DNA of 64,000 bases from Reinekea forsetii (lineage in GTDB: Bacteria > Pseudomonadota > Gammaproteobacteria > Pseudomonadales > Natronospirillaceae). Below are positions 1-64,000 of this stretch, in pieces. The position numbers and the translations under genes were made by a program. How positions within the stretch are numbered: the first letter of the stretch is position 1; every line of letters begins with the position of its first letter. The notes beneath the pieces are model-generated. The model ran no database searches. It was not told where the DNA came from and saw only the letters and a program-made list of their open reading frames with translations. The stretch spans positions 43,057 to 107,056 of the forward strand of contig NZ_JAHKPH010000009.1 of assembly GCF_018860385.1 (NCBI RefSeq), written 5' to 3'.

Positions 1-115
1 TTCAATTGAATCGCTTTTTTTGTGAAACCACATCTAGCCCAACCATCTTTACTATAATCTTTGACCCTATTCATAGATCTTCTATTCTTTTGAAAACCTC
101 TTCAGGATGTAAAAC

Positions 116-1723
116 ATGATTCGTTTATCCAACATTAAACTGCCACTCGATCACCCAGAGGCTGCTATAGAAAAAGCGGTGCTCGATACATTGGGTATTG
201 AAAAAGCCGATTTAAACGAAATTCATGTGTTCCGTCGTGGTTATGATGCGCGTAAAAAAACGAACATTTGGCTTATATATACGCTTGATGTTGATACCCA
301 GTTGAATGATCAGTTGTTAGAGAAATTTGCCGAACACAGCCAAGTGAAAGCCACTCCAGATTTACGCTATCACTTTGTCGCGGAGGCTCCTAAAACCTTA
401 ACTGAAAGACCGATAGTTATAGGTTTTGGCCCTTGCGGGTTATTGGCCGCGCTGACCTTGGCGCAAATGGGTTATAAACCTATCGTGTTAGAGCGGGGCA
501 AAGAAGTTCGAGAACGGACCAAAGATACGTTTGGATTTTGGCGAAAAAAAGAGCTCAACACAGAATCTAATGTGCAATTTGGTGAGGGTGGGGCGGGAAC
601 CTTTTCTGATGGCAAGCTGTACAGCCAAGTCAAAGATCCAAAACAATATGGTCGCAAAGTTCTGAGTGAGTTTGTAGCTGCTGGTGCGCCAGAAGAAATT
701 ATGTACGTCAGTAAGCCACATATTGGTACCTTCCGCCTCGTATCTATGGTTGAGCAGATGCGTGCCAAAATTGTTGAGTTGGGTGGTGAAATACGATTTA
801 GCTCAAAAGTAGACGATGTGCATATAGAAGATGGACAAATAACGGGCTTAACTTTGTCTACGGGTGAGCAATTGCACTCAAAACATATTGCCTTGGCTAT
901 TGGGCACAGTGCTCGAGATACGTTTGAAATGCTGTTTAATAAAGGCGTATACATTGAAGCTAAGCCATTTTCTGTCGGTTTCCGGATTGAGCATGAGCAA
1001 TCCATGATCGACAAAGCGCGATTTGGGCCGAATGCCGGTAATAAAATATTAGGCGCTGCTGATTATAAGTTAGTGCATCATTGCAAAAATGGTCGTTCGG
1101 TATACAGCTTTTGTATGTGCCCCGGCGGCACCGTTGTCGCCGCTACTTCTGAAGAAAAGCGAGTGGTCACTAACGGCATGAGCCAGTATTCTCGTAATGA
1201 GCGTAACGCAAACAGTGCCGTGGTGGTGGGGATCGATCCAAGCGATTATCCAGGCGGTCCATTAGCGGGTATTGAGTTTCAACGTAAGCTTGAAAGCCAC
1301 GCCTATGTGATGGGCGGTGAAAACTACGATGCCCCGGCTCAGCGTGTCGGTGATTTTTTGAAAAATAAGCCCTCTACAGAATTGGGCCAAGTTGAGCCAT
1401 CTTTTAAGCCTGGCATTAAATTGACCAATCTGGCTGATGCGCTTCCTGATTTTTGTATTGAGGCCATTCGGGAAGCGATTCCAGCATTTAACCGAAAAAT
1501 TAACGGTTTTGCACTGGATGATGCGTTGTTAACCGGCGTTGAAACCCGTACATCGGCACCTATCTGTATAAAGCGCAATGACCAATATCAGAGCTTGAAT
1601 ACACAGGGTTTATTCCCTGCCGGTGAGGGTGCTGGCTACGCGGGTGGCATTATGTCGGCTGCGATCGATGGGATAAAAATTGCAGAAGCAATGGCGTTGA
1701 GTATTAACGCTTCTTCAAAGTAA
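116..1723 (+). CDS. NAD(P)/FAD-dependent oxidoreductase (COG2509-type)
   Basis: A 535-residue flavoprotein. A dinucleotide-binding glycine motif, GFGPCG, lies at about residues 103-108 after an N-terminal region of about 100 residues, as in the uncharacterised 'FAD-dependent protein' family. The C-terminal part ends with a second FAD-contacting glycine-rich stretch (GEGAGYAGGI, about residues 505-514). No membrane segment or signal peptide is visible, so it should be cytoplasmic. The substrate is unknown for the family. The ATG follows a weak purine stretch (CAGGATG). It converges with the TetR gene downstream and has no obvious operon partner. Confidence 0.85.
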   Translation: MIRLSNIKLPLDHPEAAIEKAVLDTLGIEKADLNEIHVFRRGYDARKKTNIWLIYTLDVDTQLNDQLLEKFAEHSQVKATPDLRYHFVAEAPKTLTERPIVIGFGPCGLLAALTLAQMGYKPIVLERGKEVRERTKDTFGFWRKKELNTESNVQFGEGGAGTFSDGKLYSQVKDPKQYGRKVLSEFVAAGAPEEIMYVSKPHIGTFRLVSMVEQMRAKIVELGGEIRFSSKVDDVHIEDGQITGLTLSTGEQLHSKHIALAIGHSARDTFEMLFNKGVYIEAKPFSVGFRIEHEQSMIDKARFGPNAGNKILGAADYKLVHHCKNGRSVYSFCMCPGGTVVAATSEEKRVVTNGMSQYSRNERNANSAVVVGIDPSDYPGGPLAGIEFQRKLESHAYVMGGENYDAPAQRVGDFLKNKPSTELGQVEPSFKPGIKLTNLADALPDFCIEAIREAIPAFNRKINGFALDDALLTGVETRTSAPICIKRNDQYQSLNTQGLFPAGEGAGYAGGIMSAAIDGIKIAEAMALSINASSK

Positions 1724-1754
1724 TTAGGGTTTGGGCCACTGTATTAATCAGTGG

Positions 1755-2375
1755 CTAGTCCATTCGCCAAATATTTCGCAACATTAAACGGAGCTCTTCT
1801 TCAAAGCTCTTATGCAGTGCTCTAAATTGAGGGTTGCCTTGTTCATGTGCAAGCGCACTTGGCCATTGCAGCAACTGCCAAAGCCCCGTTAAGGCTGCGT
1901 AACTGTGCAAAAGGGCGCGTTCGCTAAAGCCTGCGTCACTGTTAAGTTTATGGTCCAGTTTTGTGGCAGTATGTGTTAAACCTTGGCTCAGTTGGAGTTT
2001 GAAATTTAACAAAACATCGAGCGATAAATTAGACTCTAAAACCGAATGCAGCATGCCCGCGAGGGGCATAAAAATCGGGTGTTGAGTGACGTATTGCAGT
2101 AAGGCATCTGTTAATGCCAGTGTTGCGTTTTCACTGACATCCACTTGTTGAATGTCTTTAAATATAGCGTTGAGGTGAAAGCTATATAAGGCTAAAAATA
2201 TTTCTTCTTTGGTGTGGAAATATAGGTAGACCGTTCCCTTTGAAACACCGGCTTGGGCGGCCACATCAGCTACTGAAGGAAGATTTGGCGCATTTAAGTG
2301 ATAGCACACCTCGGCTGCGTGTAAAATGGTGGCGCGTCTTTGTGCTTTCTGTTCCGGGGCTCTCGCTCGTTTCAT
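1755..2375 (-). CDS. TetR/AcrR family transcriptional regulator
   Basis: A 206-residue protein with the N-terminal TetR DNA-binding domain: basic start, helix-turn-helix around residues 32-51 (VADVAAQAGVSKGTVYLYF) and the KEEIF continuation. The C-terminal ligand-binding domain is not conserved enough to suggest an effector. Its promoter region faces the gene for an unrecognised lipoprotein that is also on the minus strand, so there is no clear divergent target. A dyad at 2404-2420 just upstream is a plausible autoregulatory operator. Confidence 0.88.
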   Translation of the reverse strand: MKRARAPEQKAQRRATILHAAEVCYHLNAPNLPSVADVAAQAGVSKGTVYLYFHTKEEIFLALYSFHLNAIFKDIQQVDVSENATLALTDALLQYVTQHPIFMPLAGMLHSVLESNLSLDVLLNFKLQLSQGLTHTATKLDHKLNSDAGFSERALLHSYAALTGLWQLLQWPSALAHEQGNPQFRALHKSFEEELRLMLRNIWRMD

Positions 2376-2403
2376 GAGTGAACTCTAATTTCCTTAAGTA
2401 CCT

Positions 2404-2420
2404 ACGCATAGTATAAGCGT
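2404..2420. promoter_or_regulatory. Candidate TetR operator (17-bp dyad)
   Basis: The arms ACGC-N-TA and TA-N-GCGT form an imperfect palindrome 29 bp upstream of the TetR start codon. Size and position fit a TetR autoregulatory site. Binding is inferred only. Confidence 0.35.
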
Positions 2421-2462
2421 TAAGAGGTAGAGGGTATAGTTAACACTAATTTGTATTAGGGG

Positions 2463-3884
2463 TTACGGACTATCAGACCAATCTCCTTCAAAAAATAACC
2501 GGCACAAATCAGCGGTATCTTGCTGTTTATCTTGAAAGCTGTCGGCGTTATTTGGTCGGTTCGGGTTATCGTACAAAAAATATCTAAGCTCAGCAGCTTC
2601 TATGGTACACACGCCAAATAAAGCCCCTTCATTTTGAACCTCGCTTGCGCAGGGAGCGGGTGAAAACTGCGTCACAACCGATCCAGAGTTGATCGGTTCA
2701 CAAGCGCCTAAGCGGCCGCCATTTTGAGTTTCTATGCAATAATTCAATTGGTTCGCCGATAACGGACTAGGGGTATAGCAGCTGCCGTCACCGCCAAAAA
2801 TGGGATCTGCATTTTCATCGGCGGCCACGCGAATAACAAACCCTTGTACGAGCGTTGCTTGGGCTGAATCGGTCGCCCTGATTAACCAAACGTGATTGCC
2901 TGGTTTTTCTAAGGTGGTGCTCACACCGGCTCCTTCGAACAGCACTCTAAAGCCTTCAGGGTCAGTAAGCTCATGGCTAAAGAGTAGGTCACCCGGGTTC
3001 AGTGATCGGCTTCGAGAAGCATCTACTGCAAAACTGGCGGGCGGCTGTAGCTCTGCGGCTAGTGAAGGCGAGGTTTGGTATATTAATGTGATCGGGTTAC
3101 CAGAAGGTGGGGGCGGAACATCTAACGCCGCCGCCCTGGTGAGCTGTTCATCGGTTAAGGGCGTTATCGCGTTCGGGTTATTTATCATTAATAAATCTAG
3201 AGGGACACTACTGATTAAATCACCGTTATTATCTAATACTTGCCAATTACCATCTGCTACCACGAAATCAAACATATCATGCATCTGATCTAACGCGGTG
3301 TACGTTGGGCTTGCCGGGTTTGGGTCCGCAATATACACATCACTAAACGGATTGTAGTTTTCTGGCCATATAGCGCCCATTAGCGTTGATAGTTGGCTGA
3401 TCATTGTCTCTTCTACATCGGTCGTGAAGCCAGTCAGCAGCTGTTGAGAGCAGGCGGCTTCCAGTGCGCATTCGTCTATAGAGGTCGCAGAGCTGTATTG
3501 GCTGTAGGCATCTAAAATTGCTTGAGTACTAGGGTTAAAGTTGACCATGCTCGATGAACGTTCAGCATCGTGACGATACAAACCATGCAAGCGTACGGTC
3601 GACCCATCGGCTTCAGGGATATCGCTGAACATCAGTGAAGTGGCATCAGCTTCAGCGGATAATAGGTAAAAACCTTCCGAGTTAGAGCCTGCACAGGCCG
3701 TTCCTAGGCAATTTGTTGCCCAGCGACCAGGCCGCCCCAGTGCCGACGTACCGCTAATGCGTTGGTATTCAATGGCTTCTTCAGCGTCGCTATTCGTGCC
3801 AGAGCCCTCGTCATCACTGGCGCAGGCGGCTACCAGAAAAACAAACGCACACTTAACGGCAATCTTTATCAGTAGTTTTTCCAT
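2463..3884 (-). CDS. Predicted lipoprotein of unknown function, cysteine-rich C-terminus
   Basis: A 473-residue protein with a lipoprotein signal: basic start, hydrophobic core, and lipobox LVAAC with the acylated cysteine at about residue 21. The aspartates directly after it (CASDDEGS) are compatible with inner-membrane retention by the +2-type rule, although residue +2 itself is Ala. The region at about 258-355 looks like a beta-sandwich of Ig/PKD type (VDASRSRSLNPGDLLFSHEL), by inspection only. The last 110 residues hold seven cysteines, suggesting disulfides outside the cytoplasm. I recognise no family. No clear ribosome binding site precedes the ATG. Confidence 0.75.
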   Translation of the reverse strand: MEKLLIKIAVKCAFVFLVAACASDDEGSGTNSDAEEAIEYQRISGTSALGRPGRWATNCLGTACAGSNSEGFYLLSAEADATSLMFSDIPEADGSTVRLHGLYRHDAERSSSMVNFNPSTQAILDAYSQYSSATSIDECALEAACSQQLLTGFTTDVEETMISQLSTLMGAIWPENYNPFSDVYIADPNPASPTYTALDQMHDMFDFVVADGNWQVLDNNGDLISSVPLDLLMINNPNAITPLTDEQLTRAAALDVPPPPSGNPITLIYQTSPSLAAELQPPASFAVDASRSRSLNPGDLLFSHELTDPEGFRVLFEGAGVSTTLEKPGNHVWLIRATDSAQATLVQGFVIRVAADENADPIFGGDGSCYTPSPLSANQLNYCIETQNGGRLGACEPINSGSVVTQFSPAPCASEVQNEGALFGVCTIEAAELRYFLYDNPNRPNNADSFQDKQQDTADLCRLFFEGDWSDSP

Positions 3885-4062
3885 AAAGAGAAGTAAAGCA
3901 AAATGCTTGCCTAGTTCTCAATTTTGCAATGCCAATCTTTTTTTTGTTGATTCTTTGACCAAGATAACAGTTAGTGAGTAAATTGCCTGCAATACTGGAA
4001 CATCGTCATCAAGTTACCCCGAAAACAGTAAATACTAATTAGACGAAACATCTGGAGTAAAT

Positions 4063-5505
4063 ATGAATTGGGTTATAATTGAAGGGCAGCCTTTGTTGTC
4101 TGCTATCGCAATTGGTGTTCTCACCATAGCGGTTCTCTATTTCGCACGAACAGCGGTTCACGAAGCGTTGTATCGCGTTTCTCGCCTAATAGCGTCGGTT
4201 TTACGTTTAAATGCCAAAGCACTAGGGCGTGTCATTGAAAATCTGCGCAGTCGCAACAAAGAGGTTTTGCTCGAAATGGGTAAAGGCCAGATGGAGCGGC
4301 GTTTAAATCGTGATTTTCATCGAGTCAACGAGATCGTGTCGAACGATTTATCGAACTATCCTGAGCTACAGCAGACCATTTCCCACCTAGTGACACAACT
4401 AGAAGAGGATTACCATAAATCGGCTGAAACATCGCCGCCTTCCCCCGATTGGATCGAGGCGATCGAAGCGATCGTCAACTTAAAAGAAGCGCAAAAAGGA
4501 AATCCAGTCATTGTTAAGGTATTGGAAGACCTCTATGCCAGCTTAGAGTCGCAACAGAAGAAAACCTTAGAGTCATACCGTGTCAGCGTTTCTACACGTC
4601 ACAAGCTACTGCACTCAATGATGCCGAATTGGCGCAAATTGAATAATGCTGTTGAGCGCGTGGGTGGCACCATGAAGAACTTGATTATTCAAGCAGAAGA
4701 AATCGATAAAAACATGGTGCAGTACCGAGAAATACATGCAGGTACAGATAAAGCCGAGCGCATGTTGCGTGTCTCGGCCATGAACGATTTTGTTAAATCG
4801 ACCTTCATTATGGCCTGCTTAATCGGCGGCGCATTTTTAAACTTTCACCTAATTGCATTGCCCATGTCAGAAATGGTGGGTGGTGGTGCTCGCATAGGTA
4901 CGTTCACCATCGCTGAAATCTCCGGCATGATGATTGTTGTGCTTGAGATGGTCATTGGTATGTTGCTCATGGAAGTGTTGCACATTACACGGTTGTTTCC
5001 GGCTTTTGGTACATTAGATGATCGAAAGCGATCCATACTCATCTGGACATTCTTAGGTTTTATCTTTGTTTTCGCGTCCATCGAATCGGGTTTGGCTTTT
5101 ATGCGCGATCAAATAGCATCTGACAATGCGGCGTTAAAAACCTTGTTGGTGGGCGGGGAAGCAGTCTCGGCGGAAGTATCGAGTAACATCAGTCAGTTTA
5201 TTCCGCAAACAGCGCAAATGTTGTTGGGCTTTGTATTACCTTTTGTGCTTATGTTTGCTGCGGTGCCTTTCGAGTCGTTTGTTGAAAGCAGTCGGGTAAT
5301 TTTAGGCACCTTATTAATTCAATTTTTACACTTCATCATTGTGTTAATGAGATTACTAGGCACCATTGTTAAATACACGGTCGATATACTGCTGGCTATT
5401 TACGACATTGTGGTCAGTGTGCCGTTGTGGGTTGAATATAAGCTGGTGCATCGTGCGCCTCTCAATAATTCCACAAAAGCAAGTGGGCTGGAGGAAGCAA
5501 AATGA
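4063..5505 (+). CDS. Multi-pass membrane protein of unknown function, partner of the VWA lipoprotein
   Basis: A 480-residue protein. One N-terminal hydrophobic helix (about 10-28) is followed by a long, charged, largely helical region (about 35-245) with coiled-coil character, then a cluster of hydrophobic segments (about 250-270, 285-310, 328-347, 385-405, 412-450). The layout suggests a cytoplasmic helical domain between membrane anchors. I recognise no named family. CTGGAG precedes the ATG at normal spacing. The stop overlaps the ATG of the next gene (ATGA), so the two are translationally coupled and probably act together. Confidence 0.8.
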   Translation: MNWVIIEGQPLLSAIAIGVLTIAVLYFARTAVHEALYRVSRLIASVLRLNAKALGRVIENLRSRNKEVLLEMGKGQMERRLNRDFHRVNEIVSNDLSNYPELQQTISHLVTQLEEDYHKSAETSPPSPDWIEAIEAIVNLKEAQKGNPVIVKVLEDLYASLESQQKKTLESYRVSVSTRHKLLHSMMPNWRKLNNAVERVGGTMKNLIIQAEEIDKNMVQYREIHAGTDKAERMLRVSAMNDFVKSTFIMACLIGGAFLNFHLIALPMSEMVGGGARIGTFTIAEISGMMIVVLEMVIGMLLMEVLHITRLFPAFGTLDDRKRSILIWTFLGFIFVFASIESGLAFMRDQIASDNAALKTLLVGGEAVSAEVSSNISQFIPQTAQMLLGFVLPFVLMFAAVPFESFVESSRVILGTLLIQFLHFIIVLMRLLGTIVKYTVDILLAIYDIVVSVPLWVEYKLVHRAPLNNSTKASGLEEAK

Positions 5506-6146
5506 AGTACCTTTGCACCCTGCTGTTTGCAGCCTCGATGCTCAGTTGTTCCAGTGGCACAGAAAACCCCTACCGTGGCGTTTACTTGCTGTTAGATACA
5601 TCAGGCACTTATACCGAAGAATTGGTGAAAGCGCAGCAAATCATAAATTATTACCTAGGAACATTGTCCGCAGGAGACTCGTTTGCTGTAGCCCGCATTG
5701 ACAGCGGTAGCTTCAGTGAAAAGGATATCATTGCGAAAGTCACTTTCGATGGCCGTCCTAGTCAGATGAATGCACAAAAACGAGAGTTTGCTAAAGCTGT
5801 AAGCGATTTCGTAGCCTCAGTAAACAGCGCTCAATATACGGATATATCGGGTGGGTTATTGCAGGCGGTTGAATTTTTAAATGAAACCGAAGCCGGGCAA
5901 AAGTATGTCCTTATATACTCCGATTTAAAAGAGGAGCTACCGGAAGGGTATAAACGCGACTTTGATTATCAGTTGGAAGGCTTTAATGTTTTCGCCCTCA
6001 ACGTAACCAAGCTACGGGAAGATAACATAGACCCTCAAGTGTATATGGACCGATTGGAACTTTGGCAAACAAAGGTAGAGACCGGTGGCGGCGAATGGCA
6101 TATTGTGAATGATTTAGATCGAACAGAGGCATTAGCCTTGCAATAA
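5502..6146 (+). CDS. Predicted lipoprotein with VWA-like fold
   Basis: A 214-residue protein with a lipoprotein signal peptide (lipobox SMLSC, acylated Cys about 16). The mature part begins with YLLLDTSGTY, which fits a von Willebrand A MIDAS motif (DxSxT), and has a later segment, YVLIYSDLKEE, like the VWA strand that supplies another metal-site aspartate. It is shorter than many VWA proteins. Its start overlaps the upstream membrane protein gene, so a membrane complex of the two is a reasonable inference. Function unknown. Confidence 0.78.
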   Translation: MKYLCTLLFAASMLSCSSGTENPYRGVYLLLDTSGTYTEELVKAQQIINYYLGTLSAGDSFAVARIDSGSFSEKDIIAKVTFDGRPSQMNAQKREFAKAVSDFVASVNSAQYTDISGGLLQAVEFLNETEAGQKYVLIYSDLKEELPEGYKRDFDYQLEGFNVFALNVTKLREDNIDPQVYMDRLELWQTKVETGGGEWHIVNDLDRTEALALQ

Positions 6147-6183
6147 GCTGGCTAAACCCAATACTCTTAATTAGATACGTTAG

Positions 6184-6218
6184 CAGTCAGTAGATAGTAA
6201 ACCTACTGGCTGTTTTTT
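6184..6218 (+). terminator. Rho-independent terminator after the VWA lipoprotein gene
   Basis: A 10-bp stem (6184-6193 with 6203-6212, one G-T pair) is followed by six T residues. It ends the two-gene operon before the FKBP gene. Confidence 0.8.
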
Positions 6219-6274
6219 ATGGTTACCCCTAAAATCGGGAACCGACATTTTTGAAAGAATTAAAGGAACATTGA

Positions 6275-6982
6275 ATGCAGTTAACAAAAATTAAGCTAGT
6301 TATTGCGGGGGCCAGTGTGGCGGCTGTTGTTGCCGCAGGTGCAGCCTTTGCAGTCGATTTCGACACTGATGAATCAAAAGCTTCTTATGGTATAGGGTAC
6401 GGCTTTGCAAATAATATGCTTCAGCAAACACAAGGCCTAGAGCTAGATGTTGATGCAATGGTAAAAGGCATCGAAGATGCTTTTGCTAAAGCCGATCAAG
6501 CTATCAGTGAAGAAGAAATCACCGCCGCCATTCAGGCGTTGCAAGCGAAGCAACAAGCGGCTGCAGCAGCTGAAAGCGCAAAACTAGCTGAAGCGGCTAA
6601 AGCGGAAGGTGAAGAGTTTTTAGCCACTAATGCTAAAAAAGAGGGTGTAAACGTCACTGACAGCGGCTTGCAATACGAAGTAATTACCGCTTCAGGCAGC
6701 GATGTTCGTCCTACAGCTGAAGACAATATTAAAGTTCATTATCACGGTACTTTAGTGAACGGTACAGTATTTGATAGTTCAGTCGACCGTGGCGAGCCTA
6801 TCGAATTTAATCTAGGTGGCGTTATTAAAGGCTGGACAGAAGGCGTTCAGTTGATGGCTGTTGGTGATAAGTATCGCTTCACGATTCCTTCTGACCTTGC
6901 TTATGGTGATAGTTCACCGAGCCCAACTATTCCAGCTGGCTCAACACTTATTTTTGAAGTCGAACTTTTAGAAATTCTTTAA
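6275..6982 (+). CDS. FKBP-type peptidyl-prolyl isomerase, Mip/FkpA-like, exported
   Basis: A 235-residue protein with a Sec signal peptide ending around AAFA (about residue 26). It has an N-terminal dimerisation region with an Ala/Glu/Lys-rich connecting helix (about 80-120) and a C-terminal FKBP domain (about 125-235) containing VHYHGTLVNGTVFDSS and the IPAGSTLIFEVELLEI ending typical of the family. It should catalyse prolyl isomerisation and chaperone folding in the periplasm. AAAGGAAC precedes the ATG. A terminator follows directly, so it is probably monocistronic. Confidence 0.92.
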   Translation: MQLTKIKLVIAGASVAAVVAAGAAFAVDFDTDESKASYGIGYGFANNMLQQTQGLELDVDAMVKGIEDAFAKADQAISEEEITAAIQALQAKQQAAAAAESAKLAEAAKAEGEEFLATNAKKEGVNVTDSGLQYEVITASGSDVRPTAEDNIKVHYHGTLVNGTVFDSSVDRGEPIEFNLGGVIKGWTEGVQLMAVGDKYRFTIPSDLAYGDSSPSPTIPAGSTLIFEVELLEIL

Positions 6983-7004
6983 AATTTAGACGCTAAAAAC
7001 AAGG

Positions 7005-7043
7005 GGCTTAAGTGCAGGATTCTGCATTTAAGCCTTTTTTTTT
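7005..7043 (+). terminator. Rho-independent terminator after the FKBP gene
   Basis: A near-perfect 13-bp stem (7005-7017 with 7022-7034, one G-T pair) with a four-base loop and nine T residues after it. Confidence 0.9.
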
Positions 7044-7143
7044 GCCCATTCGAAATGCATACCTCTATAGTAATATGACCTTAGTCAAAAAATAGTGATG
7101 ATTGCTCTTTATAATAAGGCGAAATTCATCCAATAAGCCTGCT

Positions 7144-8739
7144 ATGACAACTCTTCAAACTTTAACGGCTCTCATGCCGGTATTATCGGTACTCATCCTC
7201 CTTGTTCTTTTTAGACTGTCAGCAACGAAAGCTATGTTGTTGAGCTTTTTGATGACGGCTGTTATGGCCGCCATTGTCTGGAAAATGCCGATCATGCAGT
7301 TAACAGCTTCTGTACTAGAAGGGTGGATTATTGCTTTCACTATTGTTTGGATTGTCTTCGGCGCGATTGTCTTACTGAATACTTTGAAAATCAGCGGAGC
7401 GCTCTTCGTTATTCGTGAAGGTTTCATGGGCATAACCAGCGATAGGCGAATTCAGCTGGTCATAATTGGTTGGCTATTCGTCTCGTTTTTAGAAGGAGCT
7501 TCCGGGTTTGGGACTCCTGCGGCCATTGTCGCACCGTTATTGGTCGCGCTTGGCTTTCCAGCTATGGCATCGGTAGTGTTAGCATTGATCGCAGACAGTT
7601 CTGCCGTTTCATTTGGCGCGGTAGGCACACCGGTGCTGGTGGGGTTAGGTCAAGGCATACAGGGGATAGACGCGCAAGTATTACAAGCGATATCAATACA
7701 AGCTATAGCGATAGATATTGCGGTAGCTTCGTTTATGCCAGTGCTCATGGTTGTTTTATTAACCCGATTTTTTGGTCCTAATAAGTCGTTTAAAGAAAGC
7801 TTGCCAGCATTGCCATTTGCTTGGTTTGCGGGCCTAAGTTTTACGGTGCCGGCTTGGGTTGTCGCGTCGTTTCTTGGGCCTGAGTTCCCATCGATCTTTG
7901 GTGCCTTAATTGGATTAGTTGTTACGACGTTTGCTGCAAAACAGGGTTATTTAATGCCTAAACAGAGCTGGGGGTTAGGTGCTGAAGAAAACACGCAACG
8001 TGAAACGCAATCCGATGTAGAAAAATCACATTCTCTTTGGCGAGCGTGGCTGCCTTACTTATTGGTAGTCTCATTGTTGGTGTTAACACGGCTCAGTTTT
8101 TTGCCTTTTAAAGCTTGGCTTGTAAGCACTGCCCTAGAGTTTGAAAACTTGTTAGGCACCTCCATTAGCACCAGCATACATACACTCTATCTGCCAGGTA
8201 CTCTTTTTGTGGTTGTGGCTTTAGGTAGTATTGCGTTACTGGGTTTAAGCAAGACTCAAGTCAAAGAGGTTTGGGTAGGGTCTGTAATCTCACTTTTGCC
8301 CACCGTGCTTGCGCTCGCTGCCTCTGTACCTATGGTGCGAATATTCTTAAATTCTGGTGTGAATTCCGCACAATTGCTCAGCATGCCGATTGCTTTGGCA
8401 GAATCAGGAGCACATACATTTTCTGGCGTTTGGCCTATCATGGCCCCCTTGGTGGGTGCGCTAGGCTCTTTTATTGCAGGCAGCGCGACCTTTTCCAACA
8501 TGATGTTTGCTGAATTACAGCAATCTACCGCTTTGGAGCTTGGGCTAGATACAAAGGTTATATTGGCCATGCAGCTGATTGGCGCTAATGCAGGGAACAT
8601 GATTTGCGTGGTTAATGTGGTCGCAGCCGCTTCTGTTGTAAATTTAGTCGGAAAAGAAGGGCAGATTATACGATTTACTCTGATTCCAATGCTTTACTAT
8701 TGTTTCACTGCGGGTGTCATCGCATACTTTATTGCTTAA
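7144..8739 (+). CDS. L-lactate permease family (LctP) transporter
   Basis: About 531 residues, nearly all hydrophobic, with at least 12 predicted membrane segments. The segment [17 protein letters not shown] is the signature of the LctP family, which imports lactate or glycolate with protons. I chose the ATG at 7144; the frame stays open to a TTG at 7102, but a TATAAT-like hexamer at 7110-7115 lies inside that extension and the conserved protein begins near 7144. No lactate dehydrogenase genes lie beside it, so the substrate is open. Confidence 0.88.
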
Positions 8740-8759
8740 CCCACTTTAGCTGAGCCCTT

Positions 8760-9734
8760 ATGCCCAAACCAAATTCACACAATGCGCCTGCTGTCGCGAA
8801 ACTGCACCCGCGCAATCCTCATCAAGGTCGTTATAATTTCGATGTATTGTTGAAGACGACCCCTGAATTGTCTGAGTTTGTGATTAAAAATCCGTCGGGC
8901 CAAAAAACTATAGATTTCTCAAGCCAACAGGCTGTAGTGGCGCTGAACAAGGCCTTGTTAAGTTACTTTTATAACGTTAAAAATTGGCAATTACCAAAAG
9001 GCTTTCTGTGCCCGCCCATTCCGGGTAGGGCGGATTATATTCACTATGCTGCCGATTTACTGGCCGACATGAACAATCGTAAAGTACCAAAAGGTACTCA
9101 AGTTAAAGTAGTCGATATTGGAACAGGAGCTAACTTAGTGTATCCAATCATTGGCTCATCAAGCTATGGTTGGCACTTCACAGCCAGCGAAGTTAACGAA
9201 GCCTCTTATGTTGCTGCTAAAGAAAATATTGAGCGCAATGAAAGTTTGCGTAACGCAATAAACTTAGTAAAACAAACCGAACCAAAATCTATTTTTAAAG
9301 GCGTAATAGAACCGAACGAGCGAATAAGCCTAACTCTATGTAACCCGCCATTTCATGCATCCGCCAAAGACGCAAACGCTGGTTCCCAGCGAAAGAACTT
9401 AAACCTATCTAAGCAAGCAAAGACCACTAATAAAAAAGACACTAAGCCAACCTTAAACTTTGGTGGCCAGCATAATGAATTGTGGTGTGATGGCGGCGAA
9501 TTGGCCTTTATTAAAACCATGATTCGCGAAAGTAAGGAATTTGCCGAGCAAGTGGCTTGGTTTAGTTCTTTGATTTCGAAGAAAGAAAATCTTAACCCCA
9601 TTAAACTAGCACTGAAAAAAGCGGGTGCCATTGAAGTTAAAGTCGTCAAGATGGCCCAAGGTCAAAAAATCAGTCGCTTTGTCGCATGGACGTTTGTTGC
9701 AGAAGATCGAAGACGAAGGTGGTTTGACGATTAA
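8760..9734 (+). CDS. rlmF: 23S rRNA (adenine(1618)-N(6))-methyltransferase
   Basis: A 324-residue protein matching RlmF (YbiN). It has the family N-terminus (LHPRNPHQGRYNF), the FLCPPIPGRADYIHYAADLL region, a SAM-binding motif VVDIGTGANLVYP (about 118-130) and the catalytic NPPF motif (about residue 196, in CNPPFHAS). It methylates A1618 of 23S rRNA. The basic C-terminus (RRRRW) could contact RNA. It lies 20 bp after the permease gene and is closed by a hairpin shared with the convergent tRNA genes. Confidence 0.93.
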   Translation: MPKPNSHNAPAVAKLHPRNPHQGRYNFDVLLKTTPELSEFVIKNPSGQKTIDFSSQQAVVALNKALLSYFYNVKNWQLPKGFLCPPIPGRADYIHYAADLLADMNNRKVPKGTQVKVVDIGTGANLVYPIIGSSSYGWHFTASEVNEASYVAAKENIERNESLRNAINLVKQTEPKSIFKGVIEPNERISLTLCNPPFHASAKDANAGSQRKNLNLSKQAKTTNKKDTKPTLNFGGQHNELWCDGGELAFIKTMIRESKEFAEQVAWFSSLISKKENLNPIKLALKKAGAIEVKVVKMAQGQKISRFVAWTFVAEDRRRRWFDD

Positions 9735-9766
9735 TTCTATATGACTGTTTTCAAAAGCAAAAAAAA

Positions 9767-9788
9767 AAGCGCATCTTTCGATGCGCTT
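9767..9788 (-). terminator. Terminator of the tRNA-Asn pair (possibly bidirectional)
   Basis: A perfect 9-bp stem with a four-base loop. On the minus strand it is followed by a run of about ten T, so it terminates the tRNA transcript. On the plus strand only TTCTCTT follows, so it is weaker for rlmF. Confidence 0.8.
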
Positions 9789-9796
9789 CTCTTATT

Positions 9797-9872
9797 TGGC
9801 TCCTCGAGCTGGACTCGAACCAGCGACCAATAGATTAACAGTCTACTGCTCTACCAACTGAGCTATCGAGGA
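9797..9872 (-). tRNA. tRNA-Asn (GTT), distal copy
   Basis: A 76-base tRNA including an encoded CCA. The cloverleaf has acceptor arm TCCTCGA/TCGAGGA, D-arm GCTCAGTTGGTAGAGC, anticodon loop CTGTTAA (anticodon GTT) and T-arm GCTGGTTCGAGTCCAGC. It differs from the second copy only by a compensated T-A to C-G change in the acceptor stem. Confidence 0.97.
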
Positions 9873-9918
9873 TTAATCGTTGAAATACCGCTACTAGAGC
9901 CATACTTCGTAATTGAAG

Positions 9919-9994
9919 TGGCTCCCCGAGCTGGACTCGAACCAGCGACCAATAGATTAACAGTCTACTGCTCTACCAACTGAGCTATCGGGGA
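9919..9994 (-). tRNA. tRNA-Asn (GTT), promoter-proximal copy
   Basis: A 76-base tRNA with encoded CCA, acceptor TCCCCGA/TCGGGGA and otherwise the same sequence as the copy 47 bp downstream. The two are probably transcribed together from the T-rich region above position 10000. The presence of gatCAB at 45-49 kb makes it possible that Asn-tRNA is made by the amidation route. Confidence 0.97.
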
Positions 9995-10209
9995 ACAACG
10001 GAGCCGTATTCTAGAGATCGCTGGCCAAGAGTCAAGCCTAATTGCTTGTTTTTTTTAGGTTTTTTTATGTTTTGTGTTTTTTTGAGTAGTGAGTGAACAA
10101 TTTTCTATCTTATGCCTTGTAAGGAAGAAGGGTAGGGCTTGAAGTAGGCATTGTTTTTGCTCTATATCCTTAATAACCCAATTTGGCGTCAAATTTCTGG
10201 AGGTAGAGT

Positions 10210-10749
10210 ATGTTGACGATGGAAATGATCGATGCAGCTGTCAAAATTGCGACAGGCATGTTGATTTCGGGATTGTTCTTTTTATGGTACTTGCGTCGAC
10301 ATCAATCATTAGATGGTGCCGCCGCCGAAAACTTGCGTCGTCGTCGAGAGTTGTTTGAATCGGTCGCGGCGAATGTTGGTAAAGTACATTATGTTTATCA
10401 GCAATATTTGGCACTGGCGACTGAGTTTACGCGGTACGGTGTACATTGGCCAAAGAGCCGACGTGATGAATTGGCGCGAGTTGGCAATGAATTGGTTGAC
10501 GTGTTTCAAGCTCTAACAGAAGCAGAAAGCACGTTATTGTTGCTGGGAGAGAAGCGCCTTGAGCGCTCATTACGAATTTATGGCGCTAAAATCGTCAACC
10601 TGAGGCGACAAGTCTACGCTGAAAAGCAGCAATTAACTGGGGAGGAAATTCACTTGATCGATGACGTGAAAAAAGAAATATCTCAGTTAAAAGAGTCTTT
10701 TTTTGACGCTCTGAGCGTTCGGTATATGCCGAAAAAGGCGCTCGCGTAA
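10210..10749 (+). CDS. Small membrane-anchored protein of unknown function
   Basis: A 179-residue protein. An N-terminal membrane helix (about 9-27, GMLISGLFFLWYL) is followed by a positively charged stretch (RRRREL) and a long, charged, helical cytoplasmic part with coiled-coil character. A strong CTGGAGG site precedes the ATG. No family recognised. Its stop codon overlaps the start of a 34-residue ORF (TAATG), which suggests coupled translation of two small membrane proteins. Confidence 0.7.
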   Translation: MLTMEMIDAAVKIATGMLISGLFFLWYLRRHQSLDGAAAENLRRRRELFESVAANVGKVHYVYQQYLALATEFTRYGVHWPKSRRDELARVGNELVDVFQALTEAESTLLLLGEKRLERSLRIYGAKIVNLRRQVYAEKQQLTGEEIHLIDDVKKEISQLKESFFDALSVRYMPKKALA

Positions 10750-10853
10750 TGGCTAAAAAGCCGTGTAAGCGTTGCCAACAGATCAGAACCAGCTCTTTGC
10801 TGGTTCTGATTTTAGTGCTTATCGGTTACGGTTTACTAAAAGCCACGACTTAA
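10749..10853 (+). CDS. Putative 34-residue single-pass membrane protein
   Basis: The start overlaps the preceding stop (TAATG). The translation has a basic N-terminus with a CxxC pair (PCKRC), then a hydrophobic helix (SLLVLILVLIGYGLL) and a short tail. It looks like a genuine small membrane protein by composition and coupling. However, its coding sequence contains a perfect 12-bp hairpin followed by TTTT, so the region could instead be the terminator of the upstream gene and the ORF a by-product. Confidence 0.45.
   Translation: MAKKPCKRCQQIRTSSLLVLILVLIGYGLLKATT
10782..10813 (+). terminator. Perfect 12-bp hairpin with short T run inside the small ORF
   Basis: Arms 10782-10793 and 10799-10810 are exact inverted repeats with a five-base loop, ending in TTTT. 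It would act as a terminator or attenuator when ribosomes do not cover it. Confidence 0.6.
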
Positions 10854-10893
10854 AGTTGCTCGGCTAGTGATTGTTAGGTCATTAGTCGTTAGA

Positions 10894-11904
10894 ATGCCGC
10901 TAATTTTTAGCAAGGCTGATTCTGTGACCGAAGCGCTGTTTGATTACCCTACCTATGCTCCTGGCTTTGGCTTAGCCAATGGTCATTTGCAATCGATAAT
11001 CCCCTCTGTATTTCGTCAAGTTGAAGTGCCATTTCAGCGCAGTAAATTAGAGCTGCCCGATGGTGATTTTCTATTGCTCGATCAGCTCAAACAGCATAAA
11101 GACGCGCCTTGGGTTGTCATCAGTCATGGTTTAGAAGGAGACAGTCGTCGTCATTATATTCAGGGAATGGCACGCGAGTTTTACGCGGCAGGCTGGAATG
11201 TAATGGCTTGGAACTTTCGTGGCTGCGGGGGCGAAATTAACCGGTTGCCTCGATTTTACCACAGTGGCGCAATTGAAGATTTAAAATCCGTTGTTCACCA
11301 TGTTCTGAACGCTGAGCAAGCCGAGAAGGTGTTTTTGTTGGGGTTTAGCATGGGAGGGAATCAAACCGTTCTCACCCTTGCCGAAAACGACCTGCCTGCT
11401 CAAGTAGTTGGGGGTGCAGCTTTCAGCGTTCCGCTTGATTTAGGTGCCTGCGCTGATGAGTTGGCTAAGCCAGCTCAATCGATATACATGAAGCGCTTTT
11501 TACGTGATCTAAAAGTGAAAGTTGAGCAAAAGGCTGAGTTATTCCCAGATGTTGTCAGCGCCAAAGACTACGAAACCATTACTAGCTTTCATCAGTTTGA
11601 CGAACGCTATACTGCGCCATTACACGGTTTCAGTAGTGCGCAAGATTACTGGCAGCAGTGTTCAAGTCGTAAGGCTTTGTGCCGTTTAAAAAGACCCACG
11701 CTCATTGTAAACGCAATGGACGACCCTTTCTTAGCCTCAAGCTGCCACGACAGTGGTTTATCTGAGCGCTGTACCAAATTGTATTTGGAGACGCCTTCAA
11801 ATGGTGGGCATGTTGGCTTTGCACGCTGGAGGCTAAATCAGCCGTTATGGAGTGAACAGCGGGCATTAGCATTCGCGCATTATGTTATGGAGAAATCAAA
11901 ATGA
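10894..11904 (+). CDS. yheT: Alpha/beta-fold hydrolase, YheT family
   Basis: About 336 residues from the ATG at 10894 (a GTG at 10867 is in frame and possible). Family features: FGLANGHLQSI near the N-terminus, the SHGLEGDSRRHYIQGMA oxyanion region, the nucleophile elbow GFSMGGN and a C-terminal HVGF holding the catalytic histidine. These are cytoplasmic esterase-like hydrolases of unclear substrate. The stop overlaps the rlmM start (ATGA), so yheT-rlmM-tusA form one operon. Confidence 0.88.
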   Translation: MPLIFSKADSVTEALFDYPTYAPGFGLANGHLQSIIPSVFRQVEVPFQRSKLELPDGDFLLLDQLKQHKDAPWVVISHGLEGDSRRHYIQGMAREFYAAGWNVMAWNFRGCGGEINRLPRFYHSGAIEDLKSVVHHVLNAEQAEKVFLLGFSMGGNQTVLTLAENDLPAQVVGGAAFSVPLDLGACADELAKPAQSIYMKRFLRDLKVKVEQKAELFPDVVSAKDYETITSFHQFDERYTAPLHGFSSAQDYWQQCSSRKALCRLKRPTLIVNAMDDPFLASSCHDSGLSERCTKLYLETPSNGGHVGFARWRLNQPLWSEQRALAFAHYVMEKSK

Positions 11905-12974
11905 GTGCATTAATGCTGTTCTGTCGCCCCGGATTCGAAAAAGAATGCATGGCCGAAATCACAGAGTTAGCAGGCTCAAAAGAAGCCTATGGCTGGGCCA
12001 GTTTAGAAATGAATTCTGGTTTTGTTGTATTTGAGTGTGAGCAAGCGCATTCATTGTATTCTCACTGTGATAATTTAGTCTTTAGTCGTGATGTGTGGCC
12101 AATAAGTAGTCGCCTATCAGATTTAGACCCACAAGACCGCATAAGCCCCATTATTGCCAGTGTTGATCAGCTTATGAAAGAAAAAGGCGTTAAAAGTTTT
12201 GGGGATGTTTCAACAGAGCATGCCGAGGGTGATGATTATCGTGCCACCGCAAAGTTTGCAGGTAAGTTTGTTCACCCAGTGCGCCAAGCATTGCGCAAAT
12301 TGGGTTGGTTGAGTAAAAAGGAAGATCCGTCGAAACCAATGTTGCGACTATTTTTTAAAGACTCTACACAGGTATTGGTAGGCGCGGATAAACCGCGGCT
12401 GCGTGCAAAATGGCCGATGGGGATAGCGCGTTTACGGTTCCCTGCCGCTGCTCCAAGCCGTTCAACGTTAAAATTAGAAGAAGCGTTTGGCTTTTTCTTG
12501 GGAGACGATTGGAGAGAGCAATTGTCACATTGCAGAACCGGTGTTGACCTAGGAGCTTCACCAGGCGGTTGGACTTGGCAGTTAGTCAATCAAGGTTTAT
12601 ATACTTACGCCATTGATAACGGCCCTATGAATAAGCAATTAATGGACTCCGGTTTAGTGGAGCATGTTGCGGCGGATGGGTTCACTTGGAAGCCGCCACT
12701 CATGGTCGATTGGTTGGTGTGCGATATGATTGAAAAGCCGGGCAGGGTGGCACAATTGATGTATGAATGGCTACACAACCGCCAAGCAAAGTATGCAATT
12801 TTTAATTTAAAATTACCGATGAAGAAACGCTTTCAAGAGTGGCAAGATATTAAAGCTCAACTCGATATTGCGAAGACTGGTCAATACCCAAAAGCGGTTA
12901 TGAAAGCTAAGCACCTTTACCATGACCGTGAAGAAATTACAGTGTTTCTAGATTTAGGGAATCAAAACGGATGA
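11901..12974 (+). CDS. rlmM: 23S rRNA (cytidine(2498)-2'-O)-methyltransferase
   Basis: A 357-residue protein matching RlmM (YgdE): an N-terminal THUMP-like domain and a C-terminal Rossmann methyltransferase with SAM motif DLGASPGGWTWQL (about 215-227). Downstream are VCDMIEKPG (catalytic Asp) and FNLKLPMKKR (catalytic Lys), fitting the K-D-K-E type of 2'-O-methyltransferase. It modifies C2498 of 23S rRNA. Both ends overlap neighbouring genes by 4 bp. Confidence 0.93.
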   Translation: MSALMLFCRPGFEKECMAEITELAGSKEAYGWASLEMNSGFVVFECEQAHSLYSHCDNLVFSRDVWPISSRLSDLDPQDRISPIIASVDQLMKEKGVKSFGDVSTEHAEGDDYRATAKFAGKFVHPVRQALRKLGWLSKKEDPSKPMLRLFFKDSTQVLVGADKPRLRAKWPMGIARLRFPAAAPSRSTLKLEEAFGFFLGDDWREQLSHCRTGVDLGASPGGWTWQLVNQGLYTYAIDNGPMNKQLMDSGLVEHVAADGFTWKPPLMVDWLVCDMIEKPGRVAQLMYEWLHNRQAKYAIFNLKLPMKKRFQEWQDIKAQLDIAKTGQYPKAVMKAKHLYHDREEITVFLDLGNQNG

Positions 12975-13213
12975 GTGATTTAGGCGCCGATATTGAACTC
13001 GATACAAAGGGTTTAAAATGCCCTGAACCAGTTATGATGTTGCATCGACAAATTCGAAAGATGGCAGTGGGCGAGGTGGTTAAAGTCATCGCGACCGATC
13101 CGGCCACGATGCGCGATATTCCAAGTTTTTGTGAGTTCTTACCGCATGAATTGTTAAGCAGCAGTGTTGAAGATGATGTGTATCTTTTTTGGCTGAAAAA
13201 AGGTCAACGCTGA
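12971..13213 (+). CDS. tusA: Sulfurtransferase TusA
   Basis: An 80-residue protein with the TusA/SirA signature LDTKGLKCPEPVMML; the catalytic, persulfide-carrying cysteine is Cys17 in the CPxP motif. It relays sulfur from IscS to the TusBCD/E chain for 2-thiouridine in tRNA, and to other acceptors. It overlaps rlmM by 4 bp. The 3' end overlaps the convergent MATE gene by 10 bp. Confidence 0.93.
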   Translation: MSDLGADIELDTKGLKCPEPVMMLHRQIRKMAVGEVVKVIATDPATMRDIPSFCEFLPHELLSSSVEDDVYLFWLKKGQR

Positions 13214-14607
13214 ACTCGGCTGAATCGAAATAGCCTTAAAGTCAGCCAAAAGGCGGCATTCGTCAGGCCTGCAATTAAGCCAATCCAAAACCCTGCGGCA
13301 CCCATGGCTGGAAAAAGCCAATCTGTTTTTGCCAAAATATATCCCAGTGGTATTCCGATCCCCCAGAAAGAGGACACCATAATCAACATCGGAATTTTGG
13401 TGTCCTTAAAACCTCGTAAAGCAGAAATGCTATTTACCTGTATCACATCGGCTATCTGAAACATTGCGCCATAGCCTAGCAGAACCACGGCGACGTCAAT
13501 AACATCTTGCTCGGTCGAGTAAAACCCAGCCAGCGTTTCCGCAAAAGGAACCAAAATTCCGGCGTAAAAAAAGGCAATAATAAGTACAAGAATTAAGGAG
13601 CTTTTCGCGACTAAATTTGCGCTGTCTTTATCTTTTGCTCCCATTAAAAATGAAATTCTTAAGGTAAGTGCCATCCCTAAACTCAAAGGCACCATAAACA
13701 TAACACTGACCACATTTATCGCAATTTGATGCCCAGCGACTATGTGCGATCCAAACGAAGCCAGTAGTAACGCTATAACCGCGAACATAGTTGATTCTAC
13801 AAAAATGGTGAATCCGATGGGTATGCCTAATGATAAAAAGGCTTTAATTTCTGTTAAATTTGGCTGAATACGGTAGCGCCAAAGATGGAAGTTTTGAAAT
13901 GCCTTGGCGAAATTTAAATAGACCAAATATAAAACGACAGTCACCCACATTGAGATCGCCGTGGCCCAGCCACAACCAATACCACCAAGCTCTGGCGCTC
14001 CAAATTTTCCGTAAATAAAAGCATAGTTTAGTGGGGCATTGATACAGGCTGTGAGAATGGAAAAAGCCATGAAGGTTTTGGTGTGCCCAAGCCCATCTGT
14101 TAAGCCTCTAAGTGCGAGCAATAAGAATAAGGCTGGTATGCCCCACACAAACGCTTGCAAGTAACCTACCGTAATGTATTCAGGTTTTGCTTCCATATTA
14201 AGAAGTGCCAACACAGGACCAATATTGGTGAGGGCTAAAATGCTGATTAATGCCGCGCATATACCAACGTATATTGCGGACCAGGTAACAGGTACAATTT
14301 TATTATGGCTACCTTCGCCTCTTAAGCTAGATATGATAGGTTGTGAGGCTCCCAAAACACCCAGCATAAATAAAAATAAGGGAGTCCAAAGACTGTTCCC
14401 AATTGCGACTCCGGTAAGGTCATCTGCGCTGGCGCGACCGGCCATAATTACATCAATGACGCCGTTGGCCATTTGCGCCAGTTGCGCTACAAGAATGGGG
14501 GCGCCCAACTTCGCAAGAACACTCCACTCTTGTTTAACCCGGCCGATGAGCGGTTGTTTTTTATCGGCTTTTGGTTGATGCGTTTCGTCTATGATTTCAT
14601 GGTTCAA
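13204..14607 (-). CDS. MATE family multidrug/sodium antiporter (NorM-like)
   Basis: A 467-residue integral membrane protein with about 12 hydrophobic segments in two related halves, as in MATE exporters. It starts with a polar stretch, then KLGAPILVAQLAQMANGVIDVIMAG, the typical first helix of NorM-type pumps. It would expel cationic compounds using a Na+ or H+ gradient. It is convergent with tusA and divergent from epmC, with a 111-bp shared upstream region. Confidence 0.92.
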   Translation of the reverse strand: MNHEIIDETHQPKADKKQPLIGRVKQEWSVLAKLGAPILVAQLAQMANGVIDVIMAGRASADDLTGVAIGNSLWTPLFLFMLGVLGASQPIISSLRGEGSHNKIVPVTWSAIYVGICAALISILALTNIGPVLALLNMEAKPEYITVGYLQAFVWGIPALFLLLALRGLTDGLGHTKTFMAFSILTACINAPLNYAFIYGKFGAPELGGIGCGWATAISMWVTVVLYLVYLNFAKAFQNFHLWRYRIQPNLTEIKAFLSLGIPIGFTIFVESTMFAVIALLLASFGSHIVAGHQIAINVVSVMFMVPLSLGMALTLRISFLMGAKDKDSANLVAKSSLILVLIIAFFYAGILVPFAETLAGFYSTEQDVIDVAVVLLGYGAMFQIADVIQVNSISALRGFKDTKIPMLIMVSSFWGIGIPLGYILAKTDWLFPAMGAAGFWIGLIAGLTNAAFWLTLRLFRFSRVQR

Positions 14608-14718
14608 TGGGGTGACCTGCAGCGTTTAATGTTGTCAAAAAGCATATCTTACTTCATGCCGTGAACGAGTGCATTGCAAAGTGACGCTTGCTCACTATAA
14701 TTCGACGCTTATCCGTAA

Positions 14719-15255
14719 ATGAGTAGTGTTGAGTTGCATACTTTACCCACTGAAAAATGGGAATCAGGCGTTGAACAATTGCTTGCATGTTTGAATCCTT
14801 GGCTAGAATCAAATTGGCAAACAACGCTTGTTGCTGCACCGGAAGAACCTTTTTATAAGCCTGCTTCACTCAAAGGTAGCTATCATCAAATCCAGTTTGC
14901 TCATGGATATTTTAGCAGTGCTTTACATGAGCTGGCGCACTGGTGTGTTGCCGGCGAAAATCGAAGGTTATTACCCGATTATGGCTATTGGTATGAACCC
15001 GATGGCCGAACCGCTGAGCAACAAAAATTGTTTGAACAAGTCGAAGTAAAACCGCAAGCCATTGAATGGCATTTCACCCAAGCCTGCCAACGAACATTTA
15101 ACGTCAGTGCCGATAATTTAACGGGTGAAGCCACTGACATTAGCCGTTTTCAAAAAAGCGTAACCAAGCAAATGCGATTCTACGAACAACACGGCTTACC
15201 GAAAAGAGCTTCAAGCATAAAGCAACGCCTTCAAGCCGCTTTCCAATCTTCCTAG
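14719..15255 (+). CDS. epmC: Elongation factor P hydroxylase
   Basis: A 178-residue protein of the EpmC (YfcM) family. It has the metal-binding HELAHW motif (His70, Glu71, His74) and the family blocks YKGSYHQIQFAHGYFSSALHE-like and LPDYGYWYEPDGRT. EpmC hydroxylates the beta-lysylated lysine of EF-P in gammaproteobacteria. EpmA and EpmB are not in this window. A repeat block begins immediately after the stop codon. Confidence 0.9.
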   Translation: MSSVELHTLPTEKWESGVEQLLACLNPWLESNWQTTLVAAPEEPFYKPASLKGSYHQIQFAHGYFSSALHELAHWCVAGENRRLLPDYGYWYEPDGRTAEQQKLFEQVEVKPQAIEWHFTQACQRTFNVSADNLTGEATDISRFQKSVTKQMRFYEQHGLPKRASSIKQRLQAAFQSS

Positions 15256-15339
15256 CTTCGCTCGAAGCAAATCAAAAACGCAAAACTTTTGTTTTTACCC
15301 GTAGCCCGACCCGCAACCTAAAACACATCAGTAAAACAC

Positions 15340-15450
15340 GCCTAGGTGGCTCACTTCACTTCCGCGGGTCGCTTTTCGTGCATCCATGCACCGCTAAACT
15401 TCGCCATCCATGGCTCAGATGCCCGCTCCAGCAAAGCCAGCCACCAAGGC
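15340..15450. repeat. Hairpin repeat unit, copy 1 (111 bp)
   Basis: Bounded by a 12-bp inverted repeat (GCCTAGGTGGCT at the left, AGCCACCAAGGC at the right, one mismatch). The interior has two more small hairpins: GTGCAT-CC-ATGCAC and GCCAT-CC-ATGGC. It is nearly identical to copies 2 and 3. Confidence 0.85.
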
Positions 15451-15676
15451 TAACCACAGCATCAGCTTTTGTAGGAGCAAGCAAAGCCCCGAAAGTTTTA
15501 ATGTTTTGACCTTACTTGAAACTATTAACTTGTAGCTTGCAGCTAAAACTCGCAGCCCGCAGCCCGCAGCCTAAAACTAATCATCTAATCGAAGCCACGA
15601 ATGTATAAATATTTTGACCTTACTTGAAGCTAATAACTTGCAGCTTGCAGCCCAAAAAAACACATCAGCGAAACCC

Positions 15677-15787
15677 GCCTTGGTGGCTCGCTTCACTTCC
15701 GCGGGTCGCTTTTCGTGCATCCATGCACCGCTAAACTTCGCCATCCATGGCTCAGATGCCCGCTCCAGCAAAGCCAGCCACCAAGGC
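15677..15787. repeat. Hairpin repeat unit, copy 2 (111 bp)
   Basis: Same structure as copy 1, with a perfect 12-bp terminal inverted repeat (GCCTTGGTGGCT/AGCCACCAAGGC) and the same two inner hairpins. The unit starts 337 bp after copy 1. Confidence 0.9.
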
Positions 15788-15928
15788 TAACCACAGCATC
15801 AGCTTTTGTAGGAGCAAGCAAAGCCCCGAAAGTTTAAATGTTTTGACCTTACTTGAAGCTACTAACTTGCAGCTTGCAGCTAAAACTCGCAGCCCGCAGC
15901 CTAAAACAAAAACACATCAGCGAAACCC

Positions 15929-16039
15929 GCCTTGGTGGCTCGCTTCACTTCCGCGGGTCGCTTTTCGTGCATCCATGCACCGCTAAACTTCGCCATCCAT
16001 GGCTCAGATGCCCGCTCCAGCAAAGCCAGCCACCAAGGC
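15929..16039. repeat. Hairpin repeat unit, copy 3 (111 bp)
   Basis: Identical in layout to copy 2, perfect terminal inverted repeat, starting 252 bp after it. It is followed by three further short TTTTGACC-type units up to about 16290. Confidence 0.9.
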
Positions 16040-16349
16040 TAACCACAGCACCAGCCTTAGTAGGAGCAAGCAAAGCCCCCGAAAGTTTAAATGTTTTGAC
16101 CTTACCCGAAGCCCGCAGCCCGCAGCCTAAAACTAATCATCTAATCGAAGCCGCGAAAGTTTAAATGTTTTGACCTTACCCGAAACTCGCAGCCCGCAGC
16201 CTAAAACAAATCATCTAATCGAAGCCACGAATGTTTAAATGTTTTGACCTTACTTGAAGCTAATAACTTGCAGCTTGCAGCTTGAAACTCGCAGCCCAAA
16301 ACAAAAACCGCTACTCTATATAAAAAATTAATACTACATAGGATCCTCA

Positions 16350-16580
16350 ATGCTAGACAACAATGGCAAACTAAAACTAGGCCGCTACCGTCACTTTAAA
16401 GGTAACGAATATGAAGTTATTGGTGTTGCAAAACATTCCGAAACAGAGGAGATGCTGGTGGTGTATCGAACACTTTATGGTGATTTTGATCTTTGGGTTC
16501 GACCAATTAATTTGTTTTTAGAGCCGAAAGTAGTTGAGGGCAATCAAGTTGCAAGATTTGAGTTTATCAGTGAAGAATAG
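16350..16580 (+). CDS. DUF1653 family protein
   Basis: A 76-residue cytoplasmic protein matching the DUF1653 pattern (LGRYRHFKGNEYEVIGVAKHSETEE and LVVYRTLYGD followed by WVRP). Function unknown for the family. The start is supported by AGGATCC seven bases upstream. It lies between the repeat block and the convergent psuG. Confidence 0.85.
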   Translation: MLDNNGKLKLGRYRHFKGNEYEVIGVAKHSETEEMLVVYRTLYGDFDLWVRPINLFLEPKVVEGNQVARFEFISEE

Positions 16581-16600
16581 CGGCGTTTTTTCACGCCGCA
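16580..16600. terminator. Hairpin between DUF1653 and psuG genes
   Basis: GCGGCGT pairs with ACGCCGC around a T-rich loop. It lies between two convergent genes and may end both transcripts, although no long T run follows on either side. Confidence 0.45.
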
Positions 16601-16607
16601 GTTTCTA

Positions 16608-17522
16608 TTAAGCTTTGCAGTAGTCTGCGGCAACCGCTGAACCTAAACGTGCGTTGTTGAGTACCAATTGAATGTTGCTGGCTAGGCTGTCGCCTCCCGT
16701 TAGCTCGGCAACTCTTGCCAGTAAGAAGGGCGTTGATTCTTTACCAACAATGTTTTGTTCTACAGATTCTTTAACGGCTTGCTCTACGGCGTTTTTGATT
16801 TTATCGCTGTCCATGGCGTATTCTTCAGGAATGGGGTTGGCAATGACTACGCCGCCTTCTAAACCCATGCTCCATTTCGCACTTAAGAACTGGGCAATTT
16901 CTTCTGAGCTGTCTTGGCGATAATCAACCGTATGTTCACTTTCTCGAGTGTAAAAGGCTGGCAAGCTATTGGTTTTATAGCCCAATACAGGTACGCCGAG
17001 CGTTTCTAAATATTCTCGTGTTAAGCCCAAATCTAAAATTGATTTTGCACCAGCACAAACAACCGCTACGTTTGTTTTTCCTAGCTCTTGTAAGTCGGCT
17101 GAAATATCAAACGTTTCTTGAGCGCCTCGGTGTACACCGCCAATGCCACCGGTGGCAAACACTTTAATGCCTGCCATGTCGGCAATTATCATGGTGGCTG
17201 CCACGGTGGTTGCACCCATCTGTTTTTTTGCGACTACGAATGGTAAATCTCTGCGGGAACATTTTGTTACGCTTAAACCTGCTTTGGCAAGTTCATCAAT
17301 TTCATCGTTGCTTAAGCCCACTTTTAAACGACCATTAATAATGGCGATGGTTGCAGGTGTTGCACCATTATCACGTACCGTTTGCTCAACAAGTTTTGCG
17401 GTTTCTGCATTTTCTGGCCATGGCATGCCATGAGAAATAATTGTGCTTTCTAGTGCGACGACGGGTTGATTGTTTGCCAGTGCTTTTGCGACATCGGGGT
17501 GGATATCTAAATACTGATTCAT
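16608..17522 (-). CDS. psuG: Pseudouridine-5'-phosphate glycosidase
   Basis: A 304-residue protein of the PsuG (YeiN/IndA) family: ALESTIISHGMPWPENAETA near the N-terminus, TIAIINGRLKVGLS, a CSRRDLPFV block and a glycine-rich FATGGIGGVHRGA. It splits pseudouridine 5'-phosphate into uracil and ribose 5-phosphate. The upstream gene encodes the matching kinase and ends only 1 bp before this start, so the two form a complete two-step pseudouridine degradation operon. No dedicated transporter is adjacent. Confidence 0.94.
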   Translation of the reverse strand: MNQYLDIHPDVAKALANNQPVVALESTIISHGMPWPENAETAKLVEQTVRDNGATPATIAIINGRLKVGLSNDEIDELAKAGLSVTKCSRRDLPFVVAKKQMGATTVAATMIIADMAGIKVFATGGIGGVHRGAQETFDISADLQELGKTNVAVVCAGAKSILDLGLTREYLETLGVPVLGYKTNSLPAFYTRESEHTVDYRQDSSEEIAQFLSAKWSMGLEGGVVIANPIPEEYAMDSDKIKNAVEQAVKESVEQNIVGKESTPFLLARVAELTGGDSLASNIQLVLNNARLGSAVAADYCKA

Positions 17523-17523
17523 A

Positions 17524-18651
17524 TTATTTCTCCAATTCGGATTGTACCGTTTCTGTGTTTAGGTTGATAAAATCGCCAAAGCGTTTTAATACGTTGGTTT
17601 GAGTCATTGTTTTTGAAACCGCATCTTTTGACTCCAGTGTGGCGGCGGCGCATGCGATAGCAAATCGAAGTCGCTGTTGTTTTTCTTCACTCAAGCGCTG
17701 GCTGTGCACATAGCCTGCCAGTAGTGAATCACCTGCGCCGGTATCGCTTATCATCTGACATTGAGGGACGGTTTGGTGAATTTTTTGATCACCTTCACCG
17801 TACAAAACCCCTTGCTCTGATAAACTCAACAGTACTGTCTTTACACCTTTTTGTAGCAACTCTTCGAGCAAAACTTCTGCGGGAGTCGCATCGTTTTCTT
17901 CACGTTCTAAAATGGCCAGAGCTTCAGCTTTGTTTACTTTTAAAACGTCGATTCGGGGTAAAAGTGGAATTAAGCGCGGCGCTTTTGTTGCTGAGACGGC
18001 GTCGGCAACTATCGGTGCATTGATTCTTTGCTCGCTTAACCAAGACAAGGTTGCTTTAGGTAAATTGGCTTCTACGACAATGGTTGTGGCCGCTTGTATT
18101 CGGCTGAGTTTATCTTCTAACATCGAGGGTGTTAGTTGATCAATAATGGTCATGTCTGCGATTGAACCGACCAGCTCGCCTTTTTCATTGTTCATCGCCA
18201 AATAAGTACTTGTTGCAAAATCTGGGTGTTGAATGACATCTTCGGTACCTAGGCCAATTTCTCGTGCATGCTCTAATAGGTATCGTCCGCGATAGTCGTT
18301 TCCAATGATGCTAATAATGGAGACTTCGTTGCCTAGGCGAGCTAAATTTTCGGCGATGTTGCGGCCAACTCCACCAGCGCTTTGACCAACTTGCCCTGGG
18401 TTTGAATCGCCAGGCCTAAAGCTTTGTGTGCTGTTGCCGGTTAAATCTACGTTGGCACCACCAATGACTAAAATATTGTTTTGAGTTGGTAAAATATAGC
18501 CTTTGCCCAATATAGCTCCGCGACGAGTCAGCCTCATGATATAGCCCGCAACGGACTCCCGAGACATATTCAATGTGTCCGCTAGCTCTTGCTGTGTCGC
18601 CATTGGCGCGCTTTTTATAGCTTTTATGATCTTGAATTCTATGTCATTCAT
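17524..18651 (-). CDS. psuK: PfkB-family pseudouridine kinase with N-terminal winged helix
   Basis: A 375-residue protein. Residues about 1-55 form a winged helix-turn-helix (ATQQELADTLNMSRESVAGY), and about 58-360 a PfkB carbohydrate kinase: start motif VIGGANVDLTGN, glycine pair GQSAGGVGRNIAENLARLG, and C-terminal signature DTGAGDSLLAGY with the catalytic Asp near residue 307. It is expected to phosphorylate pseudouridine for PsuG. The fused DNA-binding domain suggests it also senses substrate and controls its own operon. A striking dyad overlaps the start codon. Confidence 0.9.
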   Translation of the reverse strand: MNDIEFKIIKAIKSAPMATQQELADTLNMSRESVAGYIMRLTRRGAILGKGYILPTQNNILVIGGANVDLTGNSTQSFRPGDSNPGQVGQSAGGVGRNIAENLARLGNEVSIISIIGNDYRGRYLLEHAREIGLGTEDVIQHPDFATSTYLAMNNEKGELVGSIADMTIIDQLTPSMLEDKLSRIQAATTIVVEANLPKATLSWLSEQRINAPIVADAVSATKAPRLIPLLPRIDVLKVNKAEALAILEREENDATPAEVLLEELLQKGVKTVLLSLSEQGVLYGEGDQKIHQTVPQCQMISDTGAGDSLLAGYVHSQRLSEEKQQRLRFAIACAAATLESKDAVSKTMTQTNVLKRFGDFINLNTETVQSELEK

Positions 18652-18681
18652 AACAAAAGTTACCTATATTAACTTTTGTTA
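18651..18681. promoter_or_regulatory. Doubled dyad operator over the psuK start
   Basis: TAACAAAAGTTA and TAACTTTTGTTA are exact reverse complements separated by 7 bp, and each half is itself a TAAC-N4-GTTA dyad. The site overlaps the first base of the psuK start codon and the ribosome-binding region, so bound protein would block expression. The PsuK winged helix is the obvious candidate ligand (inference). Confidence 0.6.
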
Positions 18682-18763
18682 GATTACGTGACGGTTGTTT
18701 GGTTTGCAAGTATTTAGGGTTGGCGAATGAACTGACGACAGTATTGTAAAGAGGATTCATTTA

Positions 18764-18793
18764 AAACTACGGTGCTCGAAAGCACCGTAGTTT
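18764..18793 (-). terminator. Terminator after the quinone-oxidoreductase-like gene
   Basis: A perfect 13-bp inverted repeat (AAACTACGGTGCT and its complement) around a CGAA loop, in the gap before psuK. On the minus strand it is followed by TTTAAAT. Confidence 0.75.
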
Positions 18794-18808
18794 GCTTCGC
18801 TTTACTGC

Positions 18809-19750
18809 TTATTTTGAAACGTTGACGATGATTTTTCCTTGAGCTCGACCGGTTTCACTGCGTTCATGCGCTAAGTGGGTTTGTTCTAATGTGAACTCAC
18901 TGTCTATGTTAACTAATAGTTTGCCAGCGTCGGCCAATTTTGAGAGTTCAGCTAGCTGCTGGCTGTTGGGCTGTACAAAACAGAAGTAGGCACTTACTTG
19001 GTGCTGACTGGCTTTTTCTTCACTGGGTGGGCTTATGATTGAGACAAGACGGCCACCTTTCTTTAATGTTTCCCAGCTTTTGTCTAGCGTTTCTCCGCCT
19101 ACAGTGTCAAACACAATGTCTAAATCTCGTAACTCTGAAAAATCTTCATGATGATAATCAATGGCTTGATCTGCTCCGAGACTCAACACCAGTTCGGTGT
19201 TTCGTGCCGAGGTTGTTGTATACACATAGGCATCGCGAAGCTTTGCCAACTGAATGGCAAATTGCCCAACCGCGCCAGAGCCTGCATGTATTAAAACGCG
19301 ATCACCGGCTTGGAGTTGAGTGAGTTCATATAACGATTGCCAAGCCGTTAGCCCAGCCAGCGGTACACCAGCAGCCTCTTGCCAAGATAAAGACGCCGGC
19401 TTCAAAGCAACTTCGTTGGCGCTGATGGTCATGTACTCTGCGAAGCTGCCGTTTTTTGTGATTTCTGGACGGCTATATACCGCATCGCCTACTTTGAACT
19501 CTTTTACGTTTTCACCAATGCTTTCGATTTCACCGGCGACGTCCCAGCCTAAAGTCAGAGGCAAGTTATGATTCAGCATGTCTTGTAAGTACCCTTCGCG
19601 GATCTTCCAATCAACAGGGTTTACGGCAGCAGATTTTACTTTGACTAGCACTTCATCGGCGTTCGGACTGGGCACGGCAATAGTATTTATTTCAATGGCG
19701 CGTTGATCACCAAAGCGATTGATTTGTGCTGCTTTCATTAATAAAGTCAT
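18809..19750 (-). CDS. NADP-dependent oxidoreductase, quinone-reductase/zeta-crystallin-like MDR family
   Basis: A 313-residue medium-chain dehydrogenase: AVNPVDWKIREGY and WDVAGEIESIG in the N-terminal catalytic domain, then the nucleotide-binding motif IHAGSGAVGQFAIQLAKL. Zinc ligands are absent, as in quinone or enone reductases. A second in-frame ATG four codons in (MKAAQ) is an equally good start. It is divergent from a LysR-type regulator with a 124-bp intergenic region holding a dyad, so that regulator probably controls it. Confidence 0.88.
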   Translation of the reverse strand: MTLLMKAAQINRFGDQRAIEINTIAVPSPNADEVLVKVKSAAVNPVDWKIREGYLQDMLNHNLPLTLGWDVAGEIESIGENVKEFKVGDAVYSRPEITKNGSFAEYMTISANEVALKPASLSWQEAAGVPLAGLTAWQSLYELTQLQAGDRVLIHAGSGAVGQFAIQLAKLRDAYVYTTTSARNTELVLSLGADQAIDYHHEDFSELRDLDIVFDTVGGETLDKSWETLKKGGRLVSIISPPSEEKASQHQVSAYFCFVQPNSQQLAELSKLADAGKLLVNIDSEFTLEQTHLAHERSETGRAQGKIIVNVSK

Positions 19751-19838
19751 ATAGGTCTCTTTGGGTTCTGTTATTTAAGGTGCGCGCAGTGTACGCGGTG
19801 TTTGGTACTTTGATTAGAGAGTGAATTGCGACTATATT

Positions 19839-19855
19839 GTTTCCAATTTCGAAAC
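19839..19855. promoter_or_regulatory. Candidate LysR-type binding site
   Basis: GTTTC-N7-GAAAC is a 17-bp dyad between the divergent oxidoreductase and LysR genes, 89 bp from the former and 19 bp from the preferred start of the latter. Size and position are compatible with a LysR recognition site. Binding is inferred. Confidence 0.4.
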
Positions 19856-19874
19856 AAAGATTGAGTACGTGGCT

Positions 19875-20780
19875 ATGAAAGGCGATAAATTAGACGGATT
19901 GGTGCTTTTTTCGATTATTAATAAGCAGGGTAGCTTATCGTCTGCCGCTCAGTTACTCGGTCTGAGTCGTTCTACTGTCAGTAAGCAACTGGCCGCTTTA
20001 GAGCAGAGAGTTGGCGCGCGTTTGTTGAAAAGAACGACCCGAAAAATCATGTTGACCGAGGTTGGCCATCAAGTCCTTAAAGAGGCTTTAAAAGTAGAGC
20101 AGGCGATGCAGGCCATTGATCATATTAGTGAAGATTATCAGTTAGAAATAGCAGGTCCGCTGAAAATATCTTGTTCGAGCGCACAAGGCCGCAAGCATTT
20201 GATTCCGCTGGTGGCTAAGTTTTTGCACCGGTATCCGAGAATAAAAATAAACCTTCAACTCGAAGATCGCTTCGTTGATATGCTGAGTGAAAACATAGAT
20301 GTTTCTATCCGAATCGGGTTTTTACCTGACTCGAGTTTGATTGCTAGAAAATTGGGGGATTTAACTTGGACTCTATGCGCTAGCCCTCGCTACTTAGAAC
20401 AAGCTCCTTCGTTGGAAAAACCACTCGATCTTTTGAACCACAATTGCATTTACTATCAAAATGCCAAGACGAAAATGAATACTTGGACATTTGTACGTGA
20501 TGGTAATGAGGAAACGGTCGATGTTGATGGCTCGTTTTCTTTAAATGATGCCAGTGCTTTAGTTTCGGCTGCGACACAGCATATGGGCGTTTTGCTTATT
20601 GATAAAAGTTTACTCGGCGATACTGTTTCCAGAGGACTGCTGCAGCCAGTTTTGACGGATTACAAGCCAATAGGGGGGCTACCGATCTACGCTATTTACC
20701 CAGAAAAAGAGTATATGCCAGCAAAGACAAAGGCGTTCATTGATTTCTTAGTGGCGGAAATGCCAGAAGCTATTGCTTAA
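19875..20780 (+). CDS. LysR-family transcriptional regulator
   Basis: About 301 residues from the ATG at 19875. The frame is open to a GTG at 19821, but the winged helix-turn-helix (LDGLVLFSIINKQGSLSSAA onward) normally starts within six residues of the N-terminus, and the upstream stretch contains a likely operator. The C-terminal domain is a periplasmic-binding-protein-like effector fold. It resembles the subgroup that controls divergent oxidoreductases; the effector is unknown. Confidence 0.9.
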   Translation: MKGDKLDGLVLFSIINKQGSLSSAAQLLGLSRSTVSKQLAALEQRVGARLLKRTTRKIMLTEVGHQVLKEALKVEQAMQAIDHISEDYQLEIAGPLKISCSSAQGRKHLIPLVAKFLHRYPRIKINLQLEDRFVDMLSENIDVSIRIGFLPDSSLIARKLGDLTWTLCASPRYLEQAPSLEKPLDLLNHNCIYYQNAKTKMNTWTFVRDGNEETVDVDGSFSLNDASALVSAATQHMGVLLIDKSLLGDTVSRGLLQPVLTDYKPIGGLPIYAIYPEKEYMPAKTKAFIDFLVAEMPEAIA

Positions 20781-20895
20781 ATATTAAATCATCAGTTTCG
20801 GCGTTCAGGCTGATTCGAAAAACTTGCAGCCTTTACCTCAACCCTTTACATTGTTATTTACCCATAATAACTATAAGCCTGTCGCTGGAGACGCT

Positions 20896-21345
20896 ATGAA
20901 AACTTATGTCGAACAAGAGATTAATAGCCCGATTGATAAAGTTTGGGCCGCAATTACAGATATTGAGCACTCTGATCACATGATTAGCGGCATTTTAAAA
21001 ATAGAAGTGGTAAACAAGCCTGTAGATTCATTAGTTGGGTTTAAGTGGAAAGAAACTCGCAAAATATTTGGTAAGGAAGCCATGGAAACAATGTGGATCA
21101 CCGATTGCGTGCCTTTAGACCATTACTGGACTCGCGCCGAAAATCACGGTGCCATTTATAAAACCAAAATGGCGGTAAAAGAGCAAAATGGTAAAACTTT
21201 GCTTTCAATGGAGTTTTCGGGCTCAGCAACTACAGCCTTTGGTCGGTTTATGTCTAAAGTGATGGGTTTTTTCATGAAAAACTCTATGCAGAAAATGTGC
21301 GCTGCAGATTTAGAAGACATTAAAAACTTTGTTGAAAAAACTTAA
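20896..21345 (+). CDS. SRPBCC (START/polyketide-cyclase-like) family protein
   Basis: About 149 residues from the ATG at 20896, which has CTGGAG upstream; the frame extends to 20824 without a better start. The N-terminus (VEQEINSPIDKVWAAITDIE) and the pattern of alternating strands with a long C-terminal helix are typical of the SRPBCC fold, which binds small hydrophobic ligands. Specific role unknown. A hairpin terminator follows within 40 bp. Confidence 0.8.
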   Translation: MKTYVEQEINSPIDKVWAAITDIEHSDHMISGILKIEVVNKPVDSLVGFKWKETRKIFGKEAMETMWITDCVPLDHYWTRAENHGAIYKTKMAVKEQNGKTLLSMEFSGSATTAFGRFMSKVMGFFMKNSMQKMCAADLEDIKNFVEKT

Positions 21346-21378
21346 CGATCAATTTGATGATCTTAAAAGCAGATTAAG

Positions 21379-21408
21379 AAAAGGCGATTCAACTGAGTCG
21401 CCTTTTTC
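21379..21408 (+). terminator. Rho-independent terminator after the SRPBCC gene
   Basis: A GGCGATTC/GAGTCGCC stem, one T-G pair, flanked by AAAA before and TTTTT after. Confidence 0.8.
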
Positions 21409-21447
21409 TTGGTTGCTTGTTTATAATGCCACGATACTAGCTTCTGA

Positions 21448-21543
21448 GTTCCGATATAAATTTAAGCCGTTCATAACAACTCGCTGCGCTCAGACAGTCA
21501 TCCACTTTTAAATTTACATCTTCACCCTCGCTAACATCTGATA
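21448..21543. repeat. Left inverted copy of a 96-bp repeat flanking the symporter gene
   Basis: It matches the reverse complement of 23191-23286 over its length with scattered differences. Shared blocks include ATAAATTTAAGCCG, TCATAACAACTCGCT, GCGCTCAGACAG and CACTTTTAAATTTAC. TAAATTTAA-type ends within it make a smaller hairpin. Non-coding. Confidence 0.8.
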
Positions 21544-21816
21544 CATCTTTAATTTTATGGCTTAACAACGGTGCCTTGATCTTGTTTTTCGGAGCCGAAA
21601 TTGGTTTGGAAATCCTCCAAGGTTTTAAGTTTTCAGAAAACTCGCAGCCCGCAGCCGCAGCCAAAAACCCCCTCCGTTTGTTCCATAAATTTAAAAGTCC
21701 CTGCTAAAACCTAGAAATCGATTTGATTTGGTCTTTAATAACGCGTTGAAAACGATTTCAATTGACTGGAAATTGAGTTGGTCATACTTTATTAGAAAAT
21801 AACAATGAGATTGATT

Positions 21817-23154
21817 ATGTCGGCACGCTTAACCACAAAAACTCGAATTGCCTATGGCGCCTCTGATTTAGGCGTAAATATACTGGTGATAGCCTCAATT
21901 TTAATAACCTTCACCTACCTCACCACTGTGTTAGGCGTAGAAGCTGGAGTTGCTGGAACATTATTGTTGGCGGCTAAGGTGTGGGATGTTATATCTGATC
22001 CAATCATCGGTCGGCTTAGTGATCAAACGCAATCCAAATACGGCCGCCGCTTGCCTTGGATGGCTGTCGGTTCTGTATTAATGGGATTTGGTTTTTCGGG
22101 TATGTTTTTAGCACCTTTTTCGGATGCTTCGGCTACCGTTCAAGGCGTTTACTTTGTGTTAGCTTTAATGATCACCTACACAGCTTTTACCATGGTGGGT
22201 GTTCCTTATGGTGCCATGACGCCTGAATTAACGAACGATTATGATGAGCGATCTAGCTTAACGGCTTGGCGGATGACCTTTGGTTCGGTTGGTTTATTGA
22301 TAGGAGGAGCGGGGGCTCCGTTACTTGTTTCAGTTTTTGGTGGTGGTCTTGAGGGGCATCGTCTCATGGGGGTAGCATTTATTCCTCTGATCACATTGCC
22401 GACGTTGATCACCGTTTTTTGTCTTAGAAAAGCTCCCTTGAGGCAATCTATGCCCGAAAAACTAACGTTTAAAGAGCAGTGGGCATTAGTTAAGCAAAAC
22501 AAACCATTTATACAGTTAGCGTTTACCTATTTAGTTCAGGCCGGCATGATGGCTCAAGTGACGGCAGGATTGCTGTTGGCTTGTGCTTACATTTTTAAAG
22601 CGCAAGATGCGAACGCACTGCTAACACAACTTTACCCGATATTTGTATTGTCAACAGTCTTGTCATTGCCATTTTGGCTCGTGATTGCAAAGCAAACTAG
22701 CAAACACTTGGCATTTGTATATGGAGGTATTGTATTTGCGCTGGGTGCGACTTCCATGTACTTCATGAGCGCAGCGACCGTTAGCCTTGCTTATTTTGTC
22801 ATGATGATTATTGGCTTTGGGTATTCAGCCTATATGATTTTCCCATGGTCTATGATGGCCGATGCAATAACCCACGCTAAAACATACACCGATAAATCGT
22901 TGGAAGGATTGTTCAACGGTTGGTGGACGGCATTGCAAAAAGTTGGCATTGCACTTGGGCCGTTTATCATCGGATGGATGCTGCAGTTGTCGGGTTACCA
23001 AAGCTCAACGGATGGCAGTTTTCCACCTCAGACTGAAGAAGCTTTGTATGCATTGCGGTTAAGTATTTCGGTAATACCCGCCGTAGTATTTGCTCTTACA
23101 TTAATTGTCATTTATCGCTGGCCACTTAAACGCGAGGATTTAACAAAAGCTTAA
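21817..23154 (+). CDS. MFS cation:sugar symporter, GPH (MelB-like) family
   Basis: About 445 residues with 12 hydrophobic segments. The N-terminal GPH features are clear: IAYGASDLGVN, then AKVWDVISDPIIGRLSDQTQ and KYGRRLPW, like MelB and other glycoside-pentoside-hexuronide:cation symporters. The substrate is unknown. An ATG at 21805 is also in frame. The gene is bracketed by inverted 96-bp repeats and has no sugar-catabolic neighbours, which suggests it was acquired or shuffled as a single-gene cassette (inference). Confidence 0.87.
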   Translation: MSARLTTKTRIAYGASDLGVNILVIASILITFTYLTTVLGVEAGVAGTLLLAAKVWDVISDPIIGRLSDQTQSKYGRRLPWMAVGSVLMGFGFSGMFLAPFSDASATVQGVYFVLALMITYTAFTMVGVPYGAMTPELTNDYDERSSLTAWRMTFGSVGLLIGGAGAPLLVSVFGGGLEGHRLMGVAFIPLITLPTLITVFCLRKAPLRQSMPEKLTFKEQWALVKQNKPFIQLAFTYLVQAGMMAQVTAGLLLACAYIFKAQDANALLTQLYPIFVLSTVLSLPFWLVIAKQTSKHLAFVYGGIVFALGATSMYFMSAATVSLAYFVMMIIGFGYSAYMIFPWSMMADAITHAKTYTDKSLEGLFNGWWTALQKVGIALGPFIIGWMLQLSGYQSSTDGSFPPQTEEALYALRLSISVIPAVVFALTLIVIYRWPLKREDLTKA

Positions 23155-23190
23155 GTCCATTCAAACAATTTCCCCTTCGCCAAAATAAAA

Positions 23191-23286
23191 TATCAGATAT
23201 CAGCATGGGTGAGGGGGTAAATTTAAAAGTGAATGGCTGTCTGAGCGTAGCGAGTTGTTATGAGCGGCTTAAATTTATGCCGGAAC
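23191..23286. repeat. Right inverted copy of the 96-bp repeat
   Basis: The counterpart of the left copy in opposite orientation, 37 bp after the symporter stop codon. The span from the outer end of one copy to the other is 1839 bp. Confidence 0.8.
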
Positions 23287-23443
23287 CCTATAGCTGAAAT
23301 CGTGCCACCTAAGATGTGCTTGCTAATGCTGTCATTGAGGCACAAAACATAAGCTAACGTAAGAATCACTAAAGATTTCCACCCAGTAAAAATCTCTGGC
23401 ACCATAGCTTGGATGATTCACTCACTTACAAAGAGAAATTCAA

Positions 23444-24319
23444 ATGTCGAAAAATGTAGCATTTATCGGTATGGGGGTTATGGGCTACCCAATGGCAGGC
23501 CATCTGCAAAAGGCAGGATTTTCAACAACGGTTTATAACCGAACCGCCGCTAAAGCTCAGCAGTGGGTTGCAGAATTTGGTGGCGCAAGTGCTGATACAC
23601 CAAAGGAAGCAGCTGCGAATGCCGACATTGTCTTAGTTTGTGTTGGTAATGATGAAGACGTCAGGTCGGTATTTTTTGGTGATCAAGGTATTTTAGCTGG
23701 GCTAACACCTGGCACGTTGGTGGTGGATCATACGACCACATCGGCAGAGCTTGCTGAAGAGCTCGACATTGCTGTAAAAGCGGCACAGAGCGAATTTGTA
23801 GATGGTCCTGTATCAGGAGGGCAAGCAGGAGCTGAAAATGGTCAGCTGTCGATAATGTGTGGTGGCGAACAAAGCAGTTACGAACGCGCACAGTCGGTTT
23901 TTCAAGCCTACGGGAAAGGCTGGCAGCTGCTTGGAAAGGCCGGCAGTGGGCAACGCTGTAAAATGGTTAATCAGGTCTGTATTGCCGGAATCCTGCAAGG
24001 CTTGGCCGAAGGAATCGCACTGGCTCAAAAAACAGGTCTGGATGTCGAGAAAGTGCAGCAAGTTTTAGCCGGCGGAGCCGCGCAGAGTTGGCAACTGGAG
24101 AATCGCGCTCATACAATGGCAAAAGACGAATATGATTTTGGCTTTGCCATTGACTGGATGATTAAAGACTTAGGGTATTGCCTAGATGAAGCGAAACGAA
24201 ACCATTTAACGCTGCCCGTTGCCAGCCAAGTGCGCGGCTATTATCAAGAACTCCAAGCACAAGGCATGAATCGCTGTGATACATCCGTTTTGTTGCGAAA
24301 GCTTAAGCAAGATAATTAG
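23444..24319 (+). CDS. NAD(P)-dependent beta-hydroxyacid dehydrogenase
   Basis: A 291-residue protein of the 3-hydroxyisobutyrate/tartronate semialdehyde reductase family. N-terminal Rossmann motif IGMGVMGYPMAGHL (about 8-21), substrate motif DGPVSGGQAGAENG (about 121-134) and catalytic lysine in GQRCKMVNQV (about 170). The substrate could be tartronate semialdehyde, 3-hydroxyisobutyrate or succinic semialdehyde; context does not decide. Its 3' end overlaps the convergent marC-like gene by 17 bp. Confidence 0.9.
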   Translation: MSKNVAFIGMGVMGYPMAGHLQKAGFSTTVYNRTAAKAQQWVAEFGGASADTPKEAAANADIVLVCVGNDEDVRSVFFGDQGILAGLTPGTLVVDHTTTSAELAEELDIAVKAAQSEFVDGPVSGGQAGAENGQLSIMCGGEQSSYERAQSVFQAYGKGWQLLGKAGSGQRCKMVNQVCIAGILQGLAEGIALAQKTGLDVEKVQQVLAGGAAQSWQLENRAHTMAKDEYDFGFAIDWMIKDLGYCLDEAKRNHLTLPVASQVRGYYQELQAQGMNRCDTSVLLRKLKQDN

Positions 24320-24908
24320 AGATTCCAGTAAACACAATGTCTGAAGCCATTGCGGCCAAAATGAGGCCGCTTATCTTCGATAAAATGTTCAAACCAGTAG
24401 TGCCGAGTAAATCTTCTAGCCAATTCGATAAAATCAGCATAATGGCCAGCGCAAGCATGGCGGTTGCCATCCCTAAAAAGCCAATAAAAGTTTCTAAACG
24501 TGTCGGTAATTCTGCACCGAGTACTAAAATAGTACCAATGGTGGCAGGTCCAACAATGATAGGCATCGCTAACGGCACTACAGCAATGTCATCTCGTTGC
24601 TCATTGGGTAAACCTTTAGCGTGTAAGCGCGTCCCATTATTAACCAAGCTTACGGCGGTTAAAAACAGTAACGCCCCGGCGCCAATCCGAAATGAATCCA
24701 ATGTAATGCCGATTAAGCTAAAGATTAGCGGTCCAGCAAAAAATAGCACTGCGCCCATCGCCGTCGCCGCAAAGCAGGCTCTGATCGCTGTTCGGCGTTT
24801 GGTTTCAAGGGTTTCACCATGCGTCATAACTAAAAACATAGACACTACGAAAAATGGCGCTAACAGGAACACAAAACGGATAGCACTGGTGGTATAAAGG
24901 CTTAACAT
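24303..24908 (-). CDS. MarC family integral membrane protein
   Basis: A 201-residue protein with six predicted membrane helices in the MarC layout: FVLLAPFFVVSMFLVMTHGE-like start, a central AMPIIVGPATIGTILVLG block and a C-terminal ISGLILAAMASDIVFTGI. MarC proteins are inner-membrane proteins of unclear function, formerly linked to multiple antibiotic resistance. It is convergent with the dehydrogenase gene and divergent from rhlB. Confidence 0.88.
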   Translation of the reverse strand: MLSLYTTSAIRFVFLLAPFFVVSMFLVMTHGETLETKRRTAIRACFAATAMGAVLFFAGPLIFSLIGITLDSFRIGAGALLFLTAVSLVNNGTRLHAKGLPNEQRDDIAVVPLAMPIIVGPATIGTILVLGAELPTRLETFIGFLGMATAMLALAIMLILSNWLEDLLGTTGLNILSKISGLILAAMASDIVFTGISNYLA

Positions 24909-25037
24909 GGTCGATTTTCGACTCGTTGGGTCAGGTTTACTGAGATGGTCATTAAAAAAGGAATAGTAAATGCAAAACCCTGTCGAGACTAGTTAAAAAA
25001 TAGGCTACAATTGCCGTTCTCTGAAAAATGAGAAAAT

Positions 25038-25101
25038 AGGGCCGAATCCAAGACTTTTCAGCCCTCTAAGCGAGTGCTCCGACGTTCAAATCCGGACACT
25101 C
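25038..25101 (+). promoter_or_regulatory. Structured leader upstream of rhlB
   Basis: The 313-bp region between marC and rhlB has a possible TACAAT -10 element (25006-25011) and two hairpins: AGGGC/GCCCT (25038-25065) and a nine-pair stem with one bulge (25072-25101). This suggests a structured 5' leader, possibly for RNA-helicase autoregulation. Confidence 0.35.
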
Positions 25102-25221
25102 ACCCAAAACTTGATGTTCGAAGCCAAGTTTGAAAATAAATGGCAACTAAACGCCAGTAAATGTAACCAAGGTCGTAGAATCCCAGAGTTCTCGACCAAC
25201 TTAACCAGAAGTGAAATATTA

Positions 25222-26781
25222 GTGACTACACAAAACAAACGTTATCGTCGGCCGCGTTGGCATATCTCTCAGTTTAAAGTTGAAGAAGTTGAGGGCAAAG
25301 TACGCTTCCACGATCTATTTTTACCGATTGCTCTTATGCGTGCCATTCAAGAAGTTGGCTACGAATACGCAAGCCCAATTCAAGCCATGACATTGCCATA
25401 CTCTTTGGCGGGTTATGATTTAATCGGAAAAGCACAAACAGGTACTGGTAAAACCGCGGCGTTCTTGATTACCGTGATTACCGATCTACTTGAGCACCGT
25501 TTAGAAGAGCAGTATTCCGGTGAGCCTCGGGCGTTAATTCTGGCCCCAACCCGTGAGTTGGCGTTACAGATTGCAGAAGATGCTACCGCCTTGACTAAGT
25601 TCAGCCGCTTGAAGGTTGTTTCAGCCGTTGGTGGAATGGATTTAGAAAAACAGCAAAAGCAGCTGGCAGAGCAACGTTGCGATATCTTAGTCGCAACACC
25701 GGGCCGATTAATCGACTTAATGAATCGTAAATCGGTTTTCTTAGATCAAATCGAATTACTCGTGATTGATGAAGCTGATCGCATGCTTGATATGGGCTTT
25801 ATCCCTGATATTAAGACCATTGTTCGCGCAGCACCTCGTAACGAGAACCGCCAAACACTCATGTTCTCGGCTACTTTTTCGCCTGATATCCTGAACTTGG
25901 TCGATCGTTGGACGAACGATCCTGTACGCGTTGAAGTTGAGCCAAAGATAAAAACATCGGATGATGTCGAGCAGCATGTTTACCTTGTCTCTGCTGATGA
26001 AAAATATCAAGTGCTTAAGCGTATCGTCAGTGAAGAAGAAGCGGATAGAGTGATGGTGTTTGCTAATCGCCGCGACATTGTTCGTGATCTAGCTGAAAAA
26101 TTGAAAGCCGATGGTATCAATTGCCAGGTGCTTTCCGGTGAAGTACCTCAAAATAAGCGTGTACGTACGTTAGACGGTTTTAAAGAAGGTAAATTCAGCG
26201 TGTTGGTCGCAACCGATGTCGCTGGCCGTGGCATTCACATTGATGGTGTTTCGCATGTTGTAAACTACACCTTGCCTGAAGATGCTGAAGATTACGTTCA
26301 CCGCATTGGACGAACTGGCCGCGCGGGCAAAAAAGGCGTTTCAATTAGCTTTGCTTGTGAAGACGATTCATTCCAGATTCCGGCAATCGAAGAATACATC
26401 AAGGCAAAAATTAACGTAGAGCAAGTACCTGCCGCTTGGGTAAGTGACGAAGCCTTTATTGATGCTATTGCTCAGCGTAAATTAGATGCTGAAGAAGCTG
26501 AAGCCACAGCGGCAGCTGAGGCAGAGAGTGCTGGCGAAGTAACCGAAACGGTAACTACCGAAGATAGCAGTGCTGAGCAGAACAATGCGGCTGCCGATGA
26601 AGTTGTCGGCGAAATATCTTCGATTGAAATTGCAGAAACCGAAGAAGGTCCTGAGATTGAGGTCGAAGTGACCGTCGTTGAAGATGAAATCGAAGCCGTT
26701 GAAGTTGAGCAAGCTGAATTAGCTCTTGAAAGCGCAGAAGCCGAAAACAACGTCGAAGTAAGCAATAGCAAAAACGCTTAA
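25222..26781 (+). CDS. rhlB: DEAD-box RNA helicase RhlB with long acidic tail
   Basis: About 519 residues from a GTG at 25222; the frame is open to a TTG at 25111 but the extra 37 residues look unlike the family. It has the pseudomonad-type start [10 protein letters not shown], then the Q motif ([10 protein letters not shown]), Walker A AQTGTGKT (about 71), DEAD (about 183), SAT (about 216) and [10 protein letters not shown] in the second RecA domain. The last 100 residues are extremely Glu/Ala/Val-rich rather than basic. RhlB works with RNase E in mRNA decay. pdxB follows by 11 bp. Confidence 0.88.
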
Positions 26782-26792
26782 GGGCATTTACA

Positions 26793-27932
26793 TTGCAATT
26801 TAATATAGTTGCGGATGAAAATATGCCTAACGTAGAGCCTTGGTTCGCGCCTTTTGCAAAAAGTATAAGGCGTGTGGCCGGGCGAACGTTAACGGCTAGC
26901 GCACTTAAAGACGCCGATGTCCTATTGGTGCGGTCTATTACTCAAGTCAACAAGCACCTGCTTAGCGGAACGCCCGTTAAATTTGTAGGCAGCGCCACCA
27001 TTGGCACAGATCACATCGATCAATCTTTTTTAAAGCAACAATCTATCCCTTTATATCATGCCCCTGGCTGTAATGCTCAATCTGTCGTCGATTGGCTTTT
27101 GTCAGTACTTTGCCGCTTGCATATTGAGCACGAGCTAAATTGGTCAAAAAAAGTAGTTGGTGTTATTGGCGTCGGGCATGTAGGTAGTAAGGTTGCAAAC
27201 CGTTTGAAGCAATTTGGAACAAAAGTGCTGGTGTGTGATCCGGTCAAAAACGCAAATGGCGAACTTCCAGAGCATATCGATATAGAGTCACTCTTATCTC
27301 AAAGCGATATCGTTTGTGTGCACGCTCCTCATACTCGCAGTGGCGACTATCCTACTCATCAGATGTTAAACGCTGATCGTTTGTCGTTAATGCCAAAAAA
27401 CAGTTGGTTAATCAATGCTGGACGTGGACCTGTCACTGAAGAATCAGCACTGCTCGAAGCACGAGTTAAGAACGCGTTAAATGTCGTCTTGGATGTTTGG
27501 CCCAATGAACCCAATGTCAATGTTTCTTTGTTAGAGGCGGTGCACCTGGCTTCTCCACATGTCGCTGGCTACAGCTTAGAAGGGAAGTTTAAGGGAACTG
27601 AAATGTTAGCGCGCGCGTTTGCAAAGGAGTTTGGCTTAACCTCTATTAAATCTGTGCCATTGCCTACTGGTGTTACGGTAGATGCGCGTTTATTTGAAAA
27701 ATCAGATGTTGAGCAGTGGGCAAGTGAAATAGTATTAGCACTGTATGACCCTGCAAGAGATACTGCCGTTATGCGATTTAGCGCCGGTAAAAATCAGTTA
27801 GATGTGAGTACCTTTGATGCTCTCCGAAAAGAATACCCAACGCGCCGAGAAATAGCTTCTACGGCTATTGCACACGCTCCAAAAGTGCTTGAAGATCGTT
27901 TAAAAAAGTTTGGCTTTACCCAATTTAAGTAG
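26793..27932 (+). CDS. pdxB: Erythronate-4-phosphate dehydrogenase
   Basis: A 379-residue D-2-hydroxyacid dehydrogenase of pyridoxal phosphate synthesis. NAD motif GVIGVGHVGSKVANRL (about 124-139), catalytic region LINAGRGPVTEESALL and SPHVAGYSLEGK holding the catalytic His, plus the PdxB-specific C-terminal dimerisation domain. The start is a TTG 11 bp after the rhlB stop; N-terminal FNIVADENMP matches the family start, so the rare start is well supported. Confidence 0.93.
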   Translation: MQFNIVADENMPNVEPWFAPFAKSIRRVAGRTLTASALKDADVLLVRSITQVNKHLLSGTPVKFVGSATIGTDHIDQSFLKQQSIPLYHAPGCNAQSVVDWLLSVLCRLHIEHELNWSKKVVGVIGVGHVGSKVANRLKQFGTKVLVCDPVKNANGELPEHIDIESLLSQSDIVCVHAPHTRSGDYPTHQMLNADRLSLMPKNSWLINAGRGPVTEESALLEARVKNALNVVLDVWPNEPNVNVSLLEAVHLASPHVAGYSLEGKFKGTEMLARAFAKEFGLTSIKSVPLPTGVTVDARLFEKSDVEQWASEIVLALYDPARDTAVMRFSAGKNQLDVSTFDALRKEYPTRREIASTAIAHAPKVLEDRLKKFGFTQFK

Positions 27933-27935
27933 CGT

Positions 27936-28346
27936 TTATTTAGCGTTTTTAATATTGGACTGAGCTTGAAAAACCGACTTCATCAGTTGCTCAACGAGCA
28001 TCGAATCACTTTCTTTGACGGCGAGTTCAAGTTCATCGATAAACTTTGGACCACCTTCATGGTCAAAGCTGGCGAGCCAGCGAAAACCCTCGAGCGTTAA
28101 TACGCAATGATCAAAACCAATTTGCCGTTCAATATCTGAAAAGCGAATTAAGCCTTCTTCTTTTAGCCATAAAAAAGTATTGAAGCAGGCTAAATGACGT
28201 TCGCTGTGCATGCCATATTCATCGGGAGTATCTAAGCCACTGATATCTTCAACGTACATCGAAATTTGGCGTGGAAATGCGCGATACAAACTCAGCAGAA
28301 TTCGCGCGCTGTCATTGTAAAATTCAGTAATATGAATATCTAACAT
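27936..28346 (-). CDS. Conserved hypothetical protein downstream of alaA
   Basis: A 136-residue, acidic, cytoplasmic protein with no signal or membrane segment. A winged-helix-like pattern is suggested by TFLWLKEEGLIRFSDIER followed by CVLTLEGFRWLASF, but this is inspection only. Its ATG is 1 bp past the alaA stop, so it is co-transcribed with alaA. No family name recognised. It converges with pdxB. Confidence 0.72.
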   Translation of the reverse strand: MLDIHITEFYNDSARILLSLYRAFPRQISMYVEDISGLDTPDEYGMHSERHLACFNTFLWLKEEGLIRFSDIERQIGFDHCVLTLEGFRWLASFDHEGGPKFIDELELAVKESDSMLVEQLMKSVFQAQSNIKNAK

Positions 28347-28347
28347 A

Positions 28348-29565
28348 TTAGTCTTGCTTATAATTTCTGAAAAATCGATCCATGCGTTCAGCTGCTTCAG
28401 TTAACACTTCTTTTGGCGGTAAAAATACCATTCTGAAATGGTCAATGTCTGGATAGTTAAAACCACGCCCATGAACGACTAATATTTTTTCTTGCTTCAG
28501 TAAATCGAGCGCCATGGCTTCATCATCGGATAGCGAGAACTTCTTTTTATCCATTTTCACAAAAAGGTACAGTGCACCTTTTGGCTTCACAACAGACAAA
28601 CCAGGTATGCTGCTTATTGCATCTACAGCCTGGTTACGCTGTTCGTAAAAGCGACCACCGGGAGCAACTAAATCATTAATGGTTTGATAACCTCCAAGTG
28701 AGGTTTGAATGGCGTATTGTGCCGGAACATTGGGGCATAATCGCATGCTAGACAGCATATTAAAGCCTTGGATTAAATCCTTTGCTAAATGCTTAGGCCC
28801 GGATATGAGCATCCAGCCCGATCGCCAACCGCATAGCCGGTAAGCTTTTGATAAGCCATTAAAGGTTAGCGTTAGAACGTCATGTGAAAGCGCCGCTAAA
28901 CAGTGATGTTGTGCACCGTCGAAAAGTATTTTGTCGTAAATTTCATCGGCTAAAATAATGAGATTGTGTTCACGCGCAAGCTCAACTATTTCCAATAGCA
29001 GAGCTTTAGAATAAACAGCACCGGTAGGGTTATTCGGGTTGATAACCACAATGGCACGAGTTCGCTCAGTGATTTTACTCTTAATATCGTTTATATCGGG
29101 GAACCAATCGGACTGTTCGTCGCATATGTAATGAACAGCTTTACCTCCAGATAAAGTGACGGCTCCTGTCCACAACGGGTAATCGGGCGCGGGAATAAGT
29201 ACTTCATCGCCATTGTTGACAATACCTGTACATGCCAAGTGTATGAGTTCACTTGCACCATTGCCTAAATACACATCGTCAACATCAACATTATGAACGC
29301 GCTGTTGTTGGTAATATTGCATAACCGCTTTGCGGGCTGAATATATTCCCTTTGATTCAGAGTAACCTTCTGAGTGAGGTAAGTTTTTGATGACGTCGGT
29401 AATAATTTCGTCCGGAGCATCAAACCCAAAAGGCTTTGGATTACCAATGTTTAATTTTAGGATTCGGTGACCTTCATCTTCCATGCGTGCGGCTTCATCA
29501 AGAACCGGACCGCGGATCTCGTAAAATATATTCGCCAGCTTGTTCGATTTAAGTATTTCCTTCAT
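28348..29565 (-). CDS. alaA: Alanine aminotransferase AlaA-like (class I/II)
   Basis: A 405-residue PLP enzyme. The start (LANIFYEIRGPVLDEAARME) and LKLNIGNPKPFGFDAPDEI are characteristic of AlaA; the PLP-binding lysine is in NGLSKAYRLCGWRSG (about residue 239), and the C-terminus FRMVFLPP carries the substrate-binding Arg. It converts pyruvate and glutamate to alanine and 2-oxoglutarate. It is divergent from msrB and followed by a small conserved gene. Confidence 0.92.
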   Translation of the reverse strand: MKEILKSNKLANIFYEIRGPVLDEAARMEDEGHRILKLNIGNPKPFGFDAPDEIITDVIKNLPHSEGYSESKGIYSARKAVMQYYQQQRVHNVDVDDVYLGNGASELIHLACTGIVNNGDEVLIPAPDYPLWTGAVTLSGGKAVHYICDEQSDWFPDINDIKSKITERTRAIVVINPNNPTGAVYSKALLLEIVELAREHNLIILADEIYDKILFDGAQHHCLAALSHDVLTLTFNGLSKAYRLCGWRSGWMLISGPKHLAKDLIQGFNMLSSMRLCPNVPAQYAIQTSLGGYQTINDLVAPGGRFYEQRNQAVDAISSIPGLSVVKPKGALYLFVKMDKKKFSLSDDEAMALDLLKQEKILVVHGRGFNYPDIDHFRMVFLPPKEVLTEAAERMDRFFRNYKQD

Positions 29566-29690
29566 GGGTCTTAAAATCCTAAAATGGGTTATGTTATGCG
29601 CTCAGGGGCAATGGTTTAAATATCAAATGCATCCAAATCGTACAATTTAGAGTATAAAGATTCTCAGACTGAAATCTATGGGAGATTGGC

Positions 29691-30089
29691 ATGAGTGATA
29701 AAATAGTCAAAAGTGATGAACAGTGGCAACAAGAGTTATCAGAAGAGCAATATTTGGTGACTAGAAAAGCGCATACTGAACGGCCTTTCAGTGGTATCTA
29801 TTGGGACGAAACCAGTGATGGAATTTATCGGTGTGTTTGCTGCCAAACACCACTGTTTAAATCTACGGCAAAATTCGATGCGGGTTGTGGCTGGCCTAGT
29901 TTCTATGAAACGCTCGATAAAAGTGCAATAAAAGAAATTACCGACACGAGTCATGGCATGGTTCGAACCGAGGTAGTGTGTGCGGCCTGTGATGCTCACC
30001 TAGGGCACGTATTTCCAGATGGACCAGGGCCAGAAGGTTTGCGTTACTGTATTAATTCAGCATCGATGCAGTTAGAAAAAGACAGCTAA
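29691..30089 (+). CDS. msrB: Peptide-methionine (R)-S-oxide reductase
   Basis: A 132-residue MsrB. Two zinc-binding CxxC pairs are present (Cys48/Cys51 and Cys97/Cys100), together with GCGWPSFY and the catalytic Cys120 in RYCINSAS. It repairs oxidised methionine in proteins. GGGAGA precedes the ATG. The glycosylase gene follows after 13 bp, so the two may form a small damage-repair operon. Confidence 0.95.
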
Positions 30090-30102
30090 GGAGAGTAGCA
30101 CG

Positions 30103-30777
30103 TTGACGTTTGAAGACTTCTGGCAGCAGGCTATTCGCCATCATGGCACGGCACAGATTATTGAATCTCTTTTACCAACGCCTGTAAACAATGCCGTGCT
30201 CATGGAACGCACCGATGCAGAATATTTAAGTTTACTCACTAGACGTGTTTTTCGAGCAGGGATGAAACATTCTGTTGTCGACTCACGTTGGGCTGCATTT
30301 GAAAAAGCATTTTGGCATTTTAACCCTCAAGCGTGCCAATTAATCAGTGATGAATTGTTTGATCAACATATGCAAAACAGTGAGCTTATCCGGCATTGGC
30401 GAAAAATGAAAACCATCCCCATCAATGCAACGATGGTGTTAGATGCCGCTCAAGAGCACGGGTCATTCGGACACTTTTTATCGCAATGGCCTACACACGA
30501 TATAGTCGGGTTGTGGCAGTATGTAAAAAAGCATGGCGCTCATTTAGGAGGTGATGGTGGAGCACGCTTTCTTCGTATGGCAGGTAAAGACACCTTTGTG
30601 CTGAGCGAAGATGTAACGCGAGCGCTCATAAACGCTAACGTGGTGACTAAAAAGCCAACAAGTCTGCGAGATTTAGCCACCGTACAACATTATTTTAATG
30701 ATCTTGCCGATGAATCAAAAAGACCTTTATGTGAAATTAGTATGGTGATGGCCTTGTCGATTGGTCCAAGGCATTAA
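30103..30777 (+). CDS. DNA-3-methyladenine glycosylase I-like protein
   Basis: A 224-residue protein of the COG2818/Tag-like family within the HhH-GPD superfamily: SLLTRRVFRAGMKHSVVDSRW followed by AFEKAFWHF, and a helix-rich body. The zinc-binding His/Cys set of classical Tag is not obvious, so activity on 3-methyladenine is less certain. The start is TTG with a strong AAGGAGA site 8 bp upstream. It is likely co-transcribed with msrB and overlaps the convergent yhhN-like gene by 4 bp. Confidence 0.78.
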   Translation: MTFEDFWQQAIRHHGTAQIIESLLPTPVNNAVLMERTDAEYLSLLTRRVFRAGMKHSVVDSRWAAFEKAFWHFNPQACQLISDELFDQHMQNSELIRHWRKMKTIPINATMVLDAAQEHGSFGHFLSQWPTHDIVGLWQYVKKHGAHLGGDGGARFLRMAGKDTFVLSEDVTRALINANVVTKKPTSLRDLATVQHYFNDLADESKRPLCEISMVMALSIGPRH

Positions 30778-31439
30778 GCTTGGTATTGTTTGTATTTGTT
30801 TAAGGCCCCTTGAATGATCATCCATTGTGCGGCGTAGTAAGTGATCATAATTAGGTAGCTGCTAAAAGGTAAAGGCCTTAAGAATCGATCAATCGCTATG
30901 AATGAGTCAGAAAGAATAAAAACAAATGCCCCCAGTACGGCCCACTTTATGGGTAGCGTAGAATGCGTGGCCAAAACCCCCATGAAACCAATAACAACTA
31001 AATAGGCAAATACTGGCGCAATTAAATCTCCCAAGTGTGGTGTGAGTAAAAATGCCATCACCAGCATGTATCCTATGGCCATTGTAGAAATCGGCCAGCG
31101 CGTGTGAGCAGAAGACCAATGCCTAGCGAAGAAAACGCCGTAATTTAATTGCGCCACTAAAAATGCAGCGACACCAGGAACAAAGAAATCGAATTGCAGT
31201 AATACATCACCACAAGCGCTAAAAAATAATGCCAGCAACAACAAGATTCGACCGGAAAAAGGAAAGCCCTTGAACACAGCGAAAAATAGCACAGCAATTG
31301 GCAGCATTTTTAGAAGCCAAGTAACGGGCAGTGGGTCAAAGGGTAGTAACGCTAAATAGAAGAAAGATGTTGCAAGAAACAGCCAGTGATAAATTATTGT
31401 CATAAGAAATGGTTTATTGTTTTTAGAGTAGAGTGACAT
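30774..31439 (-). CDS. YhhN/TMEM86 family membrane protein (lysoplasmalogenase-like)
   Basis: A 221-residue protein with about eight hydrophobic segments and the YhhN layout, including FSACGDVLLQFD and a C-terminal FVFILSDSFIAIDRFL, where the conserved acidic residues face the membrane core. Animal members hydrolyse lysoplasmalogens; the bacterial role is less clear. An internal ATG (MTIIYHW) 12 codons in could be the start. Confidence 0.85.
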   Translation of the reverse strand: MSLYSKNNKPFLMTIIYHWLFLATSFFYLALLPFDPLPVTWLLKMLPIAVLFFAVFKGFPFSGRILLLLALFFSACGDVLLQFDFFVPGVAAFLVAQLNYGVFFARHWSSAHTRWPISTMAIGYMLVMAFLLTPHLGDLIAPVFAYLVVIGFMGVLATHSTLPIKWAVLGAFVFILSDSFIAIDRFLRPLPFSSYLIMITYYAAQWMIIQGALNKYKQYQA

Positions 31440-31519
31440 ATTGCTTTAATTTGCACAATCAAAGTTAAGAGATGAGCAGGGCCCGCCGTTTTAGGTGGCC
31501 TGCTCAACTTTAAGTGGGC

Positions 31520-32425
31520 TTAGTTTAGAATTAAGAATTCTAATAAGGCCTTTTGTGCGTGTAGTCGGTTTCCGGCTTGTTCAAAAACAACCGATCGAGG
31601 GTCATCCAGCATATCTTCGCTGACTTCTTCGCCTCGGTGTGCTGGCAAGCAATGCAAGAATACGGCGTCTTTGTCGGCTAAATCCATGAGTTTGGGTGAA
31701 ACTTGGTAATCTGCAAAGGCAGCAAGACGAGCCTTAGTTTCTTCCTCTTGCCCCATGCTGGCCCATACATCCGTGGTAATAAGGTGCGCGCCGCGACTCG
31801 CTTCTTCAATTGAACGAGTAATGGTCACTCTATCGCCCGCTTTCTCGACTAATTTCGCATTAGGCTCATAACCTTCTGGGCAGGCGATATTTAATTTGAA
31901 ATCGAATAGCATGGCTGCGTTAATGTAGCTACTACACATATTGTTCCCATCGCCGATCCAGGTGACAGTTTTGCCTTCAATGCTGCCTCTGGCTTCAATG
32001 TAGGCTTGCATGTCAGCTAACAATTGGCATGGGTGGTAATCATCGGTCAGCGCGTTGATAACAGGAACGGTGCTGTATTGTGCAAAGGTTTCAATTTTTT
32101 CATGTTCAAAGGTTCGAATCATTACCGCATCGACCATTTGAGATAAGACACGTGCGCTGTCTTCTATGGGTTCGCCTCGACCCAGTTGGGTATCGCGCGA
32201 GGATAAAAAGATCGCGCTGCCGCCGAGTTGCGTCATTCCTGCTTCAAAAGAAACCCGCGTCCGTGTGGATGATTTTTCAAAGATCATGCCTAAAACTCTG
32301 TTTTTTAGAGGTTCGAACAGAGTTTTAGATTTGTGAAGTGCTTTCAGTTCACCGGCACGCTCAATAATGCTCAATGCTTCAGCTTTAGAAAGATCATTTA
32401 ACGTTAGGAAGTGTCTAACAGACAT
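31520..32425 (-). CDS. argF: Ornithine carbamoyltransferase
   Basis: About 301 residues from the ATG at 32425, preceded by GGAG; the frame extends nine codons further up without a better site. Carbamoyl-phosphate motif SSTRTR (about 52-57), then HPCQLLADM, ornithine-loop [10 protein letters not shown] and the catalytic [11 protein letters not shown]. It makes citrulline from ornithine in arginine biosynthesis. It stands alone here; no ARG box was identified by eye upstream. It is divergent from grxD. Confidence 0.95.
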
Positions 32426-32644
32426 CGGGTTGCTCCAATTTAAATAGTACAACTATTTTTACGAAAGCGAGAAAGGCTAGCACGCAATGCCATATAACGG
32501 CAATTGCGATTTTAGCGATACAATAGGTTATTCCATGCAACGTCCGATTTGATCAGAACATTCAACTGTTATTGGCCTGAGTGCTTGTTGTGTTTGTGGG
32601 AATAAGTACAATAGTGCAAATAATTGACTAAATTAGTAGGGTTT

Positions 32645-32971
32645 ATGACTGATACCATTGAAAACATTAAAGAACAAATAGCGTCTAACGACATTTTACT
32701 TTACATGAAGGGCAACCCTAACCAGCCAATGTGTGGTTTCTCGGCACGTACAGTGCAATCGGTTATGAGTTGCGGCCAGCGCTTTGCCTATGTCGATATT
32801 CTACAGAATCCTGACATTCGTGCTGAGCTTCCAAAATACGCTAATTGGCCAACTTTCCCTCAATTATGGGTAAAGGGTGAGTTAATCGGCGGTTGTGACA
32901 TTGTGAATGAAATGTTCGAAAAGGGTGAATTGCAAACACTGTTAGCGGAAGCAGCTCCTGCAGCTGAATAA
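32645..32971 (+). CDS. grxD: Monothiol glutaredoxin Grx4
   Basis: About 108 residues from the ATG at 32645 (an in-frame TTG at 32624 is less likely). Monothiol active site CGFS at about 30-33, then a FAYVDILQNPDIR block and WPTFPQLWVKGELIGG with the glutathione-binding residues. Grx4 carries or delivers [2Fe-2S] clusters with BolA partners. A strong terminator follows, so it is monocistronic. Confidence 0.95.
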   Translation: MTDTIENIKEQIASNDILLYMKGNPNQPMCGFSARTVQSVMSCGQRFAYVDILQNPDIRAELPKYANWPTFPQLWVKGELIGGCDIVNEMFEKGELQTLLAEAAPAAE

Positions 32972-32998
32972 GCACGGAAAATAGTGTTAAACTGAAAG

Positions 32999-33030
32999 AC
33001 CCCAAACGGTTAAGTTTGGGGTTTTTTTTT
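32999..33030 (+). terminator. Rho-independent terminator after grxD
   Basis: An ACCCCAAAC/GTTTGGGGT stem with a six-base loop, running into a tract of nine T. Confidence 0.93.
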
Positions 33031-33081
33031 GGAACCTAACGTGCAGGTAATGGATGTATCTGCCCTTATTCAGAGAGCGTT

Positions 33082-33840
33082 ATGGCATTAACAGATTCCC
33101 AACTATTACGATACGCCCGAAATATTCTGCTAGCAGATGTTGATATTAAAGGCCAAGAAGCGCTGCTCGCAGCAAACGTGCTTGTGGTGGGCGTGGGTGG
33201 GCTTGGTAGCCCAATTGTCCAGTACCTAGCGGCGGCAGGTATCGGGGCTTTAACACTGGCCGATGCCGATTACGTTGATGAAACTAACCTGCAGCGGCAA
33301 ATCATTCACTCTCAAGATACCGTTGGGCAGTTGAAAGTTAACAGCGCTGCACAATGGGTTCATCAGCTAAATAGTGATGTTTCAGTCGAAGTTATATCCG
33401 AAAACGTGACATCAGTGAATGCTAAGCGGCTGGTTGCGAATGCTGATGTTGTGGTTGTTGGTTCGGATAATTTCAGTAGTCGTTATTTACTGAATGAAAC
33501 CTGCCATCGGCTCAATACCCCACTAGTTTCTGCTGCGGCGATTGGCCTAAGCGGCCAATTAACGAGCTTCGATTTTAGACAAGAAAACAGTGCTTGCTTT
33601 GCTTGTGTGTATCCCGACGGCCAAGATGACCAAGTCAGCTGCGCAACGGCGGGAGTTTTAGGGCCTGTTGTAGGCACAATGGGGTCACTGGCGGCTTTAG
33701 AAGTACTAAAGATTATCGTTGGCTTCGGCACTCCTTTGTTTGGCCAGTTACTGACTTGGGATGCAAAATCCCTAGAGTTTCAAAAATTCAACTATGCTAA
33801 GAACACAGCTTGTCCTGTGTGCCATTCCGTTAAGGCGTAA
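33082..33840 (+). CDS. MoeB/ThiF-type E1-like adenylyltransferase
   Basis: A 252-residue protein with ATP-binding GVGGLG (about 37-42), the NLQRQIIH block that gives the arginine finger, structural zinc pairs (Cys172/Cys175 and Cys244/Cys247) and a candidate catalytic Cys187. It should adenylate the C-terminal glycine of a ubiquitin-like sulfur carrier, MoaD for molybdopterin or ThiS for thiamine. No such carrier gene is adjacent, so MoeB versus ThiF is not settled, though length favours MoeB. The MFS gene follows after 3 bp. Confidence 0.87.
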   Translation: MALTDSQLLRYARNILLADVDIKGQEALLAANVLVVGVGGLGSPIVQYLAAAGIGALTLADADYVDETNLQRQIIHSQDTVGQLKVNSAAQWVHQLNSDVSVEVISENVTSVNAKRLVANADVVVVGSDNFSSRYLLNETCHRLNTPLVSAAAIGLSGQLTSFDFRQENSACFACVYPDGQDDQVSCATAGVLGPVVGTMGSLAALEVLKIIVGFGTPLFGQLLTWDAKSLEFQKFNYAKNTACPVCHSVKA

Positions 33841-33843
33841 TTC

Positions 33844-35031
33844 ATGACCCAAGATCAAAAACAACGTGAACATTTTCTGCTATTAATTGCCTTTGCAATG
33901 CCGATCGCTTTTTCTTCGTGGATGGCGTTGTTGAACAACTTCACAATTGAAGCCGCTTCATTTACTGGGAGAGAGATAGGAATTTTACAAAGCCTAAGAG
34001 AAGTACCTGGGTTTTTAGCGTTCACCGCAGTGTTTGTTTTATTGTTTTTAAAAGAGCAGCGGTTTGCGGTCATTTCACTGTTCACGTTAGGTTTTGGCGT
34101 GTTTTTAACAGGCTTCTTTCCAAGTGCCATGGGCTTGTACATAACGACTATTATTATGTCTATTGGGTTTCATTATTTTGAGACCATTAATCAATCGTTA
34201 ACGCTGCAATGGCTACCAAAAGAACGAGCCGCTGAATTTATGGGGAAAGCACTGTCTGTAAAAGCGTTTGCGGCTGTTTTTACGTTTGGTGGTGTCTGGC
34301 TAACGATAGACTATTTTCATATCGATTATAAATGGGTGTATGCGATCTTTGGTGGGCTGACGCTCGGGCTGGTAATTTATATGATATTTAAATACCCCTT
34401 GTTTGAAGCCAAAACGCCGCAGCAGAAAAAGCTAGTGTTTAAGCAGCGTTATTGGTTGTTCTATTTACTCACTTTTTTAAGCGGTGCCCGCCGGCAAATT
34501 TTTGTTGTTTTTGCCGCTTTTATGATGGTTCAAAAATTTGGCTACAGTGCCGGTCAAGTTGCATTATTACTGCTGATTAACCACTTTTTTAATATGTTAT
34601 TCGCTAAAAAAATTGGCGCATGGATCGGTCGTGTTGGCGAAAAGCGAGCGTTAACGATTGAATACGTGGGGCTTATTTTTGTCTTTGTGAGTTACGCCCT
34701 GGTTCAGAATGCTTGGATTGGCGCGGCACTCTATGTTATTGATCATTTGTTTTTTGCGTTTGCTATTGCTATTAAAACCTATTTCCAAAAAGTCGCAGAT
34801 CCTGCTGATATGGCTTCTACTGCAGGAGTTTCTTTTACCATTAACCACATTGCCGCCGTTGTGTTACCAGCAGTTCTTGGTTTGGTCTGGTTAAAATCTC
34901 CCGAGCTTGTTTTTTATATCGGCGCTGGTTTTGCATTTATGTCATTGGTCTGTAGTCAAATGATCCCTAGGCACCCAGAATCTGGAAACGAAACGGTCTC
35001 CTTATTTGCCTTCGCTAAGGCTAGAGCATGA
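33844..35031 (+). CDS. MFS transporter of unknown substrate
   Basis: A 395-residue protein with about 12 membrane helices. The polar start (MTQDQKQREHF) leads into helix 1; EIGILQSLREVPGFLAF in helix 2 and a short central loop are typical of MFS. The transported substrate cannot be read from sequence. It is tightly packed between the moeB-like gene and algH (4-bp overlap with the latter), so the three are one transcription unit. Confidence 0.82.
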   Translation: MTQDQKQREHFLLLIAFAMPIAFSSWMALLNNFTIEAASFTGREIGILQSLREVPGFLAFTAVFVLLFLKEQRFAVISLFTLGFGVFLTGFFPSAMGLYITTIIMSIGFHYFETINQSLTLQWLPKERAAEFMGKALSVKAFAAVFTFGGVWLTIDYFHIDYKWVYAIFGGLTLGLVIYMIFKYPLFEAKTPQQKKLVFKQRYWLFYLLTFLSGARRQIFVVFAAFMMVQKFGYSAGQVALLLLINHFFNMLFAKKIGAWIGRVGEKRALTIEYVGLIFVFVSYALVQNAWIGAALYVIDHLFFAFAIAIKTYFQKVADPADMASTAGVSFTINHIAAVVLPAVLGLVWLKSPELVFYIGAGFAFMSLVCSQMIPRHPESGNETVSLFAFAKARA

Positions 35032-35603
35032 ATATTGAATCCACAGAGAGGACGCTTGATTTAACCGGACACTTTTTAATCGCCATGCCAGATATGGGTG
35101 ATCCTGTATTCTCAGGTACAGTTACTTACTTGTTGGTGCATGATGATGACGGAGCTTTAGGTGTCATTATTAATCGTCCGCTAGAGGTGGAACTGCAAGA
35201 GGTTTTCAAAGCCGCCCAGATTGAAACCTATGAACCTGAAGTAGGAGAGTTGCCTGTTTATCATGGCGGTCCGGTAACACCAGAGCAGGGTTTCATTTTG
35301 CATCGGCGGCGAGAGCGGTCTTGGGCAAGTGCTATCACCAACGATGAGCTGAGCTTAACAACCAGCCGAGATATTCTTGTTGATATTGCGAGTAAAAAAG
35401 GTCCAGAAGAGTATCTATTTTGCTTAGGCTATTCTGGTTGGACTAAAGGCCAGCTTGAAGAGGAGCTTAAAACAAATGCTTGGCTAACGGTTAAAGCGGA
35501 TACTGATATTATTTTTGCACCCAACGCTGAAAAATACACTCAAGCCTTAAAACAGCTCGGTATAGACCAAGCTGTTTTGTCTGGGCAAGGTGGTCAAGCC
35601 TAA
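35028..35603 (+). CDS. algH: YqgE/AlgH family protein
   Basis: A 191-residue cytoplasmic protein matching YqgE/Alg[20 protein letters not shown] at the start, [13 protein letters not shown], the VYHGGPV motif and [16 protein letters not shown] near the end. Structures are known for the family but the molecular role is not settled. Its ATG overlaps the MFS stop, and its own stop overlaps the convergent chemoreceptor gene by 4 bp. Confidence 0.93.
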
Positions 35604-37603
35604 ATTTTAAACTGATTGACCAATTCACTTTGTGTCGTTGAAAGCTCGTTTAATTTGTTTGAGTTTTCAGCGCCTTGTTGAGCGCTTTCGGCAATATTTT
35701 CTGACATATCCGATATTTGAATGATGTTTTGGCTTACTTCTTTTGCAACAGCACTTTGCTCTTCAGATGCTGTGGCTATCGTTCGGCTCATGTCATTTAC
35801 TAGCTCCAAGCTATCGACCATTTTATTCAACGAACGGAAGGTGGCTTGAGTTTTTTCTACCGAAACATCGGCACTGCTTACGTTTTCTTCTACAATTTTA
35901 ACCGCTTTAGAAGAGTTAGTTTGCAAGGCGGTAATCATTTCTCGAATCTCGTCTGCTGAAGATTGTGAGCGGTTTGCAAGCGATCTAACTTCATCGGCTA
36001 CCACGGCAAAGCCTCGTCCTTGTTCACCCGCACGAGCTGCCTCGATAGCGGCATTTAAGGCTAATAGGTTCGTTTGCTCGGCAATACTTTGAATAACATT
36101 CAAAATTTCACCTATTTTCTGGCTATCATTTGAAAGCGAATTAATGACTTGAGAAGCCTCATCTAAAGACGCCTTTAAATGCTCAACGAACTCAACATTT
36201 TCACTAATGGTTGCAATGTTTTGCTGCGCGTAATTGGTCACGCTGGTCACTTCGGCACTGGTTTGTTCGGCGTTGGAAGCAACTTCTAATACGGCGGCTT
36301 CCATCTCGGTCACGGCGGCGGCCACTGAATCTGTTTGTTCTTTTTGTGCACTGACATCAAGATTGGTTTGCTGACTCATGTCGTAACTTTTTTGAGAAAC
36401 TTCTTTGATGGTGACAGCTGATTCCTGCACCTTAGAAATAAGCAAACTGAGCTGGTCGGAAATTAAATTGATGTGATCAGAAATAAGACCCATTTCCGCA
36501 CCGTAATTGGTTTTTATACGATCCGATAAATTTCCACTGGCAATTTTATCTAAAGCTTCCATGATGCCCGCTAAAGGGTAATGAATAGAACGAAATACGT
36601 TAACACCAATTAAAATAGAAACTGTTAAAGTGATGAGAAATAGAGAAATACCTAACAGGTTGGCTTGTTTAGCGACATCTTTTGCCTCTGAAACAGCGGT
36701 ATCGGTTGTGTTGCGAACCTGACCGACGAAGGCCGACATATTTTGAGTGGCGAGATTGACTAAATCGGCTAGGGTTTGTAATTCATTTTGGCTGTCGCTG
36801 GTGAGTTGAACATATAATTTATGGCGTTGAAACAAACCCTCAGGCTCAGCAATTGCGCGATTCAATAAGGATACAATTTGTTCAACGTCACCCGCTTGAG
36901 AGGGTAAGCTAGAGGAGATATTATTAACTTTTTCGTTAATTCCACTTAAGTAATTCATTAACTCTGATTCAACTTTCACCAGCCGCTCTGGGTCTAAAAT
37001 GGTCAGTGCTTGCTGAATGAAAGATTGAGCGCTGATTGCTTGGCGTTGAATGAACTCTAAATCCCAAACGGCGCTTTCCGCATTTTGCCGCTTTGCGGTG
37101 TTGACAATAGAGTTTAAGTCTTGATTAAAAAACAACCATTCGCCATTGAAATATTCAAGCTCTTTTATCGCGTTAACGCGTGCTTCAACCTTGGTATCTT
37201 GCAAGTCTAAGTGATGACGAGATAGTTCAAAAATTTGTTGAGACAACTCGTCAACATTACTCGCACCGCTGTCATAGTCGGGTAGAGCACTGAGCTTTGT
37301 GCGAACAAGCGCTAAGTTTTGTTCGTATTTTGACGTCGCTAATTCAAAGTTTTGTCTCAGCTGAGCTAATTTTTCAGCATCCTCCGCATTGGCATGTTGC
37401 ATCACGGCTCGGTTGGCGTCCTGTACGTTTAAAAGAAGCGTATTGGCGTTATCGAGTAGCTGACCTAGCGTGGTTGCGGTGTATTCTAATTGGCTCGTGA
37501 GCTTATTATTCGACGTCAGTGAAAAGCCCGCCATCGCAAATATCAGCAAGCATGTGAGTGTAAACCCCAGTGCGACGCGTTGAACCAAAGAAATTTTTAA
37601 CAT
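35600..37603 (-). CDS. Methyl-accepting chemotaxis protein
   Basis: A 667-residue receptor: membrane helix 1 (about 8-28), a large helical periplasmic domain of about 285 residues, membrane helix 2 (about 315-335), HAMP, and a long cytoplasmic signalling hairpin with the invariant tip [18 protein letters not shown] (about 506-523). The periplasmic part looks like a four-helix or double four-helix bundle, ligand unknown. The C-terminus lacks a CheR-docking NWETF-type tail. No che genes are in the window. Confidence 0.93.
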
Positions 37604-37782
37604 CAGACTGCCTTAGAATGGATATTTAGAAGGGATATCGACAATTATAGCTAAAACTTGAGTGTTTGCTCGGTAAAGATAACGGTAAATGGCGTGAATA
37701 GGGCGTTCGAGGTATAGGGGGAACTTATGTTAGAGTGTTGGCTTTAGAAAATCATCCATGTAGATAGGAGGAACCCAGTGAT

Positions 37783-39066
37783 ATGAGTAATTTAAGGGAT
37801 GAGTTTAAGGTCATTGTTGAGCCGTGGTTAGAATTTTTACCCGGTGGAGCAGAAGCTTGGTTTGAATGGCTGGTGGTGGCCTGGATTGGTGTTTTTGCTG
37901 TATTTCTTCACTTAGTTTTGCATTTGTTTGTTCGACATTATGTCGCCAATTGGATTTCACTTTGGACGTCGAAATTAAAGGGCAACTGGCAATTTTCGTT
38001 ATTTAGCCATAATTTGTTTCGTCGTGCTTCTTTTGTGATACAAGGTGCGGTTGTTCAATTGCAATCAGTTTGGTGGTTAGATGAGAGCTCGACCATCTTC
38101 AAAGTCATCAAATTTGCCAGCGATCAATGGATACTGCTGTTTCTATTGTTAACCCTGTTTTCTGTGTTAGACGTTTTTCATGGGGTTTGGAATCGCCGTG
38201 CTTCGGACGGAAACCATTTTCCAATAAAGGGCATTCTGCAAACGATTAAATTACTGGCGTCATTGTTTATCGGGTTAGTCGCTATTGCACTGCTCATTGG
38301 CAAATCACCGCTATTGCTGCTCAGTGGGTTAGGCGCGTTATCCGCCGTGATGATGTTGGTGTTTAAAGACCCCATTTTAGGGTTAGTGGCGGGTATTCAA
38401 CTTTCCGCAAACGACATGTTGGCCGTTGGCGATTGGCTAGAAATGCCCAAATATGGTGCCGATGGCGATGTCATTGATATCGCATTAACCACCGTTAAGG
38501 TGCGCAATTGGGATAAAACCATTACGACCATTCCTGCATATGCCCTTATTTCGGATTCGTTTAAGAATTGGCGAGGCATGACCGAGTCGGGCGGGCGTAG
38601 AATTAGCCGCAGCGTGTTGATTGAAACTAGCAGTATTCGGTTCTTAGATGAAGCATTGTTGGCTGATTTGAATAAATCAGAATTGGTTGGGCGCTATTTA
38701 AGCGAACGGCTTGAGCAAATTGAAGCCGAGAACAAGCAAAAGAATGTCGATATGGGCGTTCTAGTGAATGGTCGAAGGCTTACGAATATTGGTACTTTCC
38801 GCCAATATTTAGTGAACTATTTGCAAAGTCATCCTTGCATTCATAAAGATATGACACTGATGGTTCGGCAACTGGCACCCACTTCAGAAGGGCTGCCGAT
38901 TCAAATATATGCGTTCACCAATACTACCAGTTGGGGAGAGTACGAAAATATTCAAGCCGATATCTTTGATCATATATTTGCAGCGATGCCGGCCTTTGAT
39001 TTACGCATTCATGAAGCGCCAACGGGAAATGATGTCCGTGCGCTACAGCGCAATTTAAGGGCTTAA
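37783..39066 (+). CDS. Mechanosensitive ion channel, YbdG/MscM type
   Basis: A 427-residue protein of the MscS superfamily, close in length to YbdG. About five hydrophobic helices (roughly 27-50, 95-135, 150-195) precede the pore-lining region LLLLSGLGALSAVMMLVFKDPILGLVAGIQ-like segment and the beta domain (GDWLEMPKYGADGDVIDI) that defines MscS proteins. It would open under osmotic downshock. AGGAGG lies 11 bp upstream of the ATG. A terminator follows. Confidence 0.9.
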   Translation: MSNLRDEFKVIVEPWLEFLPGGAEAWFEWLVVAWIGVFAVFLHLVLHLFVRHYVANWISLWTSKLKGNWQFSLFSHNLFRRASFVIQGAVVQLQSVWWLDESSTIFKVIKFASDQWILLFLLLTLFSVLDVFHGVWNRRASDGNHFPIKGILQTIKLLASLFIGLVAIALLIGKSPLLLLSGLGALSAVMMLVFKDPILGLVAGIQLSANDMLAVGDWLEMPKYGADGDVIDIALTTVKVRNWDKTITTIPAYALISDSFKNWRGMTESGGRRISRSVLIETSSIRFLDEALLADLNKSELVGRYLSERLEQIEAENKQKNVDMGVLVNGRRLTNIGTFRQYLVNYLQSHPCIHKDMTLMVRQLAPTSEGLPIQIYAFTNTTSWGEYENIQADIFDHIFAAMPAFDLRIHEAPTGNDVRALQRNLRA

Positions 39067-39081
39067 TTAAGACTCAAAAAA

Positions 39082-39118
39082 AGCCAGTTCACCGATGAGT
39101 GAGCTGGCTTTTAGTTTT
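39082..39118 (+). terminator. Rho-independent terminator after the mscM-like gene
   Basis: AGCCAGTTCAC pairs with GTGAGCTGGCT (one mismatch), followed by TTTAGTTTTT. It marks the edge of the core genome before the IS66 remnant. Confidence 0.8.
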
Positions 39119-39119
39119 T

Positions 39120-40303
39120 CTAGTTGTTTAAACTAGACTCATTAACCGCATTATTATTGTCGATCGGTAAATGCCCATTATTGATATATTCTGTCAGACC
39201 TTTCCAATGCTTTAAGCTGTACGCGATGGCTTCACCGAACTTACCCTTTGGAGCAACCTGCTCAATCTTCTTCTCCAGCTTCTGTTTTAACTTAGCTAAG
39301 ATCGGACGCGCTTTTTCATCTCGGGCTCGTTTTTTATCTTTCGCCGTTTTACCTTTTAAACTCTTTTCAAGGCCGTACAGCTTTTGGATCAGTCTGATCA
39401 GTTCGGTGATCGCTGGACTCTTCTTACCTCTCGGTAACGCCTTTTCCGCGTCCATAAATTTCCGGCGTGGGTGCGCCCAGCACTGAGCGTGCTGTAACTG
39501 ATACGTTTCAACGGCACCTAATAACCAGCATAACCGTCCGTCATGACCGCGCCTTTGCAATCCGCCAATAATTGTGTGGTAACCGAGCCACTGCGGCTCG
39601 GACTGTAGTGGAACAAGGTGATGTCCTTGCCGTGCTTGGCCAGCTTACCCGGCGGGGCTTTGGCTCGGCGTATCCACATGTAGGATTTTGAACTGGCCGC
39701 CTTGCTAGGTTCTTTATTCACCTGGACGCTGGTTTCCGCCATGAGGATTAGGGGCGCTTGGTGAATTTCACGTTCAAAGCAATCGATGACCGGTTGTATC
39801 GACTCACTGAGGTTCAGCATCCAGTTGGCGAGCGTGTTGCGCGGTAGGTCGATGCCATAGAGGTTGAAGATATGGCTCTGACGATGTAGCGGTAAGGCAC
39901 CTTGGAACTTTGCCGTGACAACAAAGGCTTGCAGTTCAACTCCCGCGTTGCTCTTGGGCAGTTAGGTGGGTTCCGGTTTGGCGATGATCACGTCGCCCTC
40001 GCACGCTGGGCAGGCGTATTTGGCGCGAACATGCTGCTCAACAAACACTTGCGCGGGGATGACATTCAGCTTTTCGCTGATGTCTTCACCGATCCGTGTT
40101 TTCTGACAACCGCAACGGCAGGCTTTGTCGTGCTCGACACGGCGACGTTCTAGATGGCTCGGTAAGGGTTTACGACCTCGCTTCGCGGCTGGCTTTTGCG
40201 CGTCGTTCGGTGAGTCGTTAATTCGATTTAGCTTTTTTTTTTTGCATCTACAAAAATTACTTTTTTGGGCATTACTGGAGCTTGTAGTTGTAAAAGCTCC
40301 CAC
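39120..40303 (-). pseudogene. Degenerate IS66-family transposase
   Basis: Three fragments together cover most of an IS66 TnpC. N-terminal zinc-finger part: RRRVEHDKACRCGCQKT and YACPACEGDV (39962-40303). Middle catalytic part: HRQSHIFNLYGIDLPRNTLA through VMTDGYAGY. C-terminal part: HAQCWAHPRRKF through IDNNNAVNE (to 39120). An in-frame TAA at 39962-39964 separates parts 1 and 2, and a frameshift near 39540 separates 2 and 3. The extreme N- and C-termini and the tnpA/tnpB genes are missing, so the element is inactive. Confidence 0.9.
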
Positions 40304-40673
40304 TTATAACACTCGGTAAATCAACTTGATCAACGTTAGCCTAATGCCCAATTCAAGCATTAGAAAAAAATAACCGGCTTAAAATCAATTAATAACAATA
40401 ACTTAGAGAGTGAATGCCAAAAGTTTTACCCGAACACAGTCAATCACCCAAGTTAGGTCTTATTCTCTCAAAGTCCGCTCCGTGGTGGGAGCGGAAGTAA
40501 CCGCCTTTATTGAGTTAGGTGCTCACTGTTCGATAGCGGACATAAACTGGACGAGCGAACAAGGCATCAGAAACAATCGCTCCTGAATTAAGCTATCAAG
40601 GCAAAGTAGGCGTTTCATTGTTATAGAACTGTAACAACTATCCTGGCACTTGAAACGTTTGCTAAGTTGATGA
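40304..40673. other. Island intergenic stretch without recognisable gene
   Basis: About 370 bp between the IS66 remnant and the interrupted hypothetical gene. The only clear structure is a perfect 8-bp hairpin at 40474-40495 (TCCGCTCC/GGAGCGGA). Short open frames are present on both strands but show no recognisable protein. Confidence 0.5.
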
Positions 40674-41735
40674 TCATTTTTTAATTTCTTTATCATAAGA
40701 AAACAAGCTCCTGTTTTGCTCGTAATCGTCAACTGTTACAACTGATTTAAATAGGCTGTTAAATAAACGTTCAAACTCAACCATTTCAGAACTTGTTTTA
40801 TAGAAGTAGACAAATTTATTGAGTGCGTCTCTATTTCCATATCTAGCAGCAGAATATGAGATCATAATCTCATCCCACTCGCCGACTACAAGTGAATTGC
40901 TACTTGTACTTTTCCAAATGTCATTCGCAAGTGCTTCAATGTTATCATAGCCTGCTTTTTCTAAAGACATAAACGTTAAATATCTATTTTGCCCTTCTAC
41001 AGCATACTTTCTAAGCTTGTCCTCGGCTTCCGTTCCTTTTAGGGAACTGGCAGATACCTCGATCAAAGCATCGCTAATAAGTTCTTGATCAGACTTTAGC
41101 TGTTGGTCAAGCAAAGAATCAAAAGTAGAAGGCTTCTCATGATGCATTCCAGCATTAACAGCTATCTGCATGAGCATGGGGTTTGTAGAAATGTAATCTT
41201 CAATTAAATAATAGTTTTCTGATGTGATGGCATTGTACAGAGCCATTTCAACATATGTATCTGCAGGGTTTTGAAGAAATAGCTCTAGTAATAACTCTGG
41301 ATTTTCTTCAGATAATTGGACGAGCGGTATCATTTCTCTATCGTTGTCTGAGAAGCTCATTTGATCCTCATAACTCTTTGAGAATGCGGTATACCACTCA
41401 AGTATTTCACTCTCGGATAGTGTGTCAAAGTCCGGGTTGAAAATTGAAGTTAGGGATTTATTGCTTAGACTTGAAGCGTTTGCCTCGGATATCCTTATAT
41501 TTATTTTGCTCTCGGTAGGGGCAATTTATTGAGTCGTGTCAACTTGCAAGGATGCGTTTTTAATACGCTTTTCTAGATTGTCTAGTGAGACTCTAATTTC
41601 GGATAGTGCCTGTTGCACTTGCTCTTGATGAAGTTCCTGGTCATGCTTTACACCAATTAAACTAATTGTTTGAAGCACAACAAGCACTAGTAGAATTATG
41701 CGAGCAACGTAGTTTGATACAGCGCTCTGTTTCAA
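40674..41735 (-). pseudogene. Membrane-anchored hypothetical protein interrupted by one in-frame stop
   Basis: From an ATG at 41735 the frame codes 69 residues (membrane helix about 10-28, then a helical region ending QVDTTQ), meets a TAA at 41526-41528, then continues open in the same frame for 283 residues to 40674. The part just after the stop has no normal start codon until an ATG at 41360, yet its composition is protein-like (ESEILEWYTAFSKSYEDQ). The simplest reading is one about 352-residue protein with a nonsense mutation; reinitiation at 41360 could still give a 228-residue fragment. Family not recognised. Confidence 0.6.
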
Positions 41736-41852
41736 TTTGCTCTTCCCTTAATAATTCACCCAATGTGGATCGCTTTTATCTAAATTCCATCATTCTAATT
41801 AGACCACAATTCCGAGGTTTCGTCTTATTCATAAAAATATAATATGTGACCT

Positions 41853-42165
41853 CTACCACAATATTGAGCACTGTTCGTAGATGGTATTGAAGTGTAAAGG
41901 TATCGTCTGTAATCTCCGAAAGGAATTTGAACTTACACTAAATAAATTTATCGATACAACAAGGCTGATGGCTTTCTTGTACATTTGAAGCTTAACTTCA
42001 TGTTCACTTGAGCGACCTTCGAAAGTTGAATATTGTTCCGCAAACCACTTAAAAAGCAAGCTTGCTTTGTCCAGAATTTTGTTGTTTCAGGCTCCATTGC
42101 GCCTGTTCCACGCAGTTTACCTCGTTGTTTGAGCCAAGCAGCAAAGGCGGTATTTCCGAGACATA
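41853..42165 (-). pseudogene. Unrecognised degenerate coding fragments
   Basis: The minus strand has two overlapping frames with protein-like composition: one gives NTAFAAWLKQRGKLRGTGAM (42165 downward) and the next KWFAEQYSTFEGRSSEHEVK (42059 downward). Neither has a good start or a complete domain. A frameshifted remnant of one gene is possible. I do not recognise it. Confidence 0.25.
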
Positions 42166-42170
42166 AAAAA

Positions 42171-42200
42171 AACCCCTGAAACGTATGGTTTTCAAGGGTT
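42171..42200 (-). terminator. Terminator of the nrdJa-nrdJb operon
   Basis: An AACCCTTGAAAAC/GTTTCAGGGGTT imperfect stem on the minus strand, followed by eight T. It lies 67 bp beyond the nrdJb stop. Confidence 0.75.
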
Positions 42201-42266
42201 CTGGGTCTTTTTTTAATTTTTGTGTTTTCTTACTTTAACCGCCTTAACTTTACAATGTTTATGCCG

Positions 42267-42989
42267 TTATTGACACTTTGAATCGCCGCAGTTTAGGCAA
42301 GTTAGACAACCGTCCATAATGATGGCTGCTTTGGTGTTACACTTTTTACATACGTGGGCATCGGCTGGAAAGTCACCAGAATCGGCGGCATCGCCAGATT
42401 TTGGTGCTGCAGTTGCTGCTTCATATTGCTTTCGCTTTTCTTCGATCAGTTTTTGCTGATGCTCATCTAAGCCTTCTTCTTTAATCATACCGATCATTTT
42501 TAAGTGCTTTTCAACGACATCGCCAATTTCAGCAACAAGACTCGGCATAAATTTACCACCGCGTTTGAAATAACCGCCTTGTGGATCAAATACAGCGCTA
42601 AGCTCATCGACAATAAAGGTTATGTCTCCACCTTTACGGAAAACCGCCGAGATAAGTAACGTCAGTGCAACAACCCACTGGTAGTGCTCCATGTTTTTCG
42701 AGTTTATAAAAATCTCGAACGGGCGTCTTACTTCGTGCTCCGTACCTTCGTTTAACACCATGTCGTTAATGGTGACGTACATAGCATGTTCAGACATCGG
42801 CGTTTTAATTTTATAAGTAGAACCAATGAGCATTTCGGCACGCTCGACTGACTCATGCATTTGCTCAATTTGAGCTTGTGCATTTTTTTCCGCTTGAGCG
42901 GCATCGTTAGCTAACTGAGCGGCTTTTTTCTCGGGTGTTACAACATCAAAGCCGACAATTTTTTGATTAATCTTTTTCATTTCAGTCAT
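42267..42989 (-). CDS. nrdJb: Adenosylcobalamin-dependent ribonucleotide reductase, small split subunit NrdJb
   Basis: A 240-residue protein equal to the C-terminal part of class II ribonucleotide reductases, encoded separately as in Pseudomonas. It has a TSCPD-type domain (RRPFEIFINSKNMEHYQW and ALTLLISAVFRKGGD) and a cysteine-rich end (CKKCNTKAAIIMDGCLTCLNCGDSKC) that supplies the redox-active cysteines needed to re-reduce the active site. Its ATG lies 2 bp after the nrdJa stop. Confidence 0.88.
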   Translation of the reverse strand: MTEMKKINQKIVGFDVVTPEKKAAQLANDAAQAEKNAQAQIEQMHESVERAEMLIGSTYKIKTPMSEHAMYVTINDMVLNEGTEHEVRRPFEIFINSKNMEHYQWVVALTLLISAVFRKGGDITFIVDELSAVFDPQGGYFKRGGKFMPSLVAEIGDVVEKHLKMIGMIKEEGLDEHQQKLIEEKRKQYEAATAAPKSGDAADSGDFPADAHVCKKCNTKAAIIMDGCLTCLNCGDSKCQ

Positions 42990-42991
42990 CC

Positions 42992-45142
42992 TTAAAACTT
43001 CCCGTAGTAGCCTTCTTTGAGTGCATCGAATAGGTTGGCGGCTGTATGTTCTTCACCGTCGTACTCTACCTTTTCATTACCTTTCAGCTCAATATTGCTG
43101 CCATCTTCAAGTTGGAAACGGTAAGTTGTATTTTCTAAATCTTCTTCTTTAACTAATACGCCTTGGAATGCTTCTGGGTTAAACCTAAAGGTAGTACAAC
43201 CTTTTAGACCTTTCTCGTAGGCATATAAGTAAATGTCTTTAAAGTCATCGAACGGGTAGTCCGTTGGAATGTTCGCTGTTTTAGAAATAGATGAATCAAT
43301 CCACAACTGAGAAGCGGCTTGAATGTCTACATGTTGCTTCGGCGAAATGGTCTCAGAAGACACGAAATATTCTGGTAATTGCTCTTCTGGGTCTGTGCTA
43401 AAAGGCATTGCTTTTTGGTTGATCAGCTCGCGATAAGCCAGCAGTTCAAACGAGAAAACATCGACTTTTTCTTTCGACTTTTTGCCTTCTCGAATAATGT
43501 TTCGGCTGTAATGGTGTGCAAAGCTAGGCTCAATACCATTACTGGCGTTGTTAGCAATAGACAACGAAATTGTACCTGTCGGTGCAATTGATGAGTGGTG
43601 GGTGAAGCGAGCGCCTGTTTGCGCGAGTTCAGACACCAACTCAGGTGCCACAGACGCTAATTTTTGCATATAGCGGCTGTATTTGGCGTGCAAGATACGT
43701 CCTGGCAATTTGTCGCCAACCTGATAGCCATCTTGAAGTAGTTCAGGACGTTGGCGCGTCATTTCATGAGTGATCTCGAACTCTTCATCCATGATTGGAG
43801 CAGCGCCTTTCTCTTTAGAAAGCTCTAATGACGTCTGCCAGCCAGAAAGTGCCATTTCTTTGGTCACTTCTTCTGTGAATTCAACCGACTTTTCATCGCC
43901 ATATTTCATCTGCAACATGGCAATGGTGCTGCCTAACCCTAGATAGCCCATACCATGACGGCGTTTGCGTTCAATTTCGCGTCGTTGACCTTCAAGAGGT
44001 AGGCCATTGATCTCAACCACGTTATCGAGCATGCGGGTGAAGATACTGACAACTTTACGATATTTATCCCAATTAAAACGGGCTTTATCGGTAAATGGGT
44101 TTTCGACAAAGTGAGTTAAGTTGATCGAGCCGAGTAAGCAGCTTCCATACGGCGGCAACGGTTGCTCTCCGCAAGGGTTTGTTGCTCGGATTGTTTCGCA
44201 GAACCAGTTGTTGTTCATCTCATTAACTTTATCGATCAAGATAAAGCCAGGCTCAGCAAAATCATAAGTGGAGGTCATGATGATGTTCCACAAATTGCGT
44301 GCTTTGATGACGCGGTAAACACGGCAAGCGGTTTCACCTTGCTCATTCTGCATGTATCCATCTTTGACATGCCAGTCTTTCCAAATGATTTGGGCAGGGT
44401 CATTCACATCTAAGGAGTCGCGTTTAACTTCTGCTTCGCTAACTGGGAACACCAGTGGCCAATCGGCATCGTTGACGACCGATTCGATAAATTCAGACGT
44501 TACTAATAATGATAAGTTAAATTGGCGCAAACGGCCGTCTTCACGCTTAGCTTTGATGAAATCGATAACGTCTGGGTGGCTGACATCAAATGTAGCCATT
44601 TGGGCACCACGACGGCCACCTGCGCTAGAAACGGTAAAACACATGCGATCGTAAATATCCATAAAGGATAAAGGACCCGATGTATAAGCGCCTGCACCGC
44701 TGACAAAAGCATTTCGAGGGCGTAGCGTTGAGAATTCGTATCCAATACCACAACCTGCTTTCAACGTAAGGCCAGCCTCATGAACTTTCTCTAAGATACC
44801 GTCCATAGAGTCTTCAATAGTGCCCGAAACGGTGCAGTTAATGGTCGATGTGGCTGGTTTATGAGCTAAGGCACCCGCATTAGAGGTAATTCGACCGGCT
44901 GGGATTGCGCCGTTCTCAAGTGCCCAGGTAAACTTTTCACGCCATTCTTGCTGCTTCTTTTTACCTTTTTCGACGGAAGAAAGTGCCTCAGCAACGCGTA
45001 CAAAGGTGCCTTTCATGTCTTGATCAACTGCTTCGCCTTGAGCGTTTTTCAGGCGGTACTTAGCATCCCAAATATCAAGTGATGCGGGTTGGTGGTCTAT
45101 TTTTATGCAGTTGTCACGATCCAGTTGTGTGTTATCCGTCAT
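42992..45142 (-). CDS. nrdJa: Adenosylcobalamin-dependent ribonucleotide reductase, catalytic subunit NrdJa
   Basis: A 716-residue class II reductase: KAGCGIGYEFSTLRPRN near the N-terminal active-site cysteine, the loop NPCGEQPLPPYGSCLLGSIN (about 322-341) with the radical cysteine, and a C-terminal barrel with APTGTISLSIANNASNG. It lacks the C-terminal cysteine tail, which is on NrdJb. It reduces ribonucleotides with a B12 radical, so needs no oxygen. No cobalamin riboswitch is visible upstream. It is the only reductase in this window. Confidence 0.93.
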   Translation of the reverse strand: MTDNTQLDRDNCIKIDHQPASLDIWDAKYRLKNAQGEAVDQDMKGTFVRVAEALSSVEKGKKKQQEWREKFTWALENGAIPAGRITSNAGALAHKPATSTINCTVSGTIEDSMDGILEKVHEAGLTLKAGCGIGYEFSTLRPRNAFVSGAGAYTSGPLSFMDIYDRMCFTVSSAGGRRGAQMATFDVSHPDVIDFIKAKREDGRLRQFNLSLLVTSEFIESVVNDADWPLVFPVSEAEVKRDSLDVNDPAQIIWKDWHVKDGYMQNEQGETACRVYRVIKARNLWNIIMTSTYDFAEPGFILIDKVNEMNNNWFCETIRATNPCGEQPLPPYGSCLLGSINLTHFVENPFTDKARFNWDKYRKVVSIFTRMLDNVVEINGLPLEGQRREIERKRRHGMGYLGLGSTIAMLQMKYGDEKSVEFTEEVTKEMALSGWQTSLELSKEKGAAPIMDEEFEITHEMTRQRPELLQDGYQVGDKLPGRILHAKYSRYMQKLASVAPELVSELAQTGARFTHHSSIAPTGTISLSIANNASNGIEPSFAHHYSRNIIREGKKSKEKVDVFSFELLAYRELINQKAMPFSTDPEEQLPEYFVSSETISPKQHVDIQAASQLWIDSSISKTANIPTDYPFDDFKDIYLYAYEKGLKGCTTFRFNPEAFQGVLVKEEDLENTTYRFQLEDGSNIELKGNEKVEYDGEEHTAANLFDALKEGYYGKF

Positions 45143-45206
45143 GCTAAGCGCCTCTAATGCTCAAAGGTGGATGAGAAGTGTACTTGTGTTGCGAAGCATT
45201 CTAAAC

Positions 45207-45223
45207 CACTACCTGTAGTAGTG
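45207..45223. promoter_or_regulatory. Dyad upstream of nrdJa
   Basis: CACTAC-N5-GTAGTG lies 64 bp upstream of the nrdJa start within a 326-bp gap. It is a possible operator. Its length does not match the usual NrdR box (CAC-N8-GTG), so the regulator is unknown. I see nothing else in the gap besides the gatB terminator. Confidence 0.3.
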
Positions 45224-45424
45224 TGAAGGGCTAAAATACCCATAAATTGTGTTTTGAATGGTTGACTTTAGTGCAGGGTGCATAACTTGAGGGTTTCGAG
45301 CGAATTGCAAATTTAAAATATTTTTGAGGCTGTGATTAAGTTCAAAACTTCAGACATTTCGAGAAAAATTAAACGCTGTTCAAATGGTTGGAAGTTGATC
45401 ATAAAAGTGCTGGCTGTATAAAAA

Positions 45425-45454
45425 TGCAGCAAAGGAGGCGATCCCTTTGCTGCA
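45425..45454 (-). terminator. Rho-independent terminator after gatB
   Basis: A perfect 11-bp stem (TGCAGCAAAGG and complement) with an eight-base loop, then ATTTTTATA on the minus strand. Confidence 0.85.
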
Positions 45455-45468
45455 CTGGCTTGCAAGAT

Positions 45469-46902
45469 TTAAGCGTTTAGTTTGGCTTTTATGATTTGGT
45501 TTACTTGACCAGGGTTCGCCTGGCCCTTCGAAACCTTCATAACTTGACCAACGAAAAAGCCCATCAATTTATCTTTGCCGGCTTTCATTTCTTCAAATTG
45601 GCCTTGGTTGGCAGCGATCACTTCATCGACCATGGCTTCAATAGCGCCAGTATCGGTAACCTGCTTTAACCCCTTAGCTTCAATTATTTCATCCGCCGTC
45701 CCTTCACCTTGAGTCATGGCTTGGAATACGGTCTTTGCGATTTTGCCAGAAATCGTATTGTCTTTGATGCGAGCTAACAATAGACCTAGATCTTCCGCAC
45801 TGATCGGGCACCTCTCTATACTTAAATCGGATTGATTCAAGAATTTTGACAGTTCTCCCATACACCAGTTTGCCGCAAGTTTGGCATCGCCAGAGACTTG
45901 TGAGGCCTGTTCGAAGTAATCGGCCATGACGCGATTGGCAGACAGTACTGTGGCATCGTATTCAGTCAGTCCTAAGTCAGCTTTGAAACGGGCTATTTTC
46001 GCGTCTGGTAGTTCTGGCAGCTCTGCTTTAACCGCTGAAATGTAAGCATCATCGATCAAGACAGGGAGTAAGTCTGGCTCAGGAAAATAGCGATAATCGT
46101 TTGCAAACTCTTTGCTACGCATTGGGCGCGTCTCGTTTTTGTCTGCATCGTATAATCGAGTCTCTTGAGTGATTTTGCCTCCATCCTCTAAGATGTCCAT
46201 CTGGCGTTCAACTTCGCTGTGGATGGCTTTTTCAATAAACTTAAATGAGTTTAAGTTTTTCAGCTCAGTGCGCGTGCCAAATTCTTTCTGACCCTTAGGT
46301 CGCAAAGAAATGTTCACGTCACAACGCATTGAGCCTTGAGACATATCGCCATCTGAAATTCCAATATAGGTGATAATACTGTGTATTTTCTTTAGATAGG
46401 CGATCGCTTGTTTCGCGTTGCGAATATCCGGCTCTGACACTATTTCTAGCAGAGGTGTTCCTGCTCTGTTTAAATCGATACCCGAATGGCCTGCAAAGTC
46501 TTCGTGTAAAGACTTACCAGCGTCTTCCTCTAAGTGCGCGCGCGTTACACCAATTCGAAATTGCTCACCATCTTCAGTGGTAATGTCGACATGACCAACC
46601 CCAACAATGGGGTGATCCATTTGGGTCACCTGATAACCTTTGGGCAAATCTGGATAAAAATAGTTTTTACGATCAAAAACCGATTTCTTTCCAATCTCTG
46701 CATCAATGGCTAAGCCAAACGCGACCGCTTTTTTCAGTGCGCCTTCGTTAAATACGGGTAATACGCCTGGCAATGCTAAATCTATTGCGCTGGCTTGGGT
46801 GTTCGGCTCGGCACCAAACTGCGTGCTAGAACCAGAAAATATTTTCGATTGGGTAGAAAGCTGAACGTGAATTTCTAACCCGATAACCGTTTCCCATTGC
46901 AT
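45469..46902 (-). CDS. gatB: Asp-tRNA(Asn)/Glu-tRNA(Gln) amidotransferase subunit B
   Basis: About 477 residues from the ATG at 46902, which follows AAGGAG and gives the family start [15 protein letters not shown]. It has the [28 protein letters not shown] and [13 protein letters not shown] blocks and a C-terminal YqeY-like tail ending [12 protein letters not shown]. It recognises the mischarged tRNA and activates it with ATP while GatA delivers ammonia. Third gene of gatCAB. Confidence 0.96.
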
Positions 46903-46913
46903 TTTAAAACTCC

Positions 46914-48362
46914 TTAAGCCTGTGGTTTGCGGGTGTGCCAATCAGTTGCCTGCTGGAACTGATGACCAATGTTTAATAGTTTGGCTTCTTGAAAATAATT
47001 GCCAATCACTTGTAGGCCAACGGGCATTTCGTCGACAAAACCGCAAGGCACGGACATGCCTGGTAAGCCAGCTAGGTTCACTGACAGGGTATAGATATCT
47101 TCGAGGTACATCGATACTGGGTCTTGATTTTTTGCGCCAATTTTCCACGCTGGAGACGGCGTAGTAGGCCCCATAATGACATCCACATCATTCAATGCGG
47201 CCACAAAATCATTTTTGATTAAGCGTCGCAATTGTTGAGCCTTTCGATAGTAAGCATCGTAGTAACCAGCCGACAATGCGTAGGTACCTACCATGATTCG
47301 GCGCTTAACTTCATCGCCAAAGCCTTCAGAACGAGAACGCATATACAGGTCGTTTAAATCTTTCGGGTCTTCACAGCGGTGGCCATAGCGGACACCATCG
47401 TAACGAGACAAGTTGGTCGATGCTTCAGCCGGCGCAATAATATAGTATGCAGGAATCGACAACTCGGTTCTTGGTAATGAGATCTCTTTGACGGTTGCGC
47501 CCATGGCTTCAAATTGCTTAACGGCGTCCATAATAGTCGCGCGTATGCCTTCATCTAGAGCGTCACCGAAAAATTCTTTCGGCAAACCAATCTTCAAACC
47601 CTCTAACGACTGATTTAGGTTTGCTGTGTAATCTTCAACAGGCTCATCCATAGACGTTGAATCTTTAGTGTCGAAACTGGCCAGCGCATTCATGATCATT
47701 GCCGCGTCTTCTGCGGTTTGTGTCATAGGACCGGCTTGGTCTAAAGATGAGCCATAGGCAACCATACCCCAGCGCGATACGCGGCCATAGGTCGGCTTTA
47801 AGCCGGTAATACCGCAAAATGCGGCTGGTTGGCGAATAGAGCCACCGGTATCTGTCCCCAGTGATGCTGGCGCTGTACCCGCTGCAACCACTACTGCAGA
47901 GCCACCGGATGAACCACCAGGCACACAATCAAGATTCCAAGGGTTTTTTGTAGCGCCATAGAAGCTGCTTTCGGTAGATGAACCCATGGCAAACTCGTCC
48001 ATGTTGGTTTTACCGAGCATGACCATGCCTGCGGCTTTTAGGTTGCCAGTAGCGGTAGATTCATAAGGAGCGATAAAGTTGTCGAGCATTTTCGAACCAC
48101 AGGCTGTTTTTACGCCTTCGGTGCAAAATAAATCTTTATGAGCAATCGGAATTCCTGTTAACGGACCGGCCGTTCCTGCTTTAAATTGTTCGTCCGCTTG
48201 CGCGGCTTGCGCCAACGCTTCTGAATCCGTGACGGTAACATAGGCATTGAGCTCGCCATCTTTTGCTTTAATGGCATCTAAATAGTGTTGTGTCAGCTCT
48301 ACACTGCTGTATTTACCGGCATGTAGGTCATCTGAGAGTTCTTTGAGTGTTTTATGCAGCAT
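46914..48362 (-). CDS. gatA: Asp-tRNA(Asn)/Glu-tRNA(Gln) amidotransferase subunit A
   Basis: A 482-residue amidase-signature enzyme. The Ser-cisSer-Lys triad is visible as Lys76 (PIAHKDLFC), Ser151 (GGSSGGSA) and Ser175 (DTGGSIRQP). It releases ammonia from glutamine and channels it to GatB. It lies 14 bp after gatC and about 11 bp before the gatB start. Two tRNA-Asn genes are also in the window, in line with indirect Asn-tRNA synthesis, though Gln cannot be excluded. Confidence 0.96.
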
Positions 48363-48376
48363 GATGAACCTTAATT

Positions 48377-48664
48377 TTATTCAATAACTTTAGGGACAAG
48401 AAATAAACCGTGCTCAGCTTTGGGCGCGTTAGCTTGCAATGCTTCGCGTTGATTGGTCTCGGTGACTTCATCGGCGCGCAATCTTGCTGCTGCATCAAGC
48501 GGGTTCGCTAAAGGTTCAACATTTTCAGTATCGACCGCCTGCATGGTATCGACTAAATCTAAAATGCTCGACAGGCTCTTTACGTATTCGGGTAGTTCGC
48601 TTTCACTCACTTTAAGTCGCGCAAGTATCGCGACAGATTCAACTTTTGAGCTATCTATGCTCAT
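48377..48664 (-). CDS. gatC: Asp-tRNA(Asn)/Glu-tRNA(Gln) amidotransferase subunit C
   Basis: A 95-residue protein with the GatC pattern: N-terminal helices [17 protein letters not shown], a linker [20 protein letters not shown] and a C-terminal FLVPKVIE. It wraps around the GatA-GatB interface. First gene of gatCAB, divergent from mreB across a 222-bp promoter region; GAGGAG precedes the start. Confidence 0.93.
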
Positions 48665-48856
48665 TGTTAACTCCTCAACAGGGATCTACAAAAGGGTATT
48701 ATGGTCTGAATATATGGGTTTTGATTGAAATTGAAATAGCGCTTTGATTAAAACACGAACAATTACTGTAAAAAAACCGTGCAGGGTATACGTTATCACA
48801 TTTACGGCTTGCTCAAAAACCCTACGGTTGTTACATTGCAACGCTGTTACCGTTAG

Positions 48857-49924
<1,068 letters not shown>

Positions 49925-50038
49925 ACGCCGCTATAATTTAAGTGAGCGTATTCATCAAAGCAAAGCACTTCTTTAGGAAGTGCTTTGTTGTGTTAATTGA
50001 TTCAATAATTATGGCATAACCTAAAAGAGGAGAGACCC

Positions 50039-50869
50039 ATTAAAGCGCTGTTTACGGCTGGTCCTCAACATGGCTATCGTTTTGCTCTCGTGGCCGCTAT
50101 CTCTCTTTCGCTACTGGTTTTAGATTCTCGCTTTGCCCAGGTAGATATGCTGCGGCAGGCCATCTCCTATTTGGTTTCACCGGTTCAATCTTTGGTTACA
50201 TTCCCCAGCGAAGTTATACATTGGTCTTCAACGACTTTTGCCGAGCGCGATCAGTTGATCGAAGAAAATCGTACGCTCAATAATCAAATCAGTGTTTTGC
50301 AGCAGAAAATGCAAAAACTTGCGGTTTTAGAAGCCGAAAATGATCGCCTAAGACGGTTGTTAGACGCCAGTGCACGAATTGAGTCAAGCTTTATGACCAC
50401 TGAAATGATCAGTGTTGACCCTGACCCATACTCGATTCAGGTTATTATTAATCGTGGCGCAAGTGATGGTGCCTATGTTGGGCAGGCAATTCTAGATGCC
50501 GAAGGGTTGTTTGGCATGATTACTCAAGTTAACTCCATGACATCAAGAGTCGTACTGGTCGCGGACGCCAACATTGCCGTGCCAGTATACGTAAACCGCA
50601 ACGGCATGCGCTCGGTCGTCATCGGTACCGGTGATTTAAATAATTTAGAGTTAGAGTACGTGCCCGACACGGCCGATATTGTCGTTGGCGATGTGTTGGT
50701 GACCTCCGGTTTAGCCGGCCGATACCCGGAAGGGTATCCCGTGGCGATGGTGGTAGCTAAGGAGCACGATCCTGGCGAACCATTTGCTCGTATCAGAGCG
50801 AAACCATTAGCTCAATTAAACAAAAGTAAAAATTTATTGATGGTATTCCAAAAAGAGGTCGCACAATGA
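50039..50869 (+). CDS. mreC: Rod shape-determining protein MreC (ATT start)
   Basis: About 276 residues if translation starts at the ATT at 50039. That start gives xKALFTAGPQHGYRF, which lines up with the conserved MreC beginning (MKPIFSRGPS in E. coli), and a strong GAGGAGAG site sits 4 bp upstream. The first normal codon, GTG at 50090, would fall inside the membrane helix (FALVAAISLSLLVLD) and remove this conserved segment. After the helix come a coiled coil (about 60-100) and the beta-rich periplasmic domain with VGDVLVTSGLAGRYPEGYPV. Confidence 0.85.
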   Translation: MKALFTAGPQHGYRFALVAAISLSLLVLDSRFAQVDMLRQAISYLVSPVQSLVTFPSEVIHWSSTTFAERDQLIEENRTLNNQISVLQQKMQKLAVLEAENDRLRRLLDASARIESSFMTTEMISVDPDPYSIQVIINRGASDGAYVGQAILDAEGLFGMITQVNSMTSRVVLVADANIAVPVYVNRNGMRSVVIGTGDLNNLELEYVPDTADIVVGDVLVTSGLAGRYPEGYPVAMVVAKEHDPGEPFARIRAKPLAQLNKSKNLLMVFQKEVAQ

Positions 50870-51354
50870 AGCAAAAGCCGCCTCATGGGTTATGGCTAAT
50901 AGCCGTCAGTTTCTTTATTGCCTTTTCATTAGCGGCGGTACCCATTCCTGGGCAATTTCAACTTGCTCGCCCCGATTTTGTGGGTCTCTTTTTAATCTTT
51001 TGGTGCCTGGTATTGCCAGAACGTTTTGGCATTACCATGGCGTTTGTTGTGGGTATTCTGTATGACACGCTCATCGGCACACAACTGGGTACTTATGGGT
51101 TAGTATTTTCTAGTGTGGCCTATTTAGTGTTGTTGCTGAACTTTCGGTTGCGTATGTATCCGTTGGGTCAGCAAGCGATGGTTGTTTTCTTGATTCTGGG
51201 CATCAGTCATGTGTTGGTGCAGTGGTTAAAAGATTGGTTTGTTGGTGGCATAACAGGCGAAATGCAAATATGGCCAGCGCTGGTTTCAGCGATAGTTTGG
51301 CCGTGGGTTTATGGCATAGGCCGTAATTTAATGCAGTATTTTCGAGTTCAATAA
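50866..51354 (+). CDS. mreD: Rod shape-determining protein MreD
   Basis: A 162-residue inner-membrane protein with about five hydrophobic helices and the conserved segment GFMRPDFVGLFLIFW-like (here LARPDFVGLFLIFWCLVLPE) and a YDTLIGTQLGTYGL loop. It forms a complex with MreC. The start overlaps the mreC stop (ATGA), and maf follows after 8 bp. Confidence 0.92.
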   Translation: MKQKPPHGLWLIAVSFFIAFSLAAVPIPGQFQLARPDFVGLFLIFWCLVLPERFGITMAFVVGILYDTLIGTQLGTYGLVFSSVAYLVLLLNFRLRMYPLGQQAMVVFLILGISHVLVQWLKDWFVGGITGEMQIWPALVSAIVWPWVYGIGRNLMQYFRVQ

Positions 51355-51362
51355 GGGTTGTC

Positions 51363-51962
51363 GTGTCATTAGTTTTAGCGTCTCAATCGCCACGCCGCAA
51401 GGAATTGCTGGCTACCTTAGGGGTAAACTTTAACGTTGCCAGTGCCGATATTGATGAAACGGTTTTAAAAGGTGAAGCGCCTTCGGATTATGTTCTGCGT
51501 CTAGCCCAAGAAAAAGCGACGGTTATTTTTAATCGATTGGGCGCGTCAAAAAATACCGTCCTTGGTTCTGATACCTCGGTGATTTTTCAAGATCACATAT
51601 TAGGAAAGCCTCAAGATCAAGATGAATTTATGGGCATGATGGCTCGGCTTTCGGGTCAAACCCATCAAGTGATGACGTCAGTCGCTGTTATCAGCGATCA
51701 AAAAATAAGCAAACAGGTTGTTGTGACAGATGTAGTGTTTCACTCATTGTCGACCACGCTCCTAGAAAAGTACTGGAAAACCGGTGAGCCCTGCGACAAA
51801 GCTGGTGGTTATGGTATTCAGGGGCTTGGATCACTGTTCGTACGTGAAATTCGTGGCAGTTACTCTGCTGTGGTTGGTTTACCGTTGGCTGAAACGGCCA
51901 GCATGCTGCTGGCTCATAACATATCGCTTTGGAATGAAACCTTAAACGCAAATGACCTGTAA
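51363..51962 (+). CDS. Maf-like nucleoside triphosphate pyrophosphatase
   Basis: A 199-residue Maf protein starting at GTG: LASQSPRRKELLATLG at the N-terminus, the invariant VLGSDTSVIF loop and DKAGGYGIQGLGSLFV near residue 150, as in the YhdE-type dTTP/UTP pyrophosphatase group. It hydrolyses non-canonical or excess nucleoside triphosphates. Its position between mreD and rng is the usual gammaproteobacterial arrangement. Confidence 0.92.
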   Translation: MSLVLASQSPRRKELLATLGVNFNVASADIDETVLKGEAPSDYVLRLAQEKATVIFNRLGASKNTVLGSDTSVIFQDHILGKPQDQDEFMGMMARLSGQTHQVMTSVAVISDQKISKQVVVTDVVFHSLSTTLLEKYWKTGEPCDKAGGYGIQGLGSLFVREIRGSYSAVVGLPLAETASMLLAHNISLWNETLNANDL

Positions 51963-52027
51963 TTAGGCTACAACTGGGCGCTTAAACCTCTATAATAACA
52001 AAACTTAACTTATTTTTAGGCGTATTT

Positions 52028-53488
52028 ATGTCTTCCGAGATACTGGTCAATGTTACACCGATGGAAACGCGTGTGGCATTAGTCGAAAACGGTGCCGTAC
52101 AAGAGCTCTACATTGAGCGTAGCCAAACCCGTGGGCTTGTAGGCAATATCTATAAAGGCAAAGTTGTTCGAGTGCTGCCAGGTATGCAGGCGGCCTTTGT
52201 TGATATTGGTCTTGAGCGTGCTGCTTTTATACACGCATCTGATATTGATCTTAATCGTACCGACAATGAGCCACATAAGCCTATCCAGACTTTAGTACGC
52301 GAAGGTCAAGCTTTGGTCGTACAAGTCATTAAAGATCCGATGGGCACAAAAGGTGCGCGACTAACGACAGCACTGTCGGTGCCTTCTCGCTACTTAGTTT
52401 TTATGCCCGATTCAGATCACATTGGTATTTCTCAACGTATAGACAGTGAAGAAGAGCGCGAACGCTTACGAGCCTTAGTCGCCAGCGTCAAAGAAGCTGA
52501 AGAGATCAAAAAAGGCGGATTCATTTTAAGAACGGCCGCAGAAGGTGTCGGTGAGGCAGAGATTCAGAGCGACATGAATTATTTAAAGCGTTTGTTTCGA
52601 GTGCTAGAGCAACGCATGAAAGAAAATAAGCCCGCTACCATCATTTATGAAGACTTAGCGCTCTATTTGCGAGTTGCACGCGATATGGTGAAAACCGATG
52701 TGGAAAAAATTCGCATTGATTCCAAAGAAACTTTTTCTAAAGTGCACGAATTTGTCACTAAATACACACCCGAAGTGGAAAGTGTCTTTGAGTATTACCC
52801 TGGTGAACGACCCATTTTTGATCTGTTTTCTGTTGAAGATGAAATTTCTAAAGCGTTAGGGCGCAAAGTGGAATTAAAATCGGGCGGCTACTTAATCATT
52901 GATCAAACAGAGGCCATGACGACCATCGATGTCAATACAGGCGCGTTTGTGGGGCACCGTAACTTAGAAGAAACCATCTATAAAACAAACCTTGAAGCGG
53001 TTACTGCCATTGCACGTCAGCTTAGATTAAGAAACTTAGGTGGCATCATTATTCTTGATTTTATCGATATGGATGATGAAGAGCATAAGCGTCAAGTTCA
53101 CCGTATGCTTGAGAAACACCTAGAGAAAGATCACGCTAAGAGCAAAGTGACCAGTGTCTCTGAATTAGGGTTAGTAGAAATGACGCGTAAGCGAACACGC
53201 GAAAGCCTAGAGCACGTGTTAACCGAGCACTGCAATGTTTGTGCTGGGCGAGGTCGCTTAAAAACCGCACAAACCGTGTGTTATGAAGTGTTTAGAGAAA
53301 TATTAAGAGAAGAGCGCGCTTACAATACGGCACAGTATTTGGTGTTAGCTTCGCAACAGGTCATTGATACGCTACTAGACGAAGAGTCTTCCAATGTGGC
53401 CGATCTAGAAGAGTTTATTAATAAGCCGATTCGATTCCAAGTAGAGCCGATGTATAGCCAAGAGCAGTTTGATGTTATTTTGCAGTAG
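52028..53488 (+). CDS. rng: Ribonuclease G
   Basis: A 486-residue member of the RNase E/G family, of RNase G length without the long RNase E tail. S1 RNA-binding domain at about 35-125 (GNIYKGKVVRVLPGMQAAFVDIG region), catalytic aspartates in TTIDVNTGAF (about 298-307) and DFIDM, and the zinc-link CNVCAGRG (about 400-407). It cleaves single-stranded AU-rich RNA, including 16S rRNA precursor ends. Confidence 0.95.
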   Translation: MSSEILVNVTPMETRVALVENGAVQELYIERSQTRGLVGNIYKGKVVRVLPGMQAAFVDIGLERAAFIHASDIDLNRTDNEPHKPIQTLVREGQALVVQVIKDPMGTKGARLTTALSVPSRYLVFMPDSDHIGISQRIDSEEERERLRALVASVKEAEEIKKGGFILRTAAEGVGEAEIQSDMNYLKRLFRVLEQRMKENKPATIIYEDLALYLRVARDMVKTDVEKIRIDSKETFSKVHEFVTKYTPEVESVFEYYPGERPIFDLFSVEDEISKALGRKVELKSGGYLIIDQTEAMTTIDVNTGAFVGHRNLEETIYKTNLEAVTAIARQLRLRNLGGIIILDFIDMDDEEHKRQVHRMLEKHLEKDHAKSKVTSVSELGLVEMTRKRTRESLEHVLTEHCNVCAGRGRLKTAQTVCYEVFREILREERAYNTAQYLVLASQQVIDTLLDEESSNVADLEEFINKPIRFQVEPMYSQEQFDVILQ

Positions 53489-53539
53489 ATTCAGGAATGA
53501 CATGAGCAAAGTCTCACAGAACAGCCGTAGAGTCGTGCA

Positions 53540-56500
53540 ATGAACATTGGCTCTATTTGGCGAGCTCTTAAAAGTGCCGTCTTAAAAGTTTTTGTTTTCT
53601 GGGTTTTACTATTTGCTGTTTACTTGGCATTAGGTCGTCAGTTTTTTCCTTATATTGAACGATATGAAACTTCGATAGAACAATGGTTATCGGGGCAATT
53701 TCAAGAGCGAGTTGAAATAGGTTCCATTAAAGGTGAGTGGGCTCGGTTTGGTCCTATCGTAACCTTAACGAACATCAGCATCGGCGAATCTCTGGATATT
53801 AAAGAAATGGTGCTGGCCCCTGGCGTCTTTGAATCGTTAAGTCACGGTGGTCTCTCGTTCTTAAAATTTGAACTAAGAGAATTTCATGGTCACTTAAAGC
53901 AATCGGAGCAAGGGTGGCAATTAATTGGGTTGAAAGGGTCTCAGCAAGCCGAGCGGCCAGCGTTTAGTTTCGATAAGTTACTGAAGTTGCTGCAAAGACA
54001 GCAAAACATTCAATTTATAGCCTCATCGTTAAAAATCTCTCCTTTAGAGTTACCTTCATTCAATTTAACCTTAAACAAAGGTGAACTCTCCGGTTACGAA
54101 GGGCATAACTCCTTAACGGCCGACGCTCAAATTGAATATTCACAATTAACGGTTCCTGTTGAGCTACAAGCCGAATTTCATCAAAATAATCCCAATTTAA
54201 ATAGCATTTATGTCAAACATGGCGCAATTGATTTCGCCCCTTGGCTGAATAAATCAGCGTCGTTGGTCAGTGAAGCAAAAGCTTCAGGAGAGTATTGGTT
54301 AAATTTTAATGGCACCCAATGGCGATCACTGACGGCGCGCTCGATGCTTGACGTGCTCACCGTGGAAGGCAAAGCGAAACCACTAAAACTGACCGATGTT
54401 AAATCGACAACGGTTTTAGAGAAAACCAAGAACGGCTTTTTTGCTAAATCCATTGTCGATACCTACTCCGTGAATGATTTGGCCATCAATGGTACTGAAC
54501 TGACGCTAGACATTTTACCAGAAGAGTACCGAGTAACTTGGAGTCAACTCTCGGCTTCGTTGGTCGGCGCATGGCTTGCTATGAATGATACGTCCGATTT
54601 TTGGATCAATTTAGGGCTGCAAGGCGATATTCATAAAGGCATGGCTCACTACCAGTTTGGTGAAGCTCAACGTTTAAAAATATCCAGCACCTTTAGTAAT
54701 ACCCGAGTCAATGCTTATATGGGTGTCCCAGGGTTAGATAATTTATCAGGCACTGTTACGGTAGATAACCTCCAAGGTCAAATAATGCTAAACCCTTCGG
54801 AGTCTCGATTCCGATATCCAGTATTCAATGATGATTCACTATTAGCTTCGATAGAAAAATCGATCGTTGATTGGCGCATCGTGGAAGGGGTAGGTGTTTT
54901 GCTAGAAGGGGAGCACAGTGCAAACATTCAGCACTTAAACGATTCAAAATTACCTTTAAATGTGCAGTGGTTTGCTTCGTTAAAAAACCAGGCTATGAAA
55001 AATGAAGGTTATGAAAACAGCTTAGGGCTAGTTTTGGGTGCGCCAGAGATCAATAACGAGTGGGTGAAGTATGTTGCCAGCAGTAAGCTCATACCTGACA
55101 GTGCTAGTCGTTATGTTTTAGACAATTTTTTAAGTGGAAGTGCAACAGAAGCTGAATTCGGCTATTTTAGTCGAGGCGAAAAAGAATCTCGTAAATCACA
55201 ATTTGATTTAGTGGCCTCTGTTAATTCTGCAACGCTCTCGTTCTTAGAGGGTTGGTCGCCACTGACAGTGAATCAGAGTCAGCTCAGTATTAATCAAGAA
55301 TCACTGAATTTTGAGATAAATTCAGCGCAGTACGAAGCCCTTAATATTTCACGCGGTGATTTGTCATTAGACTTCTCCAAAGGTGACCTTCAAGCTGATT
55401 TTGGTGTTGAGGGCGACGCCTTTGAATACCTACGGCTATTTAAAACCGGTGCGCTTCAACCGGTTGCACCAGCCGTCATTGATGATTGGCAGGCCACCGG
55501 GAATGTTCACAGTGAAGTGTCACTTGAAGTAAATTTAAATAAGCCCAATGAGTTGAATGTCACTTCGCTGTCCGATGTTCTATCAGCTGAACTTAAGCTG
55601 GTGGATTTAGGGTTAGAGTTATCAGAAATTAACGGGTTGCTACAGTTCAATAATAAGCTTGGGTTTGAGGCCAAAAATATTGAGGCTTTACATGCTGGCG
55701 TTATACAAAAGCTATCATTAAGTCGAGATTTATCAGACAACCGTCAGTTAGTTTCAATTGAAGCGAGTGGAGAAACCCCTTTAGCATTTTGGGGGGAGTA
55801 CTTTAATGATCCATACCTCAAAGGGTTTAGTGAATCGGTTGCTCACCAAACGGATATTAAGATTTATGACGATTTTGTAAGAATAACCGTTAATAGTGAT
55901 TTTATAGGGCCGGAATTTAACCTCCCCATTCCGTTGAATAAGCAAAGCGACGACGCTTGGCCCATCGTTTTTGATATTAATATTAATAACGAAAATGAAA
56001 AATCAGTACATGTTGATATTGAAGATAGACTCCAAGGGCTTCTAGAATTAAGTTCTGATAACGAATTTACGCGAGCCAGTTTCTCCGTAGGTCAAGCTTT
56101 AAAAGTGCACCCAGAAGAAGGGGTGTTTATTGATGTTCAAGCACACTATATTGACGGACAAGCTTGGTGGCAAACGATTCAAAACATGAGGTCAATTTAT
56201 TCAGTAAAAGCAACTGAATCTGCTCAAGGACCTAGTTTTGAATCAAAATTGAAAGAAATTAATGTGAATGTAAATTTAGGTTCTTATTTAGGTCGCGATT
56301 GGTCTCAGGCGGCTGTTCAGCTATTGCGAAATAACGATGCGTGGCTTATTGAGTTCGAAGCAGATGAAGGTGTCGGGAACGTGCTTGTTCCCCACAGTGA
56401 CGATTCAATGTTCGCTGATATTGAGTGGTTGTCCATAGAAACGGAAGAACCTGAACTTCCTTGGCTTGAAGAGCAAGACCCATTAACTGAATACCTACCA

Positions 56501-57394
56501 TCTGACGTTCCAAATATGGAAATTCAAATTAAAAAGTTAGTTTGGAACGAACAAGACATGGGAGACTGGCGCGCTACCTTAACTTCTGCGGGACATTCCC
56601 TTTCGGTAAACTCGATAGTCGGGAATATGCCGGGTGCTACACTCATAGGTGATATGGTTTGGCGACACGAAGACGAAGAGCACTTTACTGACTTTAGTGG
56701 CAACATTTTAACGGGTGATGTATTAACCGTTTTAAATGAGTGGGAGTATGCCCCCGTGCTGACCAGTAGAGATGGGCAGTTTATTGTATCTCTGAATTGG
56801 TTAGGTTCGCCTGCGTTTTTCGATTTCAAACGAGTGCAAGGGAAAATAAATTTAGCCCTTACCAAAGGGGCTATTTTAAAAGTCGAAGAGTATGAGGGAA
56901 TAAAATTAATTGGGTTGTTAAATTTCACCCGTGTTTTACAGCGTATTGCTTTAGATTTCTCAGATCTTCTTTCGAGCGGCATTACCTTCGATACCATTGA
57001 AGGCGAATTGCTGTTTGACCGAGGGTTTGCTCGAGTTGGCGAAGGTTTAGTAATTGATGGCGCTTCCACCAATTTTCAATTCAGTGGAGATGCGGACTTG
57101 CTCGCCAATGTTATTGATATCGATATGGTGTTAACGGTACCGTTGTCGAGCACCTTTCCGCTGGTGGCATTATTAGCAGGTGTTTCCCCTCAAGCGGCGG
57201 CGGCAATTTATGTAACTGAGCGAGTATTTAACAACGAGCTAAAAAAAATCAGTTCCGCTCGTATGCACATTACAGGGTCATTTGAAGAGCCAATTATTAA
57301 GTTTTATCGCGTATTCGACAGTCAGTTAGGCAATGAAGACCAGACGGTTACGGATCGTCTAAAGAGTGTGGTTCCTTCTACCGCGAATCCATAG
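53540..57394 (+). CDS. yhdP: YhdP/AsmA-like envelope protein (TIGR02099 type)
   Basis: A 1284-residue protein: an N-terminal membrane anchor (about 15-33, VFVFWVLLFAVYLALG), a very long periplasmic region rich in short beta strands, and a C-terminal AsmA-like segment (FSGDADLLANVIDIDMVLTV) followed by VALLAGVSPQAAAAIYV. YhdP with TamB and YdbH is implicated in moving phospholipids to the outer membrane. It lies 51 bp after rng, the standard context, and 9 bp before the nitrilase gene. Confidence 0.92.
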   Translation: MNIGSIWRALKSAVLKVFVFWVLLFAVYLALGRQFFPYIERYETSIEQWLSGQFQERVEIGSIKGEWARFGPIVTLTNISIGESLDIKEMVLAPGVFESLSHGGLSFLKFELREFHGHLKQSEQGWQLIGLKGSQQAERPAFSFDKLLKLLQRQQNIQFIASSLKISPLELPSFNLTLNKGELSGYEGHNSLTADAQIEYSQLTVPVELQAEFHQNNPNLNSIYVKHGAIDFAPWLNKSASLVSEAKASGEYWLNFNGTQWRSLTARSMLDVLTVEGKAKPLKLTDVKSTTVLEKTKNGFFAKSIVDTYSVNDLAINGTELTLDILPEEYRVTWSQLSASLVGAWLAMNDTSDFWINLGLQGDIHKGMAHYQFGEAQRLKISSTFSNTRVNAYMGVPGLDNLSGTVTVDNLQGQIMLNPSESRFRYPVFNDDSLLASIEKSIVDWRIVEGVGVLLEGEHSANIQHLNDSKLPLNVQWFASLKNQAMKNEGYENSLGLVLGAPEINNEWVKYVASSKLIPDSASRYVLDNFLSGSATEAEFGYFSRGEKESRKSQFDLVASVNSATLSFLEGWSPLTVNQSQLSINQESLNFEINSAQYEALNISRGDLSLDFSKGDLQADFGVEGDAFEYLRLFKTGALQPVAPAVIDDWQATGNVHSEVSLEVNLNKPNELNVTSLSDVLSAELKLVDLGLELSEINGLLQFNNKLGFEAKNIEALHAGVIQKLSLSRDLSDNRQLVSIEASGETPLAFWGEYFNDPYLKGFSESVAHQTDIKIYDDFVRITVNSDFIGPEFNLPIPLNKQSDDAWPIVFDININNENEKSVHVDIEDRLQGLLELSSDNEFTRASFSVGQALKVHPEEGVFIDVQAHYIDGQAWWQTIQNMRSIYSVKATESAQGPSFESKLKEINVNVNLGSYLGRDWSQAAVQLLRNNDAWLIEFEADEGVGNVLVPHSDDSMFADIEWLSIETEEPELPWLEEQDPLTEYLPSDVPNMEIQIKKLVWNEQDMGDWRATLTSAGHSLSVNSIVGNMPGATLIGDMVWRHEDEEHFTDFSGNILTGDVLTVLNEWEYAPVLTSRDGQFIVSLNWLGSPAFFDFKRVQGKINLALTKGAILKVEEYEGIKLIGLLNFTRVLQRIALDFSDLLSSGITFDTIEGELLFDRGFARVGEGLVIDGASTNFQFSGDADLLANVIDIDMVLTVPLSSTFPLVALLAGVSPQAAAAIYVTERVFNNELKKISSARMHITGSFEEPIIKFYRVFDSQLGNEDQTVTDRLKSVVPSTANP

Positions 57395-57403
57395 GAGATT
57401 ACT

Positions 57404-58210
57404 ATGAAGATGCTTTTAGCACAGATGACCAGTGTAAAAGATATTCACGCAAACCTTGCAGCTGTTCAAGAATTTGCACAGCAGGCTTCCAGTCATCGTT
57501 GTAACTTATTGGTTTTACCTGAAATGTTTGCTCAGTTCGGCGTATCGGATACGACAGAGCTTGCTGCGCTCGAGACACACTTTAACGGACCAGTCGGGAG
57601 AATGATTCGATCACTTGCGAAAGAACATGGTGTGTGGATCGTTGCCGGAACCGTGCCGGTAGATGCTCAAGATGGAGAAAGACCAAAAGCGCGTTGCCAT
57701 GTCGTTGATGATCAAGGCGAGCTAATAACCTTCTACGATAAAATACATTTGTTTGATGCAACGGTAGGGGATACACAAGGAAGTTACAAAGAATCTGATA
57801 GCTATTCTTATGGCCGTGAACCGGTAGTTTTTGATTCACCTTGGGGGCGTTTAGGTTTGGCTGTTTGTTACGATCTTCGTTTTCCAGAAGTGTTTAGGTC
57901 TTTAAATGATCAAGGGGCTGAATTGGTTTTTTTACCCTCAGCATTTACCTATAAAACCGGCAAAATGCATTGGGACGCGTTGATCAAAGCGCGTGCGATA
58001 GAAAACGGATATTTTGTGGCCGGTGTCAATCAAACTGGGCAACACGATGAAAAACGACAAACATGGGGGCACAGCCAATTGGTTCACCCTAATGGAACGG
58101 TAGACACACTGGCTGATGATGTTGACGCTTTGATTGTTGAGGTTGATTTCTCTGAAGTGTCGGAGTTTCGCAGTGCCGTTCCTGTAAATCAGCACCGGCG
58201 CCTTTCGTGA
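57404..58210 (+). CDS. Carbon-nitrogen hydrolase (nitrilase superfamily, Nit1/YbeM-like)
   Basis: A 268-residue protein with the full Glu-Lys-Cys triad: Glu40 (LVLPEMF), Lys113 (FYDKIHLFD) and Cys155 (GLAVCYDLRFPE). The flanking sequence resembles the Nit1-type deaminated-glutathione amidases that repair a metabolite side product, so that activity is likely though not certain. GGAG precedes the start. Last gene of the mre-yhdP cluster, ending 1 bp before the convergent NRDE gene. Confidence 0.9.
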   Translation: MKMLLAQMTSVKDIHANLAAVQEFAQQASSHRCNLLVLPEMFAQFGVSDTTELAALETHFNGPVGRMIRSLAKEHGVWIVAGTVPVDAQDGERPKARCHVVDDQGELITFYDKIHLFDATVGDTQGSYKESDSYSYGREPVVFDSPWGRLGLAVCYDLRFPEVFRSLNDQGAELVFLPSAFTYKTGKMHWDALIKARAIENGYFVAGVNQTGQHDEKRQTWGHSQLVHPNGTVDTLADDVDALIVEVDFSEVSEFRSAVPVNQHRRLS

Positions 58211-58211
58211 T

Positions 58212-58958
58212 CTAAAACTCCCATTGATTTGTATGGGTGATATTCCCATTGTGATCAATTTGCTGTTCGCACACTCGGGTTAGCCCTGTGGCATCTTGCA
58301 CGATATGGCTTCGGCAGCGGGTGCCATACTCTTCGCCTAAAATACATTGCGAAGAAAGCTTAGCTTCCCATTCTATTGGTACGCCTGTGTTAGGCAGTTG
58401 TTCTTTCGGAGCAGGTTCAGTGGAACACAGAACGCTGTGTGCCGTGAGAGTGTTCTGCACCTTAGGTAGTTGATCATGTAGCTGTTGTTTAGCCTCGTTG
58501 AGTTTTGGCCAGGGTGTGTCTAAGGCGTCATTGCTCAGCCCGTATATTCCAGGGTTTAAAAAACGACCAGAAGGATTCGTCGAACTAAACCAAAACAAGC
58601 GTTCACCATCACACAGTAATAAATTGAACCCAGCATAATCGATTATTTTGGGGGTGATGCTTTCATGAAAAGTCTCGATACTGCATTCGGATGATAAAAA
58701 TTTTGTTACCAGTTCGCCGCGGCTAAGTTCTCCTTTCATGCCGATGTATCCGGGGCGTATATTCGTCAACAATGCGAACTTCTTTTGACGATTTAGTCCA
58801 AGCCATGTTCCGCCCGCTTGTAAATCTTTACCCGCAAGAATTTCATTCGACCACCAGTGCATAGCTTCTGTTGGTCGCGCTCTGAATTCATCGCGGTTGG
58901 CGACCACGGTAAGAGGGTTCTGTGACTGAGGTTGCCAAGAAAAAACAGCTAAGCACAT
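58212..58958 (-). CDS. NRDE/TANGO2 family protein
   Basis: A 248-residue protein beginning MCLAVFSW and containing the eponymous VVANRDEFRARPT at about 18-30, with the N-terminal Cys2 typical of an Ntn-hydrolase-like fold. The biochemical role of bacterial members is unknown; the eukaryotic homologue TANGO2 is linked to haem or lipid handling. It is 31 bp downstream of the VOC gene on the same strand. Confidence 0.88.
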   Translation of the reverse strand: MCLAVFSWQPQSQNPLTVVANRDEFRARPTEAMHWWSNEILAGKDLQAGGTWLGLNRQKKFALLTNIRPGYIGMKGELSRGELVTKFLSSECSIETFHESITPKIIDYAGFNLLLCDGERLFWFSSTNPSGRFLNPGIYGLSNDALDTPWPKLNEAKQQLHDQLPKVQNTLTAHSVLCSTEPAPKEQLPNTGVPIEWEAKLSSQCILGEEYGTRCRSHIVQDATGLTRVCEQQIDHNGNITHTNQWEF

Positions 58959-58989
58959 GGAGGTTTCGCTCTTAAGGGATTAAAGTTTG

Positions 58990-59358
58990 TCAGCTAGAAT
59001 GCACAGCAAATCGATTGCCATCAACATCTTGTAAGACTGCGCGATGGCCAAAAGGTTCCATAGAATGTATCGCCTGTAATACTTTTCCACCTTCCAGTTT
59101 TGCCTTACTGACGGCTTGTTCTAATCGCCCTTCACAATTAAAGTAGGGCAGCATGGCGTTTGGGGTAGGTGTTAAATTCGGGACGCTGAGCAGCGAAAGA
59201 CCACTTGTTGAGCCTTGCTTCATCAGCGTTGCCATATCAGGGTTCGATTGTGTCGAGACGAGATCAAAATTTAATACAGCCTGATAAAACGATATGGCAC
59301 GCGGTAAATTAGAAACGGGGATGTCTAACCATACAATAGCATTGCTGTGTGAAGTCAT
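58990..59358 (-). CDS. VOC (glyoxalase/bleomycin-resistance-like) family protein
   Basis: About 122 residues from the ATG at 59358 (an in-frame ATG at 59415 would add a poorly conserved stretch across an inverted repeat). Two beta-alpha-beta-beta-beta units are apparent: IVWLDIPVSNLPRAISFYQA at the start and GHRAVLQDVDGNRFAVHSS at the end, with potential metal-binding His and Glu positions only partly kept. Substrate unknown. Confidence 0.82.
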   Translation of the reverse strand: MTSHSNAIVWLDIPVSNLPRAISFYQAVLNFDLVSTQSNPDMATLMKQGSTSGLSLLSVPNLTPTPNAMLPYFNCEGRLEQAVSKAKLEGGKVLQAIHSMEPFGHRAVLQDVDGNRFAVHSS

Positions 59359-59367
59359 TTGTATAAT

Positions 59368-59400
59368 CACTGCTCTAAAACTATTGAGTTTAGAGCAGTG
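59368..59400. terminator. Perfect 12-bp inverted repeat between the DUF1338 and VOC genes
   Basis: CACTGCTCTAAA and TTTAGAGCAGTG enclose a nine-base loop. The position, after DUF1338 and before VOC on the same strand, fits a terminator or attenuator, but no T tract follows. Confidence 0.5.
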
Positions 59401-59426
59401 TGTATACCGAAACAATCGTCAGATTG

Positions 59427-60230
59427 TTATTTTTTCATGTCGGTCGATTCAAAAATTTTATCTGCACTCGCTGCGACAAAGCCTTGGTACAATTCGCCCG
59501 TTTCATCAAAATAGCGTTTTGCGAATTCGTAGTAACAGGTAGTGACTTCATGTTTCTGACCATCTGAGAATTCAAATTCTTGTTTAGATGCCATGGTCGA
59601 GCTCTGTTCAAGCAATACAGAAGGGCTACCCTTAATGCGCCCGCCACTTTCATTAATTTGAAAGCCAAGCTCTTCAACGAGATCGTTCACTTGAGCAACT
59701 TCCGTGGTTTGCATCAAGGCATTTACGTTAATAGTAAAATGATTAGCTCTTAGCCCTATGATGCTTAACCATGCTGCATATTCACTCTCTTCGGCTAACG
59801 TTAAGTAGTCTTCGTAACTCGGTGCTTTCCATAAGCGCCCGCGCCAAAAAATGCTCGGATCGTTGACTTCTTTGGCGTCAATTTGAGCCACCAAATCGTG
59901 GACAATCTTCTGAGCGGTATCAGAGAGTTCTTCAACCCTAAGTTCGCTTAAAAATACACGGGGTAAATCTTTTGAGGGTGGTGTGTAGCCATAGGCATCG
60001 AGTTTTTTGGCGGCAAAATGATAAGGCTCGTACCTTGTATAGCCTAATTCTAAAAGATAAGGCTCTAAATCTTTAATGGTAATTGGACCGATATTAAATG
60101 TTCGGAATGCGACATGATCGTTTAACACTTCTTCACCGCGTTGGCGCAAAGCATTGGCAATTGTCTCGGCCTGGGGTGTCATGTTTACGTAGTCTTGCCA
60201 AAGAGCAGAGTAAAAATCTTTTATGTTCAC
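59427..60230 (-). CDS. DUF1338 family protein (2-oxoadipate dioxygenase/decarboxylase-like)
   Basis: A 267-residue protein of the short DUF1338 group. It has the NDHVAFRTFN motif (about 37-46, a metal-ligand His), GLRANHFTINVNAL (about 160-173, second His) and a C-terminal FAKRYFDETGELYQGF with the acidic ligand. The related HglS converts 2-oxoadipate to 2-hydroxyglutarate with Fe(II) in lysine catabolism; whether this short form does so is unproven. Confidence 0.83.
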   Translation of the reverse strand: MNIKDFYSALWQDYVNMTPQAETIANALRQRGEEVLNDHVAFRTFNIGPITIKDLEPYLLELGYTRYEPYHFAAKKLDAYGYTPPSKDLPRVFLSELRVEELSDTAQKIVHDLVAQIDAKEVNDPSIFWRGRLWKAPSYEDYLTLAEESEYAAWLSIIGLRANHFTINVNALMQTTEVAQVNDLVEELGFQINESGGRIKGSPSVLLEQSSTMASKQEFEFSDGQKHEVTTCYYEFAKRYFDETGELYQGFVAASADKIFESTDMKK

Positions 60231-60335
60231 GAGAGGTCTCCAACGTCGCTTTATTGTTTTCTGAGCGTTAATTGCTCGACTGAGAATGGAGACAGCATAC
60301 TGCGGCTAAGCGCGTAAGGTTATCAGCCGAACGCC

Positions 60336-61235
60336 CTAAATTTGCTTGATTGCGCCTCGACGGTGTTTAACCTTTAAAATATTGTCCCAAATCAAAATCG
60401 CAAGTGCTGACCATATTATTGAGAAGGTAATGAGCTTTTCTGTGCTAAAGGGTTCATCGTAAACAAAGACAGCTAATAGGAACATGCCGCTGGGACCGAT
60501 GTATTGGAAAAAGCCAAGCGCCGAAAGGGAAATTCGATTGGCTGCCGCGGCAAAACACAGCAGCGGGATCATCGTGACAGGACCAGCTAATACTAAAAGA
60601 GCGTTTAGGCTCGTACTGTTTTCTGTCAAGTTCAGTGTAGTGTGGGGCATCCATAGAAAGTATACTGCAAAAAAGGGCAGTAAAAGACCCGTTTCTAGTG
60701 CCATGCCTACGAAGCTGTCTACGCCCAGTTTTTTTCGAAAAAATCCATATAATGCGAAGCTGGTCGCAAGAAATAAGGCGACCCATGGCACTTTACCAAA
60801 CTGAATAAGCTCGAAACCTACCGCGATCACACAAAGTGCAGCGGCAATAATTTGCGGTCTGTCGAGCCGTTCGGCAAAAAACAACATTCCTAGTATAATG
60901 TTGATGAGCGGATTTATATAGTAACCAAGGCTGGCATCGAGCATTCGGTTGTCATTGACCGACCAGATAAAGACGCCCCAGTTACCGCCAATGAGTAAGG
61001 TGGTTAAGAGCAGGTATTTTCGTGTCTTAGAGCTTTTTAACGCCTCTAATAATGCGGCCTTACGGTTCGTTAATGCAATAATAATTAGCGTGATTAGCAA
61101 AGACCAGATGACTCGATGCGTTAATATTTCTGTAGCTGGAACTTGGTCTATTAATTTAAAATAGATTGGGGCAAATGCCCAAAAGGTATAGGCTACTAAA
61201 GCAAAGATTACACCTTGGTTTTGATGACTCGGCAT
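60336..61235 (-). CDS. rarD: EamA-family transporter RarD
   Basis: A 299-residue protein with ten predicted helices. The start QGVIFALVAYTFWAFAPIYFK, the ILTHRVIWSLLIT helix and the SLGYYINPLINIILGMLFFAERL block are characteristic of RarD. It is a predicted drug/metabolite exporter, reported in older work as chloramphenicol-sensitive protein; the true substrate is unclear. It stands alone, divergent from galU. Confidence 0.92.
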   Translation of the reverse strand: MPSHQNQGVIFALVAYTFWAFAPIYFKLIDQVPATEILTHRVIWSLLITLIIIALTNRKAALLEALKSSKTRKYLLLTTLLIGGNWGVFIWSVNDNRMLDASLGYYINPLINIILGMLFFAERLDRPQIIAAALCVIAVGFELIQFGKVPWVALFLATSFALYGFFRKKLGVDSFVGMALETGLLLPFFAVYFLWMPHTTLNLTENSTSLNALLVLAGPVTMIPLLCFAAAANRISLSALGFFQYIGPSGMFLLAVFVYDEPFSTEKLITFSIIWSALAILIWDNILKVKHRRGAIKQI

Positions 61236-61450
61236 TCGCTCTCGATATTGTCAGTTTTATGGAGGGCGTTGACTTTAATGCCAAAATTAATTGGAAGCAA
61301 TATTTTGCCAAGCGATCTTTTGCAATGGTAGTGTAACTTCATAATATAGGGCACAATAGGCTCTATAAAGCCGTAAAATCTAATTGACTATGGTCTCTGT
61401 GCTCAATGTAACGGTAATCGTCAGTCTCGGTGTATTGAATTTAAGGAAAA

Positions 61451-62299
61451 ATGCAAATGATACGCAAATGTATGTTCCCGGTGGGTGGTTATGGCACTCG
61501 ATTTCTTCCCGCAACCAAAGCATTACCAAAAGAGATGTTGCCTGTTGTAAATAAGCCGTTGGTTCAATACGGTGTAGAAGAGGCGATCGAGGCTGGCTTA
61601 AATTATGTCGGGTTCGTTACAGGGCGGGGCAAGCGTGCAATTGCCGACCATTTTGATATCTCTTATGAATTAGAGCAAGAGATCAGCGGTACATCTAAAG
61701 AACAGTACCTTCAGTCTATCCGACACGTGATGCATGAAGGCATTTTTTCTTATACCCGCCAAAAAGAAATGAAGGGCTTAGGTCATGCAATTTTAGCCGG
61801 CGAGACTCTGGTGGGTAATGAGCCGTTTGGCGTGGTTTTAGCCGATGATTTATGCGTGGGCGATTCAGGTGAAGATAATGTCCTTGCGCAAATGGTTAAG
61901 GTCTATAAGCAATTCCGATGCTCAATCGTGGCCGTCATGGAAGTACCGGAAGGCGAGATCCATAAATACGGTGTCATTGCAGGTGAAGCCATGAAAGATG
62001 GTCTTTATCGAGTCAGTGATATGATTGAAAAGCCCGATAAAGAAGATGCACCAAGTAACTTGGCCGTTATCGGGCGTTACATTTTAACACCGGACATATT
62101 TGAAATCTTAAAAGACACGCCTCCAGGCAAGAACAACGAGATTCAACTTACAGACGCATTAAAGCAACAAGCCCAAGATGGTGTGGTGTTAGCATACCGC
62201 TTTAAAGGCACACGTTTCGATTGTGGTTCAGTTGAGGGCTTTGTCGAAGCGACTCAATATTGCTATGAAAACCTTTATAAAGAAGGTAAAGGCAACTAA
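61451..62299 (+). CDS. galU: UTP-glucose-1-phosphate uridylyltransferase
   Basis: A 282-residue nucleotidyltransferase: MFPVGGYGTRFLPATKALPK (nucleotide-binding loop), VVNKPLVQYGVEEA, GLGHAILAGE and VLADDLCVGD (metal-binding Asp pair), and FDCGSVEGFVEAT near the end. It makes UDP-glucose for envelope polysaccharides. AAGGAAA precedes the ATG. A stem at 62314-62355 follows the stop. Confidence 0.95.
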   Translation: MQMIRKCMFPVGGYGTRFLPATKALPKEMLPVVNKPLVQYGVEEAIEAGLNYVGFVTGRGKRAIADHFDISYELEQEISGTSKEQYLQSIRHVMHEGIFSYTRQKEMKGLGHAILAGETLVGNEPFGVVLADDLCVGDSGEDNVLAQMVKVYKQFRCSIVAVMEVPEGEIHKYGVIAGEAMKDGLYRVSDMIEKPDKEDAPSNLAVIGRYILTPDIFEILKDTPPGKNNEIQLTDALKQQAQDGVVLAYRFKGTRFDCGSVEGFVEATQYCYENLYKEGKGN

Positions 62300-62313
62300 T
62301 CAGCCTTTTTTAA

Positions 62314-62355
62314 ACCGCCATAATGAAGCAGATTACTAATGCATTTTATGGCGGT
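62314..62355 (+). terminator. Possible terminator after galU
   Basis: A perfect ACCGCCATAA/TTATGGCGGT stem with a 20-base loop. The T tract after it is weak, so efficiency is uncertain. Confidence 0.5.
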
Positions 62356-62384
62356 ATTCCTTTAAGGGAGAAGCACTAGCGTCA

Positions 62385-62640
62385 CCGCAAATGTTTTGAC
62401 CCTACCTGAAGCCCGCAGCTCGCAGCCTAAAACTCCGCATAAGCGGCCAATGCCCATTGTTCGGTCGTTGTTTGTGCATCCATGCACCGCTAAACTTCGC
62501 CTTCCTTGCTCAGATTCCGATCAATGGGCAGTAGCCACCCAAGCTCAAAACGGTACCAATCTATATTTAATGGAAGGAGCGCTCGCAGGACAGGCAGGTA
62601 AGTTTTGACCCTACTCGCAGCCCAAAACACTCCAAAAAAC
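62385..62640. repeat. Diverged repeat block related to 15.3-16.3 kb
   Basis: It contains two TTTTGACCCTAC-type units, CGCAGCC runs, and one hairpin unit (62451-62530). In that unit the core GTGCATCCATGCACCGCTAA is identical to the 111-bp repeats, while the outer stem has a different sequence (TGCCCATTG/CAATGGGCA). No gene in it. The 212 bp from here to gapA hold only an AT-rich promoter region. Confidence 0.85.
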
Positions 62641-62738
62641 CCCAAAAACTTTTCCCATGCAAAACGTGGTCAATTTACTAAACTGCTAGCTAAACAACAC
62701 TTTTATGCATTTTTGTTGTTATCTTTCAACATATTTGA

Positions 62739-63848
<1,110 letters not shown>

Positions 63849-63879
63849 TCTGACCCAATTTTAAGTGTGGTAGACTTTA

Positions 63880-63909
63880 AAGCTTATACTTCGGTATAAG
63901 CTTTTTTTT
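63880..63909. terminator. Rho-independent terminator after gapA
   Basis: A perfect 10-bp AAGCTTATAC/GTATAAGCTT stem with a stable TTCG tetraloop, followed by eight T. Confidence 0.93.
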
Positions 63910-63920
63910 GTTTCAGCTTT

Positions 63921-64000
63921 TTATCTGAACTGACGAATCACTTTTGCTTGTTGCTTGGATCGTTGCTTCAAGTCATCGCTGAATTGCATAGTTTGGGCTG
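63921..64000 (-). CDS. 3' end of an unidentified minus-strand gene (truncated by the window)
   Basis: The minus strand reads an open frame from the window edge to a TAA at 63921-63923, giving the C-terminal peptide QTMQFSDDLKQRSKQQAKVI followed by RQFR. It is short, polar and basic, and plausible as the end of a gene convergent with gapA. Too little is present to name it. Confidence 0.35.
   Translation of the reverse strand, partial: AQTMQFSDDLKQRSKQQAKVIRQFR

Follow-up and report, generated by a model that had tools for sequence, protein, structure and literature searches.

The window, by which we mean the whole 64,000-nucleotide stretch of the Reinekea forsetii contig analysed here, carries four copies of a TwoAYGGAY-like element. 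All lie on the minus strand, three of them close together at 15339–15448 (copy 1), 15676–15785 (copy 2) and 15928–16037 (copy 3), and a fourth, with a different outer stem, at 62436–62542. Covariance model R1, built from 33 copies, matched them with E values of 1.5e-31, 3.8e-33, 3.8e-33 and 1.7e-19, respectively, while model R2, built from alignment A3 (described below) after MAFFT alignment, scored 74.3 bits for each of copies 1 to 3 and 58.2 bits for copy 4. The three units at 15.3–16.0 kb and the one at 62.4 kb that were proposed in the original prediction are thus all present. A repeat search placed the first three in a tandem array (15320–16153) of three 245-nt repeats, spaced 337 and 252 nt from start to start, the second and third being 96% and 76% identical to the first. 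Of the 12-bp terminal inverted repeats ascribed to these units, those of units 2 and 3 match without error, while unit 1 has one substitution in them. The array is flanked by an EpmC gene on the plus strand and an Indigoidine_A/PfkB gene pair on the minus strand, with a putative plus-strand open reading frame of about 77 codons between them. Copy 4 is flanked by genes for a nucleotidyl transferase and for GAPDH, both on the plus strand.

Each element consists of a long stem (P1), almost free in sequence, which carries two hairpins, P2 and P3. Read on the minus strand, the P2 loop is C-AUGGAU-G, a CsrA-type motif, in copies 1 (15405–15412), 2 (15742–15749) and 3 (15994–16001), and the same loop closes P3 at 15381–15388, 15718–15725 and 15970–15977; both loops are conserved over 64 aligned copies. 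In copy 4 the P3 loop is again C-AUGGAU-G (62477–62484). The second inner hairpin, previously thought to be lost there, has a shortened stem and keeps its loop intact, aligned as C-AAGGAA-G at 62501–62508.

Other repeats accompany the elements. One starts at positions 15471, 15808 and 16060 of the window, where it reads GTAGGAGCAAGCAAAGCCCCGAAAG, and has the form GTAGGAGCG...CGCGA at other loci; it follows many copies in this genome at a short distance, on the plus strand, and its GTAGGAGCG...CGCGA form resembles REP heads. Repeats of the type GCAGCCCGCAGCCTAAAAC / TGTTTTGACCTTACC occur alongside the elements at 15500–16290 and 62389–62434, with a partial one at 21.6 kb (21618–21663). The window also contains a tandem pair of tRNA genes, 97% identical, at 9797–9994.

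Across the 3.42 Mb genome, R1 gave 76 matches at E ≤ 0.001, two of them cut by contig ends, from a search in which 150 of 944 first-look candidates were scored; BLAST gave 68. The copies occur both singly and in tandem. Contigs C1, C15, C10, C16 and C17 start, and C5, C2 and C6 end, within or near copies, and N lies within or near a copy at C12:158486, so the true copy number may exceed this count. R1 detected the element in 18 of 57 genomes (this one included), with no matches in three of five genomes of the same genus, a patchy distribution. With R2 at E 1e-4, it was found in at least 78 of 369 gammaproteobacterial genomes (again including this one) and at least 71 of 272 genera, these being lower bounds as 12 candidates were scored per genome under strict filters. 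Several genomes hold tens of copies; one, G034, has 35 matches. A single IMG/VR contig (L247, 6229–6254) matches the strict pattern of the P3 hairpin region exactly. A plasmid search with window positions 15665–15810 gave no match at E 1e-5.

To examine the fold we used 65 copies from this genome (69 nhmmer hits less four that were cut by contig ends or contained N) and 95 from relatives (101 matches less five same-place duplicates and one truncated copy). The arms of P1 differ completely between subfamilies and remain complementary within a copy: 64 of the 65 own copies pair better with their own arms than with the mean of swapped arms (means of 15.6 versus 7.7), as do all 95 copies from relatives when partners are drawn from other genomes. 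At the two loci in the window, too, both arms differ and each copy keeps its own arms complementary. Alignment A3 comprises 64 chosen copies from 18 genomes (12 from this genome, 52 from 17 relatives) and was made with MAFFT rather than fitted to a structure. Over its named 19-pair structure, 84.6% of cells are paired, compared with 63.1% in shuffled alignments and at most 48.4% when the structure is slid along the alignment. The covariation score, a check proposed at the outset together with the genome-wide covariance model, is 0.542, against 0.173 for shuffled and at most 0.246 for slid controls, and 18 of the 19 pairs show changes on both sides. P1 alone has 74.3% of cells paired, a figure in which subfamilies with a one-base register shift are scored as broken pairs; RNAalifold, run on the own-genome alignment, missed the inner part of P1, where the register differs by one base between subfamilies.

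These data bear on the simplest alternative, that the elements are recent duplications whose folds were inherited and whose structure is unselected. The three copies at 15 kb are indeed tandem, but the advantage of own over swapped arms in both sets and a covariation score three times that of shuffles leave this explanation with a negligible probability. Uncompensated stem changes were sought in all 160 copies and the fold withstood the search.

The strand on which pairing is maintained was assigned from mismatches. Watson-Crick-only scoring, which treats both strands alike, was applied to the P1 arms of the 65 own copies, and on the minus strand the mismatches comprised 171 G.U and 10 A.C pairs. 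G.U exceeded A.C in 62 of the 65 and was the rarer in one; the copies being kin, these are not counts of independent events. The 95 copies from relatives gave 107 G.U and 15 A.C stem mismatches; in genome G009, A.C outnumbered G.U, with three against one. A constraint acting on double-stranded DNA or a cruciform predicts equal numbers of the two. All but one of the 65 own copies fold with lower energy on the minus strand (64 of 65); of the gap of −13.5 kcal/mol between strands, −9.0 kcal/mol (about two thirds) is attributable to composition as judged by shuffles, and the gap exceeds the mean of a copy's own shuffles in 57 of 65. We conclude that the minus strand is well supported as the structure-bearing strand on which pairing is preserved, and that selection on a strand-specific, RNA-like fold is likewise well supported. 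The original prediction was right that the fold is real and selected, with strong covariation, and the element looks like a structured RNA and a dispersed repeat at once; the strand it described was the plus strand.

Conservation within the element is concentrated in the loops and the junction. Tallied over columns 14–78 of A3 (n = 64), the P2 loop consists of C (63), A (63), a variable base (T 50, A 6, G 6, gap 2), G (62), G (64), A (64), a second variable base (T 57, C 4, A 3) and G (63). For P3 the tally is C (63), A (63), a variable base (T 40, G 15, C 4, A 3, gap 2), G (63), G (63), A (64), a variable base (T 50, C 9, A 3, G 2) and G (63). The stem bases adjacent to the loops vary freely (column 24: G 33, C 26, A 5; column 54: A 27, C 20, G 14, T 3), and seven junction bases reach at least 60 of 64: U17 (63), A48 (62), G49 (64), C50 (60), G74 (60), C75 (64) and G76 (63). 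Loop conservation was measured here on related, model-selected copies, and the search models also weight the loops; since they gave weight to the N positions and the junction as well, the search itself does not create the difference between fixed and free positions. The two C-A(N)GGAN-G motifs occur together in 138 of 160 copies (49/65 own, 89/95 from relatives), against 0.65 expected from shuffles, and in 28 of 29 examples from the class-level survey; 16 of the 65 own copies are without one or both full motifs. Exactly two motifs occur in 132 copies, and in 119 of these the distance from GGA to GGA is 20 or 21 nt.

A long outer stem holding two hairpins with AYGGAY-type loops is the architecture of TwoAYGGAY (Rfam RF01731). 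Copies 1–3 carry AUGGAU in both loops; copy 4 carries AUGGAU in one loop and, in the other, AAGGAA, which departs from a strict AYGGAY, and the loop across the family as a whole is ANGGAN. The RF01731 model nevertheless misses the window copies at 15.3–16.1 kb: there was no match in the window at the gathering score, and none between 15300 and 16100 even at E 10, copy 4 being covered by the gathering-score search and a genome-wide search at E 0.01. At E 0.01 this genome gave a single match, of 32.6 bits, where the gathering score is 43. Among ten family loci searched at E 1, two matched (L087, 40.8 bits; L218, 36.8 bits), and in 16 genomes the gathering score was exceeded in four and E 0.01 reached in ten. 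General Rfam searches with the window and with one locus (L014, 1400–1800) returned nothing useful for the element. In the other direction, R2 matched the same places as RF01731 at four loci where the latter exceeds 43 bits (L248–L251; 58.4, 21.0, 70.1 and 48.7 bits for R2). This recovery of over-threshold loci, together with the shared architecture, places the repeats in the same family, and we interpret them, on homology and architecture, as divergent relatives of TwoAYGGAY that fall outside the Rfam threshold. In the available part of the original description (Weinberg et al. 2010, PMC2864571), a table gives human gut, gammaproteobacteria and Clostridiales as the sources of TwoAYGGAY and rates it as probably an RNA and probably without a cis-regulatory role; Rfam, unlike that table, gives its type as Cis-reg.

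A second Rfam family, Ysr224 (RF02770, Yersinia sRNA 224), matched four of ten family loci, in every case on the opposite strand and below the gathering score of 70: L121 (1527–1625), L228 (1456–1573), L221 (33–132) and L218 (1458–1571), the four scores, in descending order, being 30.9, 29.1, 24.0 and 23.4 bits. For L121 alone (E 1.3e-5, 30.9 bits), the consensus aligned across both hairpins and the linker. Read backwards, the Ysr224 consensus shares with the element both loops, the GAGC linker and UUUACGGCGUC; it differs in being annotated on the other strand, where the loops read UCC rather than GGA. These matches suggest that Ysr224 and TwoAYGGAY may represent opposite strands of a single family, and in the partial texts retrieved by literature searches for Ysr224, TwoAYGGAY and AYGGAY we found no paper joining them. 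Multi-copy, transcribed relatives have already been published as Ysr224, on the strand without GGA: in the accessible text of the relevant reports, Yersinia ruckeri has several transcribed copies, 80–91% identical, and a survey counts Ysr224 among the sRNAs annotated most often and describes it as temperature-responsive in Yersinia pseudotuberculosis.

The conserved loops resemble the recognition hairpin of CsrA/RsmE. According to the accessible sections of PMC7652899, CsrA recognises an ANGGAN hexaloop with variable N (SELEX consensus RUACARGGAUGU), the loops of CsrB carry CAGGA(U/A/C)G repeats, and one CsrA dimer bridges two sites 10–63 nt apart, with an optimum above 18 nt. The element has both features of a CsrA-binding RNA, namely an ANGGAN hexaloop on a stem and a pair of such sites within 10–63 nt, and its conserved loops coincide with the published hairpin, variable N and spacing included. 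In 13 of 160 copies (eight from G034) the exact SELEX 12-mer is present, compared with 0.02 in shuffles. Most SELEX hairpins have at most four contiguous pairs (PMC7652899, as far as accessible), a norm exceeded by the five-pair P3 of the window copies and by long P2 stems in relatives. The genome has one CsrA match, in which L4 and R44 are present when numbering starts from the inner MLILTRR.

A link between TwoAYGGAY and CsrA was made earlier, by authors whom we take to be Gardner and Eldai. That work (PMC4333381), in the part available, matched TwoAYGGAY to the CsrA motif and proposed CsrA-binding sRNAs, which were not validated there. The agreement in pattern strongly suggests CsrA as the ligand here too. 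We consider it probable that the minus strand encodes an RNA of the TwoAYGGAY kind that docks CsrA, and that the dispersed copies titrate or tether it. In the mechanism we propose, each repeat would encode a structured RNA on its minus strand, in which P1, free in sequence and kept in pairing, holds a three-way junction with two short C-ANGGAN-G hairpins 20–21 nt apart. When the minus strand is transcribed, the two loops could dock in both pockets of one CsrA dimer, and the dispersed copies, taken together, might titrate CsrA or keep it bound to whichever RNAs contain them; titration by way of copy number we put forward as a hypothesis. An RNA family of unassigned function gains a candidate ligand, whose contact pattern matches positions that stay constant while their surroundings change. 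If the proposal is right, the copy number of a dispersed repeat would become one of the factors in CsrA regulation in many genera of gammaproteobacteria.

Some observations sit less easily with CsrA binding as the sole function. The conserved junction bases (U17, A48 G49 C50 and G74 C75 G76) are not needed for docking alone, and the Ysr224 transcripts reported in Yersinia come from the strand opposite the GGA loops, which we note as a warning. These transcripts are the basis of a rival explanation in which the plus-strand RNA is the active species, a base-pairing sRNA like Ysr224, with the GGA loops arising as a by-product. The opposite-strand matches at four of ten loci (23.4–30.9 bits) would fit, as would the multiple transcribed copies in Y. 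ruckeri and the reported temperature response, so far as the available parts of those sources go. The stem, however, retains G.U on the GGA strand, which implies that pairing is maintained for that strand, and we regard the plus-strand explanation as improbable. High-copy CsrA-binding repeats were absent from the titles listed in a literature search that covered open-access titles. In the accessible text on the TAACTGA repeats of Beggiatoaceae, the authors weighed CsrA and judged it unlikely because those repeats are without GGA.

The known CsrA sponges CsrB, CsrC and RsmX/Y/Z also present GGA in hairpin loops and share the recognition motif (PMC7652899, in its accessible part). They have many sites, whereas the repeats here have two per unit, in dozens of dispersed copies, and no promoter was found. 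Promoter-like scores showed no enrichment over shuffles beside 63 own copies, beside 20 Saccharospirillum salsuginis copies or in the array. Of 63 own copies, 18 have a run of five T within 100 nt on the 3′ side and nine on the 5′ side (p 0.08), and in S. salsuginis such runs are equally frequent on either side (4 of 20). Three terminator-like sites were found in the array against 2.3 expected from shuffles, two of them immediately downstream of copies 2 and 3 in the minus-strand direction. A family of CsrB/RsmZ-like sRNA genes on the GGA strand, each with its own promoter and terminator, would account for two CsrA-type hairpins per copy, would stack sites in tandem arrays, and would gain from the 3′ T runs and the two terminator-like sites. 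The flat promoter scores, the even T runs in S. salsuginis and the location of copies between all kinds of gene pairs make it very improbable.

Transcription of the docking RNA could instead come from neighbouring genes. Read-through from the minus-strand Indigoidine_A/PfkB pair could transcribe the array in sense; at copy 4 no minus-strand neighbour is in view. Orientation relative to neighbours was assessed with crude longest-ORF gene calls over 275 kb, using 32 of 37 clusters after five of mixed orientation were dropped, and was unbiased: sense read-through is possible at 12 of 29 loci (p 0.46), and copies face the 3′ end of a gene at 18 of 29 (p 0.26). The absence of orientation bias over these 29 usable loci rules against a 3′-UTR element carried in sense with its neighbours.

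A further explanation holds that the repeat is a non-autonomous mobile element of the MITE or REP type, in which a transposase or recombinase acts on the folded single-stranded DNA, with the loops recognised by the enzyme and RNA irrelevant. Strand-specific tolerance of G.T is possible for folded single-stranded DNA as well, and the patchy distribution within the genus, the tens of copies in several genomes and the tandem duplication in the window are all as expected of such an element. In G034, nine fetched copies end sharply (TTACTAG...GGTAGTAA) in unrelated flanks, the precise ends of a MITE. Their termini, TTACTA...TAGTAA, have a form that a target-site duplication would also give. In S. 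salsuginis, divergent pairs occur in nine of 20 fetched regions, some of which were picked for having two close matches.

The transposase evidence is less favourable. REP/BIME elements are associated with a RAYT transposase, and the original prediction had named a REP/MITE-like element as one possibility and proposed to look for such a partner. A search for the Y1 domain (PF01797) gave no match in this genome and was positive in five of 14 control genomes. Of 17 element-bearing relatives 12 were tested, and 11 of these had Y1; of 39 element-free genomes 28 were tested, and 19 had it. With this genome included the comparison becomes 11/13 versus 19/28 (Fisher p 0.45). Only one of 20 Y1 regions fetched from relatives had a significant copy nearby (L209, in G034, which has 11 Y1 matches). 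A REP/RAYT identity is therefore not supported, nor, G034 aside, is RAYT as the general motor of the element. Set beside the coincidence of the conserved positions with the CsrA pattern, including the free N and the spacing, these results lead us to regard a purely mobile element as unlikely.

Mobility and CsrA binding could also be combined. A more speculative idea, which we hold only tentatively, is that TwoAYGGAY and Ysr224 are the strands of one mobile family spreading across the Gammaproteobacteria, and that some 76 copies, offering up to about 150 sites, may buffer or rewire CsrA, perhaps under the control of their own antisense. If true, this would amount to a selfish or domesticated CsrA sponge scattered through intergenic DNA. 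The present Rfam models miss the window copies and, if the CsrA proposal is right, would need rebuilding from the conserved core.

Among known repeats, REP/BIME elements share with the family their high copy number, intergenic palindromes and occasional inverted pairs; the repeats here differ in forming a three-way junction of about 110 nt, and in a genome with no Y1 match. The enterobacterial RU-1, RU-2 and RU-3 units of MITE type are likewise short, intergenic and mobile-looking. Unlike these, as the accessible part of PMC2759123 presents them, the conserved part here is the two loops, and the stems are what differ between subfamilies. A likeness to attC or hammerhead structures was also considered and set aside. 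In one of the nine G034 copies (L111, 1440–1670) the outer end sequences lie the other way round with respect to the core, as though the core had flipped between the stem arms.
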